Source: an uncultured Clostridia bacterium
GTDB taxonomy: Bacteria > Bacillota > Clostridia > Christensenellales > Borkfalkiaceae
Direction: 5' to 3'
NCBI GenBank assembly: GCA_947624965.1
Contig: CANQMN010000009.1
Coordinates: 1 to 64,000, forward strand
DNA length: 64,000 nucleotides
The notes beneath the pieces are model-generated. The model worked only from the letters and a program-made list of their open reading frames with translations. It did not search any database and was not told the origin of the DNA. Of the stretch, positions 1 through 64,000 are shown one piece after another (position 1 is the stretch's first letter; every line of letters starts with the position of its first letter). The position numbers were made by a program, and so were the translations under genes.

Positions 1-77
1 TCCTATCGGACAAGAAGCCGAAAGGGTTCGGCAAATTGGGTGCGCTGCCGCAGGGAGACCCTGCTCCGCGCCGTAAA
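1..77 (-). repeat. Copy C of the dispersed repeat, truncated by the window edge
   Basis: Reverse complement GGCGCGGAGCAGGGTCTCCCTGCGGCAGCGCACCCAATTTGCCGAACCCTTTCGGCTT... matches copy B at 23025. Confidence 0.8.
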
Positions 78-81
78 GGTT

Positions 82-215
82 TCGTGCGATTTTTTGCTTG
101 CGAAAAAAATCGCACGAGGAAACCTTCCGCGCCGCTGTAACTTGCTCGCGCTCTTCTTCGTCCTATCTGACAAGAAGCGCGAAGTGTCGCGCAAATGGGG
201 TGCGCCCTCTCCCCG
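82..215 (-). repeat. Copy D of the ~151-bp dispersed repeat (GCGCGA stem variant)
   Basis: Reverse complement matches copy A at 22865-23015, including hairpin 82-116 and GCGCGA-loop-TCGCGC stem (177-192). Confidence 0.8.
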
Positions 216-411
216 TATCCCCTCCCCGCGCAATGCGCGGGGAGGGGGATCTCGTTTTTCATAAAACATGGGTCGAGGGAGTCTCATCAAAAGAGATAAA
301 ACATAAACAGCGCGGCGGGCAGAGCCCGCCGCGCTGTTTTTCATTTTTCAAAGATGGCGGGGGCTCCGCCAAAGAAAGCGGAGCCCCCGCCGTCCTCTGC
401 GTCGGTATGCG

Positions 412-1905
412 TCAGTAGAGGAGCTGCGCGTCGTCGGGGAGCGTGAGCACGGCGGCGTTGTCGCCGCGGAGGGTGTACTGCTCCTCGTGAAAGGTGCGGT
501 GCGGAATGAGATAGACCCGCTTGTCCGCCCAGCTCGTGCGCGCCTCGATGGAGAAATACCGCTCGCCGAGAATTTTTTCCATGAGGGAGCGGTTGAGCTC
601 GATGATGACGGATCGGTATCCGTTCGCGAAGCAATCGAGGATCTCGCTGCGCAACCGCATCGCCATATAGGTGTGCGAGAGGACGAACCCCTCCCGCGTA
701 CAATGGGGACATGGCTGCAACAGGAAGGACTGCAACTCGTTGTTCGTGCGCTTGCGCGTGAAGAGCGTTACGCAGAGCTCGCTCATAGGGAGCACCCTGC
801 TCTTGGCGCGGTCGAGAGAGAGCGCGTCCGCGAGCGCGGCGTTGACGGCGGCGCGGTGCTCCTCTTCCGCCATATCGATGAAGTCGACCGCGACGATGCC
901 GCCGATGTTGCGGAGGCGCACCTGCCGCGCGATCTCGCGCGCCGCCAGCAGATTGACTTCGTAGACCGTGCTTTCGAGATCCGTCTCGCCCGTGAATTTT
1001 CCCGTGTTGACGTCGATGACCGTCATCGCCTCGGTGCGGTCGATCACGAGATACGCCCCGTTTTCCAATTCCACGCGCGGTTCCGCGAGTTTGAGGATCT
1101 GCTCGCTGAGCCCGAACTGCGCGAACATTTGGCGGCGTCCCTCGTACATGACGATCTGTTTTTCGTTCAAATCGCTCCGCATGCGCGCGAGGCGGAGCAC
1201 CTTTTCATAGAGCTCCCTGTCGCCGACGTAAATTTTGTTCACGCCGCCGAGGGAATCGCGCATGACCTTGACGGGGAGATCGTATTCGCTGTAAACCGCC
1301 GTGCCGACGGGCGCGGTGCGCGCCTCCTTCAACGCGGCACGGTAGACGCGTTTGAGATATTCCGCCTCGGTGCGCAGATGCCGCTTGCTCGCCTCCTGCG
1401 CCGCCGTCCTGACGATGAACCCCTCCCCCTTTTCGCGGAACTTGTCCGCCTCTTTGAGGAGCGTTCCGCGCACGGCGTCGTCGGTGATCTTGCGGGAGAT
1501 ACCCAAAAAATCCGTTTTGGGAAGGTAGATGAGGTTTTTCCCGACGAAGGAGAGGTCGCAGGTGATCTTCGCGCCCTTGTTGCCGCGCGGCGCCTTCACG
1601 ACCTGTACGAGGATCTCGTCCCCCTCTTTGAGGCAGAGCCGTTCCCGCACGTTGCCCGCGCCGTCGTAGGTGGAAAAGAGCGCCGTGCCTTCGTCGAGGG
1701 GGAGATAGCAATTCCGCTCCATGCCGCAGGAGACGAACGCCGCCTGCATGCCCGCGACGACGTTGCACACCCTCCCCTTATAGACGTTGCCGAGCACGTT
1801 GCCGCTCGGCTCGTGCTCCACGCCCATTTCGATTATTTTCCCGTCCTCCGCATAGACGACGATCTGTTCGTTGCAGAAGCGGTCGAAAAACCATTCTCTT
1901 TTCAT
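412..1905 (-). CDS. rng: Ribonuclease G/E family protein
   Basis: 497 aa; N-terminal S1-like segment (GNVYKGRVCNVVAGMQAAFVSCG), catalytic-type motif VIDVNTGKFTG, and zinc-link-like CPHC. Confidence 0.93.
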   Translation of the reverse strand: MKREWFFDRFCNEQIVVYAEDGKIIEMGVEHEPSGNVLGNVYKGRVCNVVAGMQAAFVSCGMERNCYLPLDEGTALFSTYDGAGNVRERLCLKEGDEILVQVVKAPRGNKGAKITCDLSFVGKNLIYLPKTDFLGISRKITDDAVRGTLLKEADKFREKGEGFIVRTAAQEASKRHLRTEAEYLKRVYRAALKEARTAPVGTAVYSEYDLPVKVMRDSLGGVNKIYVGDRELYEKVLRLARMRSDLNEKQIVMYEGRRQMFAQFGLSEQILKLAEPRVELENGAYLVIDRTEAMTVIDVNTGKFTGETDLESTVYEVNLLAAREIARQVRLRNIGGIVAVDFIDMAEEEHRAAVNAALADALSLDRAKSRVLPMSELCVTLFTRKRTNNELQSFLLQPCPHCTREGFVLSHTYMAMRLRSEILDCFANGYRSVIIELNRSLMEKILGERYFSIEARTSWADKRVYLIPHRTFHEEQYTLRGDNAAVLTLPDDAQLLY

Positions 1906-1976
1906 ACCCGTTCCCTGCCCCGCTCCGCGAGGTACGGAAACATTGTATCATAAGCGAACAAAATTTTCAACTGTTT

Positions 1977-2816
1977 TTAATAAATCGGCATACATTCGCG
2001 CAGCGTCCGCCCGTAATCGCCCCGCGAGACCGCCGAAAGAAATTCCTCTTCGGCGAGCTCCCCGTAAAATTTCTCCCCCTCGAAGAGGAGCAGCGTGAGG
2101 TATTTATCCTCGCGGAGAAAGCGAAGCGCATCCCGCACCGTGCAGTCGGCAGAGATGGCGACGCGCATCTCCTCGACGCCCCGCGCGAAGCTCTTCGTCC
2201 GCGAAAAGGAGAGGCGGCGGTACTTTCCGCCGCCCGCCGCGCCGAACGCGAGCATGACGGAGAACGCGAGCGCCGTCCACGCGGGCGCGGTGAAACAGGA
2301 GACGACGAAATATGCCATGACCGCCGCCGCGACGGCGAAGCTCAACGAAAGGCAGATCGCGCTCGCCCGCTTTTTGCCGAGCGGCTGCAACGCGGCTTTG
2401 AGCATTCTGCCCCCGTCGAGCGGATAGGCGGGGAGCAGATTGACGAAAAAGAGGGAGAGGGAGAGATACGCCGCGGCGTCTGTGAAGGGATACGTCTCGG
2501 GAAACAGCCACCAAAGCGCGATGAAGAAGAGCGCGGTGGCGGCGTTCGCGAGGGGTCCCGCCGCCAGAACGGCGAGTTCCTGCCTCTTGGAGATGCCCGT
2601 AATATCGCCCGAGATCACCGCCCCGTACGGCATGAGGACGACGCTGTCCAGCTTGAATCCGTACCGTCTCGCGACGAAGGCGTGGGCGCATTCGTGTTCG
2701 AGCGCGGCAAGACACGCCCCCAAAAAGAGGAGAAGCTGTCCCGTGAACGCCGTCAGAACGCCGACGACGAGAAAGAGCGGATGAACGCGCAGGCGGGTCC
2801 GATCAGCTCCACGCAA
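1977..2816 (-). CDS. M50 family site-2 protease, SpoIVFB-like
   Basis: HECAH zinc motif, multiple TM segments, NLLPAYPLDGGRML motif; directly downstream of a SpoIVFA-like gene. Confidence 0.85.
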   Translation of the reverse strand: MRGADRTRLRVHPLFLVVGVLTAFTGQLLLFLGACLAALEHECAHAFVARRYGFKLDSVVLMPYGAVISGDITGISKRQELAVLAAGPLANAATALFFIALWWLFPETYPFTDAAAYLSLSLFFVNLLPAYPLDGGRMLKAALQPLGKKRASAICLSLSFAVAAAVMAYFVVSCFTAPAWTALAFSVMLAFGAAGGGKYRRLSFSRTKSFARGVEEMRVAISADCTVRDALRFLREDKYLTLLLFEGEKFYGELAEEEFLSAVSRGDYGRTLRECMPIY

Positions 2817-3534
2817 GCCCGTCCTCGCCGACGACGCAACAATTCAGCAGTTCGTCGCCCTCGTAGAACATCACGCGGACCTCTCTCGTCCCGTCCGAAT
2901 AGCCGAGCGCGACGTCGTGCCGCAGAACGTCCCCCTCCGCGACGAACGGATAGCGGAGCCCGCTCACGATGCTCGTGAAGGTATCCGAATGGGCGAGCTC
3001 GACGGTATAGCCGCTCTCCTCGTCCCCGTAGATCGCCGAGACCGTGCCGTCCTCGCAGGGCGCGTAGACGAAGCACTGCGCCGTGAAGGAGAGCACGCCC
3101 GTCCCCGAGACCGCGATGTTCGCGTCCTCGTCGCGCACGACGGAGGAGAGCGTGAAGTCGGAATACACCCGCGTGTCCGCGGTGGACGCCGAGCCCTGCA
3201 CGAGCCCGCGCACCCATGTGTTGATCGCGCTGTTCGTCATGAAAATGTTGGTGAGGAAGATGACGGCGCACAGCGCGCAGGCGGCGATAAATTCGCCGAG
3301 GATGAGCCGCTTGGCGAGCTTTTGCTTGCCGTTTGGCTTTACCTCGCGTTCGATCTCGCGGCTCTCCGCATAGGCGGGATCGGGCGCGGGCTCCTCCATG
3401 CGGTCGTTCACCTGCTCCACGAGTTGGTCCCGAAGGTCGGGTTCCTTCGCGCGGCGGCGGCGCTCTTTGTGCTTCACCGTTACCGTCTCCACGGGGATTT
3501 CGAGCATTTCGGCATAGTCGAGTTCTTCGTTCAT
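2803..3534 (-). CDS. SpoIVFA-like membrane-anchored degenerate M23 peptidase
   Basis: Single TM (LILGEFIAACALCAVIFLTNIF) then an M23-like domain (GTVSAIYGDEESGYTVELAHSDTFTSIVSGLRYPFVAEGDVL); overlaps the SpoIVFB-like gene start. Confidence 0.7.
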   Translation of the reverse strand: MNEELDYAEMLEIPVETVTVKHKERRRRAKEPDLRDQLVEQVNDRMEEPAPDPAYAESREIEREVKPNGKQKLAKRLILGEFIAACALCAVIFLTNIFMTNSAINTWVRGLVQGSASTADTRVYSDFTLSSVVRDEDANIAVSGTGVLSFTAQCFVYAPCEDGTVSAIYGDEESGYTVELAHSDTFTSIVSGLRYPFVAEGDVLRHDVALGYSDGTREVRVMFYEGDELLNCCVVGEDGLAWS

Positions 3535-3689
3535 AACGTTACCTCTTTTCGGAATAATTGAACGGCGGGGGTCCGCCGAACTACCATAATGTATGCCGAT
3601 TTTTTATCGTTTAGAAGAAAAAATCCCTGTCGAATGCACGCGACAGGGGGAGAAATTCATATAATAACGGCGAGTTTGAAAAACCGCCT

Positions 3690-4781
3690 TCAAGACAGCG
3701 CGCCGATCACCGTGCGGGCGGCAAAACGCGCCTCCTCTTCCGTCGTCTCCGCGCCGAAGGAAAAGCGCACGCCCTTCTTCGCCTGCGCGGGGGAACGCCC
3801 CATCGCGAGCATGACGTGGGAAGGTTGCGCGGCGTGCGCGGAACATGCCGCTCCGCCCGAGCAGGAGATCCCTTTCAGGTCCAACACGTTCACGAGCGAG
3901 CCGCCGCCCCCCTCGAAGGTGAGATGGGAGATGTTCGGCGCGCGGTTTTCGCCGTCGATGCGGACGGCGTCCCCCAGCGCGGAGACGATCTCGCGTTCAA
4001 ATGCGTCCCGCAGGGCGGCGGTGCGGGCGCAGAACGCCTCCCGCCTTTCCTGCGCCGCGGCGAGCGCATGGGAAAATCCCACGATCCCCGCGACGTTGAG
4101 CGTTCCGCCGCGAAGAGACTGCTCCTGTTCCCCGCCCGCGATGAGCGGACGGAGCGGAACGCCCCGCTTGACGACGAGCGCGCCCACGCCCTTGGGTCCG
4201 CCCACTTTGTGCGCGGAGAGGGAGAGCGCGTCCGCATCGCGATAAATTTTTTTGAGATCTTGCGAACATGCCGCCTGCACGCAGTCCGTAAAGAACAGCG
4301 CGCCCCGCGCATGGGCGAGCGCGGAAACTTCCCCGACCGGCTGGACGCACCCCGTCTCGTTGTTGACCGCCATGAGACACACGAGCCCCGTGCGCTCCGT
4401 CGCGGCTCTTGCAAAGCGCTCCGCAGGGACAATGCCGCTCTCCGCCGCGGAGACCTTCTCTCCCCCGCCCTCGCGCAACGCGAGCGCGGAGAGAACGGCG
4501 GCATGCTCCAAGGGCGAAAGGAGCGCTTCGCCCGTTCCGAGCCCGCGCACCGCCCAATTGTCCGCCTCCGTCCCGCCCGAAGTGAAGTAGATCTCCGCGG
4601 GATCCGCGCCGATCGCGGCGGCAATGCGGTCGCGCGCCTCGGCGACCGCGTACGCCGCGCGCCGCCCGTGGGCGTGCAGGGAATCGGGGTTGCCGAACTC
4701 GCCTTTGAGGAAGGGGAGCATCGCTTCGAGCGCTTCGGGAAGCAGCGGCGCCGTCGCCGCATAGTCAAGATACACGTTCAT
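3690..4781 (-). CDS. Cysteine desulfurase (NifS/IscS family)
   Basis: MNVYLDYAATAPLLPEALEAM, FTSGGTEADNWAVRG, LSLSAHKVGGPKGVG (PLP lysine), SGGAACSAH. Confidence 0.93.
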   Translation of the reverse strand: MNVYLDYAATAPLLPEALEAMLPFLKGEFGNPDSLHAHGRRAAYAVAEARDRIAAAIGADPAEIYFTSGGTEADNWAVRGLGTGEALLSPLEHAAVLSALALREGGGEKVSAAESGIVPAERFARAATERTGLVCLMAVNNETGCVQPVGEVSALAHARGALFFTDCVQAACSQDLKKIYRDADALSLSAHKVGGPKGVGALVVKRGVPLRPLIAGGEQEQSLRGGTLNVAGIVGFSHALAAAQERREAFCARTAALRDAFEREIVSALGDAVRIDGENRAPNISHLTFEGGGGSLVNVLDLKGISCSGGAACSAHAAQPSHVMLAMGRSPAQAKKGVRFSFGAETTEEEARFAARTVIGALS

Positions 4782-4913
4782 GGCTTTATTATATCTCTCC
4801 CGCCCGCGAATGTCAACCTCTTCCTTCCTTGCCCCTATGCGGAAAAGAAGGAAGCGCGTATAAGCGCCCCGCGGCTTTTGCCGCGGGGCGCGTTCGGTTT
4901 TTTTAAGAAACTT

Positions 4914-5711
4914 TTACTGCCAGTCGCAGACGTTTACCCACTTGGAGAGGAATTCCGCCTCCTCGGGCTTGTTCTTCACGGACTGGGAAGCCGCGACGAT
5001 GGGCAGGATGCGCTGGACGTATTGCAGCGCGGTGTCCGTTTTGGAGCAGAACAGCCGCAGGTATTTTTCCGCGAGCTCGTCCTTCTTCTGCAAGCGGAAC
5101 AAGAGGTACGTGCGGGCGGCGTCCGCCGAGCCGTTGCCCTGCGTGGCGTGCGACCAGTCGATGATGTACGGCGTGCCGTTCTTCGTGATGATGACGTTGC
5201 TGGGCTGGAAATCGCCGTGGCACAGCTTTTTGTGGCGGGGCAGGCTGTCCAGCCGCACGTGCAGATCGTAGCGCACCGTCGCGGGGAACGCGCTTGCCGA
5301 AATTTTCGCGTGCATCTTGTCGCGGAGATGCCCCAAGAGGGGGACCTTCTCCTTGCTCATGCGGATCTGCAAATCGACGAAGAAATCGAGATACTCGTCC
5401 GTCTTTTCGGGATGTTTGCGCATGAGCTCTTCCAGTGTTTCGCCCTCGATGTATTCCCAGATGAGCGACCACTTGCCGTCGATGACCTCTACGCCGAGCA
5501 CCTTGGGGATATCCAGCCCCGTCTCTTCGACGCGCGCCTGATTGAGCGCCTCGTTCAAGATCCCTGCCTTGGAATAAGAGGCGTCGAACGACTTGATGAG
5601 GCGGTCTCCGTCGCGGTACAGTTTCTTGCCCGCGCTCTCGTGAATAAGTTGCATAAATTTTTCCTCCCTATATCGGCGGGGATCTTTCCCGCAATGTTTT
5701 TCCGCAATCAT
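4914..5711 (-). CDS. Aminoglycoside phosphotransferase/choline kinase family protein
   Basis: Kinase-like motifs LCHGDFQPSNVIITKNGTPYIIDWSHAT. Confidence 0.75.
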   Translation of the reverse strand: MIAEKHCGKDPRRYREEKFMQLIHESAGKKLYRDGDRLIKSFDASYSKAGILNEALNQARVEETGLDIPKVLGVEVIDGKWSLIWEYIEGETLEELMRKHPEKTDEYLDFFVDLQIRMSKEKVPLLGHLRDKMHAKISASAFPATVRYDLHVRLDSLPRHKKLCHGDFQPSNVIITKNGTPYIIDWSHATQGNGSADAARTYLLFRLQKKDELAEKYLRLFCSKTDTALQYVQRILPIVAASQSVKNKPEEAEFLSKWVNVCDWQ

Positions 5712-5828
5712 TATACCCGAAACAAAGCGATAAGTAAATACTTTTTTTGAAAAATCTTATCTCTTCGCCGCGAAAAAGCGCGCAAAAAACGCGACCAAGA
5801 CGCCGCGTTTTCCGTTTCTTTCCCTATC

Positions 5829-6710
5829 TCATTCCCCGAGGACGAGGCGGAGCGCATCCAGCCGTTCGCGCAGGGCGGCAAGGCGCGCGCCGTCCTCCGT
5901 GGAGGAAAGTTTTTCGTTCTCGCTGCACAGCCGCTGTGCGACGAACAGTTTGCGGCAATATACGAAGAATACGCCCAGCGCGACGAGCGCAAGCCCGCCG
6001 CACACCGCCGCCGCGATGACGGGCGCCGAGGACCGCGTGGTATAGATGAACCCCGCCGCGATCGCGGCTCCCACGGCGAGCGCGACCCAGAGGCACAACA
6101 GCGCGGCGAACCGCACGAGGTAATAATTCCTGTTGCGGCGGAACGCCTCCCTGCGCGTCGCCTGTGCCTCCTCTACGCGGGGCGCGAGCGCGCCTTCCTC
6201 CTCCTCGCAAGCCGTACGTTCCGCGCGGAGCGCATCCCCGAACGCGCCGAGCACAAAGGCGCGCGTCGTTTCGTCCGCCTGCGAAAACTCGGTCGCGTTG
6301 CGCTCGGAGAGAAGCGGTTCCCACGCCGTAAGTTCGTGCGTGCGCGCCGACCAGAGTCCGCGGTTCGCCGCTTCGTTTTCGCGGTCGTACACCGCCGCCT
6401 GCGCGAAAAAGCCCTCCGCTTCGGCATATTCCTTGCGGGAGAGCGCCGCCTCGCCCTCGGAGACGAGCCGCGCGCACTCCGCCTTTGCCTCTTCCTCCGC
6501 GCGCTTGCGCCGTTCGAGCTCCTCCTGCAACTGGGAGGGCGTGAGCCCGACGAGGTCCTCGTCGTACTCCCCGTCCGGGAATTCGAGCACGAGCTCTTCC
6601 TCGGGCGACGGCTCGGAGACCTCGCCCTCTACGGCGTCCGTCTCCCCGTCCTGCGTGCGCTTGACGGTGATCTTGCGTTCGCTGTCTCTGTCGATGACCC
6701 TCTCTTCCAT
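5829..6710 (-). CDS. Hypothetical protein with acidic/coiled N-terminus and two C-terminal TM helices
   Basis: Start set at MEERVIDRDSERK; two hydrophobic segments (FAALLCLWVALAVGAAIAAGFIY, VIAAAVCGGLALVALGVFFVY). Confidence 0.6.
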   Translation of the reverse strand: MEERVIDRDSERKITVKRTQDGETDAVEGEVSEPSPEEELVLEFPDGEYDEDLVGLTPSQLQEELERRKRAEEEAKAECARLVSEGEAALSRKEYAEAEGFFAQAAVYDRENEAANRGLWSARTHELTAWEPLLSERNATEFSQADETTRAFVLGAFGDALRAERTACEEEEGALAPRVEEAQATRREAFRRNRNYYLVRFAALLCLWVALAVGAAIAAGFIYTTRSSAPVIAAAVCGGLALVALGVFFVYCRKLFVAQRLCSENEKLSSTEDGARLAALRERLDALRLVLGE

Positions 6711-6715
6711 GTTCC

Positions 6716-7621
6716 TTATCCTTCCCCCTCGCCGAGCGCGAAGGGACTGTGCCCCGTCCGTTCTTCGGACGAGGGCTCTATGCTCGCCGCGCACAGCGCG
6801 CGGAATTTGCCGCGATAACGGCTCTTCGCCCAATCGCAAAGTTCCTTTTCGGGAAAGAGCGCGTACGCCGCGCTTCCCGACCCCGTAATGCCCGCCGCCC
6901 ACGGAGAAAAGCTCCTCGCCTCCGCGAGCGCCGCCGCAACGTCCCCGTCGAGGGAAGCCGCCGCCTCGGCGAGATGGTTTCCGAACAGCCTCGCCGCCCA
7001 CTGAAAGTTCGCGCGAAGTTCCCCGAGCGCGCGCTCCGTACGGCATTCAAACGTATGCCCGAGCTCGTCGTAGCGGCGGTAGCACGCCGCGGACGACACG
7101 CCGCGCGGCGGACAGATGAGGAGAAAGTGGCACTTCGGGAGCCCTTCCAGCTTTTCCACGCGCTCGCCCCGCCCGCGCATGCGGGCGAACCCGCCCGTGA
7201 GCAGGTACCCCGTGTCGCTTCCGAGCTCGTCTGCGAGCGTTTTCAGGGCAACCATGTCCGAGATATCGTAGAGTTTTGCAAGCGCGCGGAGCACGCCCGC
7301 CGCGTCCGCGGAGGAGCCGCCCAAGCCGCCCCCCACGGGGATATTTTTATAGATCGCGATCTCCGCGCCCGCCGTTTGGAAGCGGGAAACGAACGCCTCC
7401 GCCGCGCGCACCGCGTTGTTCTCCTCGGGCGGGATGTTCTCGCTCCCCATGCCGTGCATCGCGACGTTTACAAGCGCGTCCCTCCGCTTCTTTGCGACGA
7501 TGCGGTCCGAAACGTTCACCGTGGTAACGAGGCTGTCTATCGTATGATAGCCGTTTTCAACGCCCGTAACGTCCAATGTGAGGTTGAGTTTCGCGTAAGC
7601 GTTGACCCTCGCCGTATTCAT
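6716..7621 (-). CDS. ispE: 4-diphosphocytidyl-2-C-methyl-D-erythritol kinase
   Basis: MNTARVNAYAKLNLTLDVTG, GHMP motif PVGGGLGGSSADAAGVL; lies near a Veg family gene as in Bacillus. Confidence 0.92.
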   Translation of the reverse strand: MNTARVNAYAKLNLTLDVTGVENGYHTIDSLVTTVNVSDRIVAKKRRDALVNVAMHGMGSENIPPEENNAVRAAEAFVSRFQTAGAEIAIYKNIPVGGGLGGSSADAAGVLRALAKLYDISDMVALKTLADELGSDTGYLLTGGFARMRGRGERVEKLEGLPKCHFLLICPPRGVSSAACYRRYDELGHTFECRTERALGELRANFQWAARLFGNHLAEAAASLDGDVAAALAEARSFSPWAAGITGSGSAAYALFPEKELCDWAKSRYRGKFRALCAASIEPSSEERTGHSPFALGEGEG

Positions 7622-7726
7622 GCTTCGCATTATATCATATTTTTTTGCGCAATGCAAGGATTCCGAAGAAAATCCCGCGCCGTTCGCCGCCGCGGGCGGA
7701 AAACCGCAAAACTTTGTTCAAAACGC

Positions 7727-7757
7727 TTGACAACCGTACGGGCGAATGGAGTATAAT
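7727..7757 (+). promoter_or_regulatory. Sigma-A-type promoter for the lipoprotein gene at 7787
   Basis: TTGACA (7727-7732), 19 nt spacer, TATAAT (7752-7757). Confidence 0.6.
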
Positions 7758-7786
7758 GGAGGAAATCACAGATAAGGAGAGAAATT

Positions 7787-8905
7787 ATGAAAAAACAGAT
7801 CGCAGTCTTTCTTTCCGCCCTCATGCTGATCGGCGCGGCGTTGAGCTTCGCGGGTTGCGGCGGGAATTACAGCGAAACGTTCCGCGGCAAACTTTCCGCG
7901 GACACCTATGAGACGACGGACACGGCGGCGGCAGCCTTCCTCGAAAACGAGATCGCGGCTTCCGATACGTCGGTCTCCTTCCTCTCGTATACCAAGACGG
8001 AGGACATAACCGACGAAGAGCTCGCGGCGTTCGACCTCGGCGAAGTCAAGACAGAGGACATCGCGGCGAAGGAGTGGGGCAAGATCGAATACCGCGCGGC
8101 GGCGACGTCCGCTTCTTCCCTCGCCGAACAGTCCGAAGGGACGCTGACGGCGACGGTCGGCATGTTCAAGATCGGGGACGCCTACCGCTACTTCGTACCC
8201 GTTGCGGGCACGGGCGAGATGATCTCCAAGAGCTATTTCGAGAGCGTGTTCGACGCGGAAAAATACAAGAACTGCACCACGGATTACGAGATGACGCTCG
8301 AATACGAATTCTCCGTGGGCGGACAGTCGATGGACATGGAAATGGACCTCGACGTCACCCAGAAGATCACCGAGACGGCGGCGATGATAGACATGGAGAT
8401 CGTGGTGAGCATGAAGGGACAGGGCAATGCGAAAACGAATTACACCTTCTACTTGGTGAACCACGAAAATTCCGTCGTCGCGTACATGGAAAACGGGGGC
8501 GTTTGGCAGTCCGCTTCCCTTCCGGAACTCTCTTCGTGGGATAAGCTCTACGAGATGGAGCTCAAAGATTTCGTCGACCACAGCTATTTCGAGAAGACTT
8601 CGACGGGCTTCAAACTCGCGCCCATCAAGTTCGACAAGTACATCAGGAATTATTTCGCGGCGGCGAACGATTCGACGTTCGATTTCGACATCGCCGCAAA
8701 CGCGGAACTGTCCGGGGAAGCCACCTATTTTGTGACCGAGGGCAGGCTGTCCAAGGCGACGGTCAAGCTCTCCGCCGACTTCTCGGAGCAGAGCGGCGGA
8801 TATCTGTTGGAAGCGAACGTGAGCACTTCCGCCTCCAACAAGTTCTATGATTTCGGCTCGACGAAAGTGGAGCTCCCTTCGGGGCTTCGGGAGATCGTCG
8901 GTTGA
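7787..8905 (+). CDS. Hypothetical lipoprotein
   Basis: Signal peptide with lipobox (MKKQIAVFLSALMLIGAALSFAGCGG); preceded by AAGGAGAGA RBS. Confidence 0.75.
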   Translation: MKKQIAVFLSALMLIGAALSFAGCGGNYSETFRGKLSADTYETTDTAAAAFLENEIAASDTSVSFLSYTKTEDITDEELAAFDLGEVKTEDIAAKEWGKIEYRAAATSASSLAEQSEGTLTATVGMFKIGDAYRYFVPVAGTGEMISKSYFESVFDAEKYKNCTTDYEMTLEYEFSVGGQSMDMEMDLDVTQKITETAAMIDMEIVVSMKGQGNAKTNYTFYLVNHENSVVAYMENGGVWQSASLPELSSWDKLYEMELKDFVDHSYFEKTSTGFKLAPIKFDKYIRNYFAAANDSTFDFDIAANAELSGEATYFVTEGRLSKATVKLSADFSEQSGGYLLEANVSTSASNKFYDFGSTKVELPSGLREIVG

Positions 8906-8920
8906 GAACGCTTTGAAAGA

Positions 8921-8955
8921 CGCCGCCCGCGGCAATTGCCGCGGGCGGCGTTTTC
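8921..8955. terminator. Bidirectional intrinsic terminator
   Basis: Perfect 15-bp inverted repeat CGCCGCCCGCGGCAA/TTGCCGCGGGCGGCG followed by TTTTCTT, between convergent genes. Confidence 0.75.
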
Positions 8956-10431
8956 TTATGCGAGATTTTTTTTGCGGTAGATGACGATACGCTGTCCCTC
9001 TTTGACGGGGAACTCCACGTCCGGATTGCTCGCCGCCACTTCCTCGGGAGATTTTTTCAGGCTCTTCGCGAGCTCCCACAGCCCGTCGCCCGCGCGCGGG
9101 ACGTACACGCTGATGGCGCTGTCCGAGAGGGCGCAGGCGGCGCCCTCCTCCGCCGACGAGACAACTTTCGCCGAGAGGCTCCTCTGTTCGGTGAGCGCGA
9201 TCTTCAACGTCGCCTCCGCGTCGATCTCCCCCTCCTGCTTTTGCCGCGCAGACATGCCGCATACGAGCGCCTCCGCCCTGCAATGCTCCGCCTGTACGGG
9301 GACGGAGAAGGGAAGGCTCATCTCGATGCCGCGGTGGGCGCCGTCCGCGCCGAGCACGAGGAGCGTCGCCGCGGCAATGCCTTCCAACCGCTTTCCGTCC
9401 TGCGTCTGCACGAGATTCGCCTCCGCGCGCTGTAACGTTACCGCCTGCAAGACGTCCGTGAAATCGATGGGAGAGGAGAGCGCGGCTTTCCCCGCGATGC
9501 GCTCGGTGAGGCGGCTCGTCTCCCCCGCGCCGCAGCTCTCCGCCGTAACGTATCCGAGCGAGACTTCGTTCGTGCGGGAGAACGCGTCCGTTACCGCGTC
9601 TACGGAGACTTCCTCATAGACGCAGCCCTCCGCGCCCAGCGTGAGCACGGCGGCGATCTTGCACTTGCCGCGCTCCTCGTCCGACTCCGCTTTGAGCGAG
9701 ACGTCCAAAACGCTCACGCGCGCCTCGCCGTTGCAGCCGTACGCCGCGCTGTCGCAGGGGATCTCCACGCGGAACGGCACGAGCCGCTCGAAGGAAGCGA
9801 GCGAATTTTCCCCTTTCAGCGCGAGAATGCCGAGGCTGACTTCCCCCTCGACGCGCAGAATGCCCGCCTCGCACGAGACGTCCGAGACGTTCGCCGTCTC
9901 GCTGTGCAGAAGAATATCCCCGATGTGCTCGGTCTCGAATTCGTCCTCCGTCTCCGCCGCCCCGCCGCACAGATGCGCGACGAGCGCCTTCACGGGCTCC
10001 CGCTTGCACACGAGGTCGCCCTCGGTGAGATATTCAAAGCGCGTCTCGCCGTACAGCGCGATATCCGTTCCGAGGAGCGCGGTCGCGTAGACGCTCGCGC
10101 CCTCCCGCCGCACGGAGACGTTCTCCACCGAGACGGTCGCGCGGGGCGTGAGAGCGGGATAACATGCCTCGTCGGCGGCGCGGGCGGTGAACTCCACGCC
10201 CCGCTCCGCGCGGCACACCTTGCGCTCCGCGTCCTCATAGACGACGAGGAAATGCGCCTTGCCGAAATAGCGAACCTCGCCGTTCCCCGCTTCCGCGCCC
10301 GTGAGCGCGACGTGGGCGTGCACGGCGAGCACGGTTACGACTTCCTGCCCGAACCGGCACTCCACCGCCGTCTGCGCGGCGATCTCCTTGATCTTTCCGT
10401 ACCCGCAAAAGGTTTCCGTCTGCGTTTTCAT
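8956..10431 (-). CDS. DUF3794 (SPOCS) and LysM protein, SipL-like spore coat assembly factor
   Basis: Repeated SPOCS-like modules and C-terminal LysM (VPRAGDGLWELAKSLKKSPEEVAASNPDVEFPVKEGQRIVIY); start set at MKTQTETFCGYG. Confidence 0.75.
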   Translation of the reverse strand: MKTQTETFCGYGKIKEIAAQTAVECRFGQEVVTVLAVHAHVALTGAEAGNGEVRYFGKAHFLVVYEDAERKVCRAERGVEFTARAADEACYPALTPRATVSVENVSVRREGASVYATALLGTDIALYGETRFEYLTEGDLVCKREPVKALVAHLCGGAAETEDEFETEHIGDILLHSETANVSDVSCEAGILRVEGEVSLGILALKGENSLASFERLVPFRVEIPCDSAAYGCNGEARVSVLDVSLKAESDEERGKCKIAAVLTLGAEGCVYEEVSVDAVTDAFSRTNEVSLGYVTAESCGAGETSRLTERIAGKAALSSPIDFTDVLQAVTLQRAEANLVQTQDGKRLEGIAAATLLVLGADGAHRGIEMSLPFSVPVQAEHCRAEALVCGMSARQKQEGEIDAEATLKIALTEQRSLSAKVVSSAEEGAACALSDSAISVYVPRAGDGLWELAKSLKKSPEEVAASNPDVEFPVKEGQRIVIYRKKNLA

Positions 10432-10551
10432 GATGATTGCTCTCCCGATGATTTGTTTCCCTTCATCGTATGCGGGAGCAGACGGGAATATGCGGACCGC
10501 GCACTGTCGAACGCAGGTATATTTTTCGCGAAAAAGGGCTATCATTGACGC

Positions 10552-10797
10552 ATGAAACGCGGCGCCGATATCAATCTCGTCAAGAAGACCATCGCGGAAT
10601 ATTTCAATCGGCAGGTGGACGTTACCGTCAACCTCGGCAGAAATAAGATCCTCCGTTACTGCGGGGAACTCTCGGGCGTGTACCCCGCCCTCTTCACCGT
10701 CCGTCCCAACGACAAGGGGTTTTTGGGCAAGACTTCCTATTCGTACGCGGAAGTCCTTTGCGGGAGCGTGAAAATAAGACCCGCCAAAGCCGAATAA
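10552..10797 (+). CDS. veg: Veg family protein
   Basis: 81 aa; DINLVKKTIAEYFNRQVDVTVNLGRNKILRYCGELSGVYPALFTVR...SYSYAEVL resembles the Veg family; near ispE. Confidence 0.75.
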   Translation: MKRGADINLVKKTIAEYFNRQVDVTVNLGRNKILRYCGELSGVYPALFTVRPNDKGFLGKTSYSYAEVLCGSVKIRPAKAE

Positions 10798-10896
10798 CCC
10801 CCGTCGGTATATCGGACGCGCAGGCGCGCGCCCCGAGGGAGAGGTAGAGACGTCGAGAGGAAAAAGCCGCGCGCGATATGTACTTAATGTACTTAC

Positions 10897-11187
10897 CCCC
10901 CCCTTTCAAAGGGGGAGGGTTGGGTGGGGGTTGGAACCTCTCCACTCCCCCTACCCTATCGCCCGCACGTATTGTGCCGCCGAAGGGCGACACGAGGAGC
11001 AAAGCGACGAAGTACCCCTCCCCCTCCCCTACCCCTCCCCCTCGCGTTGCGAGGGGGAGGGTAACAAGAAGGACAAGGCAAAGAGGGGAAGACGAGCGGG
11101 AAAATCTCACTCCCCCTTTGAAAGGGGCTGAACAGGAGCCGCCGAACGGTATATATTTACCTCCCCCTTTGAAAGGGGGAGGTGAAA
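10897..11187. repeat. Cluster of C-rich/G-rich palindromic repeats
   Basis: Hairpins CCCCCCCCTTTCAAAGGGGGAGGG, CCCTCCCCCTCGCGTTGCGAGGGGGAGGG and ACCTCCCCCTTTGAAAGGGGGAGGT; related copies at ~39.6-40.0 kb. Confidence 0.8.
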
Positions 11188-11312
11188 AGACAAAGCGAGG
11201 AGAGGGAAAAATCGCTATACGGGGTCGGAAAAAACCGCGCGGCTGTCGCGCGAGTCCCGTATAGAAAAATCGCCGCCCGCGCAAACTTGCGCGGGCGGCG
11301 GGGTTATCATCT

Positions 11313-13868
<2,556 letters not shown>

Positions 13869-13963
13869 TTTCGGCTCCTTTTATGAATGATGGTGCGTTA
13901 CGGGGAGATGAGGACGACCCCCTCCCCTACCCCTTACGAACGGGGCAAGAGAAATAAATTCAC

Positions 13964-14112
13964 GGCGCGGAGCAGGGTCTCCCTGCGGAGCGCACCTAAT
14001 TGGGCGAGCCCTGTCGCCTTATTGTCTAAACAAAACGCTTTTCGCAGTGAACATGTTTATGCAGGAGGAGGGTTCGCTCGCGCAATTCTTTTCAACGCAA
14101 AGAATTGCGCGA
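13964..14112 (+). repeat. Divergent copy (E) of the ~151-bp dispersed structured repeat
   Basis: Starts GGCGCGGAGCAGGGTCTCCCTGCG, as in the 22865 and 23025 copies; ends in 14-bp hairpin TCGCGCAATTCTTT-TCAACGC-AAAGAATTGCGCGA. Confidence 0.75.
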
Positions 14113-14116
14113 AATT

Positions 14117-16030
14117 TCAGATATCCAAATCGGTTACCAACGTCGCATTTTCCTCGATGAACTGACGGCGCAGGGACGGGCTCTCCCCCATGAGCATGGA
14201 GAACATCTTGTCCGCCTCCATCGCGTCCTTCATGCTCACGCGGATGAGCGTGCGCGTGGAGGGATCCATCGTCGTCGTCCAGAGCTGTTCGGTGCTCATC
14301 TCGCCAAGCCCCTTGTAGCGTTGGTATTCCACCTTGTTGTTGTTCGCGGCGTCGTACGCCGTCTTTTCCTCCTCGGTGTAGAGGTAGACGTCCTCCTTGC
14401 CCTTTACGCTCGCCTTGTAGAGCGGGGGCATGGCGGAATACACGTGCCCGTGCTCGATGAGCGGACGCATATAGCGGAAGAGGAAGGTGAGAAGAAGGAT
14501 ACGGATATGCGAGCCGTCTACATCGGCATCCGTCATGGAAATAATTCTATCGTAGCGCAGTTTGCTCTCGTCGAAGTCGTCCAAAATGCCGCATCCGAAC
14601 GCCGTGATCATCGCCTTGATCTCCGCGTTTTCGAGGACGCGGTTGAGCCGCACCTTCTCGACGTTGAGAATTTTACCGCGGAGCGGCAGGATCGCCTGAA
14701 ATCTTCTGTCCCGTCCCTGCTTTGCCGTGCCGCCTGCCGAATCGCCCTCGACGATGTAGATCTCGCACAGCTCGGGTCTCTTGTCCGAACAGTCGGCGAG
14801 CTTGCCGGGGAGCGTCGTCGTTTCGAGCACGCCCTTTCTCCGCGTGAGTTCGCGCGCGGAGCGCGCCGCATCGCGCGCCTTCTGCGCCGTAATGCACCGC
14901 AGAACGAGTTCGCGCGCCTCGGAGGGATGTTCTTCGAGGTATTCTCCCAGCCGCTCCGCGACGCACTTGGAGACGAAGGGACGGATGAAGGAGTTGTTGA
15001 GTTTGTCCTTGGTCTGCGACTCGAACTGCGCGTTTTCGAGCTTGACGGAGACGACCGCCGTGATGCCCTCGCGCACGTCCTCGCCCGTGAGCCTGTCGCT
15101 CTCTTTGAGCACGCCGAGCTTCTTGCCCGCGTCGTTGATGACCTTGGTGAGCGCGAGTTTGAGTCCCTCCACGTGCGTGCCGCCGTCGATGGTGTTCACG
15201 TTGTTCGCGTACGAATAGATGACCTCGTTGTAGCCGTCGTTGTATTGCAGGGCGACTTCGCAGACGGTGGTGTCCTCCTGCGCCTCGAAATAGAGGGGTT
15301 CCGGAAAGAGCGTCGTCGAACTGCTGTTGAGTTCGGAGACGAGCTCGCGGATCCCGCCCTCATAACAAAACGTATCCGAGCGGGGCTTCTCGCCGCGGAG
15401 GTCTGTGAGCGTGATGGAGAGCCCCTTGTTGAGGAAGGCGAGCTCCTTCAAGCGGATTTTGAGCGTATCGTATTTGAATACGGTGGTCTCGAAGATCTCC
15501 GCATCGGGATAGAAGGTAACCTTCGTGCCCGTCTTTTCCGTGTCGCCCACGATGGCGAGCGGGCGCTGGGGAACGCCGCGGTTGTAGATCTGTTTATAGA
15601 CGTGCCCGTTCTGGTAGATCTCCGCTTCCAGCCATTCGGAGAGCGCGTTCACCGCCTTTACGCCCACGCCGTGCAGACCGCTCGACACCTTGTAGCCCGA
15701 GTCCCCGCCGAATTTTCCGCCCGCGTTCACCTTGGTGAACACGACTTCCACGGTGGAGATCCCCTCTTTGGGGTGGATCTCGGTGGGAATGCCCCTGCCG
15801 TTGTCCTCCACGGTACAGCTACCGTCTGCGTTGATCGTAACGTCCACGCGGTCGCAGTAGCCCGCGAGCGCCTCGTCGATGGAGTTGTCCACGACCTCGC
15901 TGACGAGGTGATGGAGCCCCTTTTCGTCCGTGGAGCTGATGTACATGCCGGGACGCTTCCGGATGTGTTCGAGCCCGTCGAGGACCTGAATTTGTTCCGC
16001 GCCGTAGGCGGTTTCCACTTTTTCAGACAT
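14117..16030 (-). CDS. gyrB: DNA gyrase subunit B
   Basis: MSEKVETAYGAEQIQVLDGLEHIRKRPGMYI, EIYIVEGDSAGGTAKQGRDRRFQAILPLRGKILNVEK, QRYKGLGEM. Confidence 0.97.
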   Translation of the reverse strand: MSEKVETAYGAEQIQVLDGLEHIRKRPGMYISSTDEKGLHHLVSEVVDNSIDEALAGYCDRVDVTINADGSCTVEDNGRGIPTEIHPKEGISTVEVVFTKVNAGGKFGGDSGYKVSSGLHGVGVKAVNALSEWLEAEIYQNGHVYKQIYNRGVPQRPLAIVGDTEKTGTKVTFYPDAEIFETTVFKYDTLKIRLKELAFLNKGLSITLTDLRGEKPRSDTFCYEGGIRELVSELNSSSTTLFPEPLYFEAQEDTTVCEVALQYNDGYNEVIYSYANNVNTIDGGTHVEGLKLALTKVINDAGKKLGVLKESDRLTGEDVREGITAVVSVKLENAQFESQTKDKLNNSFIRPFVSKCVAERLGEYLEEHPSEARELVLRCITAQKARDAARSARELTRRKGVLETTTLPGKLADCSDKRPELCEIYIVEGDSAGGTAKQGRDRRFQAILPLRGKILNVEKVRLNRVLENAEIKAMITAFGCGILDDFDESKLRYDRIISMTDADVDGSHIRILLLTFLFRYMRPLIEHGHVYSAMPPLYKASVKGKEDVYLYTEEEKTAYDAANNNKVEYQRYKGLGEMSTEQLWTTTMDPSTRTLIRVSMKDAMEADKMFSMLMGESPSLRRQFIEENATLVTDLDI

Positions 16031-16103
16031 AGCTTCTCCTTTTTTTGAAGGCCTTCTCGCGCGTGCGCGCATAATGCGCGCGCGTGCGCGCGTCGTTGAG
16101 GAC

Positions 16104-16132
16104 ATTATAACACAAGCCCCGTGAAAAGTAAA
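16104..16132 (-). promoter_or_regulatory. Putative gyrB promoter
   Basis: Minus strand TTTACT, 17 nt spacer, TATAAT (16109-16104), upstream of gyrB. Confidence 0.55.
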
Positions 16133-16214
16133 ATCTTTTTCGGGGCTTGGGCGAATTTTTTATCGGAAAACGCGCGCGGCGCGCCCGCAGGTGCGCCGCT
16201 TTCCGTTTTATCAA

Positions 16215-17156
16215 CTATTTTTCGGGCGCAAGCAGCTCCCTTGCGAGGAGGGAGAGCTCCCCGACGCTCTGCGTTGCAAAGAGCCGCTGTTTGCCCCTTG
16301 CGCTGCCGTGCCTGCCCTTCAAATAGAACGCCGCCATCTTGCGCATGAAGACGAGCGCAAAGCGGTCTCCGTACAGCCGCCGCGTCTCTTCGAGCTCCCG
16401 TTCAAAGAGGGCGAAAAGAGGCGGCTCCGCCTCCCCCGTGAACTCGCAGAACACCGTCGGGCGGTAGAGGGCGGCGCGGGCGATCATCACGCCGTCCGCG
16501 CCCGTCCGCTCCGTCATCCGTTCGGCGTCCTTCAAGGACCATATCCCCCCGTTCGCGACGACGGGGATGCGCACCGCCGCCTTCGCCGCGGCGATCTCGG
16601 CGTAATCGGGCGGACCCGCATAAATTTTATCCCGCGTTCTGCCGTGCACCGTGATGAGGCACGCGCCCGCGCCCTCGCAGAGCTTCGCGAACTCCGCCGC
16701 GCACTTGTGCGCCCCGTCCGTCCCGATGCGGAACTTCACGGAGATGCGCTTGCCGCTCTTGGCGCAGGCGGAGATCACCTTCTCCGCAAGGGGGAAGTTT
16801 TCCATGAGCGCGCTCCCCTCGCCGTTTTTCACGATCTTGGGCATGGGACAGCCCATGTTGATGTCGATGAGGTCGAAATCTTTGAGCGCCTCGCTCTCGC
16901 ACGCCTCCCGCATGACGCCCGGGTCGCTCCCGAAGATCTGCGCCGCCTTGGGGGACTCTTCCCCGCAGAGGAGAAGTTGTTTCGTCTCCTCGCTCTTGTA
17001 GTGCAGACCCTTCGCGCTGACCATCTCGGTAAACGTGAGCCCCGCGCCCAGCGCGCGGCACATTTCGCGGAAGGGATAGTTGGTATATCCCGCCATGGGG
17101 GCGAGAAATACGTTGTTCGGGCACACCATGCCCGCAATGTCAAGCGTGTGTAACAT
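16215..17156 (-). CDS. dus: tRNA-dihydrouridine synthase
   Basis: NNVFLAPMAGYTNYPFREMCRALGAG, DINMGCPMPKIVKNGEGSALM, VHGRTRDKIYAGPPDY. Confidence 0.93.
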   Translation of the reverse strand: MLHTLDIAGMVCPNNVFLAPMAGYTNYPFREMCRALGAGLTFTEMVSAKGLHYKSEETKQLLLCGEESPKAAQIFGSDPGVMREACESEALKDFDLIDINMGCPMPKIVKNGEGSALMENFPLAEKVISACAKSGKRISVKFRIGTDGAHKCAAEFAKLCEGAGACLITVHGRTRDKIYAGPPDYAEIAAAKAAVRIPVVANGGIWSLKDAERMTERTGADGVMIARAALYRPTVFCEFTGEAEPPLFALFERELEETRRLYGDRFALVFMRKMAAFYLKGRHGSARGKQRLFATQSVGELSLLARELLAPEK

Positions 17157-18546
17157 CCTTTGCCCGCCTGTAATAGCCGCGCCATTCCTCGTCCGAGAGC
17201 GCGTTCGGATCCTTGCCGTCCGAAAGCACGAGCGCCTCGAACGCCGTATACCGCGCTTGCACCTTTTTCACCGCATCGAGGAGGGACATCTCGCAGTCTG
17301 CCCCGACGTATCTGCCGAGCCACGCCATGCACATCAAAACGTCGCCGAGCTCGTCCGAGACCGCCGCCTTGTCGCCCGCGGCGAACGCCGCCATGAGCTC
17401 CGCATATTCCTCCCGCAGCTTCTTTTCGATATTTTCGCGCGAACAAAAATCCCAGCCGCCCTTTGCAACGCGCTTTGCGATCTTCTGCGCCCTCAAAAGG
17501 GCGGGGAAGCACGCGGGCACGTCGTTCACGGCGTCCGAATAGGTCGTCTGGTGCTTCTCCGTCATCTTGTTCTTTTCCCATACAAAGAGCGCGCCCTCCG
17601 CGTTTTGCGCCCTGTCCTTCCCGAACACGTGGGTGTGCCGCGTGATGAGTTTCAGGCAGACTTCGGTGAGGACGTCCCCCATCGTGAAGTTGCCCCGCTC
17701 CTCCTCCATGAGCGTGTGGAACGCCGCCTGCATGATGACGTCGCCCGCCTCCTCGCGCATCTTCTCGGGGTCGTCCTTGTCGATGGCGTCCACGAGCTCG
17801 TACGCCTCCTCGATGCAGTTGATGCGGATGCTCTCGTGCGTCTGCGCCCTGTCCCACGGACAGCCGTCGGGCGCGCGCAAAAGGCGCAAAATGGCGAGGA
17901 AATCTTCGAGGTCGAACCGCTTCTTTTCGAGGAGAGGGGTATCGTAGACGACGAGAGCACAGCCCGCGCCGTACGCCTTCTGCCTGTCCGCCTCGTAGAG
18001 CGGGAGCTTGGACAGCGTATCCCCGTTTATGTAGGCGCAGGGAGCTTCGTCGCCGAACTTCTCCGCGAGCGCGAGCTTGACGTCGCCCGCCGTCTCGCGG
18101 CTGTCGATATCGTACACGACGAGGGGGAGCGCGAGCTTCCTCTCCGCGACGTCGTACGCGGAGACCGCCGTATACGTTCCGCACAGCCCCGCGCGCGCCG
18201 CGGCGCGCGAGGACTTGCTCACGCCCTCGACGACCGCCGCGCCGCCCTGCACGAGGAGCGCGGCGGCGCGGTCCTCGAACACGCCGCCGTCCACGCAGTA
18301 GCAGAGGGAGCACCCCTTCGCCCGCGCGCGCACTTCCCGCGCGAGATTTTTGGCGAGCGTATCGTAATTGCGGCTCCGCTCATAGACGGGATCCAGCGAT
18401 TCAAACGGGATCCCCGCCTCGCGCAACCCCTCTGCCGAGGGGAGCGTCGCGGTGCGCAGGAGCACCTTGTCCGCGCGCAAGAGCGTCTCCTTCGCGCGCG
18501 CCGTCAAATCCCCCTTCTCCGTTCCCAGCCCGACGATCGTTATCAT
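17140..18546 (-). CDS. mazG: Tetrapyrrole methylase-like plus MazG nucleotide pyrophosphohydrolase (YabN-like)
   Basis: N-terminal methylase-like MITIVGLGTEKGDLTARAKETL; MazG motifs CPWDRAQTHESIRINCIEEAYELVDAIDKDD and EEAGDVIMQAAFH. Confidence 0.9.
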   Translation of the reverse strand: MITIVGLGTEKGDLTARAKETLLRADKVLLRTATLPSAEGLREAGIPFESLDPVYERSRNYDTLAKNLAREVRARAKGCSLCYCVDGGVFEDRAAALLVQGGAAVVEGVSKSSRAAARAGLCGTYTAVSAYDVAERKLALPLVVYDIDSRETAGDVKLALAEKFGDEAPCAYINGDTLSKLPLYEADRQKAYGAGCALVVYDTPLLEKKRFDLEDFLAILRLLRAPDGCPWDRAQTHESIRINCIEEAYELVDAIDKDDPEKMREEAGDVIMQAAFHTLMEEERGNFTMGDVLTEVCLKLITRHTHVFGKDRAQNAEGALFVWEKNKMTEKHQTTYSDAVNDVPACFPALLRAQKIAKRVAKGGWDFCSRENIEKKLREEYAELMAAFAAGDKAAVSDELGDVLMCMAWLGRYVGADCEMSLLDAVKKVQARYTAFEALVLSDGKDPNALSDEEWRGYYRRAKDVTHA

Positions 18547-19861
18547 AAGCCCTTTCCTCTTTTTTGTTTCTCTTAACAGTATAGAACAAATCGAGAGAAA
18601 AAGCAACCAGATAGCAGGCATTCGCGGCGATCGCCGCGCCCTCCACCGAGAACGCGGGGTCGGATACGAGAAGAAATTGCAGGGCGACCTTCACGCCCAC
18701 GGCGGCGAGCATGGACAGCGCGGCGAACTTCGCGCGCCCCATGCCCGTGAGACACGCGGCGAGCGTATCCACGCAGGCGACGGTCGCCGCGGAGAGGGCG
18801 GAAAGCCGCACCAGCCGCACGAGGATCTCCTCGTCCGCGGGGGAGAGCGCGGGATAGAGCAGCGCGGAGAGCGGACGGGCAAAGACGAACAGCGCGGCGG
18901 CGGCGGGCAGGGAGAGCGCCAGCGTAAAGCCGAGCGCGGACAGCGCGCGCCGCCGCCCCTCCGCAAAGTCCCCCTTTGCCGCCGCGCGGGAGACGGCGGG
19001 GACCGCCGCCGCGACCAGCCCGCAACAGACCGTCGCGGGCACGCTCGCAAGGGAAGCCGCTCCCCCCGTGAACAGCCCGTACAGCGCGACGGCGCGCGCG
19101 GTGTGGCGGGAGAGAAGGCGCACGACGAGCACGCTGTCCGCCATGCGCGAGAGCGGCAGGACGGACGCGGCGACCATCACGGGGAGCGCGGACAACAGCA
19201 CGTCCCCGCCCGTCGTTTTTCCGACGGAGAGCATGCGGCAGGGCGGCTCCCTGCGGTATCTGACCGCGAGATAGAGGAGCGCGACCGCCTCCGAGCCCGT
19301 TACCGCCAAAAGGGAAAAGACGACCGCGCGGACGGGGTCTGCGGCATAGCGGCTTGCGAAATACAGTCCCGCCGCCGCCTTGAAGAGCTGTTCGAGGATC
19401 TCCGAGACGGCGGTGGGGCGCATGTCGTTCTTCCCCTGAAAATACCCGCGGAGCACGGCAAGGAGCGCGACGAGCAGAACGGAGGGCGCGAGCGCGAGAT
19501 AGCATTCGACGAGCGCGCGCTCCCCCTGCAATTCGCTCATGCGGGACGCAAAAAGGCACATGAGCGCGCTCCCGCCCGCCCCGAGCGCGGCGAACAGACC
19601 GAGCGCGGCGCGCACCGCGTCTCCCCCCGTGCGCCCGTGCGCCGTCTCGCGGGCGATGATGCGGGACAGCGCCGACGGGATCCCCGCCGACGAAAAGGTG
19701 AGCAAGAGGCAAAAGAACGGGTACGCCATCTGGTACAGCCCCATTCCGTACCCGCCGAGAACGTTCGCCAGCGGAATGCGGTAGAGCGCGCCCACGCCCT
19801 TCGCGATGAGCCCGCCGAGCGAGAGCACGGCGGCGCTTTTGAGGAAGGTTTTATGCCGCAT
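18401..19861 (-). CDS. SpoVB/MurJ-like polysaccharide exporter (MATE/MOP superfamily)
   Basis: Start at MRHKTFLKSAAVLSLGGLIAKGVGALYRIPLANVLGGYGMGLYQMAYPFF; polytopic; between spoVT and mazG as in Bacillus yabM. Confidence 0.85.
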   Translation of the reverse strand: MRHKTFLKSAAVLSLGGLIAKGVGALYRIPLANVLGGYGMGLYQMAYPFFCLLLTFSSAGIPSALSRIIARETAHGRTGGDAVRAALGLFAALGAGGSALMCLFASRMSELQGERALVECYLALAPSVLLVALLAVLRGYFQGKNDMRPTAVSEILEQLFKAAAGLYFASRYAADPVRAVVFSLLAVTGSEAVALLYLAVRYRREPPCRMLSVGKTTGGDVLLSALPVMVAASVLPLSRMADSVLVVRLLSRHTARAVALYGLFTGGAASLASVPATVCCGLVAAAVPAVSRAAAKGDFAEGRRRALSALGFTLALSLPAAAALFVFARPLSALLYPALSPADEEILVRLVRLSALSAATVACVDTLAACLTGMGRAKFAALSMLAAVGVKVALQFLLVSDPAFSVEGAAIAANACYLVAFSLDLFYTVKRNKKEERAYDNDRRAGNGEGGFDGAREGDALARGQGAPAHRDAPLGRGVARGGDPV

Positions 19862-19893
19862 ATGTACCGCCCGCGCGGCGCGCGGGCTTTGGT

Positions 19894-20439
19894 TCACTCG
19901 AACTGGTTGGCGATGATATCCGCGGTGAGGCGGGCAAGTTTGAGCGCGGAAGCGTCCATGACCGCGCCCTCCTCCACGGAAAAGAGCGCGACCGCGCCGA
20001 GGCAGTCCCCGTTCGCCACGACGGGCACGATGACCTGCGCCGTCGGCGAAAAATCCCCCTCCGCGACGACGGGCATCATGTCCCCGCCCTCCGCAAGGTT
20101 CGCGAGATAGTTCCCGCGCGTGGACATCAATTTCGTCATCGCCTCGGAAACCGTCTTCCCGACGAGCTGTTTTTTGCCCTGTCCGCACGCGGCGAGCACG
20201 GCGTCCGTGTCGCAGATGGCGGAAAGGTATCCGCTCTGTTCGTTGAGCGACTTCGCCGTCCCCTCCGCGAACCGCTCCACGGAAGCGATGGGCGAATATT
20301 TTTTGAGCATAAGCTCGTCCCTGTCCGTAAACAGTTCGAGGGGGTCTCCCTCGCGGATGCGGAGCGTCCGCCTGATCTCCTTGGGGATGACGACGCGCCC
20401 CAGTTCGTCGATCCTCCTCACGATTCCCGTAGCCTTCAT
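19894..20439 (-). CDS. spoVT: Stage V sporulation protein T (AbrB-type regulator with GAF-like C-terminus)
   Basis: MKATGIVRRIDELGRVVIPKEIRRTLRIREGDPLELFTDRDELMLKKYSPI. Confidence 0.95.
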   Translation of the reverse strand: MKATGIVRRIDELGRVVIPKEIRRTLRIREGDPLELFTDRDELMLKKYSPIASVERFAEGTAKSLNEQSGYLSAICDTDAVLAACGQGKKQLVGKTVSEAMTKLMSTRGNYLANLAEGGDMMPVVAEGDFSPTAQVIVPVVANGDCLGAVALFSVEEGAVMDASALKLARLTADIIANQFE

Positions 20440-20600
20440 ACAAACCTCCGTATACCTTCAATATGCGGAAGTTCAACGTTTCTATACGCAAAACCGTGCG
20501 GCGGGCGGCGCGGGATCGCTTCCGAAAAACCCGTACAAAAAAAGAATTGCCTTTTCCGCGCGCGCAAGGTATAATAGACCCGTGCAAAGGAGGCGCAACC

Positions 20601-21584
20601 ATGGCGCAGATCGTAACGAAAACGGCGCTCATCCTGCTCGTGCTCTTTCTCTTCATCCTGCCGGGCTTTTTGCTGAAAAAGACGGGGCTCGTGCGGGCGG
20701 ACAGCCTGTATTCGCTCGCCAACATCCTGCTCTATCTCTGCCAGCCCATGCTGTCCGTCAAGGCGTTCGCGGTGGACCCCGTCGCGCCGACGGGCACGGT
20801 ATACCTCAACTTCCTCTACGTTCTCCTCTTTTCGTTCGCGATGCTCTTTCTCGTGTTCGGCGCGAGCAAGCTCGCCTTCCGCTTTATGCGCGCGCCCGAG
20901 GAGAGAAGAAAAAAGGACGTCCTCACCTTCATCGGAACGTTCTCCAACTGCTCCTTTGTGGGACTTCCCTTTATGGATATGTTCACGGGCGGCGATTCCG
21001 AGGCGATGATGTATATCACCGTATTCGCCGTCGCCTTCAACGTGCTCGTGTGGACGCTGGGCGCCTACCTCATCACGCAGGACAAAAAGCAGATCTCCCT
21101 GAAAAAGGCGCTCTTCAACCCCTGTCTTGTGGGGAGTTTTGTGGGACTTCTCCTCTTTTCCGTACCCCAAATCAACATTTTCAACATGGAGGAAGTCGCG
21201 GAACTGCGCCAGCTCGTCGTCTACACGGGGAACATGACCGCGCCCGTCTCCATGCTCGTGGTGGGCGTGCGGCTCGCCGAACTCTCCCCGCGGGAGCTGT
21301 TCTGCGACCCCAAAATTTATCTCGCCGCTTTCGTGCGGCTGTTCGTCTCCTTCGGCATCGCCTATCTCGTCGTTTTGCCCTTCAAGCTGACGGGGCTGTT
21401 CGACGCCTCCCCCTACGTCCTCATCGCGCCCGTCGTCGCGATGAGCATGCCGCCCGCCGCGACCATCGTCGCGTTCGCGGAAAAGTACGACGGGGAAAAG
21501 CGGTTCGCCGCCGCGGCGTTCTCCGCGACGACCCTCTTTTCGGCGGTCTCCCTGCCCGTCGTCCTGCTCCTTCTCTCGCTATGA
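20601..21584 (+). CDS. AEC family (auxin efflux carrier-like) transporter
   Basis: Start MAQIVTKTALILLVLFLFILPGFLLKKTG behind AAGGAGG RBS; about 10 TM segments. Confidence 0.85.
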   Translation: MAQIVTKTALILLVLFLFILPGFLLKKTGLVRADSLYSLANILLYLCQPMLSVKAFAVDPVAPTGTVYLNFLYVLLFSFAMLFLVFGASKLAFRFMRAPEERRKKDVLTFIGTFSNCSFVGLPFMDMFTGGDSEAMMYITVFAVAFNVLVWTLGAYLITQDKKQISLKKALFNPCLVGSFVGLLLFSVPQINIFNMEEVAELRQLVVYTGNMTAPVSMLVVGVRLAELSPRELFCDPKIYLAAFVRLFVSFGIAYLVVLPFKLTGLFDASPYVLIAPVVAMSMPPAATIVAFAEKYDGEKRFAAAAFSATTLFSAVSLPVVLLLLSL

Positions 21585-21616
21585 AAAAAGCGGAGCCGCG
21601 GCTCCGCTTTTTGTTT
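21585..21616. terminator. Bidirectional terminator between convergent genes
   Basis: AAAAAGCGGAGCC-GC-GGCTCCGCTTTTT inverted repeat. Confidence 0.7.
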
Positions 21617-22797
21617 TACCGGTCGTATTCTCTGCGCAACGCTTCAAAGGCGGGCAGGCTCCTCTCGATGATCTTCCTGTCCACGCAATAGGAGATGCGC
21701 ACGTACCCCTCCACGCCGAAACTGTCCGACGGCACGAGCAACAGCTCGTGCTTTTTTGCGCGCGCGCAGAACGCGGCGGCGGAGGGCTCGGGCGACTTCA
21801 CGAACAGATAAAACGCCCCCTCGGGCAGGACGCACTCGTAGCCGTACGAACGGAGCGCATTCCACAGCAGGTCGCGGTTTTTGCGGTATTCCTCCACGTC
21901 CGCGGACTTCCCCGCACACCTTGCCACGACGTGCTGGAAGAGGACGGGCGCGCAGACGAACCCGAGCGCGCGCCCCGCGCCCGCGACGGCGGCAAACACC
22001 TTCTCCGCCGCCGTGCACCGCGGCGAGACGGCGACATAGCCGATGCGCTCGCCCGCGAGCGAGAGCGATTTGGAGTACGAATAGCAGACGATGACGTCGT
22101 CGTAGACGTTCATGGGATAGACGGGGGGTGCGCCGTAGCACAGCTCGCGATAGGGCTCGTCGGCGAGGAGGAAAATCGGCTCCCCCTTTTCGGCGCTCTT
22201 TTTGCGCAGGAGCGCGCCGAGCGCGCGCATCTCCGCCTCCGTGTACACCGCGCCCGTGGGATTATTGGGAGAATTGACGATGACCGCCTTTGTCCGCCGC
22301 CCAATCGCCCCTTCGAGCGCGGCGAGATCGAGATGAAAATCGCCGCCCGCGCGCACCGCGACGAGCTTCGCGCCCGCCGCCTCCGTAAAGACGCGGTATT
22401 CGGGGAAGAAGGGCGCGACGGCGATAAATTCGTCCCCCTCCTCCGCGAGCGCGTGCACCGCGGCGGTGAGAGATGCCGCCGCCCCGCACGTCATATAGAC
22501 GAGGTCGGGGGGCAGGGGAACGCCGAACGCGCGGCGCACTTCGTCGGCGATCGCCTTCCGCACTTCGGGCGCGCCCGCCGCGGACGTGTAGCCGTGGAGC
22601 GTCTCCGCGGGCGTCTCCGCGATGAGGCGCAAAATTTCCCCGTTCACGCACGGGGGCGCGGGCACGCTGGGATTGCCGAGCGAAAAATCGAACACGTTCT
22701 CCGCGCCGATCTCCGCCTTGCGGCGGGCGCCGTATTCAAACAGCTCCCGTATCTCCGAGCGTTCTTCCCCCAATTTTTGCATATGTTTGTTGATCAT
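21616..22797 (-). CDS. PLP-dependent aminotransferase (class I/II)
   Basis: VIVNSPNNPTGAVYTEAEM, CYSYSKSLSLAGERIGYVAV (PLP lysine); start MINKHMQKLGEERSEIRELFEYG. Confidence 0.9.
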   Translation of the reverse strand: MINKHMQKLGEERSEIRELFEYGARRKAEIGAENVFDFSLGNPSVPAPPCVNGEILRLIAETPAETLHGYTSAAGAPEVRKAIADEVRRAFGVPLPPDLVYMTCGAAASLTAAVHALAEEGDEFIAVAPFFPEYRVFTEAAGAKLVAVRAGGDFHLDLAALEGAIGRRTKAVIVNSPNNPTGAVYTEAEMRALGALLRKKSAEKGEPIFLLADEPYRELCYGAPPVYPMNVYDDVIVCYSYSKSLSLAGERIGYVAVSPRCTAAEKVFAAVAGAGRALGFVCAPVLFQHVVARCAGKSADVEEYRKNRDLLWNALRSYGYECVLPEGAFYLFVKSPEPSAAAFCARAKKHELLLVPSDSFGVEGYVRISYCVDRKIIERSLPAFEALRREYDR

Positions 22798-22864
22798 GAT
22801 GACTCCTTTGGGGAATATAGGCGTACCCCCTCCCCGTTTGCGCCGCCGGGCTACTGCGGCATTT

Positions 22865-23015
22865 GGCGCGGAGCAGGGTCTCCCTGCGCCAGCGCACACA
22901 ATTTGCGCGACACTTCGCGCTTACTGTCCGATAGGACGAAGAAGAGCGCGAGCAAGTTACAGCGACGCGGAAGGTTTCCTCGTGCGATTTTTTTCGTCAG
23001 CAAAAAATCGCACGA
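22865..23015 (+). repeat. Copy A of the ~151-bp dispersed structured repeat
   Basis: Near identical to 23025-23175 with a period of 160 bp; terminal 14-bp hairpin 22980-23015. Confidence 0.9.
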
Positions 23016-23024
23016 ATCCTTTAC

Positions 23025-23175
23025 GGCGCGGAGCAGGGTCTCCCTGCGTCAGCGCACACAATTTGCCGAACCCTTTCGGCTTAATGTCCGATAAGACGAA
23101 GAAGAGCGCGGGTAAGTTACAGCGACGCGGAAGGTTTCCTCGTGCGATTTTTTTCGTCAGCAAAAAATCGCACGA
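23025..23175 (+). repeat. Copy B of the ~151-bp dispersed structured repeat
   Basis: Near identical to copy A except for the internal stem (GCCGAA-CCCT-TTCGGC); terminal hairpin 23140-23175, 4 bp past the uvrA stop. Confidence 0.9.
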
Positions 23176-23179
23176 AATT

Positions 23180-25993
23180 TTACAGGACTTTTTTCAAAAA
23201 TTGTCCCGTGTAGCTCTGCGCGACTTCGGCGACTTCCTCGGGCGTGCCCGTGCAGACGATCGTCCCGCCGCCGTCGCCGCCCTCGGGACCGAGGTCGATG
23301 ATGTGGTCGGCGATCTTTACTACGTCGAGGTTGTGCTCGATGACGAGCACGGTGTTTCCGCCGTCGCGGAGCTTCATGAGAATGCCGACGAGCTTTTCCA
23401 CGTCGTAGCTGTGCAGACCCGTCGTGGGCTCGTCGAGGATATAGAACGTCTTGCCCGTGGAGCGTTTGGAGAGCTCGGTCGCGAGCTTCACGCGCTGCGC
23501 CTCGCCGCCCGAGAGCGTCGTCGCGCTCTGCCCGAGCTTGATATACCCGAGCCCCACTTCGTTGAGCGTGGAGACCTTGTTGTAGATGGAGGGGTGCGCC
23601 TTGAAAAATTCGCACGCCTCCTCCACCGTCATTTCGAGCACGTCCGAGATATTTTTGCCCTTGTAGCGCACTTCGAGCGTCTCGCGGTTGTACCGCTTGC
23701 CGCCGCACACCTCGCAGGGGACGTACACGTCGGGCAAGAAGTGCATCTCGATCTTCATGATGCCGTCGCCCTCGCAGTTTTCGCACCGCCCCCCGGGGAC
23801 GTTAAAGGAGAATCTGCCCGCCTTGAACCCCATCGCCTTGGCGTCCGCCGTCTGCGCGAACAGCTCGCGGATGGCGGAAAAAACGCCCGTATAGGTGGCG
23901 GGATTGGAGCGCGGCGTGCGCCCGATGGGAGATTGGTCGATGGCGATGACCTTGTCGAAATATTCCAGCCCCGAATATGCGCCGCTCTTCCCCGTGGGAA
24001 GGCGTGCGCCGTTGAGCTCGTTGGAGAGGATGGGGAGAATAATTTCGTTGACGAGCGAACTCTTGCCCGAGCCGCTCACCCCCGTGACCGCGGTGATGAG
24101 CCCCGCGGGGATCTCCGCCGTGATGCCCTTCAAATTGTTTTGGCGGCAATCGGTGACGCGGAAGTACCGCCCGTCCTTTTCCTTGCGGACCGCGGGCACC
24201 TCGATCTTCCGCCGCCCCGCGAGGAAGTCCCCCGTGATGGAGCGCGGCTCGTTCATAATGTCCTCCGCCGTGCCGCATGCGACGACTTCACCGCCGTGCA
24301 CGCCCGCCTTGGGACCGATGTCCACGATATAGTCCGCCGCCCTCATCGTCTCCTCGTCGTGCTCGACGACGATGAGGGTGTTGCCGATGTCGCGCAGACC
24401 CTTCAAAGAATCGAGCAGCCGCGCGTTGTCCCGCTGGTGGAGCCCGATGCTCGGCTCGTCGAGAATGTACAGAACGCCCGTGAGCGCGGAGCCGATCTGC
24501 GTGGCGAGGCGGATGCGCTGGCTCTCCCCGCCCGAGAGCGTCGCCGCGTTCCGCGAGAGGGTGAGATAGTCGAGCCCGACGCCCACGAGAAAGCGGATGC
24601 GGCTCTTTATCTCTTTGAGAACGACGCCCGCGATCGCGGCTTGGGTGGGCGTGAGCGAGAGCCCGTCCAAAAATCCCGCGAGCGCAGAGACGGGCATTTC
24701 GCACACTTCGGCGATATTTTTGCCGCCCAGCGTTACCGCGAGCGCCTCTTTTTTGAGCCGCCGCCCGTGGCAGACGGGGCAATCGGACGTGCGCATGTAC
24801 CGTTCGATGTCCCACTTTACGCCCACCGAACTCGTTTGATTGTATCTCCGCTCCAAATTGTTGACAAAGCCCTCCCAGCCCACTTGAATAGTGGATTGGT
24901 AGGTACGGCTCCGGAAGTCCAAATCGATCTTTTCCCCGCCGTTGCCGTACATCAGAAGTTCAAAAATGCCGTCGGGCAGGTCCTTGACGGGCACATCGAG
25001 GGAGAAATGATAGTGCCGCGCGAGCGCTTCCACATAGGTCTGCGTGACGCTCGGCGAATCGAGCATCCAGCCGCTGATGCGGATGGCGCCCTCGCGGAGC
25101 GTCTTGGTGCGGTCGGGGCAGATGAGGTCGGCGTCCACCGCCTGTTTGAAGCCCAGCCCCGTGCATTCGGGGCAGGCTCCCCACGGCGTATTGAAGGAGA
25201 AGAGGCGGGGTTCGATCTCCTCGATGGAGATGCCGCAGTCGGGACAGGCGTACCGCGAGGAATACAGCGTCTCCTCTTCGTCGCGGTCCACGATGACGAG
25301 CCCGTCCGAGAGTTTCAGCGCGGTCTCCAAGCTCTCCGTGAGCCGTTTGAGAATGCCCTCCTTCACGACGAGGCGGTCGATGACGACGGAGATGTTGTGT
25401 TTTACGTTCTTGTCGAGGGAAATTTCCTCTTGCAGGTCGTAGACGATGCCGTCGATCTTGACGCGGGCATAGCCGCTCTTGCGGAAGGAGGCGAGCTCCT
25501 TCTTGTATTCGCCCTTCTTCCCCCGCACGACGGGCGCGGCGACGAGAAACTTGGTCCCCGCGGGCATTTCCATCACCCTGTCGGCGATCTCGTCCACCGT
25601 TTGGCGCCTTATCTCCCTGCCGCATTTGGGACAGTGCGGGACCCCCGCGCGCGCGAACAGAAGGCGCAAATAGTCGTAGATCTCGGTAACTGTGCCCACC
25701 GTGGAGCGCGGGTTGTGCGACGTCGTCTTTTGGTCGATGGAGATGGCGGGCGAGAGCCCGTCGATGCTCTCCACGTTCGGCTTTTCCATCATGCCGAGGA
25801 ACTGCCGCGCGTACGAGGAGAGGCTCTCCATGTACCGCCTCTGTCCCTCCGCGAAGATGGTATCGAACGCGAGCGTGGATTTCCCGCTCCCCGAGAGCCC
25901 CGTGAATACGGTGAGGCTCCCGCGCGGGATATGCACGTCGATGTTTTTGAGGTTGTTTTCTTTCGCCCCTTTGACGAAAATTTCTTCTTTCAT
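23180..25993 (-). CDS. uvrA: Excinuclease ABC subunit A
   Basis: [66 protein letters not shown]; two ABC cassettes and zinc motifs. The upstream N-terminal part of the long ORF is spurious. Confidence 0.97.
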
Positions 25994-27213
25994 ATCTTTT
26001 CTCTGTACCAATAGTCGTAGAGACGCGTAAACCCGAGCGAGCGGCACAGTTCGAGCGCGGGAAGATTGGCGGCGCGCACCAAAAGATACGCCCGCTTGGC
26101 GCCCGCGCGCTTCGCCTCGTTGAGGAGCCGCCCGCACAGCGCGCTCCCCACGCCCTTGCGGCGGAAATCGGGATGCACGCGCAGGCAATACAGCCCGACG
26201 TCCTCCCCCTCGCGCACCGAAAATCCCACGCCGACGACGCGGTCGCCCTCCGTCGCGGAGGCGAACAGCCGTTCCCCGCGCGCCGCGGTAAAGCGCAGGC
26301 TCTCGTCGCGGTATCCCGCCGCGCGTTCGAGCGCGAAGTAGTTTTTCAGCCATTCCGCGGAGGGCTCGCTCTCCGTTCGGATGTTCCCCCCGCGCGAAAA
26401 GGCGGGGATCTTATCGAGCGCGTACGCCGCGCACGTCTTTACGACGGGATAACCCGCCTTTTCGAGCAGACCGTCCAGCGCGACGTCCGCCGCGGTGAGG
26501 CGGAAGCGGCAGGGTTTCCCGAAGGCAGCCGCCCGCGCCTCGCATGCCGCGACGCCCGCCGCAAGGTCGCCCTTCGGCACCGCCGCCGCGTAAAAGGGCG
26601 ACGTTCCGTCCGCACGGGAAGAGAGCCGTTCGATTGCGAGAATGCGCAGGACGCGCTCCGTCTGTTCGGCGATCTGCCGCCAGTTCGCGCCGCCGAACGC
26701 CACTTCGTGCGCGCGCAGAAGATTGTGCCGCCCCACGGCGAGCACGGCATAGACGCCCGCCGCCTGCGCCGCGGCGCAGGTATCCGCGTTGTCGTCGATG
26801 AGGATATCTATCTTGTGTTCCGCGCAGTAGCCCGCCTTATCCGTAACTTCCGCGACGAGCGCGTCGTACGGAATGCGCCGCTTTTCCAGCCAGTCGCGGC
26901 TCACGCGTTCGGGATTGACGAACCACTCTTTGAGGCGGGAGGTGAGAATGACGATCTCGTGCCCCGCCGCCCGCCACGACGCGAGCGCCTCCTTCGCCCC
27001 CTTGCGCGCCGCGGCGTCCGTAAACGCGGCGATCCCGCCCGCATGCACAAATTCCAGCACGTCGTCGAGCGTCCAATCGTATACGTTGACGAACATGTTG
27101 GAATAGGGGTCTTTGAGTTTGAAGGGCAATTTGCGCGCCGCGATATACGCGCCGGCTCTGCCGACGCGATCGACGATGTTCAACGTGTCGTCGATGTCAA
27201 CTGCGATCCTCAT
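25990..27213 (-). CDS. Fusion of N-terminal nucleotidase-like HAD hydrolase and C-terminal GNAT acetyltransferase
   Basis: N-term [16 protein letters not shown]...[22 protein letters not shown]...[20 protein letters not shown]-term [56 protein letters not shown]. Overlaps the uvrA start by ATGA. Confidence 0.85.
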
Positions 27214-27223
27214 CCGTACCTCG

Positions 27224-29185
27224 TTATTTTCTCATGCGTTTTTTGAGCTCCGCGATCGCCTCGCGGATCTCGATCGCCCGCTCGAAATCGAGCGCGTTGG
27301 ACGCCACCTTCATGAGCGCTTTCAGCTTCTCGATCTCCTCGGGGATATCCTTCGCCTTGATCTCCGCCGTCTTGGACGCCTTCCCCGTGATGGCGAGCGT
27401 AGACTTTACTTCCTTTACGATGGTCCGCGGCACGATGCCGTGCGCCGCATTGTACGCCTGCTGTTTGGCGCGGCGGCGGTTGGTCTCGCCGATGGCGCGC
27501 TCCATACTGCCCGTCATCTCGTCCGCATACATGACGACGCGCCCCTCCGCGTTCCGCGCCGCCCTTCCTATCGTCTGCACGAGGGAGGTCTCGCTGCGCA
27601 AGAACCCCTCCTTGTCCGCGTCTAAAATGGCGACAAGTTTGACTTCGGGAAGATCGAGCCCCTCGCGCAAGAGGTTGATGCCGCAGAGGACGTCGAACTC
27701 GCCCGAACGCAGCCCGTTCACGATGTCGATGCGCTCCAACGTGTCGATATCCGAATGCATGTAGCGCACTTTGACGCCGTTTTCCTTCATGTAATCGGTG
27801 AGGGACTCCGCCATGCGCTTGGTGAGCGTTGTAACGAGCGCCCGCCCGCCGCTCTTCACCGCCTCGTGCACTTCGGACAAGAGATCGTCGATCTGCCCCT
27901 TGGTGGGCTTGACCGTAACGGGCGGATCCAAGAGCCCCGTCGGGCGGATGAGCTGTTCGACGACCTGCCCCGCCTGCTCCAATTCGTAGGGCGCGGGCGT
28001 CGCCGAAACGCAGATGAGCTGCGGGATGCGCGCGTCGAACTCCTCAAACGTCAAAGGTCTGTTGTCGAACGCCGATTTCATGCGGAAGCCGTACTCCACG
28101 AGATTTATTTTTCTCGCCCTGTCTCCGTTGTACATCGCGCGGATCTGCGGAATGGTCATGTGGCTCTCGTCGATAAAGACGAGAAAGTTTTTCGGAAAAT
28201 AGTCGAGGAGGGTAAACGAGGGCTGTCCGGGGCTCCGCCCGTCGAAGTAGCGGGAATAGTTTTCGATGCCCGAACAGTACCCGATCTCCCGCATCATTTC
28301 GAGGTCGTGCTCCGTCCGCTGGCGGAGGCGCTGCGCTTCCAAAAGTTTGCCCGCGTCCTCGAACGCCTTTACCTCCCCTTCGAGGTCCTGCTCGATCATG
28401 GAGAGCGCGCAGGCGAGCCGCTCGCTTCCCACCGCATAGTGGCTGGCGGGAAAGACGACGGCGTGTTTGAGCTCGGAGACGATCTTGCCCGTTACGACGT
28501 CCTCCTCGCAGATGCGGTCGATCTCGTCGCCGAAAAATTCGACGCGGAGCGCGACCTCCGAATTGGACGCGGGGAAGATCTCGACGACGTCCCCCCGCAC
28601 GCGGAAGGTGGAACGCTTGAAATCGGTATCGTTGCGCGAATACTGGATGCCGATGAGGCGGGACAAAAGCTCGTTCCGCTCCATCTCCTGCCCCGGGCGC
28701 AGGGAGATGCCGAGGCGGAAAAACTCCTCGGGCGCGCCGAGCCCGTAGATACACGAGACGGAGGAGACGACGACAACGTCGTCCCGCTCGCCCAAGGAGC
28801 ACGTCGCGGCGTTGCGGAGCTTATCGATCTCGTCGTTCATCGACATGTCCTTCTCGATGTATGTATCCGTCGAGGGAATGTAGCTCTCGGGCTGGTAATA
28901 ATCGTAGTAGGAGACGAAATACTCCACCCTGTTCTCGGGGAAAAACGCGCGGAACTCGTTGCACAGCTGCGCCGCGAGCGTCTTGTTGTGCGCGATGACG
29001 AGCGTCGGTCTGCCCACGTTTTTGATGACGTTCGCCATCGTGAACGTCTTTCCGCTCCCCGTTACCCCCATGAGGACCTGCGTGCGGATGCCGTCCTCCA
29101 CGCCCTCCGTGAGCGCGGCGATCGCCTCGGGCTGGTCGCCCGTCGGCGCAAAGGGAGCATGCAGTTTGAAATCGTAATGTTCCAT
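27224..29185 (-). CDS. uvrB: Excinuclease ABC subunit B
   Basis: Start [54 protein letters not shown]; helicase motifs and C-terminal UVR domain. Confidence 0.97.
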
Positions 29186-29276
29186 GGCGACCCGCTGCGC
29201 GCCCCGCACGGGAGCGCGAACAAACGTTTGAATTATTGTATCGCTTTCCCGCGGATTTGTCAACGGTTTTTGCGCG

Positions 29277-29648
29277 TCAAGCGAGCAAATTTTTGAGGAG
29301 GATGCCGACGACCGCCGAGAGCACGGCGAGCGCGACGGTAATGGCGACGCGGACGGCGAGCGAGCGTTTGCGGCGGCTGCCCTCCCGCTTGTAGCCGAGC
29401 CCCGCTTCCCGCATGTGGAACACATAGACGCGCTCCCCCTTGCGTTCGGAGGCGATGAGCTCGAAATAGCCGTCCAGTTCGAGCGCGCGGAGGGTGCGTT
29501 CCAGCTTGTCCTCGTCGAACCCCGCCCGCGGCGGAAGGAGGGCGAGCAGTTCGTAGGGGGAGGCGAGCATGCGCTCTCTGCCGCCCGCGAGGGTGAACAC
29601 GGCGTTCATCACCTCGTCCTCTCTGCGGTTGAGATTTTCGTTCAGCAC
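29277..29648 (-). CDS. Hypothetical protein: winged-helix-like N-terminus and C-terminal TM
   Basis: [42 protein letters not shown], then basic segment and [25 protein letters not shown]. Confidence 0.6.
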
Positions 29649-29660
29649 GTTCCCGCCCCC

Positions 29661-30017
29661 TTAAAAAGCGAGGGCGAACAGCCACACGGCGAGCGCGCCC
29701 AAAAGAGAGCCGAAAAACGCGCCCAGCGCCGAAAACAGCGCGGCGTCGCGGCGTTGCCGCCCGCACGCGCGGCGGGCTTCCCGCTCGCGCGAGAAGTACG
29801 TTTTTCCCTCGGGAAGCGGACGCACGCAATACACGCCTTCCTCGGCATAGCGCACGTCCACGTATTTGTTGTCCTGCAAAAAACCGAGCATGCGGCGCAC
29901 GCCGTCGCCGTCCGTCGACGCGCATGCGGCAAGCTCCGCTTCATCCATGATCTTGTAATCCTCGCCGCGGCAATTCGACACGATCGCCGCGAGGAGAAGG
30001 CTCGTCTCCCTGTCCAA
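29661..30017 (-). CDS. Hypothetical protein: winged-helix-like N-terminus and C-terminal TM
   Basis: GVRRMLGFLQDNKYVDVRYAEEGVYCVRPLPEGKTYFSRERE and C-terminal TM; same architecture as 29277-29648. Confidence 0.6.
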   Translation of the reverse strand: MDRETSLLLAAIVSNCRGEDYKIMDEAELAACASTDGDGVRRMLGFLQDNKYVDVRYAEEGVYCVRPLPEGKTYFSREREARRACGRQRRDAALFSALGAFFGSLLGALAVWLFALAF

Positions 30018-30077
30018 CTTCTTTCACCATCCGATGTTCCTATTATTCCCCGTTCGGGCAAGGAACATTCGGGGCGG

Positions 30078-31142
30078 TCAGGCGATGAACGGATTGAACC
30101 GATAGAATACGCCCGTGAAGGGCGCGGCGCGGAGCACTTCCGCGATCGAACGGATAATTTCCGCCACGGACTGTATGGGACCCGAGAGGAAGGAGAGCGT
30201 CCCCTCCCCGAGCGAATCGATGCCGCCGACCAGCGCTTCCAGCCCCGCCTGCAACCCGAACACGAACGCCGCCGCGACCACGTAGAAGATCACGGCAAGC
30301 AGAATGCCGAAAATCACATTGAGCGAGCGCAGGGAGTTGAGCCGCCGCATGCCGAGATTGACGAGCACGGTGAGCAAGACGACGACCGCAAAGAGCACCC
30401 AAAACACGAGCAGCCACACGATGAAGAAGGCGAACACCTGCGCGAAGAAGGCGTCCAGCCCGCCGAACAGCCCCTGCGCCACCGTGTTTTTGAAGGAGAC
30501 GAGGAAGGGAACTTCAAGCGTGAACCACGCCGCGCCGACGATCGCCGCCACCGTGAGCGCGATCGCAAACACCAGCCATATTGCGCGGAGGAGCCCCAGT
30601 TTGTAGCCCGCCTTCACGCAGAGCGTCAAAAATAAGATGAGGAGAAGATCGGGCGCATAGCTCCCCACCGTCTCCCAGAACGCGCTCGCATAGAAACTCT
30701 CCGCAAACGACGCCGCCCCCGGCGCGACCGCGGGGAGCAGGGCGAACCCGAACGCCGCAAGGACGGCGGCGTAGACCGCGAGGTCGAACACGGCGGTGAA
30801 CGCGCCGAGGATTCTGTCCGTCACCCGCCAAAACACATGCGCCTTGTTTCTGCGCGCGCGGATCGCGAAGCGCGCCACCGCGCACGCGCCGAGCACGAGC
30901 CCCTCGGCGAGCAAAAATCCGCCGACGGAGATCCCCGCCGCGAGCCATTTGTTATCCGACGGCACGAACCGCACAAGCAGGGTGAACGCGAACAGAACGG
31001 GGAGCTGGTATGCGAGCCAGCTCATGCGCGTGAACTTCTTGAACACGCCGTAGACGATCGCGAGCGCGACGAGGACCGCCGCGACGACGATCGTTATGAT
31101 GAGCGGCGTGGATAATGCGTTCAAATCGTTCGCTAACCCCAT
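30078..31142 (-). CDS. Polytopic membrane protein (possibly CvpA-like)
   Basis: 354 aa with many hydrophobic helices; family assignment weak. Confidence 0.6.
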   Translation of the reverse strand: MGLANDLNALSTPLIITIVVAAVLVALAIVYGVFKKFTRMSWLAYQLPVLFAFTLLVRFVPSDNKWLAAGISVGGFLLAEGLVLGACAVARFAIRARRNKAHVFWRVTDRILGAFTAVFDLAVYAAVLAAFGFALLPAVAPGAASFAESFYASAFWETVGSYAPDLLLILFLTLCVKAGYKLGLLRAIWLVFAIALTVAAIVGAAWFTLEVPFLVSFKNTVAQGLFGGLDAFFAQVFAFFIVWLLVFWVLFAVVVLLTVLVNLGMRRLNSLRSLNVIFGILLAVIFYVVAAAFVFGLQAGLEALVGGIDSLGEGTLSFLSGPIQSVAEIIRSIAEVLRAAPFTGVFYRFNPFIA

Positions 31143-31155
31143 ACGGTCCCCCCCG

Positions 31156-32781
31156 TTACTTGTTGAAATTATCCTTCAAAGAGACGATCTCGGAGAGGCA
31201 CAGCTTGCCCCCGTCGCGGCAGGTCTTGTAATAGCCCGTCCGCAGCAGTTGGAACGCCTCCCCCTCCGCGCATTCGGCGAGATAGGGCTCCGCCTTCGCG
31301 GAAAAGATATGTTCGCTGTCCAAGACGATGCGCTCGGAAAAATCCTGCCCCGCGTAGTCCGCGTCGCGCAGGAGATGATCGTACTGTTTGAGCACGGCGT
31401 CCGCGCACGTTTCGGCGTTCACCCAGTGCAAAACGCCCTTCGCCTTTATCCCGCTCGTGTCGCTACCCGAACGGCTCTCGGGGAAGTACGTGCACTTGAT
31501 CTCCGTAACGTTCCCGTTTTCATCCTTCACCGCCTCGTCGCAGCGCACGATGTAGGCGTTTTTGAGACGCGCGTACCCGCCGAGCTTCAAGCGGTGGTAT
31601 TTGGGCGGCGGGTCGAGCGAGAAATCGGACCGCTCGATATAGAGCGTTTTGCCGAATCGCACCTTGCGCGTGCCCGCGCCCTCCTTCGTCTGGTTGATCT
31701 CGAAATCGACGTCCTCGCTCCCCTCGTAATTGACGATGGTAAGTTTGAGCGGGTCGACGACCGCCATCGCGCGCGGCGCGCTCGCGTTGAGAAAATCGCG
31801 CACGACCGCCTCGAAATAGCTTATCTCGCACTCCGACTGCGCCTTGGCGACGCCCGCGCGGGCGCAGAAATCCTTGATGGCTTCGGCGGGGATGCCGCGG
31901 TTGCGAAGCCCCGCGAGCGTGGGCATGCGCGGATCGTCCCATCCGTGCACCGAGCCCTCCTCCACGAGCTTTTTGAGATACCGCTTGCTCATCACGAGGT
32001 TGGTGAGGTTGAGCCGCGCAAACTCGATCTGCCGCGGCTTGGGGGAAAACCCGAGCGTGATGCCGACCCAGTCGTACAGCGGGCGGTGATCTTCAAATTC
32101 CAGCGTGCACAGCGAATGCGTTACGCCCTGCAAATAGTCGCAGATTGGGTGCGCGTAGTCGTACATGGGGTAGATGCACCACTTGTCGCCCGTGCGGTGG
32201 TGCGTCGCGTGCAGAATGCGGTAGATGACGGGGTCGCGCAAGTTGACGTTGGGCGACGCCATGTCGATCTTCGCGCGCAGACACTTCTCGCCGTCGGCGT
32301 ACTTGCCTTCCCGCATTTCGCGGAAGAGGCGCAAATTCTCCTCGGGCGTCCTGTTCCTGTACGGGCTCTCGACGCCCGGTTCGGTGAGCGTGCCGCGCGT
32401 CGCCTTGATCTCCTCGGGGGAGAGGTCGCAGACGAACGCCTTCCCCTCGCGGATGAGCTTTTCGGCGTATTCGTAGATGACGTCGAAAAAGTCGGAAGCG
32501 TAGACCTCCTTCTCCCACCGATAGCCGAGCCAGAGGATATCGCGGCGGATGGCGTCTACATACTCCGTCTTTTCCTTGGACGGATTGGTGTCGTCGAAAA
32601 AGAGGTTGCACGTCCCGCCGTACTTTTCCGCCGTGCCGAAGTTGACGAACATGCTCTTGGCGTGTCCGATGTGCAGATAGCCGTTCGGTTCGGGGGGGAA
32701 ACGCGTCTTGATCGCCGAGACCTTCCCCGCCGCCAGGTCTTCGTCGATAAACTGCTGGATAAAGTTCTCCGCCTCTGCCAT
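31156..32781 (-). CDS. glnS: Glutaminyl-tRNA synthetase
   Basis: NFIQQFIDEDLAAGKVSAIKTRFPPEPNGYLHIGHAKSMFVNFGTAEKYGGTCNLFFDDTNPSKE; VMSKR signature; GlnRS-type anticodon domain. Confidence 0.93.
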   Translation of the reverse strand: MAEAENFIQQFIDEDLAAGKVSAIKTRFPPEPNGYLHIGHAKSMFVNFGTAEKYGGTCNLFFDDTNPSKEKTEYVDAIRRDILWLGYRWEKEVYASDFFDVIYEYAEKLIREGKAFVCDLSPEEIKATRGTLTEPGVESPYRNRTPEENLRLFREMREGKYADGEKCLRAKIDMASPNVNLRDPVIYRILHATHHRTGDKWCIYPMYDYAHPICDYLQGVTHSLCTLEFEDHRPLYDWVGITLGFSPKPRQIEFARLNLTNLVMSKRYLKKLVEEGSVHGWDDPRMPTLAGLRNRGIPAEAIKDFCARAGVAKAQSECEISYFEAVVRDFLNASAPRAMAVVDPLKLTIVNYEGSEDVDFEINQTKEGAGTRKVRFGKTLYIERSDFSLDPPPKYHRLKLGGYARLKNAYIVRCDEAVKDENGNVTEIKCTYFPESRSGSDTSGIKAKGVLHWVNAETCADAVLKQYDHLLRDADYAGQDFSERIVLDSEHIFSAKAEPYLAECAEGEAFQLLRTGYYKTCRDGGKLCLSEIVSLKDNFNK

Positions 32782-32933
32782 GGATCCCTCCGCGCGGCTT
32801 TGCCGCGCCCTGTAAAACGTACGAAATAATTATAGCATATCCGCCGCAAAAATGATACACTTTCGCGCCTGTTTTTTGGATTTTATCTCCGAAACGTCTC
32901 GCTTTTTTGCGGAAAACATGTTATAATTTCCCT

Positions 32934-33779
32934 ATGGAACAGACCATTCTCCGATTTTTTGAAAGCATGCGCTGTCCCGCCCTCGACGTCGTATTCGGCG
33001 TGTTCTCCCTCTTGGGAGAGGCGATGGTCGTCGGCGGCGTCGCCATCCTGCTCTTTTGGTTGCTCCCCGGGCAGGCGGGGGAGCGGATCGTCTGCACGGC
33101 GCTCACCTCCTTCCCGCTCAACGCGGCAATCAAATACTTCGTCGCCCGTCCGCGCCCCTTCGTCGCGGGCGCGGTGGAGTACCGCAAGCCCTTCCTCGCC
33201 GACGAACTCGATCCGTACGCGTCCTTCCCGAGCGGGCACACGCAGTCCTCTTCGAGCGTGCTCTTCCCCGCCGCCGCGACGCCGAAACGGCGGAAACCGC
33301 TGTGGATCGCGCTCGCCGCGGTCGCCGTGCTCCTTGTGATGTGCGCGCGCATGTACTTCGGCGCGCACTACCCGAGCGACGTTGTAACGGGGCTTGCGCT
33401 CGGCATCCTCGTTACGCTCGCGTGGAGCCTCGTATTCCGCTATGCGTACGGCGCGCGCTACTATGTTTTGGCGGCGTTCGCCCTCGTCTCCCTCGTCCTG
33501 TGCTTCTTTGCGCCCTCGCACGACTTCGTGCAGGCGGCGGGGCTCGTCTCGGGCGCGGCGATCGCGCTCGGCGCGGGACAATATCTCCGCAAGCCGCATG
33601 AGACGGGCTTTTTGCGCAGGCTGTGGCGCATTCCCGTGGGCGTCGCCGTCACGGGCGCGGTGTTTGCGCTCACACTGCTCTTCCCCGAGGAACTCGGCTA
33701 CAAATTGCTCAAATGGTTCCTGATCGCGCTCGCCGCGGGGCTCTTCTCCCCGCTCTGTTTCGACGCGCTGAAAATATGA
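32934..33779 (+). CDS. PAP2 superfamily phosphatase
   Basis: KYFVARPRPF, SFPSGHTQSSSSV, ARMYFGAHYPSDVVTGLALG. Confidence 0.88.
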   Translation: MEQTILRFFESMRCPALDVVFGVFSLLGEAMVVGGVAILLFWLLPGQAGERIVCTALTSFPLNAAIKYFVARPRPFVAGAVEYRKPFLADELDPYASFPSGHTQSSSSVLFPAAATPKRRKPLWIALAAVAVLLVMCARMYFGAHYPSDVVTGLALGILVTLAWSLVFRYAYGARYYVLAAFALVSLVLCFFAPSHDFVQAAGLVSGAAIALGAGQYLRKPHETGFLRRLWRIPVGVAVTGAVFALTLLFPEELGYKLLKWFLIALAAGLFSPLCFDALKI

Positions 33780-33844
33780 CCCGCGAACGCTTGACTTTGT
33801 CCGAAGAAACCGTTACTATAAAGAACGAAAAAGCGAGGTAAGGT

Positions 33845-35215
33845 ATGGCAGAAGTTACGATGGAAAAGCTCGTCGCGCTGTGCAAAGCGCGCGGCATCAT
33901 CTTCCCCGGCTCCGAAATTTACGGCGGCATGGGCAACACGTGGGATTACGGTCCCGTAGGCGTGGAGATCAAGAACAACATCAAAAAGGCTTGGTGGAAG
34001 CGGTTCGTGCAGGAGAGCGACAACTCGTACGGCGTGGACGCCGCCATCCTCATGAACGCCCGCGTGTGGGAGGCGAGCGGACACACGACGTCCTTCTCCG
34101 ATCCCAAAATGGACTGCAAGAAGTGCAAGACGCGCCACCGCGCGGACAACCTCATCGAGGCGCATTCCAAGGGCAAGGTCAACCCCGACCTCATGACGAA
34201 CGAGGAGATGGAGACGTATATCCGCGAGCACGAGGTCCACTGCCCCGTGTGCGGCGGGTTCGACTGGACGCCCATCCGCACCTTCAATTTGATGTTCGAG
34301 ACCTCGCGCGGCGTCACCGACGAGAGCCAAAATAAGATTTATCTCCGCCCCGAGACGGCGCAGGGCGAGTTCGTCAACTTCCTGAACGTCCAGCGCACGA
34401 CGCGCGCCAAAGTGCCCTTCGGCATCGCGCAGATCGGCAAGGCGTTCCGCAACGAAATTACCCCCGGGAACTTTATCTTCCGCACGATAGAGTTCGAGCA
34501 GATGGAGCACCAGTGGTTCTGCAAGGAGGGAACGGACGGTCAGTATTACGCCGAATTCAAACAAAAGGCGATGCAATTTTTGCTCGATTTGGGCTTCAAG
34601 GCGGAACATCTCCGCTTCCACGACCACGACAAGCTCGCGCACTACGCAAAGGCGGCGTGCGACATCCAATACCTCTACCCCATGGGCTGGCAGGAGCTCA
34701 ACGGCATCCACAACCGCACGGACTACGACCTTTCCCGCCATCAGGAGTATTCGGGCAAGAGCCTGCAATATGTCGATCCCATCGACGGTTCCCGCTATAT
34801 CCCCTATGTCATCGAATACTCGATCGGCGCGGACAGACTCATGCTCGCCGTGCTCTCGGAGGCATACGAGGAGGAGACGCTTGAAGGCGGCGAGGTGCGC
34901 TCGGTGCTCCATTTCCACCCCGCGATCGCCGCATACAAGGCGGCGGTCCTGCCGCTCCAAAAGAACTTGAACGAGCCCGCGAAACAGCTTCTGCAAACGC
35001 TGAAAAAGAAATTCCCCGTCGCCTACGACGAGGCGGGCTCCATCGGCAAACGGTATCGGCGGCAGGACGAAATCGGGACGCCCTACTGCATCACCGTCGA
35101 TTTCGACACCTTGGAAAACGGCACCGTGACCGTGCGCGACAGGGACAGCATGGCGCAGATACGGCTGCCCATGGACGAGGTCGCCGCCTATCTCGCCGAA
35201 AAATGCGCGTTTTGA
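33845..35215 (+). CDS. glyQS: Glycyl-tRNA synthetase, single-chain homodimeric type
   Basis: SEIYGGMGNTWDYGPVGVEIKNNIKKAWWKRFV, FNLMFETSRGVTDESQNKIYLRPETAQGEFVNFLN. Confidence 0.96.
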   Translation: MAEVTMEKLVALCKARGIIFPGSEIYGGMGNTWDYGPVGVEIKNNIKKAWWKRFVQESDNSYGVDAAILMNARVWEASGHTTSFSDPKMDCKKCKTRHRADNLIEAHSKGKVNPDLMTNEEMETYIREHEVHCPVCGGFDWTPIRTFNLMFETSRGVTDESQNKIYLRPETAQGEFVNFLNVQRTTRAKVPFGIAQIGKAFRNEITPGNFIFRTIEFEQMEHQWFCKEGTDGQYYAEFKQKAMQFLLDLGFKAEHLRFHDHDKLAHYAKAACDIQYLYPMGWQELNGIHNRTDYDLSRHQEYSGKSLQYVDPIDGSRYIPYVIEYSIGADRLMLAVLSEAYEEETLEGGEVRSVLHFHPAIAAYKAAVLPLQKNLNEPAKQLLQTLKKKFPVAYDEAGSIGKRYRRQDEIGTPYCITVDFDTLENGTVTVRDRDSMAQIRLPMDEVAAYLAEKCAF

Positions 35216-35224
35216 GAAAGAAGC

Positions 35225-35262
35225 GCCGCCCGACCGCATGATGCGGTCGGGCGGCTTTTTTT
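35225..35262 (+). terminator. Intrinsic terminator after glyQS
   Basis: GCCGCCCGACCGCATGATGCGGTCGGGCGGC followed by TTTTTTT. Confidence 0.85.
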
Positions 35263-35283
35263 ATCCGCTTTTTTTATCCGCTT

Positions 35284-35964
35284 TTATTCCGCGGCGTTCG
35301 GCATCGCGTAGAGGTCGAACTCCCCGTCCAAATCGAAGTTCCCTCCGTCGTCGAACGCGGCGAGTTTGGAGACGGAAACTTCGTATGCCGTCATCGTAAC
35401 CGCCTCCGTCTCCGAATACCGTTTTTGGTATTCGCGGCTCTGGATCCGCCCCGAAAGCGCGACCCTGTCCCCCACTTTCAGATTTTGCACGAAGCGCGCG
35501 TTCCTTCCCCATGCGATGCAGGGGATATAGTCGGACTTGTTGTACGCGCGGTTGACGGCGATGAGAAGATCGGCGATCTCGCGGTTGAACGGCGTCGTCC
35601 GATAGACGGGCGGCTTGCAGATGTAGCCCGAGAGCACGATGGAGTTGGGGTTGCGCGAGGGCGCCGCCTCCACGATCTCGCGCACGAACACCGTGAGCAT
35701 GAGCCGCGAGCGACCCCCTTCCAGCTTGTTGTAACTTCGGAACTGCCCCAGCGCGCAGACGGTGCTCCCCACTTTCAGATCGTGTCCCTGGATGAGCCGC
35801 TCGGAGATGGTGACGGGAAGAATATCCGCCTGCCCCGAAAGGCGCATCACTTTGACGAAGAGTTCGTAAAATCCCTCGCCGTACACTTCGTGCGAGAACG
35901 TCGCTTCCGTCGCGATCTCGCCCATAAAGTAGACCCTGTTGTTCTTTTCCGAATTGTAGTCCAT
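35284..35964 (-). CDS. Single-stranded DNA-binding protein-like, two OB folds
   Basis: Two OB-like halves (NRVYFMGEIATEATFSHEVYGEGFYELFVKVMRLSG; NSIVLSGYICKPPVYRTTPFNREIADLLIAVNRAYNKSDYIPCIAWGRNARFVQNLKVGDRVALSGRIQSREYQKR). Confidence 0.8.
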   Translation of the reverse strand: MDYNSEKNNRVYFMGEIATEATFSHEVYGEGFYELFVKVMRLSGQADILPVTISERLIQGHDLKVGSTVCALGQFRSYNKLEGGRSRLMLTVFVREIVEAAPSRNPNSIVLSGYICKPPVYRTTPFNREIADLLIAVNRAYNKSDYIPCIAWGRNARFVQNLKVGDRVALSGRIQSREYQKRYSETEAVTMTAYEVSVSKLAAFDDGGNFDLDGEFDLYAMPNAAE

Positions 35965-36002
35965 ATATACCTCCGAGTATTTCCGTGTTTGCCGAGTATA
36001 GA

Positions 36003-36782
36003 TCAGGTGTCGCTCGCCGCGCCGTTCGGGATCTGCCGCCCCGTGTGGTCGATGGTGTAGTTTTCGCGGTAGATGAGTTCTCCGATGGGCACGAACGTAA
36101 AGCCCTTTGCGCGGAGCGTATCGATGATGACGGGGAGCGCTTCCGCCGTGTGCAGCCCGTTGTTGTGGCAGAGGATGATGGAGCCGCTGCGCACCCGCTC
36201 CACGACGCGCGAAGCGATGTCGGCGGCGTTCAGGTCCTTCCAGTCGAGCGAATCCACGTCCCACTGGATGGGATAGAACCCGAGACTGTTGCTGGTGCGG
36301 ATGAGCAGATCGTCGTAATCGCCGTACGGCGGGCGGAACAATTCGACGGGCTTTCCCGTAACTTCGGAGATCGCCTCGCCCGACGTGCGGAGCTCGTTTG
36401 CGATCTCCGTCTCCGAGAGACGGGACATGTAGGAATGCGTCGCGCTGTGCGTGCCGATCTCGTGCCCCGCTTTGTCGATCTTCGCGAGATATTCGGGATA
36501 TTTTTCCGCCCAGAACTGCACGGTGAAGAAGGTCGCGCGGACCTTTGCCGCGGAGAGCGCGGACAAGATCGCGTCGGTGTGCTCCACACCCCACGCGCAA
36601 TCGAAGGAGATGGCGATGCGGTTGTCGTCCCGCTCCACCGAATAGATGGGGAGTTCGCGGTTGCCGCTCCAATAGACCTCTTCCGCGCCCGTCGCGCCCG
36701 CGGCGAACGCCCCTGCCGTCAGCAAAAAGAAAAATGCAAGCGCGGCGAGCAGTGTCTTCGCGCGCACGGTGATGAATCGCAT
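36003..36782 (-). CDS. Polysaccharide deacetylase (NodB family)
   Basis: IAISFDCAWGVEHTDAILSAL, HEIGTHSATHSYM, ELFRPPYGDYDDLLI; signal-anchor at start. Confidence 0.9.
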   Translation of the reverse strand: MRFITVRAKTLLAALAFFFLLTAGAFAAGATGAEEVYWSGNRELPIYSVERDDNRIAISFDCAWGVEHTDAILSALSAAKVRATFFTVQFWAEKYPEYLAKIDKAGHEIGTHSATHSYMSRLSETEIANELRTSGEAISEVTGKPVELFRPPYGDYDDLLIRTSNSLGFYPIQWDVDSLDWKDLNAADIASRVVERVRSGSIILCHNNGLHTAEALPVIIDTLRAKGFTFVPIGELIYRENYTIDHTGRQIPNGAASDT

Positions 36783-37087
36783 GAACGCTCCTCTATGATA
36801 AAATAAGAAGGATACGGAAAAAAGCCTTGTTTTGTCGAACGGGCGCGTGTTGCGTCGTTTTCGCGAAACGCCCTTCTTCCCGCGTTCTATCCTATTTCGC
36901 ACACGGCGGCAATATGACGGAATTTTGCGATTCTACTCACGGTAGAGTTGCGCCGCGCACAGTAGAATCCCTTCTGCGCGGAATGGAGCCGCTTTGCAAA
37001 AAAGTATCGTTTCAAAGGGACGGAAACGCTTGTAATTTTTCATTTTTTGCGATAAACTATAATGGAAAACGCAAATAAGGAGGCGCT

Positions 37088-38032
37088 ATGTACTCTTTCG
37101 ATATCTTTACCGATTCTTCGGCGAATCTCCCTCCCGCGCTGGCGGAACAGTACGGCATCACGATGATCCCGTACACCTGCATTCTCAACGGGGCGGAACG
37201 CCTTGCGTTCGAGCCCGAAATGCCCTTCGAGAAGACCGCGAAACGGTTCTATGCGGAGATGCGCGACGGCGCGGAGTTCAAGACGTCCCTCATTCCCAAA
37301 GAGACGTTCAAGAGCGCGATCGCGCCCACGCTCGCGGCGGGCAGGGACGCGCTCATCGTCACCATCACCGCAAGTTTGAGCGGGACCGCCGCGCAGGCGA
37401 TCTGCGCGCGCGACGAACTCGCGGCGGAATATCCCGACCGCAAGATCCTCGTCGTGGACAGCGCGAACGCCTCGCTCGGGGAAGGGCTCCTCGTGCTCAA
37501 CGCGGCGAAACTGCGCGAGGCGGGCGGCGACGTCGAGGCGTGCGCCGAATGGATCGAGGACAACCGCTACCTTCTCAACAGCCAGGTTACGGTGGACGAT
37601 CTGAAATATCTGCACCGAAGCGGGCGGGTATCCGGGCTCGTCGCCTTCGCGGGGAATCTCCTCGGGCTCAAACCCATGCTCCGCGCGGACGGCTCTTCGC
37701 CTGCGAAGCTCGTCGTCTACGGGAAGCAGAAGGGCAGAAAAAAATCGCTCTCCGAGATCGTGAGAGCGTTTGAGGAGAACGTCGCGGACCCTTCCTCCCA
37801 GACGATCGCCATTGCGCACGCGGACTGCGAGGCGGACGCGCTCGCACTCAAAGCCGCCGTCGAGGCGCGCGGTGCGAAGGACGTGATCGTGGAGTATTAC
37901 GACCTCTGCACGGGGAGCCACGTGGGTCCCGGCACGCTCGCCCTGTTCTTCTTCGGCAAGAACAGGCAGGCGGAAGAGGCGGGGGAAAAGCGCCGTTTCT
38001 TCGGAAAATGGCGCGCTCCCGCGAAAAACTGA
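37088..38032 (+). CDS. DegV family protein
   Basis: FDIFTDSSANLPPALAEQYGITMIPYTCILNG, DALIVTITASLSGTAAQAI, GSHVGPGTLALFF. Confidence 0.92.
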   Translation: MYSFDIFTDSSANLPPALAEQYGITMIPYTCILNGAERLAFEPEMPFEKTAKRFYAEMRDGAEFKTSLIPKETFKSAIAPTLAAGRDALIVTITASLSGTAAQAICARDELAAEYPDRKILVVDSANASLGEGLLVLNAAKLREAGGDVEACAEWIEDNRYLLNSQVTVDDLKYLHRSGRVSGLVAFAGNLLGLKPMLRADGSSPAKLVVYGKQKGRKKSLSEIVRAFEENVADPSSQTIAIAHADCEADALALKAAVEARGAKDVIVEYYDLCTGSHVGPGTLALFFFGKNRQAEEAGEKRRFFGKWRAPAKN

Positions 38033-38068
38033 ACAAGCAAAGACCCCTTCGCCGGATCGGCGGAGGGG

Positions 38069-38812
38069 TCATTTCTTTTTGGGCGGCTTCCCGAAGGGCT
38101 CCTTCTTCTGCACGCTCGTGAACGTGAGGAGGAACACTTCCTTTGCGCCCGCCCGCAACAGGGCGTCCGCCAGTTCGGAGGCGGTCGCGCCCGTCGTCAT
38201 CGTGTCGTCCGCGATGACGATGCGCCTGCCCTTCGCCGCCGCCCGCGCCGTAACGTGAAAACAGCCTTCGAGATTGCTCTCCCGCTCCCTGCGCCCGAGC
38301 GTCTTTTGCGAGGCGGTCTCCCGCGTTTTGACGGCGAGCGGCAAAAACTCTTTGCCCGTGCGGGCGGCGAGCTCCTCCGCGAGCAGGCGGGACTGGTTAT
38401 ACCCCCGCTTGCGTTCGGCGCGCTTGGTCATGGGGACGAACGTGATGCTGTCCGCCTCGGGAAATTCCCGCACGAGAAGGGGCGCCATGAGGTCGCAGAG
38501 CGTGCGGTAGAGGTACTTCCCGCCGCGCTTGAACCGCACAACGAGCCGCGCGGCTTCCCTTTCGTGCGTGCAGACGGAGCGCGCTCTCGCCGTTTTGAGC
38601 GGCTTCTCCTTGCATTCGAGACACGCGCCCGCTTCGAGCACTTTCCGCCCGCAGAACGGACAGATCTCCCCGTCGTTGCGCGGGAGCGCGCGCATACAGG
38701 CGTCGCAGATGCGCTCGCCCGCGAAGACCTCGCGGGCGCATATGTCGCAAGTGAAGTTGTGCGTGTCGTCGTACGCCTTTACGGCGCGGCGGATCCGCGT
38801 AAACACGTTCAC
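38069..38812 (-). CDS. ComF family phosphoribosyltransferase
   Basis: Zinc-ribbon cysteines (CDICAREVFAGERICDAC, CPFCGRKVLEAGACLECKEK) and PRTase motif RRIVIADDTMTTGATASELADAL. Confidence 0.9.
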   Translation of the reverse strand: MNVFTRIRRAVKAYDDTHNFTCDICAREVFAGERICDACMRALPRNDGEICPFCGRKVLEAGACLECKEKPLKTARARSVCTHEREAARLVVRFKRGGKYLYRTLCDLMAPLLVREFPEADSITFVPMTKRAERKRGYNQSRLLAEELAARTGKEFLPLAVKTRETASQKTLGRRERESNLEGCFHVTARAAAKGRRIVIADDTMTTGATASELADALLRAGAKEVFLLTFTSVQKKEPFGKPPKKK

Positions 38813-38902
38813 GTCCCTTCCTCCGTCCCGCTCGCCGAGCCCTTCGGCGAAACAAGGGCGGCAGAAGCGTTTCCGCTCCGTCGCCCTGTCTGCGCGGTCA
38901 AA

Positions 38903-39412
38903 TCAAAAATCATCGTCCTTGTCGGAGACGTCGTCGTCCTCGTCCTCGTCGTCGTCCTCTTCCGAGAGACGGTAAATATCGTCCCCCGTAACGTATTCGA
39001 GGTCCTCTTCCTCCTCTTCGTCCCGATATTCTTCCTCTTCTTCCTCTTCCGCATCCGCGTCGTCAAACTCTTCGTCGAACGATTCGTCTATCTCGCCGAT
39101 CTCCTTGTCGAGATCGGAATCCGTATCGTCGTCGAGGTAGTTGCGCCACTCGTCGTCCTCCTCGGGATCGGGTTCCTCTTCCTCGTACTCCGCTTTCTTG
39201 CGGCATTCCTCGCACATCTTTTCCCCTGCGCGCATCGTGTTCTCTCCGCAAACGGGGCAGATCTCGGTAGGAAGATCCTCCTCCGCTTCCTCGATCTCGT
39301 CCGCATCCGTGGGGATCCCCTTCATCTCTTTGAGACAGACGTCGCAATATTCTTGCTTGTCGGCGTCGATATAGTTGAGTTCGCAGCGCGGGCATTTCAT
39401 ATAATGGACCAT
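38903..39412 (-). CDS. Hypothetical zinc-ribbon protein with very acidic tail
   Basis: Start MVHYMKCPRCELNYIDADKQEYCDVC, second CPVCGENTMRAGEKMCEEC, Asp/Glu-rich C-terminal half. Confidence 0.75.
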   Translation of the reverse strand: MVHYMKCPRCELNYIDADKQEYCDVCLKEMKGIPTDADEIEEAEEDLPTEICPVCGENTMRAGEKMCEECRKKAEYEEEEPDPEEDDEWRNYLDDDTDSDLDKEIGEIDESFDEEFDDADAEEEEEEEYRDEEEEEDLEYVTGDDIYRLSEEDDDEDEDDDVSDKDDDF

Positions 39413-39581
39413 ATTTCTTCCTCCTGCATCTTCGGGGGTTTCCCCCGTCGTCATAGGCTAATAAATTATATTAGTATTTATTCTTTTTGTAAACTGTTTT
39501 TTTATGCGTTTTGCAAAAAATTCCCGACAATTTTCAAATTTTTCCACGCGGGCGGAAAAATATGCAGGGCAAACAAAACAC

Positions 39582-40022
39582 CTCCCCCTTTCCAAGGGGG
39601 AGGATAAGGTGGGGGTTCTGTGCCCGTCTCCCCCTCCCCTACCCCTCCCCCTCGCGTTGCGAGGGGGAGGGTAAGAAAGACAGAGCGAGGGAAAATAAAA
39701 AAGAGGCGGGAAAAATGCGCGGGGCAAACAAATCACCTCCCCCTTCCAAAGGGGGAGGATAAGGTGGGGGTTGCGTGCCCGTCTTCCCCCTCCCCTACTG
39801 GGTGCGGCGGCAGGTACCGCCGCACCCCCCGTACTTCGCCGCGATGCGCCTCGTGCCGCGCTTAGTAGATAATAGTGCGCGCGGGGCGCGCTTGCCTGCG
39901 CTCCCGTCGCGGCGCGCTACTTCGTGCCGCGCTTAGTAGGCAATAGTGCGCGCGGGGCACAGTCCACCGGACTGTTGAGCAGAACGCGCCGCTCCCCCCT
40001 CGCGTTGCGAGGGGGAGGGCAA
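39582..40022. repeat. Intergenic block of C/G-rich palindromic repeats
   Basis: Two CACCTCCCCCTT..AAGGGGGAGGATAAGGTGGGGGTT copies, CCCTCCCCCTCGCGTTGCGAGGGGGAGGG copies, and CGTGCCGCGCTTAGTAG[A/G][T/C]AATAGTGCGCGCGGGGC repeated twice. Confidence 0.8.
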
Positions 40023-40098
40023 GAAAGAGAGCGCGGGACGCTTCCGAACAAAAAAGGGAGACCGAGCGGTCTCCCTTTGCATGATAGTTTCGCTTCCG

Positions 40099-42525
40099 TT
40101 AAGCCTCTTCGGGCGGATCGGTCTCCGCCGCGCCCTCTTCGGGAGCCGCCTCTTCCGCCGCTTCGGCGGGCGTCTCTGCCGTCTCGGGCTCCGCCGCTTC
40201 GGCGGGCGCCTCGGGCGCGCTCTCCCCTTCCGCTTCTTCCACTTCGGGTTCGTATACGTTCACGTTGCGGTCTACCGTCATATCCACCTTGAACCGCTCC
40301 GGCTTTTCGCCCTCTTTCTTTGCCTTTCTGCGGGGCGCGATCGCGAAGAACCAGACGCACAGCCCCGCGCCGACGGCGACGATCACAACGGCGATGATGA
40401 TGAGCGCGAGCTCCCAGTCTTCGAGTCCTTCCTCCGCCTCCGTCTCTTCGGGCGGCGTATAGTGGTTGAGCGTTGTGCGCCAGTATTCCTGCAAGCTCTC
40501 CTTGTCCTCTTCCGACCACGTGCCGAGCTTGGTGACGTAATAGGAGAGGAGGCGGGTCTCGCCGAATTCCGCCGCCGCGCCCTTGCCTTCCGCAAATTCG
40601 TGGAACGCCGTCTTTTCGTCCGCGCTGTACAGATAATCGTCCCGCTTGCCCTCGTCGACGGCTTCCTGAATGTTGTCGTCGAAGAGCTGCGTTTCACCCG
40701 TATAGAAGTAGTATTTGCAGGCGGTGGCAAGGTTGCTGCGGCTGTCCGCCGTGAGCTTGGCGAAGTAGCCGACCTTGCTGTCGCTGTCCATGAGCTTGTT
40801 CCAAACGTCGTTCATCGCCGCGATCTCCTCGTTGTCGAGAAGCCCGCCCTCTTCGTTGCGGAGATCGACGCAGGAAATGTAGGTGTACGCCGTGCCGCCG
40901 AACGTCTCGCCGTCCGCGAAGTAGAGAATGCCGTCCACGACCTCGTAGGGATACCAGCCGCTCGCGTGCTGGACGTTGAGCACCTGCACGCTCTTATAGG
41001 GCGCCTGCGGCACGCCCTCGAAGGGCAGATCGCCGTAGTTTTTCCCCGTCCCGCTGAATACGGCGCGTTCCACCGTATAGCCGCCCGAGCTCGTCCCCGA
41101 GCGGGTGAAATAGACATATTCGTACGGCGCGTGCGCCGCGTCCCTGTCGATGAATTGCAAGGTCGCGCCGCTGACGTCGCGCGCGATGCGCATCCCCGTT
41201 TGGTTGCCGCCGCCCGTAACGATGTTGCCGTCCTTGTCGTTGATGATGGTGCCGCTCCCGTTGGGATCCACGTCCGCGCGGTAGATGTTGTTATCCGCCG
41301 TGTACAGATAGTGGTGGTGCCCTTCGCTGTCGAGATAGAAGATCGCCGACGTGCTCGCCTTGGACGTATTTGCGGGAAGCGCGACCGCGTCGAGCGCACC
41401 GTCTGAACCCGCCGCCGAGACGGAATTGCCCGTGATGGAGTTCCACCCCTCCGCGTTCACGTCCTCCGCCGCAAGGTAGTAGAGCCAGCCCGCTTCGCCG
41501 GGAGAGCTCGTCCCCGTGAGTTCTTCGCGGGTGAAGTACACGCCGTCGTTGGCGTAGCTCTGGATATCGTATTTGTATCCCGCCGCGGAGAGCGGCACGA
41601 CGCCGCTTTCCAAATCGTGCGTGAACTGCGTCGGCGTTGCGGGACGCTGTTCCGTGCCCACGCCGTCGAACTGCCCGATGCCGTCGAGCACGATTTCGCC
41701 GAGGTTGATATAGGGCGCGACGTTGTCGTTCTCTTCGAGGTATTCCGCATCCCACGTGTATTGATAGGGCGCGGTCTCCTCGGTAACGTCCGCCGAGACG
41801 CGGTAGAGCTGGTTATAGCCGGGCGAGAAGGGCGTATCGCTGTCCAGCCCCTCAGTCACCGTCATCGTATAGTAGACCCACGGATCGGTCTTGTCCGAGC
41901 TGCTGAACGCATAAGCCTCCAACCCCTTTACGAGCGTGGTGTCCTTATCCGTCGCCGTATTGTAAGAATGCAGTTCCGTGCTCGAATTCTCGTACACAAT
42001 GTACACGACTTCGTTCTTCTCCACGAAGCGGTAATTGCTCTCCCTGTCCGAAATGCGGAGATGCTGTTCGATCCCCGTTCCGTCGAGATTTGCGCTCTTG
42101 AAGTCGAGATAGTCCGTCTCGATGACGCCCGACGTATTGCGCACGTTGTTGGGCGTCGCATAATAAATTCTTTCTCCGTAGATGAAAATGCCCGAAGAGT
42201 AGTCGCCCGCCACCATGAGGGAGGGAACGACGATCTCCGCCGTGTTCTTCTTGGCGAGCACGTCGGACTTCTTGATCCGCATCAGGGCGCCCTTTACGGG
42301 CGTGCCGTAGGTGTTGTCCGCTTCCTGCGTCTCCACGCCGTTGATGAAGTAGACGTAATCCCCTTTTTCGACGACAAAGCCCCCGTTGGAATCGTACTTG
42401 ACGGGACCCTGCGTATCCCCCGCAAGAGGCTCGAATTGATAGCCGCACGCCGCTACCGACAGCGCGCCTGCCGCGATCGCCGCCGCCGCGGCGACTGCGA
42501 GCATTCTTTTCAAACTGTTTCGCAT
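40099..42525 (-). CDS. Large predicted exported lipoprotein with C-terminal TM and Ala/Glu/Pro-rich tail
   Basis: Signal peptide/lipobox-like MLAVAAAAAIAAGALSVAACGYQ; late TM LALIIIAVVIVAVGAGLCVWFFAIAPRRKAKKE. Confidence 0.75.
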   Translation of the reverse strand: MRNSLKRMLAVAAAAAIAAGALSVAACGYQFEPLAGDTQGPVKYDSNGGFVVEKGDYVYFINGVETQEADNTYGTPVKGALMRIKKSDVLAKKNTAEIVVPSLMVAGDYSSGIFIYGERIYYATPNNVRNTSGVIETDYLDFKSANLDGTGIEQHLRISDRESNYRFVEKNEVVYIVYENSSTELHSYNTATDKDTTLVKGLEAYAFSSSDKTDPWVYYTMTVTEGLDSDTPFSPGYNQLYRVSADVTEETAPYQYTWDAEYLEENDNVAPYINLGEIVLDGIGQFDGVGTEQRPATPTQFTHDLESGVVPLSAAGYKYDIQSYANDGVYFTREELTGTSSPGEAGWLYYLAAEDVNAEGWNSITGNSVSAAGSDGALDAVALPANTSKASTSAIFYLDSEGHHHYLYTADNNIYRADVDPNGSGTIINDKDGNIVTGGGNQTGMRIARDVSGATLQFIDRDAAHAPYEYVYFTRSGTSSGGYTVERAVFSGTGKNYGDLPFEGVPQAPYKSVQVLNVQHASGWYPYEVVDGILYFADGETFGGTAYTYISCVDLRNEEGGLLDNEEIAAMNDVWNKLMDSDSKVGYFAKLTADSRSNLATACKYYFYTGETQLFDDNIQEAVDEGKRDDYLYSADEKTAFHEFAEGKGAAAEFGETRLLSYYVTKLGTWSEEDKESLQEYWRTTLNHYTPPEETEAEEGLEDWELALIIIAVVIVAVGAGLCVWFFAIAPRRKAKKEGEKPERFKVDMTVDRNVNVYEPEVEEAEGESAPEAPAEAAEPETAETPAEAAEEAAPEEGAAETDPPEEA

Positions 42526-42666
42526 GAGCGCATTCCTCGTTTCGTCGGAAATTTCTTGTTCTAACGATACAGCCTTTATTATATACTAAATTAAGGCTTT
42601 TTGCAATCAAAACCCGATGAAAATTACACTTTTCTTTGAGATTTTTCGTCGGGCAGGGGGGATCGT

Positions 42667-42918
42667 ATGGAAAAATTCGGGATATTCGAGCTGTTGGACG
42701 CGCTTTCCGCCGCAACGTCCGCGGAAAGCGCGTCCGCACCGCAACCGCAGGCTACGCCCGATCCTTCGGACGCGGCGTTCTCCGCGCCCTCTTACGGCGC
42801 GCAAACAGACGCCGCCGAACGGGCGCCCCGTCCCGCGCCGCCCGAGAAGAAGGACGCGCTCGCATCCTTTCTCGCGCGGCACGACAAGATCAGCAAGGAG
42901 ATCGATAAAAAGAAATGA
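42667..42918 (+). CDS. Small hypothetical protein
   Basis: MEKFGIFELLDALSAATSAESA...ALASFLARHDKISKEIDKKK; followed by a GAGGGGCGCGCCCCTC hairpin. Confidence 0.5.
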   Translation: MEKFGIFELLDALSAATSAESASAPQPQATPDPSDAAFSAPSYGAQTDAAERAPRPAPPEKKDALASFLARHDKISKEIDKKK

Positions 42919-42944
42919 AAAAGAGGGGCGCGCCCCTCTTTTCG

Positions 42945-43778
42945 CTATTTTTTGCGCACTTCAAACCCGCGCGAGCGCAGCCACGAGAGCACGAGCGGGA
43001 CCCAGCTCTGCGTCTCGGGACGGTAGCGGGGATCCTCTTTGTCCTCCGCCGTTTCGAGGTCGGAGACGGAGAGCCCGTGCTGCCCGCCCTCATAGAGATG
43101 GAGCTCGAAGGGCACGCCCGCCCGACGATACGCCTGCGCCATGAGCAGGGAATTTTCCACGGGGACCGCGGTGTCCTCGACGGTGTGCCAGAGAAAGGCG
43201 GGGGAGCTGTCCGCCCGCACCCTCTTTTCCAGCGTGAGCGCCTCGTACAGCGCGGGGTCTCCCCCCGTGATCACGCCCGCCGTTCCCCCGTGCGACCACT
43301 CGCCGAGCGTCACGACGGGGTAGCCGAGCACGACCGCGTCGGGGCGCGCGTTTTCGCCGACGACCTTCTTCACGCACGCCTCGCCGAACAGCGTTCCCAG
43401 CATGCCGACGAGATGTCCGCCCGCGGAAAAACCGAACGCCGCGACATGCGATTTGTCCGCGCAATACCTTTCCGCCTCCGCGCGCAGATACGCAATTGCC
43501 ATGGCGGCTTCCAAAAGCGGGACGGGATAGGCGGCGCGCACCGTATAGCGGAGCGTCGCGGCGACGTAGCCCTCGGCGAGCATCTTCATCGCGACGGGCT
43601 CGCCCTCCCGCTCGGACACGTAGAGATACGCGCCGCCGGGGACGACGAGCGCGACGGGGCGCAGTTTTTCCCCGATCTCCACATTCTTGTTGCGCGCGCA
43701 GACGGAGAGATATCCCCCCGTGTTCTCGCCGCGCGCGAGCTTGAAATACGCATACAGATCCACCGTTTCGCCGATCAT
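42945..43778 (-). CDS. Alpha/beta hydrolase (esterase/lipase)
   Basis: LVVPGGAYLYVSEREGEPVA and nucleophile elbow FGFSAGGHLVGML. Confidence 0.85.
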   Translation of the reverse strand: MIGETVDLYAYFKLARGENTGGYLSVCARNKNVEIGEKLRPVALVVPGGAYLYVSEREGEPVAMKMLAEGYVAATLRYTVRAAYPVPLLEAAMAIAYLRAEAERYCADKSHVAAFGFSAGGHLVGMLGTLFGEACVKKVVGENARPDAVVLGYPVVTLGEWSHGGTAGVITGGDPALYEALTLEKRVRADSSPAFLWHTVEDTAVPVENSLLMAQAYRRAGVPFELHLYEGGQHGLSVSDLETAEDKEDPRYRPETQSWVPLVLSWLRSRGFEVRKK

Positions 43779-43827
43779 GATCTTCCTCCTTATGAAAATC
43801 CCCCGAACTGCGTTCGAGGGGAATTTT

Positions 43828-44241
43828 TTATCTCTTCGAGAATTGCGGCGCGCGACGTGCCTTTTTGAGACCGTACTTCTTTCTCTCCTTGACGCGGGGG
43901 TCGCGCGTGAGGAAGCCCGCTTTTTTGAGCGCGGGTCTCGTCTCGGGCTCCGCCTGCAACAGCGCTCTCGCGATGCCGAGACGGATGGCGCCCGCCTGCC
44001 CCGTATAGCCGCCGCCGACGACGTTGACGAAAATGTCGTACTTGCCGTCTGCGCTCACTTCCGCAAGAGGCTGCTTGACAATATATTGAAGGGTGCCCAT
44101 GGGGAAGTAATCTTCGAGCGAGCGCTCGTTGATGACGATGGCGCCGCTTCCCGCGGGGATGAGCCGCACGCGGGCGATCGCCTTCTTCCTTCTGCCCGTT
44201 CCCCAGAACTGCAATTTTTTCTTCAAATTCGTCTTTGCCAT
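43828..44241 (-). CDS. rpsI: 30S ribosomal protein S9
   Basis: [27 protein letters not shown]...[20 protein letters not shown]...[17 protein letters not shown]. Confidence 0.98.
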
Positions 44242-44253
44242 GACGTTCTCTCC

Positions 44254-44685
44254 TTAAAATAATTTCAGCGTTTCGGGCTTCTGTGCCTCGTGCTTGTGCT
44301 CCGCGCCCTTGTACACCCGCAACTTCTTGATCATCTGTCTGCCGAGGGAGTTCTTCGGGAGCATGCCGCGCACCGCCTCGTAGACCGCAAGGTCGCTACG
44401 CTCCGCCATGAGTTTGCCGTAGGAGATCTCTTTGAGTCCGCCGATATATCCCGTGTGATAACGGTAATATTTATCTTCGAGCTTCTTGCCCGTGAGCACG
44501 ACTTTATCGCTGTTGATGACAATGACGAAATCGCCCGTATCCACGTTGGGCGTGAAGTCGGGCTTGTTCTTGCCGCGAAGGATCGCCGCCACTTTGGAGG
44601 CGAGCCTGCCGAGAGGCAGCCCGTCCGCGTCTACGACGTACCACTTCCTCTCAACCGTCTGCGCGTTTGCCATGTAGGTTTTCAT
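44254..44685 (-). CDS. rplM: 50S ribosomal protein L13
   Basis: [54 protein letters not shown]. Confidence 0.98.
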
Positions 44686-44695
44686 ATCCTTACTC

Positions 44696-44760
44696 CTTAC
44701 CGTTTTGCCGCATCCTTGATGCCTGCCGAGCCCCTTCCGGGGGGCGTTTTTTCCGATTAC
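44696..44760 (-). ncRNA. Candidate L13 ribosomal protein leader
   Basis: Between the promoter and rplM the minus-strand transcript contains hairpins GCCCCCCGGAAGGGGC and GGCAUCAAGGAUGC; location fits Firmicutes L13 leaders, structure not verified. Confidence 0.45.
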
Positions 44761-44766
44761 TCATTC

Positions 44767-44795
44767 ATTATAGGCTTTCACGAAAATTCCGTCAA
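44767..44795 (-). promoter_or_regulatory. Sigma-A promoter for rplM-rpsI
   Basis: Minus strand TTGACG, 17 nt spacer, TATAAT. Confidence 0.8.
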
Positions 44796-44961
44796 GCTGT
44801 TTTGCGTTCCGATTTTAAGATTTTTCGGGAAAAAACAAAATATTTTCCGCTCTTTCGGGGAAAATACGGACGCCCGCGCCGCCGTCGCGGCAAGGCGTTT
44901 TTGGGCGGGCGCCTTCCGCGCCCTTGCCCTTCCTCCCGCCGCTCCTCTTCCCCAAAAAATA

Positions 44962-45549
44962 CTACGCCTTTGGGGAGCCCTTTTCGTCATCGAGCGCGGG
45001 AAGAGCCTTTATGACACGCGCGGGGTTGCCGACGGCGACGCTGTTCGAGGGGATGTCGTGGACGACCACGCTTCCCGCGCCGATGACGACGTTGTCGCCG
45101 ATCGTAACCCCCGGGAGCACCTTCACGCCGCCGCCGAACCACACGTCGCTGCCCACCGTGATGGGCTTTGCAAATTCGAGCTGCGCGCGGCGCACCATGG
45201 CGTCGAGCGGGTGCCCCGCCGCGTAAAAGCCGCACTGCGGCGCGATGAACACGTTGTCCCCGAAGGTTATTTTATTGCAGTCGAGGAACACGCAGTCGTG
45301 ATTACAATAGAAATTTTCGCCCACTTCCGTGTTGTAGCCGTAATCGAACCACACGTTGCTCTCGATGAAACAGTTCTCGCCATGCCTGCCGAGGAGTTCG
45401 TCGAGAATGGCTTGGCGCTTTTCCTGCTTTTCGCGGGGCGTGCGGTTGTATTCCTCGCACAGCTTTTTGGAGCGGGCAAGCTCCTCCATGAGTTCGGGAA
45501 CGAAGGCGGTGTACAGTTCGCCCGCCAGCATTTTTTGTTTTTCGGTCAT
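44962..45549 (-). CDS. Sugar O-acetyltransferase (maltose/galactoside acetyltransferase type)
   Basis: MTEKQKMLAGELYTAFVPELMEELARSKKLCEEYN; hexapeptide repeats ...VWFGGGVKVLPGVTIGDNVVIGAGSVVVHDIPSNSVAVGNPARVI. Confidence 0.92.
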   Translation of the reverse strand: MTEKQKMLAGELYTAFVPELMEELARSKKLCEEYNRTPREKQEKRQAILDELLGRHGENCFIESNVWFDYGYNTEVGENFYCNHDCVFLDCNKITFGDNVFIAPQCGFYAAGHPLDAMVRRAQLEFAKPITVGSDVWFGGGVKVLPGVTIGDNVVIGAGSVVVHDIPSNSVAVGNPARVIKALPALDDEKGSPKA

Positions 45550-45587
45550 ATGGTCTCCTTGGGAATCGGGGGCGGCTCCCCCTCCCC

Positions 45588-45812
45588 TACCCCTCCCCCT
45601 CAACGTGAGGGGGAGGGCATGTAAGGTTGCTCTACCCCTCAACGTGAGGAGGGGCATGTAAGGTCGCTCTACCCCTCGCCGTGAGGGGGAGGGCATGTAA
45701 GGTCGCTCTACCCCTCGCCGTGACGGGGAGGGCATGTAAGGTCGCTCTACCCCTCGCCGTGAGGGGGAGGGCATGTAAGGTTGCTCTACCCCTCGCCGTG
45801 ACGGGGGGTAAA
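45588..45812. repeat. Tandem array of ~39-bp GC-rich hairpin units (about 5.5 copies)
   Basis: Repeating CTACCCCTCGCCGTGAGGGGGAGGGCATGTAAGGTCGCT with minor variants. Confidence 0.9.
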
Positions 45813-45924
45813 ATAAAGGAGGGAAACGGACTGCGCTGGAAGGAAGATACCCTCCTTCGCCCTGCGGACTTGCGCCGCGCTTGGCAGACGAACGGTGTGC
45901 GCGCTCGGTATGAGGGCAAGGCGG

Positions 45925-47736
45925 TTACTCCAAGACCGCCTTGATGCGGCGGATGCCCGCCGAGGAGGATTGCTCCTTCACGATGCGGAAATGTCCCAAA
46001 ACGCCCGTATGCTCTACGTGCGGTCCGCCGCACATCTCCTTGGAAAATTCGCCGATGGAATACGTTTTTACGACTTCGCCGTACTTGGAATCGAACACGC
46101 CGACGAAATTCTGCGCCCGCGCCTCCGCGAGCGACATCTCCTTATATACGACGGGGATATCCTCTTTGATCTTCTCGTTGACGAGATCCTCCACCGCCTT
46201 CACTTCCTCGGGCGTCATGGCGCGGTCGAAATTAAAGTCGAAGCGCATCCGCTCGTCGTTGATGTTGGAGCCCTTCTGGTTGCAGTCGGGCGAGAGGACG
46301 GCTTTTAATGCGGCGTTGAGCAGGTGCGTCGCCGTGTGATATTTCGTCGCCGTCTCGGAATGCGATTCGAGCCCGCCCTTCGCCTGTCCTTTTTCGAGCG
46401 CGCGGCTCTTCTCCTGATGTTCCTTGAACGCCGCTTCAAAGCCCGCCCTGTCCACCGTGAGCCCCGCCTCCGCGGCGAGCTCCTCGGTGAGTTCCAGCGG
46501 GAAGCCGAACGTATCGTACAGCCTGAACGCCGCCTTGCCGCCGATGACCTTCTCGGGAACGTAGGCGGGGTTGCTCTTCGCCATGAACTCGTTCTTGCGC
46601 GCGATGCCCTGCAAGCACTTCTCGAACTCCTTCATGCCCGAGACGAGCGTCGCCTCGAACCGCTCCGTCTCCTTCTTCATCTCGTCGAGGATCTCCGCCT
46701 CTTTCTCGGCGAGGAGGGGATAGGAATCGTCGTAGACCTCGTGGATATAGATCTTGGCGACGTCCTGCATGGCGTCCGAAGGGACGCCGAGCTTGCGGCA
46801 GTAGCGGATGGCGCGGCGCATGATGCGGCGCAGGATATACCCCGCGCCCACGTTGGAGGGCTGGATGCCGTTTCTGTCGCCGATGAGCATGACCGTCGTG
46901 CGGGTGTGGTCCGCGATGATGCGCATCGCCCTCTGCGCCTCGCCGCCGTCGTCGTACTTCTTGCCCGAGAGCTCTTCCAACTTGGCGAGCACGGAGGCAA
47001 AGAGGTCGGTCTTATAGGCGTCGTGGAGCCCGTTCAGAAAGAGCAACATCCTGTCGAAACCGAACCCCGTGTCCACATTTCCGCGCCCCAAGGGCTCGTA
47101 GCCCGTCTCCGTCTTTTTGTATTGCATGTAGACGTCGTTGCCGATCTCCACGTAGTCGTCGGGGAATACGGGGTCCTCCTTGCTCCCGTCGATGGGATAG
47201 AACCACTCGTTGTCGGGTCCGCAGGGGGTGCCCACGGTACCTTCGAGCTCCCACCAGTTATCTTCCTTGGGAAGATAGTAGACGTGCTCGGGCTTGATGC
47301 CGAGCCCGATGAGAAGTTCAGCGGTCTCCGTGTCGCGCGGGGCGGCGCTGTTGCCCTCGAATACCGTCGTGCACAGCTTGTCCTTGTCCAGCCCGAACAC
47401 TTCGGTGAGGAGCCCGAACGTCCACGCCGTCTTTTCCTTCTTGAAATAATCGCCGAGCGACCAGTTCCCCATCATCTCGAAGAAGGTGAAGTGGGACGCG
47501 TCGCCCACGCTGTCGATATCCACCGTGCGGACGCACCCCTGCACGTTGCAGAGGCGTTTCCCCGCGGGGTGCGGCTTGCCGAGGAGATAGGGCATGAGCG
47601 GCTGCATCCCCGCCACGTTGAACATGACGCCCGTGGAGCCGTCGCCGATGAGGGACACCGCGCCGATATCGACGTGTCCCTTGGATTTATAGTAGTCGAG
47701 CCATTTTTGCCGAAGCTGTTTCCCTGTGATCTTCAT
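45925..47736 (-). CDS. alaS: Alanyl-tRNA synthetase, short form
   Basis: MKITGKQLRQKWLDYYKSKGHVDIGAVSLIGDGSTGVMFNVAGMQPLMPYLLG; HTATHLLNAAL and CGGPHVEHTG editing/zinc motifs; ends soon after, with no C-Ala/DHHA1 domain visible. Confidence 0.93.
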   Translation of the reverse strand: MKITGKQLRQKWLDYYKSKGHVDIGAVSLIGDGSTGVMFNVAGMQPLMPYLLGKPHPAGKRLCNVQGCVRTVDIDSVGDASHFTFFEMMGNWSLGDYFKKEKTAWTFGLLTEVFGLDKDKLCTTVFEGNSAAPRDTETAELLIGLGIKPEHVYYLPKEDNWWELEGTVGTPCGPDNEWFYPIDGSKEDPVFPDDYVEIGNDVYMQYKKTETGYEPLGRGNVDTGFGFDRMLLFLNGLHDAYKTDLFASVLAKLEELSGKKYDDGGEAQRAMRIIADHTRTTVMLIGDRNGIQPSNVGAGYILRRIMRRAIRYCRKLGVPSDAMQDVAKIYIHEVYDDSYPLLAEKEAEILDEMKKETERFEATLVSGMKEFEKCLQGIARKNEFMAKSNPAYVPEKVIGGKAAFRLYDTFGFPLELTEELAAEAGLTVDRAGFEAAFKEHQEKSRALEKGQAKGGLESHSETATKYHTATHLLNAALKAVLSPDCNQKGSNINDERMRFDFNFDRAMTPEEVKAVEDLVNEKIKEDIPVVYKEMSLAEARAQNFVGVFDSKYGEVVKTYSIGEFSKEMCGGPHVEHTGVLGHFRIVKEQSSSAGIRRIKAVLE

Positions 47737-47756
47737 AGTTTTTCTGCGACCTGCCC

Positions 47757-48734
47757 TTAAAATGTTTGTTTTATCATACACGCAACTCGGTATGCCAGTT
47801 CTATGGGAACAGCATTCCCGATCATCTTGTATGCGTCTCCCAGATTATTATAGTAAAAAATAAAATCATCCGGAAATGTTTGTATTCGGGCGCATTCCCG
47901 CACGCTTAAACGGCGATAGCACGATTCATATCCCGGAACGAAACGCCGAACATTTTTTTCCACGAACTGCATTTTCGGAGCTTGCGGGTGAATTGGCGCA
48001 TGCCTTCCACCCGCCTGTATCGTAAAAGATGGCTCGTCCCAATCCCTGACCCGATTGCGAGACATATAAATCGTGGAATAACTGCCGATAAAGTACTCGT
48101 GATTGGGAAACAAACAGTTGTCGCCGTTTGTCTCATTTTTCTCCTTCGCCGGAATTGCGCTGTCTTTTAAGTCCCAGATGGCGGAACGAAGCGTTAATAT
48201 TTTTTTTCCTCGCTCGATTTCCAAGTGCGGCTTGTTCAAGTCTTTTCGTAAACCGATGTAAAATACTCTTCTTCTGTCTTGCGGAACACCATAATAGACC
48301 GCATTGACAAAATACACTTTTACATCGTACCCCGCATCCGAAAATCCGTTCATGATATTACTTACTGCCTGTTTGTGAATATTCGCAAGCATACCCGAAA
48401 CGTTTTCTGCGACGAAAAACATCGGTCTCTTGGCGTACAAAATGCGAATATAATCATAAAACAGTTTTCCTCGTTCATCCTCTATGCCGCGTAAAGCGCC
48501 TGCCTCACTCCAACTTTGGCAAGGCGGTCCTCCTATGATTCCGTCGCAATCCGGAATTTCCTCGACGGGAACAGCCCTGATATCCCGTTTATCAAGGCGA
48601 GTCAAATGATTTTTTTCATACGTTTCCCAAATCGAACTGTCGTACTCATTGGCATATACAACATGAAAGCCCGCCCGCTCGAAGCCGAGATCCAACCCCC
48701 CGGCACCGGAAAACAAACTTACGATATCCATCAT
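47757..48734 (-). CDS. C5-cytosine DNA methyltransferase, probable GGCC modification enzyme
   Basis: [64 protein letters not shown] motifs; paired with an NgoPII-like nuclease. Confidence 0.92.
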
Positions 48735-49573
48735 TTCTCAAATAAAATTACTTTTACGGCTTTCTGTTTCGCGGGATTATTGGGGTCGCGAATGCTCTTG
48801 TTTTCAACTTTTACGCCAACTGTGGCTTCCAAGGCCTTCCTTTCTTCATGAGGAAAAGAATTATATTTTTCCGAGTTTATGATCGCCAGCAAGTGAAAAT
48901 CTTTTCCTCTATCGAAGGAATACAAATTTTTGAAAACGCGCAAAGGGTTCTCAATATGCCACATCCCGCGAATTCGCAAATAGGTGATCCCCAACGGGTC
49001 CACCCTATTCACGCGCCCAAGTTCTTTTGTGCTTTCGTCGAATTCTATATCGGGGATTTCGAGTACGCCGGATTTGATTTGCTGTTTTATCCTTTCGTAA
49101 ACGTCTTTTTCGGCGGCATAATCTTCGCCATAACAAAAACACAACTGTTTGATCGAAGTATCGTCTACCACCCCAACGGCATAGAGAAGCGCCTTTTCCG
49201 TCCATTTGCCTCCGTCGCAGTTACGGCAGGCTTGATTTAACATATGATCTTCCCGATATAATTTAGCCTTCGGATAAGAACTGTTCAACGCTAATGCGGA
49301 GCCGGGATTTTCTATTTTCTTCACTTCGATCGCGTCTCCGCTTTTCAAAATCATATCGGGCGGATTGTTTTGATTTCCCAAATAAGAAAAAACTTCGCTG
49401 TGTGCACGGGCAGAGCCCTCTTCACTCGCTTCATAACAGCCGGCAAATGAGTCTTTGATAAAATGCTCCAATGCCTCGCCCATATTATTTGCACGGTTTT
49501 TTGCGTGATAATGCCTTCCGGTGTCATATACCTTGCAGTTGATGATATTGATAATCGCTTGAATTATGTTCAT
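48731..49573 (-). CDS. Type II restriction endonuclease, NgoPII family (GGCC)
   Basis: [13 protein letters not shown]...[20 protein letters not shown]...[45 protein letters not shown]...[25 protein letters not shown] closely resembles R.NgoPII as I recall it. Confidence 0.88.
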
Positions 49574-49600
49574 CTTTTGTCTCTCGCCTCGCTCTCATCA

Positions 49601-50986
49601 CTATATTTTGGTAAGAGTATATCCTTCCTTGCTGTCCTTCACGGCGTAGCCCAGTTCTTTTAATTTTTCGCGCAGTTCGTCGGACTTCGCCCAATCCTTG
49701 CTCTTGCGGGCTTCCCACCGCTCTTCGGCGATCGCCTTGACTTCGGCGGGCGCTTCCTCCTCTTTCGCGTATTTTCCGAGGTATTCCGCGGCGTCCCGCT
49801 TGAACAGCCCCAAAAGGGAATACGTTTCGCGGATCTGGTTGGTGATGCGCCTTGCGCGCGCGTCCCCCTCCGCAAGCAGGCGGGAAGCCTCCTTGAAATA
49901 GCCGTAAAGGTCGGCGATCGCGCGGGCGGTGTTGAAGTCGTCGCTCATCGCCTCGTCGAATTTTTCGTCGATCGCCGCTTCCTTGCCCGTCTCTCCGGGG
50001 AACGCCCGTTCCGCCGCCGCGATGACGCCGTAAAAGCGGACGAGATGGGCTTCCGCATCCGAAAAGAAGCTGTCCGTGATGTTGACGTCGCCGCGATAAT
50101 TCGCCGAGAGCAGCGCGAATTTGAGCGCCTCCGCCGAATAGCGGTCGAGCACGTCCGAGAGGAGCAGGACGTTCCCGAGCGATTTGGACATCTTTTGTCC
50201 GTTGATCTTGATGAGCCCGTTGTGCGTCCAATAGTTTGCGAACCGCTTGCCCGTGAGCGATTCCGTCTGCGCGATCTCGTTCTCGTGATGGGGAAAGACG
50301 AGGTCGCGCCCGCCGCCGTGAATATCGATTTGGTCGCCGAACGCGGCGCGGTTCATTGCCGAACACTCGATATGCCAGCCCGGTCTGCCCTTGCCCCACG
50401 GGGAATCCCACGCGATCTCCCCCGCCTTCGCCGCCTTCCAGAGGGCGAAGTCGTAGGCGTTCTTCTTCGCCTCGTCGTTTTCGACGCGCACGCCGTCGAG
50501 CATGTCCTCCTTGCTTCTGCCCGAGAGCTGTCCGTAAGAGGGACAGCTGTCCACGTCGAAGTACACGTCGCCGTTTTGGGCGGCATAGGCGTGTCCCCCG
50601 TCGATGAGCGCTTGGATGAAGGAGATGATGTTGCCGATGTTCTCCGTCGCTTTGAGCCAGACGGTGGGCTCGCCGATCTCGGCGCGCCGCATCGCGCCGT
50701 CGATGTTTTCTATCATCATGGCGGCGTATTTGTCCGCGGGAATGCCCGTCTCGTGCGACTTTGCGATGATCTTATCGTCTACGTCGGTATAATTGCGCGC
50801 GTACAGGACTTCGTAGCCCTTCTTTTCGAGAAAGTTGCGAAAGACGTCGTACACGAGCGCCTGAAAGGCGTGTCCGATGTGGGCTTCGCCCGAAACGGTG
50901 ATGCCGCAGGCGTACATCTTCACCTTGCCGGGGGTCAGGGGGACGAACTCCTCCTTTCTTCTTGTCAGCGAATTATAAATTTTCAT
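49601..50986 (-). CDS. cysS: Cysteinyl-tRNA synthetase
   Basis: KIYNSLTRRKEEFVPLTPGKVKMYACGITVSGEAHIGHA, GWHIECSAM, KMSKSLGN. Confidence 0.96.
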   Translation of the reverse strand: MKIYNSLTRRKEEFVPLTPGKVKMYACGITVSGEAHIGHAFQALVYDVFRNFLEKKGYEVLYARNYTDVDDKIIAKSHETGIPADKYAAMMIENIDGAMRRAEIGEPTVWLKATENIGNIISFIQALIDGGHAYAAQNGDVYFDVDSCPSYGQLSGRSKEDMLDGVRVENDEAKKNAYDFALWKAAKAGEIAWDSPWGKGRPGWHIECSAMNRAAFGDQIDIHGGGRDLVFPHHENEIAQTESLTGKRFANYWTHNGLIKINGQKMSKSLGNVLLLSDVLDRYSAEALKFALLSANYRGDVNITDSFFSDAEAHLVRFYGVIAAAERAFPGETGKEAAIDEKFDEAMSDDFNTARAIADLYGYFKEASRLLAEGDARARRITNQIRETYSLLGLFKRDAAEYLGKYAKEEEAPAEVKAIAEERWEARKSKDWAKSDELREKLKELGYAVKDSKEGYTLTKI

Positions 50987-51530
50987 GTTCTTCCTCTTTG
51001 CCGCCGCGGATCTTCACGACGCGCCCCGGAACGCCCACGACGGTCGCATACGGGGGGACCTCTCCGAGCACGACCGCGCCCGCGCCGATGCGCGCGCCCT
51101 CGCCCACGGTAAACCCGCCCAAAACTTTTGCACCGCACGCGATGACGGCGTTCTTTTTGACGGTGGGGTGGCGTTTTCCCCTTTCCTTGCCCGTGCCGCC
51201 CAGCGTTACGCCCTGATAGATGACGACGCCCGCCTCGACCTCTGCCGTCTCGCCGATGACGACGCCCGCGCCGTGGTCGATGAACACGCCCGGCGCGATC
51301 TTCGCCGCGGGATGGATCTCGATGCCCGTGCGCCGCTTCGCCCATTCGGAGACCGCCCGCGCGAGAAATTTCAGGCGGATGCGGTACAAAAACGCGGCGC
51401 GGCGGTGCCAGACGAGGGCGCGGACGCCCGGGTAGAGCAGCCATGTTTCCGCCGCATTGCGGGCGGCGGGGTCGTTTTTCAGCGCGGCGGCGATATCGGC
51501 GCGGAGACTTTTGAACATCATCTCGTACAT
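50973..51530 (-). CDS. cysE: Serine O-acetyltransferase
   Basis: IEIHPAAKIAPGVFIDHGAGVVIGETAEVEAGVVIYQGVTLGGTGKERGKRHPTV; overlaps the cysS start. Confidence 0.93.
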   Translation of the reverse strand: MYEMMFKSLRADIAAALKNDPAARNAAETWLLYPGVRALVWHRRAAFLYRIRLKFLARAVSEWAKRRTGIEIHPAAKIAPGVFIDHGAGVVIGETAEVEAGVVIYQGVTLGGTGKERGKRHPTVKKNAVIACGAKVLGGFTVGEGARIGAGAVVLGEVPPYATVVGVPGRVVKIRGGKEEEHENL

Positions 51531-51560
51531 CTTATGCCGCCGCGGCCGCCGCGCGGAACG

Positions 51561-52184
51561 TCAGCCCCGCTTGATGGGTAAATTCTCGATCTTATATTCC
51601 GCGAGACACGCATCCCGCATCTCCTCGTTGAAGAGCTGCTGCGAGATGAGATACTCGCACACGATGTCCCGCACGCTTGCGTGGTCGAGCGAGAAGCCGC
51701 ACACCGCGAGCAGGTTGTTCGCGTCCTGCAACTGCATGCGGCAGACGAGCGCGAGCGCGAGCACGGTGTTCTTTTCGGGATACAGCTTCCCCTTTACGAT
51801 GCGCCGCCAGAACGCGGGCTCGACCGTGAGTTTTGCCCCCGCGCTCTCCGCCGTCTCATTGTAGCGGGCGAGCGTCGCGGGGAGGATCTTCGCGAAGGTA
51901 TACTTGCGGAACCTGTCCCGCACGCGCTCCGTGAACGGGATAAACGAAAAGCAGAACGTGAAATCGGTGTCCGCGAGCCCCTCTTTCAGCCGTGCGAGGA
52001 GCGCGTCCTTCTCCTTTTGGCAAGAAAGGCGCATGGCGTCCGACGGGCGGCGGGTAATGTTGCCGTCCTTGGCGAGATAGAGCATCTCGGGCATCTCGTA
52101 CCCTTCGAGCGCGGAGATCTTCACATAGTCGGAATACCGCGCGCAAAAGTATTCGTCCAGCCCTTCGAGAAAGTTGCGTTCCAT
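51561..52184 (-). CDS. Hypothetical protein with possible Xre-like helical C-terminal region
   Basis: Start MERNFLEGLDEYFCARYSDYVKIS; YPEKNTVLALALVCRMQLQDANNLLAVCGFSLDHASVRDIVCEYLISQQLF resembles HTH-like helices. Confidence 0.6.
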   Translation of the reverse strand: MERNFLEGLDEYFCARYSDYVKISALEGYEMPEMLYLAKDGNITRRPSDAMRLSCQKEKDALLARLKEGLADTDFTFCFSFIPFTERVRDRFRKYTFAKILPATLARYNETAESAGAKLTVEPAFWRRIVKGKLYPEKNTVLALALVCRMQLQDANNLLAVCGFSLDHASVRDIVCEYLISQQLFNEEMRDACLAEYKIENLPIKRG

Positions 52185-52478
52185 ATCGGATATTCTACCA
52201 TTATATCCCGAAAAACGCAATCGTTTTCAAAGCGCAAATGAAAAAGTTCCGCGCACGCGCGTCCCCTTTCTATGCGCGCCCGCACGCGGGAGCGTTTCGC
52301 AAAATGATAGATTTGTATCAATACATTCGTATAAATGTTAAAAACTAACATGTTTAACATTAAATATAGTGAGCAGAGCGGGTTTTTTCACAATATTTTA
52401 CAAAATTTTTTGTGAATTCGCTTGCCAAGGAATATATTTTGTGTTAATATCTGTACAGAATAAAATTCGGAGTGCGTT

Positions 52479-53237
52479 ATGAAAAGGGAAAGAATTGAAG
52501 AAATCGCCGCCCTTCTCGACAAGCGCGGCAAGCTCTCCTTGGAACAGTTGGACGACTTTTTCCCCGAAGTGTCGCAAATGACGCTTCGCCGCGATCTGTA
52601 TCAGCTCGAACAGGCGGGGCGCATCATCCGCGTCCGCGGCGGCGCGATGTCGGTAAAGGAAGTGCAGAAGGTCTCGGGCGAGCCCTATGTCCAGAAAACA
52701 GTGATCCATCCCGACGAAAAAATGCGCATCGCCCAGAAGGCGGCAAGCCTCATCGAGCCCAACTGCTCCCTCTTTATGGACGGCGGCACGACGGCGCTCT
52801 CCCTCGCGAAGGAACTGCCCGACGTGTGCATCCATGTGTTCACCAACGGGCTCGCGGTCGCCATCGAGCTTGCGCAGAAAAAGAACCTCAACATTACTTT
52901 GCTCGGCGGACAGGTGATGAAGGACAATCTCTCCACCGCTTCCCCCGTGGCAAAATCGTATTTTGAAGAGACGAACTTCGAGCTCGCGATCATCTCCGCC
53001 TCCGCCTTTACGCCCGAGATCGGCTTCTCGTGCAGTTCCATGGTGGAAGCCGACCTCTTGAAGATGGCGCGCAAGAAGGCGAAGTCCCTCTACATGATGC
53101 TCGACAGCTCGAAGATCGGCAAGATCATGCCGCACACCTTCGCGCGCATCGACGATATCGATGTGCTCATCACGGACGACGCGTTCCCGCCCGAACTCAA
53201 AGAGCTGTTCACGCAGAGAAATATCGTCGTCATGTGA
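52479..53237 (+). CDS. DeoR family transcriptional regulator
   Basis: MKRERIEEIAALLDKRGKLSLEQLDDFFPEVSQMTLRRDLYQLEQAGRIIRVRGGAM and DeoR effector domain. Confidence 0.93.
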   Translation: MKRERIEEIAALLDKRGKLSLEQLDDFFPEVSQMTLRRDLYQLEQAGRIIRVRGGAMSVKEVQKVSGEPYVQKTVIHPDEKMRIAQKAASLIEPNCSLFMDGGTTALSLAKELPDVCIHVFTNGLAVAIELAQKKNLNITLLGGQVMKDNLSTASPVAKSYFEETNFELAIISASAFTPEIGFSCSSMVEADLLKMARKKAKSLYMMLDSSKIGKIMPHTFARIDDIDVLITDDAFPPELKELFTQRNIVVM

Positions 53238-53276
53238 GCGTTCCGCACGAATATCCCGCCCCGCGCGGGCGAAAAA

Positions 53277-53303
53277 AGAGAGGCAAGTTGCCTCTCTTTT
53301 TTT
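53277..53303. terminator. Intrinsic terminator between convergent genes
   Basis: AGAGAGGCAA-G-TTGCCTCTCT followed by TTTTTT. Confidence 0.8.
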
Positions 53304-54066
53304 ACCGATCTTTTTCGGGCTTGTCCGCTTTCGGCGCGGACTTCTTTTTGCCCATGCGCGCCGTGAAGCTGTCCTTGGCGGCGGCGAGCTGTTCCCTGAA
53401 TTCGGAGAGTTTCTCGAACGGGAACACGAAGCCGACCTTCTCCTTTGCCGCCTCGCGCTTTTCGCGCAGCGTCTCTTTGAGCTTTTCGTAGTGGACGACG
53501 ATGCCGTGCTCGCAGGCAAACTTCTTCATGCGCGCCGCAAGGTGCAGCGAGTGCCCCAGATCGACGAAGAACACGCCGAAGAAGATGCCCACGACGAAGG
53601 CGAACTCGATGTGATGCACGAACCAACGAACCGCTTCGATGACGGGCTCGTCGATGACGAAATAGAAGAACGCCGAGACGAGCAGCCAAAACAGCGAGAA
53701 CAGCGGGCAGATGATGCCCTGGATATTCCCCCAACGGTTGGAATAGTCCCAAAGTTTGATCTTCATCCCCTTGATGAAGATGAGCCCCGCGATGTATTCG
53801 ATGAGCGTCATGGCGACCCCCATGATGAGGATGATGAGCACGGCGTCCAGCCACGCGTAGCCCGTGTCCATCGGGATGCGCGAGATGCCGAAAAGCCCCG
53901 CCACGCCGAACCCGTACAGCGGAAGATAGGGTCCCGTCAGAAAGCCGGGGTTGATCCACTTCTTCGCCGTGAAAAAGCGGCGGAAGAGCACTTCGAGGCA
54001 CCAGCCGAACACACTGCCCACGAAGAACAGAAAGGCAACGACCAAAACAGCGTCGATAAAACTCAT
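53302..54066 (-). CDS. Putative ABC transporter permease (CmpB-like membrane family)
   Basis: VLVVAFLFFVGSVFGWCLEVLFRRFFTAKKWINPGFLTGPYLPLYGFG; polytopic. Confidence 0.8.
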   Translation of the reverse strand: MSFIDAVLVVAFLFFVGSVFGWCLEVLFRRFFTAKKWINPGFLTGPYLPLYGFGVAGLFGISRIPMDTGYAWLDAVLIILIMGVAMTLIEYIAGLIFIKGMKIKLWDYSNRWGNIQGIICPLFSLFWLLVSAFFYFVIDEPVIEAVRWFVHHIEFAFVVGIFFGVFFVDLGHSLHLAARMKKFACEHGIVVHYEKLKETLREKREAAKEKVGFVFPFEKLSEFREQLAAAKDSFTARMGKKKSAPKADKPEKDR

Positions 54067-54132
54067 ATCTTTTTTCCTCTGTAAACGAAGCCCCTCTCCG
54101 CGGAGAGGGGCTCCCCTTTTTTGTTTTTTGCT

Positions 54133-56364
54133 TTATGCGCCGAACAAACCGTCGAGCCCTATGGCGTGCAACAGGTTGAAGTCGCGGAACACGACGACGC
54201 ACACGAGCGAAATGGTGGACATAATTTTGATGAGGATATCGAGGGAAGGTCCCACGGTATCCTTCAAAGGATCGCCCACGGTGTCGCCGACGACCGCCGC
54301 GTCGTGCACGCTATCGTACCCCTCTTCGCCCTTCTTGACGCCCTCGACGCCGCCGCTCTCAATGTACTTCTTCGCGTTATCCCACGCGCCGCCCGCGTTG
54401 CCCGTGTAGATGGCGAGCATGATGGCGGAGAGCGTCGCGCCGATGAGAATGCCGCCGACAAAGCCCGGTCCGAAGATGAACCCGCACACGACGGGGATGG
54501 CGATAGCGACGATGCTCGGGACGATCATCTGTTTGAGCGCGCCCTGCGAGGAGATGGTTACGCACTTGGTGCTGTCGGGGTCCTCTTCGCCCGTCAAAAT
54601 TTTGGGATTTTCATGGAACTGGCGGCGCACTTCGTCCACCATCTTGCGCGCCGCTTTTGCAACGGCGTTGATCAGCATTCCCGAGAACAGGAAGGGGATC
54701 GCCGCGCCCAAGATGGCGCCGACGATGACGTCCCCGCGCACGATGTTGAGGAGGAGGTTCGCGCCGTCCTCCATAAAGCCTTCGCCCGCCGCATAGAGAT
54801 AGCTCGACATCATGGACATCGTAGCGAGCGCGGCGGAGCCGATCGCAAAGCCCTTGCCGATCGCCGCGGTCGTGTTGCCGACGCTGTCCAGCTTATCCGT
54901 GATGGCGCGCACGTCCTCGTCGAGCATGCTCATCTCGGCGATGCCGCCCGCGTTGTCCGAAATGGGACCGTATGTATCGACGGAGACGGTCGCCGCGACG
55001 AAGGAGAGCATGCCCATCGCGCCGCAACCGACGCCGAACATGCCGCCGAGCGCGAACGTCGAGAAAATAGCGACGCCCAAGATGACGACGGGGATCATCG
55101 TGGAGATCATGCCCGTTGCCATGCCTTGCGTAATGGTGAGCGCCGCGCCTTCCTTGCTCGCGCGGGAAATGTTCTTCGTTGGCTTGTAGTCGTAGCTCGT
55201 GTAGTATTCGGAGACAATGCCGATGAGAATGCCCGCAACGACGCCGACCGCCGCGCACACCCACGGCGTAATGGCGCCGATGGAGAGCTTCGCGGCTTTC
55301 AATATCTCGGTCGTCTCCTCTTGGAAGAGGAAGATGGAAAGAAGGCACCCGCCCACGAGCGTTACGCCCGCCGAGATCCATGTGGCGAGGTTGAGTTCCA
55401 TGTGCGGATTATCCGAAAGTTTTGGCTTCAAGAGCGGATAGGAGATGCCGATGACGCACCCGATGAGCCCGATCCCCGCAAACAGGATGGGGAAGAGCAG
55501 CATTCTTTGGAGAAGGCTCGCCGTAAGTCCCTCTGTGTGGACAAACAGTTCGATGGCGAGAATGACCGTCGCCATGATGGCGCCGACGTAGCTTTCGAGA
55601 AGGTCTGCGCCGAGCCCCGCGACGTCGCCCACGTTGTCGCCCACGTTGTCGGCGATGGTGGCGGGGTTGCGGGGGTCGTCCTCGGGAATGTGCGCTTCCG
55701 TCTTGCCGACGAGGTCCGCGCCCATGTCCGCCGCCTTGGTGTAGATGCCGCCGCCCACGCGGTTGAAGAGCGCGATGATGGAGCAGCCGAGGGCGTAGCC
55801 CGAGAGCACGATGGAGAGGTTATAGCTCTGCTGTGTGATGGGGTTGACGTTTTCGATGACGGGATTTGCCGCGTTGATGTCGATCATGCCCTCTGCCCAG
55901 CCGAAACAGCAGTAGACGATAATGGCGCCGAGGAGTGCAAAGCCCGCCACGCACAGCCCCATGACGGAGCCGCCGCGGAAGGCGACTTTCAAGGTCTTGC
56001 CGATGTTGCGGCTCTCGTTCGCCGCGTTCGTAACGCGCACGTTGGCGTAGGTCGCGATCTTCATGCCGATGAAGCCCGCCGTAGCCGACATCACCGCGCC
56101 GATGACGAAGGCGACGCCCGCCTCCCACGCAATGAACAGGGCGAGCACGACGGCGACGACCGCGCCGATGATGGCGACGATCTTATATTCATAGAAAATG
56201 AACGCGTTCGCGCCCTCGCGGATCTTCGCCGCAATGTTTTGCATGCGCTCGTTCCCCTCTTTCAGCTTCTTGGTGAGGTAGAAGTTGAGCGCCGCGTACC
56301 CGAGCCCTAAAACCACCGCGAACATGACGATGATCATGAGCAGGTTGAGATACTTGGGATCCAT
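54133..56364 (-). CDS. hppA: Membrane-bound ion-pumping pyrophosphatase
   Basis: GGGIYTKAADMGADLVGKTEAHIPEDDPRNPATIADNVGDNVGDVAGLGADLLESY, DNAGGIAEM, GVEGVKKGEEGYDSVHDAAVVGDTVGDPLKDTVGPSLDIL. Confidence 0.97.
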   Translation of the reverse strand: MDPKYLNLLMIIVMFAVVLGLGYAALNFYLTKKLKEGNERMQNIAAKIREGANAFIFYEYKIVAIIGAVVAVVLALFIAWEAGVAFVIGAVMSATAGFIGMKIATYANVRVTNAANESRNIGKTLKVAFRGGSVMGLCVAGFALLGAIIVYCCFGWAEGMIDINAANPVIENVNPITQQSYNLSIVLSGYALGCSIIALFNRVGGGIYTKAADMGADLVGKTEAHIPEDDPRNPATIADNVGDNVGDVAGLGADLLESYVGAIMATVILAIELFVHTEGLTASLLQRMLLFPILFAGIGLIGCVIGISYPLLKPKLSDNPHMELNLATWISAGVTLVGGCLLSIFLFQEETTEILKAAKLSIGAITPWVCAAVGVVAGILIGIVSEYYTSYDYKPTKNISRASKEGAALTITQGMATGMISTMIPVVILGVAIFSTFALGGMFGVGCGAMGMLSFVAATVSVDTYGPISDNAGGIAEMSMLDEDVRAITDKLDSVGNTTAAIGKGFAIGSAALATMSMMSSYLYAAGEGFMEDGANLLLNIVRGDVIVGAILGAAIPFLFSGMLINAVAKAARKMVDEVRRQFHENPKILTGEEDPDSTKCVTISSQGALKQMIVPSIVAIAIPVVCGFIFGPGFVGGILIGATLSAIMLAIYTGNAGGAWDNAKKYIESGGVEGVKKGEEGYDSVHDAAVVGDTVGDPLKDTVGPSLDILIKIMSTISLVCVVVFRDFNLLHAIGLDGLFGA

Positions 56365-56480
56365 ATTCTCCGAAATCCTCCCGAAAATAGATACTGCGCA
56401 TATTATAACACTTCCGAACAAAAATGTCCATGATTCGGAAAGGTTTCGGAAAAAAATGTTTTCTTGCCGCGCGCGGACGG

Positions 56481-56690
56481 TCAAATGTTGCCGAGAAGAT
56501 AGTCGCCCGAAGCGTTGAGCGCCGTCATCAGCCCCACGAGGACCTCCGTCTTGGGAAGCCGCCGCCCCTTGCAGTAACGCCCGAGCGTAAAGCGCGAGAT
56601 CCCCACGGCGCGCGCGACCTCTCTTTTGCTCATGCCGCTCCCCTCGATGGCGAGCGTCAGCCTTTTGCCGAAAAGCCGTTTGTCAAACAT
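56481..56690 (-). CDS. Small Xre-type helix-turn-helix protein
   Basis: MFDKRLFGKRLTLAIEGSGMSKREVARAVGISRFTLGRYCKGRRLPKTEVLVGLMTALNASGDYLLGNI; a longer ORF extends upstream to 56924. Confidence 0.75.
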   Translation of the reverse strand: MFDKRLFGKRLTLAIEGSGMSKREVARAVGISRFTLGRYCKGRRLPKTEVLVGLMTALNASGDYLLGNI

Positions 56691-56999
56691 AATGAAACTC
56701 CCGAAAAAATTAAAATTTTTTAACGCCGCAAAAAATGCGGAAAAAAACCGAATGAAAAAATGTTCCGCGGACTTATCCCGCCCCGCCGCGGGCACGGAAA
56801 AAACTTGTTCGCCGCTTTTTGAAAGCGGCAAGGCGCCCTTTGCGCTTATCGAAAGGTCGGAAACCGCGCCCCGTTGCAACAAAGCGGGCTCTGCGTTCTT
56901 CAAACTCTTGCGGAACTCTACCATATTATATCACGCCCGCGCGCGTTTGTCCACTTTTTCGGAATTTTCGCGCCGAACGTTGCGGCAACGGATCATCAA

Positions 57000-57028
57000 A
57001 GTATAACTCAAATTAGTTAGCCTGTCAA
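57000..57028 (-). promoter_or_regulatory. Strong sigma-A-like promoter toward the Xre gene at 56481-56690
   Basis: Minus strand TTGACA, 17 nt spacer, TATACT; palindrome GGGTTA-TTAAGT-TAACCC lies just upstream (57036-57053). Confidence 0.7.
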
Positions 57029-57091
57029 CTGTTTTGGGTTATTAAGTTAACCCTTTTTCGTTATACAATAACGCAAAAGGGGAAACATCGT

Positions 57092-57394
57092 ATGGTGAGT
57101 ATTCTGGAAAAAATCGAACGGCTGCGCAAGGCGCGGGGATGGTCGGTCAACAATCTTGCGATGGAGGCAATGCTGACGCAATCCACCGTGAACAATCTCT
57201 ATATGCGCAACTCCGAACCCAAGCTCTCGACGCTCCGCGCCATTTGCAACGCCTTCGGCATCACGCTTGCCGAGTTTTTCGCCGAAGAGGACGAAACGCG
57301 GGACACGGACGTCGCCGAGCGGCTGCATCGGCGCATCGATGCGCTGTCCCCCGCACAACAGGCGGCGCTGCTCGCCTTTCTCAACGAAGAATAA
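57092..57394 (+). CDS. Xre family transcriptional regulator
   Basis: MVSILEKIERLRKARGWSVNNLAMEAMLTQSTVNNLYMRNSEPKLSTLRAICNAFGITLAEFF. Confidence 0.92.
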   Translation: MVSILEKIERLRKARGWSVNNLAMEAMLTQSTVNNLYMRNSEPKLSTLRAICNAFGITLAEFFAEEDETRDTDVAERLHRRIDALSPAQQAALLAFLNEE

Positions 57395-57521
57395 CGTTTT
57401 CGGCGTCCGAGAATATGAAAAAGGGGCGGGTTCGCTTCTTTTTCCCATAACGGCGGGTTTCTGTTTTCAGGACAACATGCAAAGGGAGCGCAACTTCGGT
57501 TGCGCTCCCTTGTTTCGTTTC

Positions 57522-59288
57522 TTATTCTTCGCAGTTCTTTTTGAGAACGGCAAGGCTCTCTTTGAGTTCCTTGGGCAGGCGGTCGCCGAACTGCGTGTAG
57601 TACTCGGCAATTTCGTCCGCCTCCGCGCTCCAACGCTTCTTATCCACATAGAGGATGCTTTCGAGCTTCTCCTCGGTGTAGTCGAGCCCTTCGAGGTCGA
57701 TATCCTTCGCGTAGGGAACGTAGCCGATCGCGGTCTCCCGCGCGTCCACCGTCCCGTCGCAGCGGTTCAAGATCCATTCCAAAACGCGCATGTTGTCGCC
57801 GAAGCCGGGCCACAGGAAGTTGCCGTCCCCGTCCTGGCGGAACCAGTTGACGTTGAAGATCTTGGGCGGATTTTTGATTTTTTTGCCCATCTCGATCCAG
57901 TGTCCGAAATAGTCCGCCATGTGATAGCCGCAGAACGGCTTCATCGCCATGGGGTCGTGGCGAAGAACGCCCACCGCGCCCGTCGCCGCCGCCGTGGTCT
58001 CCGAGCTCATGATGGAGCCGACGAACACGCCGTGGTTCCAATCGCGGGACTGGTAGACGAGGGGCGTCGTCGTCGCCCTTCTGCCGCCGAAGATGATGGC
58101 GTCGAGCGGGACGCCCTCCTTGGAATTGAATTCGGGCGAGAGGCAGGGGCAGTTCTCGGCGGGCGCCGTGAACCGCGAATTGGGATGCGCCGCCTTCACG
58201 CCGCTTGCGGGCGTCCAGTCGTTTCCGAGCCAGTCGATGAGTTTTTCGGGCGGCTGTTTGGTGAGCCCTTCCCACCACACGGTGTTGTCCGAAGGGTCGA
58301 TGGCGACGTTCGTGAAGATGGTTCCCTTTCGCGTTGCGGCGAGGGCGTTGGGGTTGGACTTTTGGTTGGTGCCGGGCGCGACGCCGAAGAAGCCGTTTTC
58401 GGGGTTGACCGCCCACAGCCTTCCGTCCTCGCCGAGCCTGATCCACGCGATGTCGTCGCCCACGCATTCCACTTTATAACCCTTTTCGAGATAGTGCTTG
58501 GGCGGAATGAGCATGGCGAGATTTGTCTTGCCGCACGCGGACGGGAACGCCGCCGCGAGATATTTCTTTTTGCCGTCGGGATACGTTACGCCCAAAATGA
58601 GCATGTGTTCCGCCATCCATCCCTCCGTTTTTCCGAGATAGGACGCGATGCGCAGAGCGAAGCATTTCTTGCCGAGGAGCACGTTCCCGCCGTATGCGGA
58701 GTTCACCGAGATGATGGTGTTGTCCTCGGGGAAGTGCATGATGTACCGCTTTTCGGGGTCGACGTCGCACTTGCAGTGGAAGCCCTTGATGAAGTCGCCT
58801 TCTTTGCCGAGATAGTCGTAGATCTCGGTGCCGACGCGCGTCATGATCGCCATGTTCAGGACGACATAGATGCTGTCCGTGACCTCGATGCCGATTTTGG
58901 AGAAGGGGGAGCCGACGACGCCCATCGAATAGGGGATGACGTACATGGTGCGTCCCTTCATCTTCCCGCGGGCGATCTCGCCGCAGAGACGATACGCCTC
59001 GTTCGGATCCATCCAATAGTTGACGGGACCCGCGTCCTCTTTTTTCTTGCAGCAGATGAACGTCCGCGCCTCGACGCGCGCGACGTCGTTCTCCGCCGTA
59101 CGGTGATAATAACAACCGGGAAGTTTTTCCTGGTTGAGTTTGATCATTTCTCCCGTCTTTACCGCCTCTTCGCGCAGTGCGGCAAGTTGTTTCTCGCTCC
59201 CGTCGATCCAGACGATCTGGTCGGGACAGGCAAGCTCGGCGCTCTTTTTTACAAATTCGAGCACCTTTTTGTTTTCGGTCAATGCCAT
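57522..59288 (-). CDS. pckG: Phosphoenolpyruvate carboxykinase (GTP)
   Basis: AAAFPSACGKTNLAMLIPP kinase-1a motif, GDDIAWIRLGEDGRLWAVNPENGFFGVAPGTN, FGGRRATTTPLVYQSRDWNHGVFVGSIMSSETTAAATG; RBS GAGGAGG upstream. Confidence 0.96.
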   Translation of the reverse strand: MALTENKKVLEFVKKSAELACPDQIVWIDGSEKQLAALREEAVKTGEMIKLNQEKLPGCYYHRTAENDVARVEARTFICCKKKEDAGPVNYWMDPNEAYRLCGEIARGKMKGRTMYVIPYSMGVVGSPFSKIGIEVTDSIYVVLNMAIMTRVGTEIYDYLGKEGDFIKGFHCKCDVDPEKRYIMHFPEDNTIISVNSAYGGNVLLGKKCFALRIASYLGKTEGWMAEHMLILGVTYPDGKKKYLAAAFPSACGKTNLAMLIPPKHYLEKGYKVECVGDDIAWIRLGEDGRLWAVNPENGFFGVAPGTNQKSNPNALAATRKGTIFTNVAIDPSDNTVWWEGLTKQPPEKLIDWLGNDWTPASGVKAAHPNSRFTAPAENCPCLSPEFNSKEGVPLDAIIFGGRRATTTPLVYQSRDWNHGVFVGSIMSSETTAAATGAVGVLRHDPMAMKPFCGYHMADYFGHWIEMGKKIKNPPKIFNVNWFRQDGDGNFLWPGFGDNMRVLEWILNRCDGTVDARETAIGYVPYAKDIDLEGLDYTEEKLESILYVDKKRWSAEADEIAEYYTQFGDRLPKELKESLAVLKKNCEE

Positions 59289-59453
59289 TTTGTTACCTCC
59301 TCGGATTCCCTTGCGCGGCGGATCGTTCCCCCGCACGATATTATTATACCACGTTTCCCGAAGGAAGTAAACAATTTGAGATAAGTTTTCCGCCCGTCCT
59401 TCCTTTTGGCGGCGACATAGAAAAGCGCCGCGCCCTGTTCGGCGCGGCGTTTT

Positions 59454-60425
59454 TCACGCGTCCCCGACGCGGACATAATCGCCCGTGTCGGCGTCCTGAA
59501 ACACGACATAGAAGCCCTCTTCGCCCGAAATGCCGTCCGCGGGGACGAACATACAGCGCTCCCTTATTTCTTCGGGCGGGTCTCCCTCTTTGGGGACGGC
59601 GACGCAGAGGTATCGCGGGCGTCCCTCTTCGTAGAGAATGCCGAGGAGCGCGCCGTCCGCGTCCACCCAGTCGGAATCGGGGAACGCCCGTTTGAGCCTT
59701 CCGTCGGCGGGGTAGCGGGCAAAGGCGGTATCGAGCTTTTCTCTGACCTCTTTATAATATGTAAGCGAGCCGCGGGGGAGGAGAGGAGCTTCATGCGCAG
59801 AAGTCTCGCCCCCGTTTTCGTTCTCTCCCTCTTTTTGGAGAGCGGGAGAAGGAGCGCTTTCATCCGCAGAAGTTTCGCCGTCCTCCCGAAAGTAGTTTGC
59901 GGAGGCGATCGCCTCGTCGTCGTAAGCCTGCGCGCGTTCGCGAAAGCAGTCCCCCTCGGCGGGATCGGGGAGCGGCACGCCCGGCGCGAAGGGCACATTG
60001 GGCGCGGGTCCCGGGAGTTGGGTCGGCGGCAGGGGCGTGGGGACCTTTTTTTTCTGCGCCTCGGCAAAGACGGACAAAAGCGGCTCGTGCGAGAGGGGGG
60101 AATTGCCGCACCGCCCGAATGCGACGGGTTCCGCCTCGCCGCGCACGTAGACGAGAAGCGCGGCAAACCCTTCCCGCAGGGAGGGCGCGTCCGCCTCCCT
60201 CATCGGCGCGTTCCCGGAGAGCGAAAAGAGCAAAACTTTGCCGCCCGCCCAGACGGCGAGCGCATACCGCCCCTCCGAGAGCGGGGCGATGCCCGTAAGG
60301 CGGGGCGTTACCGTGAGTTCCGTTCCCATCCGCTCTGCATAGACGGCGCCCGTGAGCGCGCTCCCGTCCGCCGTGAATCCTTTTTTTATCTGTTTGAGCA
60401 CGCAAACGCGTTTTTCGTAAGCCAT
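59454..60425 (-). CDS. Hypothetical protein
   Basis: 323 aa ORF with Pro-rich linker (KKKVPTPLPPTQLPGPAPNVPFAPGVPLP) between two folded-looking ends. Confidence 0.65.
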   Translation of the reverse strand: MAYEKRVCVLKQIKKGFTADGSALTGAVYAERMGTELTVTPRLTGIAPLSEGRYALAVWAGGKVLLFSLSGNAPMREADAPSLREGFAALLVYVRGEAEPVAFGRCGNSPLSHEPLLSVFAEAQKKKVPTPLPPTQLPGPAPNVPFAPGVPLPDPAEGDCFRERAQAYDDEAIASANYFREDGETSADESAPSPALQKEGENENGGETSAHEAPLLPRGSLTYYKEVREKLDTAFARYPADGRLKRAFPDSDWVDADGALLGILYEEGRPRYLCVAVPKEGDPPEEIRERCMFVPADGISGEEGFYVVFQDADTGDYVRVGDA

Positions 60426-60569
60426 GTTTCGCTCCTTTTTGCACGATTATAGCGCACAGGCGCGCGAAAAAAACGTCGAATCCCGTCGCAGGAAGAGAAA
60501 AAGAACGGAAAAACGCGCCGCGCGGGCGCAAACAAAAAAACTCCCCGAGCGGGGAGAAAAAACGGACGG

Positions 60570-61025
60570 TCAGAGGAATATGACTTCGACGCCCTTTTGT
60601 TTGGCGTAGTTTACGGTATACGCCGTGCCCCCCGTCTCCTTCGTGCAGTAGGCGAGCACGACGTCGCAGCGGTCCACCATATAGCGGTCCCGCGCGAGAT
60701 AACAGCCGTTGCGGAAACTCGGAAAGAGCACCGTCTTTTCGTCGCACCACGCGAGCAGTTCGCGATATTTTTTCTTTTCTGCCGCGCCGAAGCGCGCTTC
60801 CTGCCCCTCGTACGGGATACAGGCGCGCAAAAAGATGCGCTTTCTCTGTTTGTACTCGACGAGCATGGCGAGCGCTTCCAAATCGAACCCCGTCGCCATG
60901 CCGCAGAGAAAGGTGTCCGCGCCGCTGTCGATGAGGGCGCCGAGCGCATCGTGCAGCGCGTTCCGATCGAAATTTTCGGGAAGATCGCGGTGCCCCGTGA
61001 GCGCGCAGACTTTCATAGCGGACAT
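60570..61025 (-). CDS. SLOG/DUF1273 (YpsA-like) family protein
   Basis: MKVCALTGHRDLPENFDRNALHDALGALIDSGADTFLCGMATGFDLEALAMLVEYKQRK...YMVDRCDVVLAYCTKETGGTAYTVNYAKQKGVEVIFL. Confidence 0.8.
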   Translation of the reverse strand: MSAMKVCALTGHRDLPENFDRNALHDALGALIDSGADTFLCGMATGFDLEALAMLVEYKQRKRIFLRACIPYEGQEARFGAAEKKKYRELLAWCDEKTVLFPSFRNGCYLARDRYMVDRCDVVLAYCTKETGGTAYTVNYAKQKGVEVIFL

Positions 61026-61702
61026 TTTTTCTCCCTCCCCTGTCCGCGCGGATATTTTTCGGGCGTGCGCGCCGTCTTCTTCACGGCGACGAGTGTGCGT
61101 ATCCCGTAGTTTTCGGGAAGTTCGTAGCGGACGGACGTCTCCTCTCCCCCCAAGACGGAAAACGCGCGCCGCGCTTCCGAGATCTCTTCTTCCGCGTCCC
61201 CCTTGTAGGCGAGAAAGACGCCGCCCCGCCGCACGAAGGGCATGCAGTACTCCGCCAGCGTATTGAGCCGCGCCACCGCGCGGGCGCAACAGACGTCGTA
61301 CTTTTCGCGGTGCGCGGGATCCTTTGCGAGATTTTCCGCCCGCGCGTTGAAAACAGCCGCGTCGAGCGCGAGCTTTTCCGCGGCGATTTTGAGAAATTCA
61401 CACTTTTTCCCCGTGCTCTCCACAAGCGCGAAATGCAGATCTTCCCGCACGATCATGAGGGGAATTGAGGGAAACCCCGCGCCCGAACCCACTTCCAACG
61501 CCTTCGCGCCGCGCGGAAAATAGGCTTCCCCCGCCAAACTGTCGAGAAAATGTTTATAAAACACGTCCCGCTCCTCCGTTACGGCGGTGAGATTGTACCT
61601 TCCGTTGTACTCCGTGAGGAGGCGGAAGAAGAGGTCGAATTTCTCCTTTTTCCGCAAAATTTGTTCCTTTAACGCGCCGAAATCGGGCAAAACCGCAATC
61701 AT
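61013..61702 (-). CDS. rsmG: 16S rRNA (guanine527-N7)-methyltransferase
   Basis: YNGRYNLTAVTEERDVFYKHFLDSLAGEAYFPRGAKALEVGSGAGFPSIPLMIVREDLHFALVESTGKKCEFL. Confidence 0.95.
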   Translation of the reverse strand: MIAVLPDFGALKEQILRKKEKFDLFFRLLTEYNGRYNLTAVTEERDVFYKHFLDSLAGEAYFPRGAKALEVGSGAGFPSIPLMIVREDLHFALVESTGKKCEFLKIAAEKLALDAAVFNARAENLAKDPAHREKYDVCCARAVARLNTLAEYCMPFVRRGGVFLAYKGDAEEEISEARRAFSVLGGEETSVRYELPENYGIRTLVAVKKTARTPEKYPRGQGREKKCPL

Positions 61703-62073
61703 GAGAAAATTATAACACAGAACGCCGCGTTTATCAACCGAAATGTGGAAAAAGGAATTTTTCTTTCCACATTTCACGGAATTTTGAGGATAACGTTCCC
61801 GCGCGGGACGGATATTTTCGCGCTTGAAAATTTTTTCCGCGCGGAAAGTAACATTTCCCCATTTTCTCCACCTTCTTTTCCACCCTTCCTCCACAGTTTT
61901 ATTTTCTCTCCGCTTTTTTCAAAACAGCGGAAAATCACTTGAAATTTTCCTCGTTTTTCGCTATAATAGAGAAGGTCGGAAGGGAGAAGAAAAAACTCTC
62001 CACAAATCCACAGTCCCTATTACTATTACTACTATCGTTACTTATTCTTAAAAAACAAATCAAGGAGATTCTC
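61703..62073. other. Candidate replication origin region (oriC)
   Basis: AT-rich gap between divergent rsmG and dnaN; several DnaA-box-like motifs (TGTGGAAAA, CTTTCCACA, TTTTCCACC, TCCTCCACA, CTCTCCACA, AAATCCACA); coding-strand switch. Confidence 0.6.
61939..61967 (+). promoter_or_regulatory. Putative dnaN promoter
   Basis: TTGAAA, 17 nt spacer, TATAAT. Confidence 0.7.
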
Positions 62074-63171
62074 ATGAAATTCGTTTGCGACGGGTTGACC
62101 CTCTCCGAAGCGGTCATGAAGGTAAGCAAGGCATGCGCTGTCCGTACGATGGCGCCCGTAATGGAATGCATCAAAATAGGCGCCGAACGCGACGGGGTGA
62201 CCCTCCTCGCGACGGACGGCGAACTCTCCATCCGCAAACAAATCAAGGCGGAAATTTTTGAAGAGGGGGAGATCTGCGTTCCCGGGAAGCTGTTCGCCGA
62301 TTTCATCGGAAAACTCACCGAAGAAGAAATTTCCATCTCCACGGGGGAGAAGGGAATGGAGATAAAGTATCGGGATTCCGCGTCCTATATGCAGACGATC
62401 TCCGCGGACGAATTCCCGCAGATCAACATGCAGGTCGGCGAGGACAGCTTCGTCATGAAACAGGGCGCGCTCAAAAAAATTATCGCTGAGACGACGTTCT
62501 GTTGTGCGCAGGACGATTCCCGTCCCGTCTTGAAGGGATGCCTTCTCGAATTGAAGGACAAGCTCCAAATCACCGCGCTGGACGGCTACCGTCTCGCTCT
62601 CTCCGAGGCGGAGATCCTCTCCAAGAGCGGCGAAAATTCCATCATCTGCCCCGCGCGGACGCTGACGGAGATTGCGAGAATGCTTCCCGGCGAGGAGGAA
62701 GAGATCACGCTCTACACGCAGGGCGGCATGCTCCTCGTGAGCTATGAGGGGACGGTCGTCGTCTCCCGCCTCTACCAGGGAGATTTCGTGAAGAAGGAGA
62801 ACGTCATCCCCTCCCGCTTCGCGACGACGGTCTCCCTTTCCAAGGAAGAACTCATCGCGAGCGTGGAGCGTGCGGCGATCCTCATCCGCGGGGACAAAAA
62901 CAACCTCGTAACGCTCGAAATCGGCGGCGGGACGGTGCGCATCTCCTCCGCTTCCGAGATAGGAACGGTCGCGGAGACCATCTCCGCGGAGACGGACGGC
63001 GTGGATCTTTCGATCTCCATGAACGCGAAATATCTGCTCGATTCCCTCCGCGCGCTCACCGAGGAGGAGGTAACCATCTCCTTCAACGGCGCGATCTCCC
63101 CCTTTATTCTGCAAAATAAATGCCAAAAAGAGAGTTTATATCTCATTTTGCCCGTCAGAAACAACGCATAA
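62074..63171 (+). CDS. dnaN: DNA polymerase III beta subunit (sliding clamp)
   Basis: MKFVCDGLTLSEAVMKVSKACAVRTMAPVMECIKIGAERDGVTLLATDGELSIRKQI...; RBS AAGGAG. Confidence 0.95.
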   Translation: MKFVCDGLTLSEAVMKVSKACAVRTMAPVMECIKIGAERDGVTLLATDGELSIRKQIKAEIFEEGEICVPGKLFADFIGKLTEEEISISTGEKGMEIKYRDSASYMQTISADEFPQINMQVGEDSFVMKQGALKKIIAETTFCCAQDDSRPVLKGCLLELKDKLQITALDGYRLALSEAEILSKSGENSIICPARTLTEIARMLPGEEEEITLYTQGGMLLVSYEGTVVVSRLYQGDFVKKENVIPSRFATTVSLSKEELIASVERAAILIRGDKNNLVTLEIGGGTVRISSASEIGTVAETISAETDGVDLSISMNAKYLLDSLRALTEEEVTISFNGAISPFILQNKCQKESLYLILPVRNNA

Positions 63172-63175
63172 TCGC

Positions 63176-63205
63176 TTGACGGCACAACGAAAAATCCAGT
63201 ATAAT
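63176..63205 (+). promoter_or_regulatory. Putative rpmH promoter
   Basis: TTGACG, 18 nt spacer, TATAAT. Confidence 0.7.
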
Positions 63206-63240
63206 TGAACGTGCGTAAAAAACGCAGACAGGAGTAAAAC

Positions 63241-63375
63241 ATGAAAAGAACGTATCAGCCCAAGAAGAGACAGGCGAGCAAAGTACACGGGTTTCGGAAG
63301 AGAATGGCGTCGCAGGGCGGAAGAAAGACACTGAAAAGAAGAAGAAACAAGGGAAGAAAGCACATCTCCGCATAA
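63241..63375 (+). CDS. rpmH: 50S ribosomal protein L34
   Basis: My translation: [44 protein letters not shown]; absent from the supplied ORF track, probably because it is short. Confidence 0.98.
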
Positions 63376-63381
63376 CGTTCC

Positions 63382-63735
63382 GTGGAATACAGGCGGCTGA
63401 AAAACAAAAAACGGTTTTCCGCGATTCTCAAAAACGGAAAGCGCGCGTATTCGGAGACGCTCACCCTCGTCTATCTCCCCGCAAAAGAGACGGCGATGGC
63501 GGTCTGCGTGGGGAAAAAGTACGGGAAGAGCGTGCAGAGAAACCGCATCAAGCGGCTGCTCCGCGAAGCGTTCCGCCCCTTTGCGGCGGAAATGAAGCCG
63601 TGCGAAGTCCTGCTCATCCCGAGGGTCGCGGACGCGTATTCGTTCGCCCGCTTTTTTCGGGACGTGGGAAAACTTCTCGGCAGGGAAAAACTGATTGAAA
63701 GTCAACCTCGCAACAATCTTCGCGCAGAACCGTAA
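63382..63735 (+). CDS. rnpA: Ribonuclease P protein component
   Basis: RLKNKKRFSAILKNGKRAYSETLTLVY...GKKYGKSVQRNRIKRLLREAFR. Confidence 0.95.
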   Translation: MEYRRLKNKKRFSAILKNGKRAYSETLTLVYLPAKETAMAVCVGKKYGKSVQRNRIKRLLREAFRPFAAEMKPCEVLLIPRVADAYSFARFFRDVGKLLGREKLIESQPRNNLRAEP

Positions 63736-63997
63736 GATTCTGCGCCGTTCGGTTTTCAAGCCGTATCTGAAAGCGCTCTGCATACGGCTCATCGTCTTTT
63801 ATCAGAAATATTTTTCCCGCCACACCTGCCTGTACGAGCCGACGTGCTCGGAATATACCAAGCGGTGCATCAACAACTACGGCGTCGTGGCGGGGATCTT
63901 GCTCGGCGCGTGGCGCATTTTGCGGTGCAATCCCTTCTCCAAGGGCGGCATCGATCCCGCGCCCGAAGTGTTCTGGAAACGCAAATGGCTCATATGA
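63695..63997 (+). CDS. yidD: Membrane protein insertion efficiency factor YidD
   Basis: CIRLIVFYQKYFSRHTCLYEPTCSEYTKRCINNYGVVAGILLGAWRILRCNPFSKGGIDPAP. Confidence 0.95.
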   Translation: MKVNLATIFAQNRKILRRSVFKPYLKALCIRLIVFYQKYFSRHTCLYEPTCSEYTKRCINNYGVVAGILLGAWRILRCNPFSKGGIDPAPEVFWKRKWLI

Positions 63998-64000
63998 GGG

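Follow-up and report, generated by a model that had tools for sequence, protein, structure and literature searches.

The window analysed here, a stretch of 64,000 nucleotides, sits in contig C9 (83.9 kb) of a 1.79 Mb uncultured Clostridia genome that is 98.7% complete, and it holds five copies (A to E) of a structured repeat, each of them found where a preliminary description had placed it. Two full units on the minus strand, copy B (23025..23177) and copy A (22865..23017), follow one another in tandem behind uvrA (NF001503; 23180..26353, minus strand), with copy B starting 2 nt past the uvrA stop codon. The next gene downstream encodes a PLP-dependent aminotransferase (21616..22797, minus strand) and adjoins uvrA directly in relatives. 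Sequence identity between copies A and B is 92% over 152 bp, which bears out their description as nearly identical, and their internal stem is indeed wholly changed while staying paired (GCGCGA-CACT-TCGCGC in A vs. GCCGAA-CCCT-TTCGGC in B). Copy E (13964..14114, minus strand) belongs to a divergent subfamily and lies between gyrB (14117..16105, minus strand), which is the gene upstream of it and whose stop codon is 2 nt from its start, and gyrA (11313..13868, minus strand) downstream; it has a third version of the stem, GGCGA-GCCCTG-TCGCC, and an alternative terminal hairpin, both as described.

The two remaining copies lie at the start of the contig on the plus strand and carry the same two stem variants as A and B in unchanged order, again in agreement with the earlier account. 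Copy C (1..72) is cut by the contig start and keeps only its 3' part, while copy D (about 77..205) has its hairpin I at 82-117 and its last hairpin replaced by a GC-rich palindromic repeat. Since the end of contig C6, the start of C9, the end of C8 and the start of C24 all fall within arrays of the same subfamily, C and D are part of an array that was broken by assembly. The gene converging on them (window 412-1905) encodes a ribonuclease of the RNase E/G family (TIGR00757), a neighbour of possible interest should the repeats have a role in mRNA decay, though it is probably there by coincidence. Repeats of other kinds are also present in the window, namely a tandem array of about six copies of a 39-bp unit (GGGCATGTAAGGTYGCTCTACCCCTCGCCGTGA..) with an internal palindrome in each (45576-45806) and further dispersed GC-rich palindromic repeats (CCTCCCCCTTTGAAAGGGGGAGG and CTCCCCCTCCCCTACCCCTCCCCC..; 10895-11185 and 39554-40025).

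Strand and anatomy of the unit

Judged from the surrounding genes, the unit makes biological sense on the strand opposite to that used in the preliminary description. Read in this sense, the unit is a non-coding element of about 150-210 nt whose usual place is a few bases 3' of a stop codon; it starts 0-6 nt past the stop with hairpin I and continues through a middle segment, hairpin 2, hairpin 1 and a tail, an order that copy B displays in full. Hairpin I (23140..23175 in copy B, with arms TCGTGCGATTTTTT..AAAAAATCGCACGA, and 22980..23015 in copy A, both on the minus strand) begins TTC[AG].. and has variable arms, with a loop that is often filled with other GC-rich repeats. At four loci (L047, L170, L171, and L180) the loop is an insertion hot spot for such repeats, e.g., CCACCCCTTGGCTCCCCCTTG..GACTGAGGGGGTGTC, between the arms. 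The middle segment is 44-52 nt long and starts with GGAAA in the most frequent type; when 116 diverse copies were folded with RNAalifold, it showed no common helix beyond hairpins 2 and 1, and its fold energies were about equal in sense and antisense. Hairpin 2 (22899..22928 with its flanking strands in copy A, minus strand) has the layout CAATAA-GCnnnn-loop-nnnnGC-AAATTG.

Hairpin 1 (22865..22899 in copy A, minus strand) combines a GCGC outer stem with a 6-bp inner stem, GCAGGG/CCCTGC in this copy, and is the last helix of the unit in sense, followed by the tail GTRATTTnnAA. The GCAGGG-TCT-CCCTGC hairpin had been described as fixed and as starting each copy, and neither statement holds: it forms the end of the unit when read in the strand of the preceding gene, and other copies have GCAAAA..TTTTGC, GCGGAA..TTCCGC, GGAAGG..CCTTCC and so on, in all about 20 stem sequences that are nearly all perfectly paired. 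Hairpin 1 modules are interchangeable among copies. This hairpin is also found alone, as short tandem units beside a full copy (at locus L014, 1410-1541, which is about 20645-20775 of contig C8 in the present genome), so the module can multiply by itself.

Conservation reaches background level about 11 nt past the core and about 9 nt ahead of hairpin I. A TTAC lying 5' of the unit was at first taken for a possible IS608-type target, an idea given up after the sense strand and the GTRATTT tail had been recognised. Five genomes (G001, G004, G011, G035, and G040) and genus g8 have a longer subtype, which measures about 200 nt, has two additional helices and may be the older form. In eight loci of this subtype (L105, L106, L113, L114, L118, L155, L388, and L390) the apical loop of the extra helix often resembles AGGGCTTnCAATnTAG, across genera, which makes this loop a candidate binding motif.

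Extent and distribution of the family

With 36 diverse copies we built a covariance model of the core (69 nt), which has 38 matches in the genome at E ≤ 0.01, and near-identical copies of one subfamily stand at unrelated loci. The repeat is thus multi-copy and dispersed; it is also intergenic, shorter than 300 bp and free of open reading frames, as is characteristic of MITE-type elements. A search of Rfam at gathering scores gave no match in the window, permissive thresholds gave chance-level matches only, in relatives, and we found no paper that describes a repeat like it from Borkfalkia or Borkfalkiaceae, all of which agrees with the earlier view of a dispersed, strongly structured element of no recognised family.

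At E ≤ 1e−6 the core model has matches in 60 of 251 genomes of the family, belonging to 3 of its 18 genera, and the copies detected per genome within the genus range from zero to 20 or more. Outside the family there was no match in a sample of 248 genomes of the order, in which the best 20 candidates per genome were scored and distant forms may be missed. Within the genomes sampled, the repeat is therefore restricted to a single family of gut Clostridia, of the Borkfalkia type. The named records with copies comprise uncultured Clostridia of rabbit and chicken origin as well as Candidatus Borkfalkia avistercoris and Candidatus Gallimonas gallistercoris. Searches of viral contigs, phages and plasmids gave no match to the repeat. 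Taken together, this looks like an undescribed, clade-specific family of structured repeats that is probably mobile. The kind, a small structured interspersed bacterial repeat, is already known; the unusual traits are the stop-codon lock, the fixed bulge on variable stems and the interchangeable 3' hairpins.

Paired changes in the stems

It is clear that the stems change in pairs across the family, as had been proposed from the copies in the window. In an alignment of 36 copies (A1), 14 of 21 pairs are changed on both sides in at least one sequence, giving 84 both-sided cells compared to 24.6 expected from shuffles, and sliding the partner by 1-3 columns as a control takes pairing from 91% down to 30-48%. 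In a larger alignment of 123 distinct copies (A2), 16 of 21 pairs are changed on both sides (382 vs. 129 cells) and the covariation score is 0.395 compared to 0.140 in shuffles; because A2 had been fitted to the model, A1 gives the fairer test of covariation. None of 500 shuffles matched the observed value in either alignment. Hairpin 2 has at least 15 perfectly paired stem sequences. For hairpin I there are 178 distinct arm pairs; within a copy 14.8 of 18 positions pair, vs. 6.0 of 18 between the arms of different copies, where the own-arm figure was selected for high pairing and only the contrast is meaningful.

The exceptions to perfect pairing are distributed unevenly. Hairpin 1 has 6 G-T or A-C wobbles in about 1010 cells, with no strand bias among them, and hairpin I has 42 in about 2780 cells, which at 23 vs. 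19 by type show no strand bias either. The wobbles of hairpin 2 comprise 49 A-C and 5 G-T cells in the model orientation, corresponding mostly to the sense strand, a bias that stems mainly from one subfamily; a GCCGTA/TGCGGC stem with a U-G pair persists through a large hairpin 2 subfamily. The TTCAC-type hairpin I has an extra C on its 3' arm (TCAC-N5..N5'-C-GTGA), and this bulged C is present in 94 distinct copies and 17 stem contexts, with about 6 copies lacking the bulge. Hairpin I also has a repeated C-T mismatch (72 cells).

Paired changes of this kind could be a product of mutation, through copying between the arms of a palindrome by template switching or hairpin repair, with no selection on the fold. 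Whole arms do switch together, and hairpins 1 and I are nearly without wobble or half-changed pairs, a pattern that arm-to-arm copying or block exchange would account for as well as shape selection would. However, copying between arms should erase both the bulged C and the C-T mismatch, which persist, as does the wobble stem of hairpin 2 in many copies, and it explains neither the position nor the dispersal of the repeat, so that we consider it unlikely. The bulged C and the persistent U-G pair are at odds with pure arm copying, and it is therefore likely that the fold is recognised. The earlier interpretation of the paired changes as selection on structure is therefore upheld in part: the bulge in its many contexts and the wobble subfamily of hairpin 2 speak for it, whereas the half-changed pairs nearly missing from hairpins 1 and I are what arm copying predicts. 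The native fold has z = −3.1 on each strand, and because both strands fold equally well the folded strand may be either ssDNA or RNA. Paired changes alone do not prove an RNA function.

Position relative to genes

With simple codon-based gene calls at the fetched loci, the unit is in the sense of the upstream gene at 129 of 152 distinct loci. Between co-directional genes there are 69 sense and 18 antisense cases, and only 5 loci lie between divergent genes. Among the 83 copies with no element directly upstream, 56 start no more than 6 nt past the stop codon of a long open frame, compared to 6.5% of trials in which a random position fell within 12 nt past a stop. The bias in stop-codon distance and orientation is real, and alone it cannot separate targeting from selective survival.

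Placement after stop codons is what ordinary intrinsic terminators of transcription would show, and a few variants of hairpin I (L011 and L029) do have a U tract. That the repeats are terminators is nevertheless highly improbable: the A/B region (22780-23260) has 0 terminator-like sites vs. 1.2 expected, units lie in the gyrB-gyrA and uvrA intervals, where relatives have little space between the genes, and three hairpins per unit in tandem arrays are not terminator-like. A promoter scan of the A/B region found nothing.

The sense bias and the adjacency to stop codons would also be expected of a functional 3'-UTR or intercistronic RNA, kept by selection gene by gene for mRNA stability, sRNA release or operon uncoupling and spread mainly by duplication as opposed to selfish movement. 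Covariation beyond the controls, the conserved bulged C, the mostly sense-strand wobbles of hairpin 2 and the stability of the native fold point the same way. Against this stand the equal folding of the two strands and a wobble bias that comes mainly from one subfamily and is missing from hairpin I, as well as the wide range of copy numbers within one genus and the sites of relatives, which are mostly empty even at the same gene. On balance this account seems doubtful to us.

Occupied and empty sites

The joined flanks of the uvrA site match contiguous DNA in many of 103 genomes of the genus. The gap between uvrA and the aminotransferase gene is 8-81 bp in 22 relatives that have no full element there, compared to 382 bp in the present genome, and that between gyrB and gyrA is about 10-60 bp in several relatives, compared to 248 bp. 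Units of other subfamilies stand directly behind the same uvrA stop codon in other species; 6 of 30 genomes have a unit at this site, and on the uvrA gene tree this amounts to at least 5 changes of state. The occupancy numbers for gyrB are minimal, as the automatic score missed copy E and the copy in genome G036. Filled and empty orthologous sites are thus present for both genes at about 80-87% flank identity, and with the nearest relatives only about 87% identical the exact junctions cannot be read from these pairs. An all-against-all comparison of flanks for precise junctions returned mostly array artefacts and no pair close enough.

The size, copy number and intergenic location of the repeat would suit a MITE, as had been considered, in its classical form with terminal inverted repeats and a DDE transposase. 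This reading fails on its defining features and we give it very little credence: the end profiles show no inverted pair (the 5' end is the TTC[AG].. hairpin and the 3' end GTRATTTnnAA), and the comparison of flanks gave no target-site duplication, since the matches above the shuffled level come from neighbours in tandem arrays. Single-strand transposition of the IS608 type works with subterminal hairpins and a bulged base, and involves neither terminal inverted repeats nor target-site duplication, all of which the present repeat resembles, so that a REP/BIME-like or IS200/IS605-derived palindromic element moved by a RAYT-type Y1 transposase might be proposed. The Y1 transposase (PF01797), which the preliminary description had suggested looking for, is absent from the genome; it is present in 15 of 61 members of the genus, mostly genomes with few or zero copies and rarely those with many. 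Moreover, the unit is about 150 nt long with three or more unrelated hairpins and shows no pairs of alternating orientation in the arrays examined, and we regard this origin as very unlikely. With these tests failed, the repeat is classed neither as a MITE nor as a REP. A group II intron or IS110-derived element was also considered and rejected, as reverse transcriptase (PF00078) and IS110 (PF01548) are both absent from the genome.

Interpretation

The explanation we favor, and hold to be probable, is an undescribed non-autonomous structured repeat that is recognised by its shape, is mobile, is inserted or retained past stop codons and acts as a cluster of 3'-UTR hairpins. A factor supplied in trans would recognise the folded single strand, ssDNA or RNA, by hairpin I and its bulged C on the 5' side and by hairpins 2 and 1 on the 3' side. 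The repeat would then insert, or survive, just past stop codons and be transcribed in place as a 3' UTR or intercistronic hairpin cluster, which may shield or separate the upstream message, as is thought for ERIC, YPAL and BOX. The recognition, the mover and the effect on mRNA are proposed by analogy with these elements and with the bcr elements (PMC2229807, PMC3049150, PMC3446304, PMC2267715).

Counting against mobility, the genome has none of Y1, reverse transcriptase and IS110, and there is no target-site duplication. Where species share an orthologous position, the element there could be old and inherited vertically, with no movement involved. It is also conceivable, if rather improbable, that the repeat represents a new class of mobile element, driven neither by terminal inverted repeats and DDE nor by Y1, reverse transcriptase or IS110, which is recognised by the shape of a folded strand with variable stems and a fixed bulge and is placed just past stop codons in the same orientation as the gene.

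The repeat amounts to a clean natural experiment, with stem sequences exchanged freely and shape, bulge and stop-codon position kept, and it lets one ask whether what is recognised and copied is the structure itself. With dozens of insertions behind genes, the housekeeping genes gyrB and uvrA among them, 3' UTRs and intercistronic spacing would be altered in a group of animal gut bacteria for which we found no such repeat in the literature.

Comparison with known systems

REP sequences with RAYT are likewise palindromic, extragenic and of high copy number. They are 20-40 bp long (PMC3733652), whereas the present repeat has about 150 nt and three hairpins in a genome with no Y1 gene, and the arrays examined, A/B and C/D among them, run head to tail. 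YPAL (RU-2) of Yersinia is an intergenic element of about 168 bp that is not A+T-rich, has internal inverted repeats without terminal ones, is co-expressed with upstream genes and has known empty and filled sites (PMC2229807). The size class, the intergenic location, the missing terminal inverted repeats and the filled and empty sites are shared with our repeat; by its description YPAL differs in making target duplications of 3-26 bp at dyad symmetries (PMC2229807), whereas no duplication was found for the present repeat, which has several hairpins with variable stems and belongs to an unrelated clade. BOX of pneumococcus is a modular, tandem-capable and highly folded intergenic repeat that sometimes lies at the 3' ends of genes, with terminal inverted repeats, target-site duplications and A-B-C modules (PMC3049150), in place of which our repeat has hairpin I, the middle segment, hairpin 2 and an interchangeable hairpin 1.

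In the Bacillus cereus group, bcr1 is about 150 bp long and mobile-like, and bcr10 and bcr18 have conserved RNA structure and are found in UTRs, all of them clade-restricted (PMC3446304, PMC2267715). They belong to a different clade, and in the portions of their descriptions that we compared, adjacency to stop codons and the bulge are features of our repeat and not of theirs. As a transcribed hairpin, ERIC (IRU) affects upstream mRNA in a way that depends on its orientation (PMC2229807), and it supplies the functional model that we borrow; ERIC itself is palindromic and 127 bp long, and it has terminal inverted repeats and target-site duplication. The best reading by analogy is that the repeat works like YPAL, ERIC, BOX or bcr1, and not like REP or a classical MITE.
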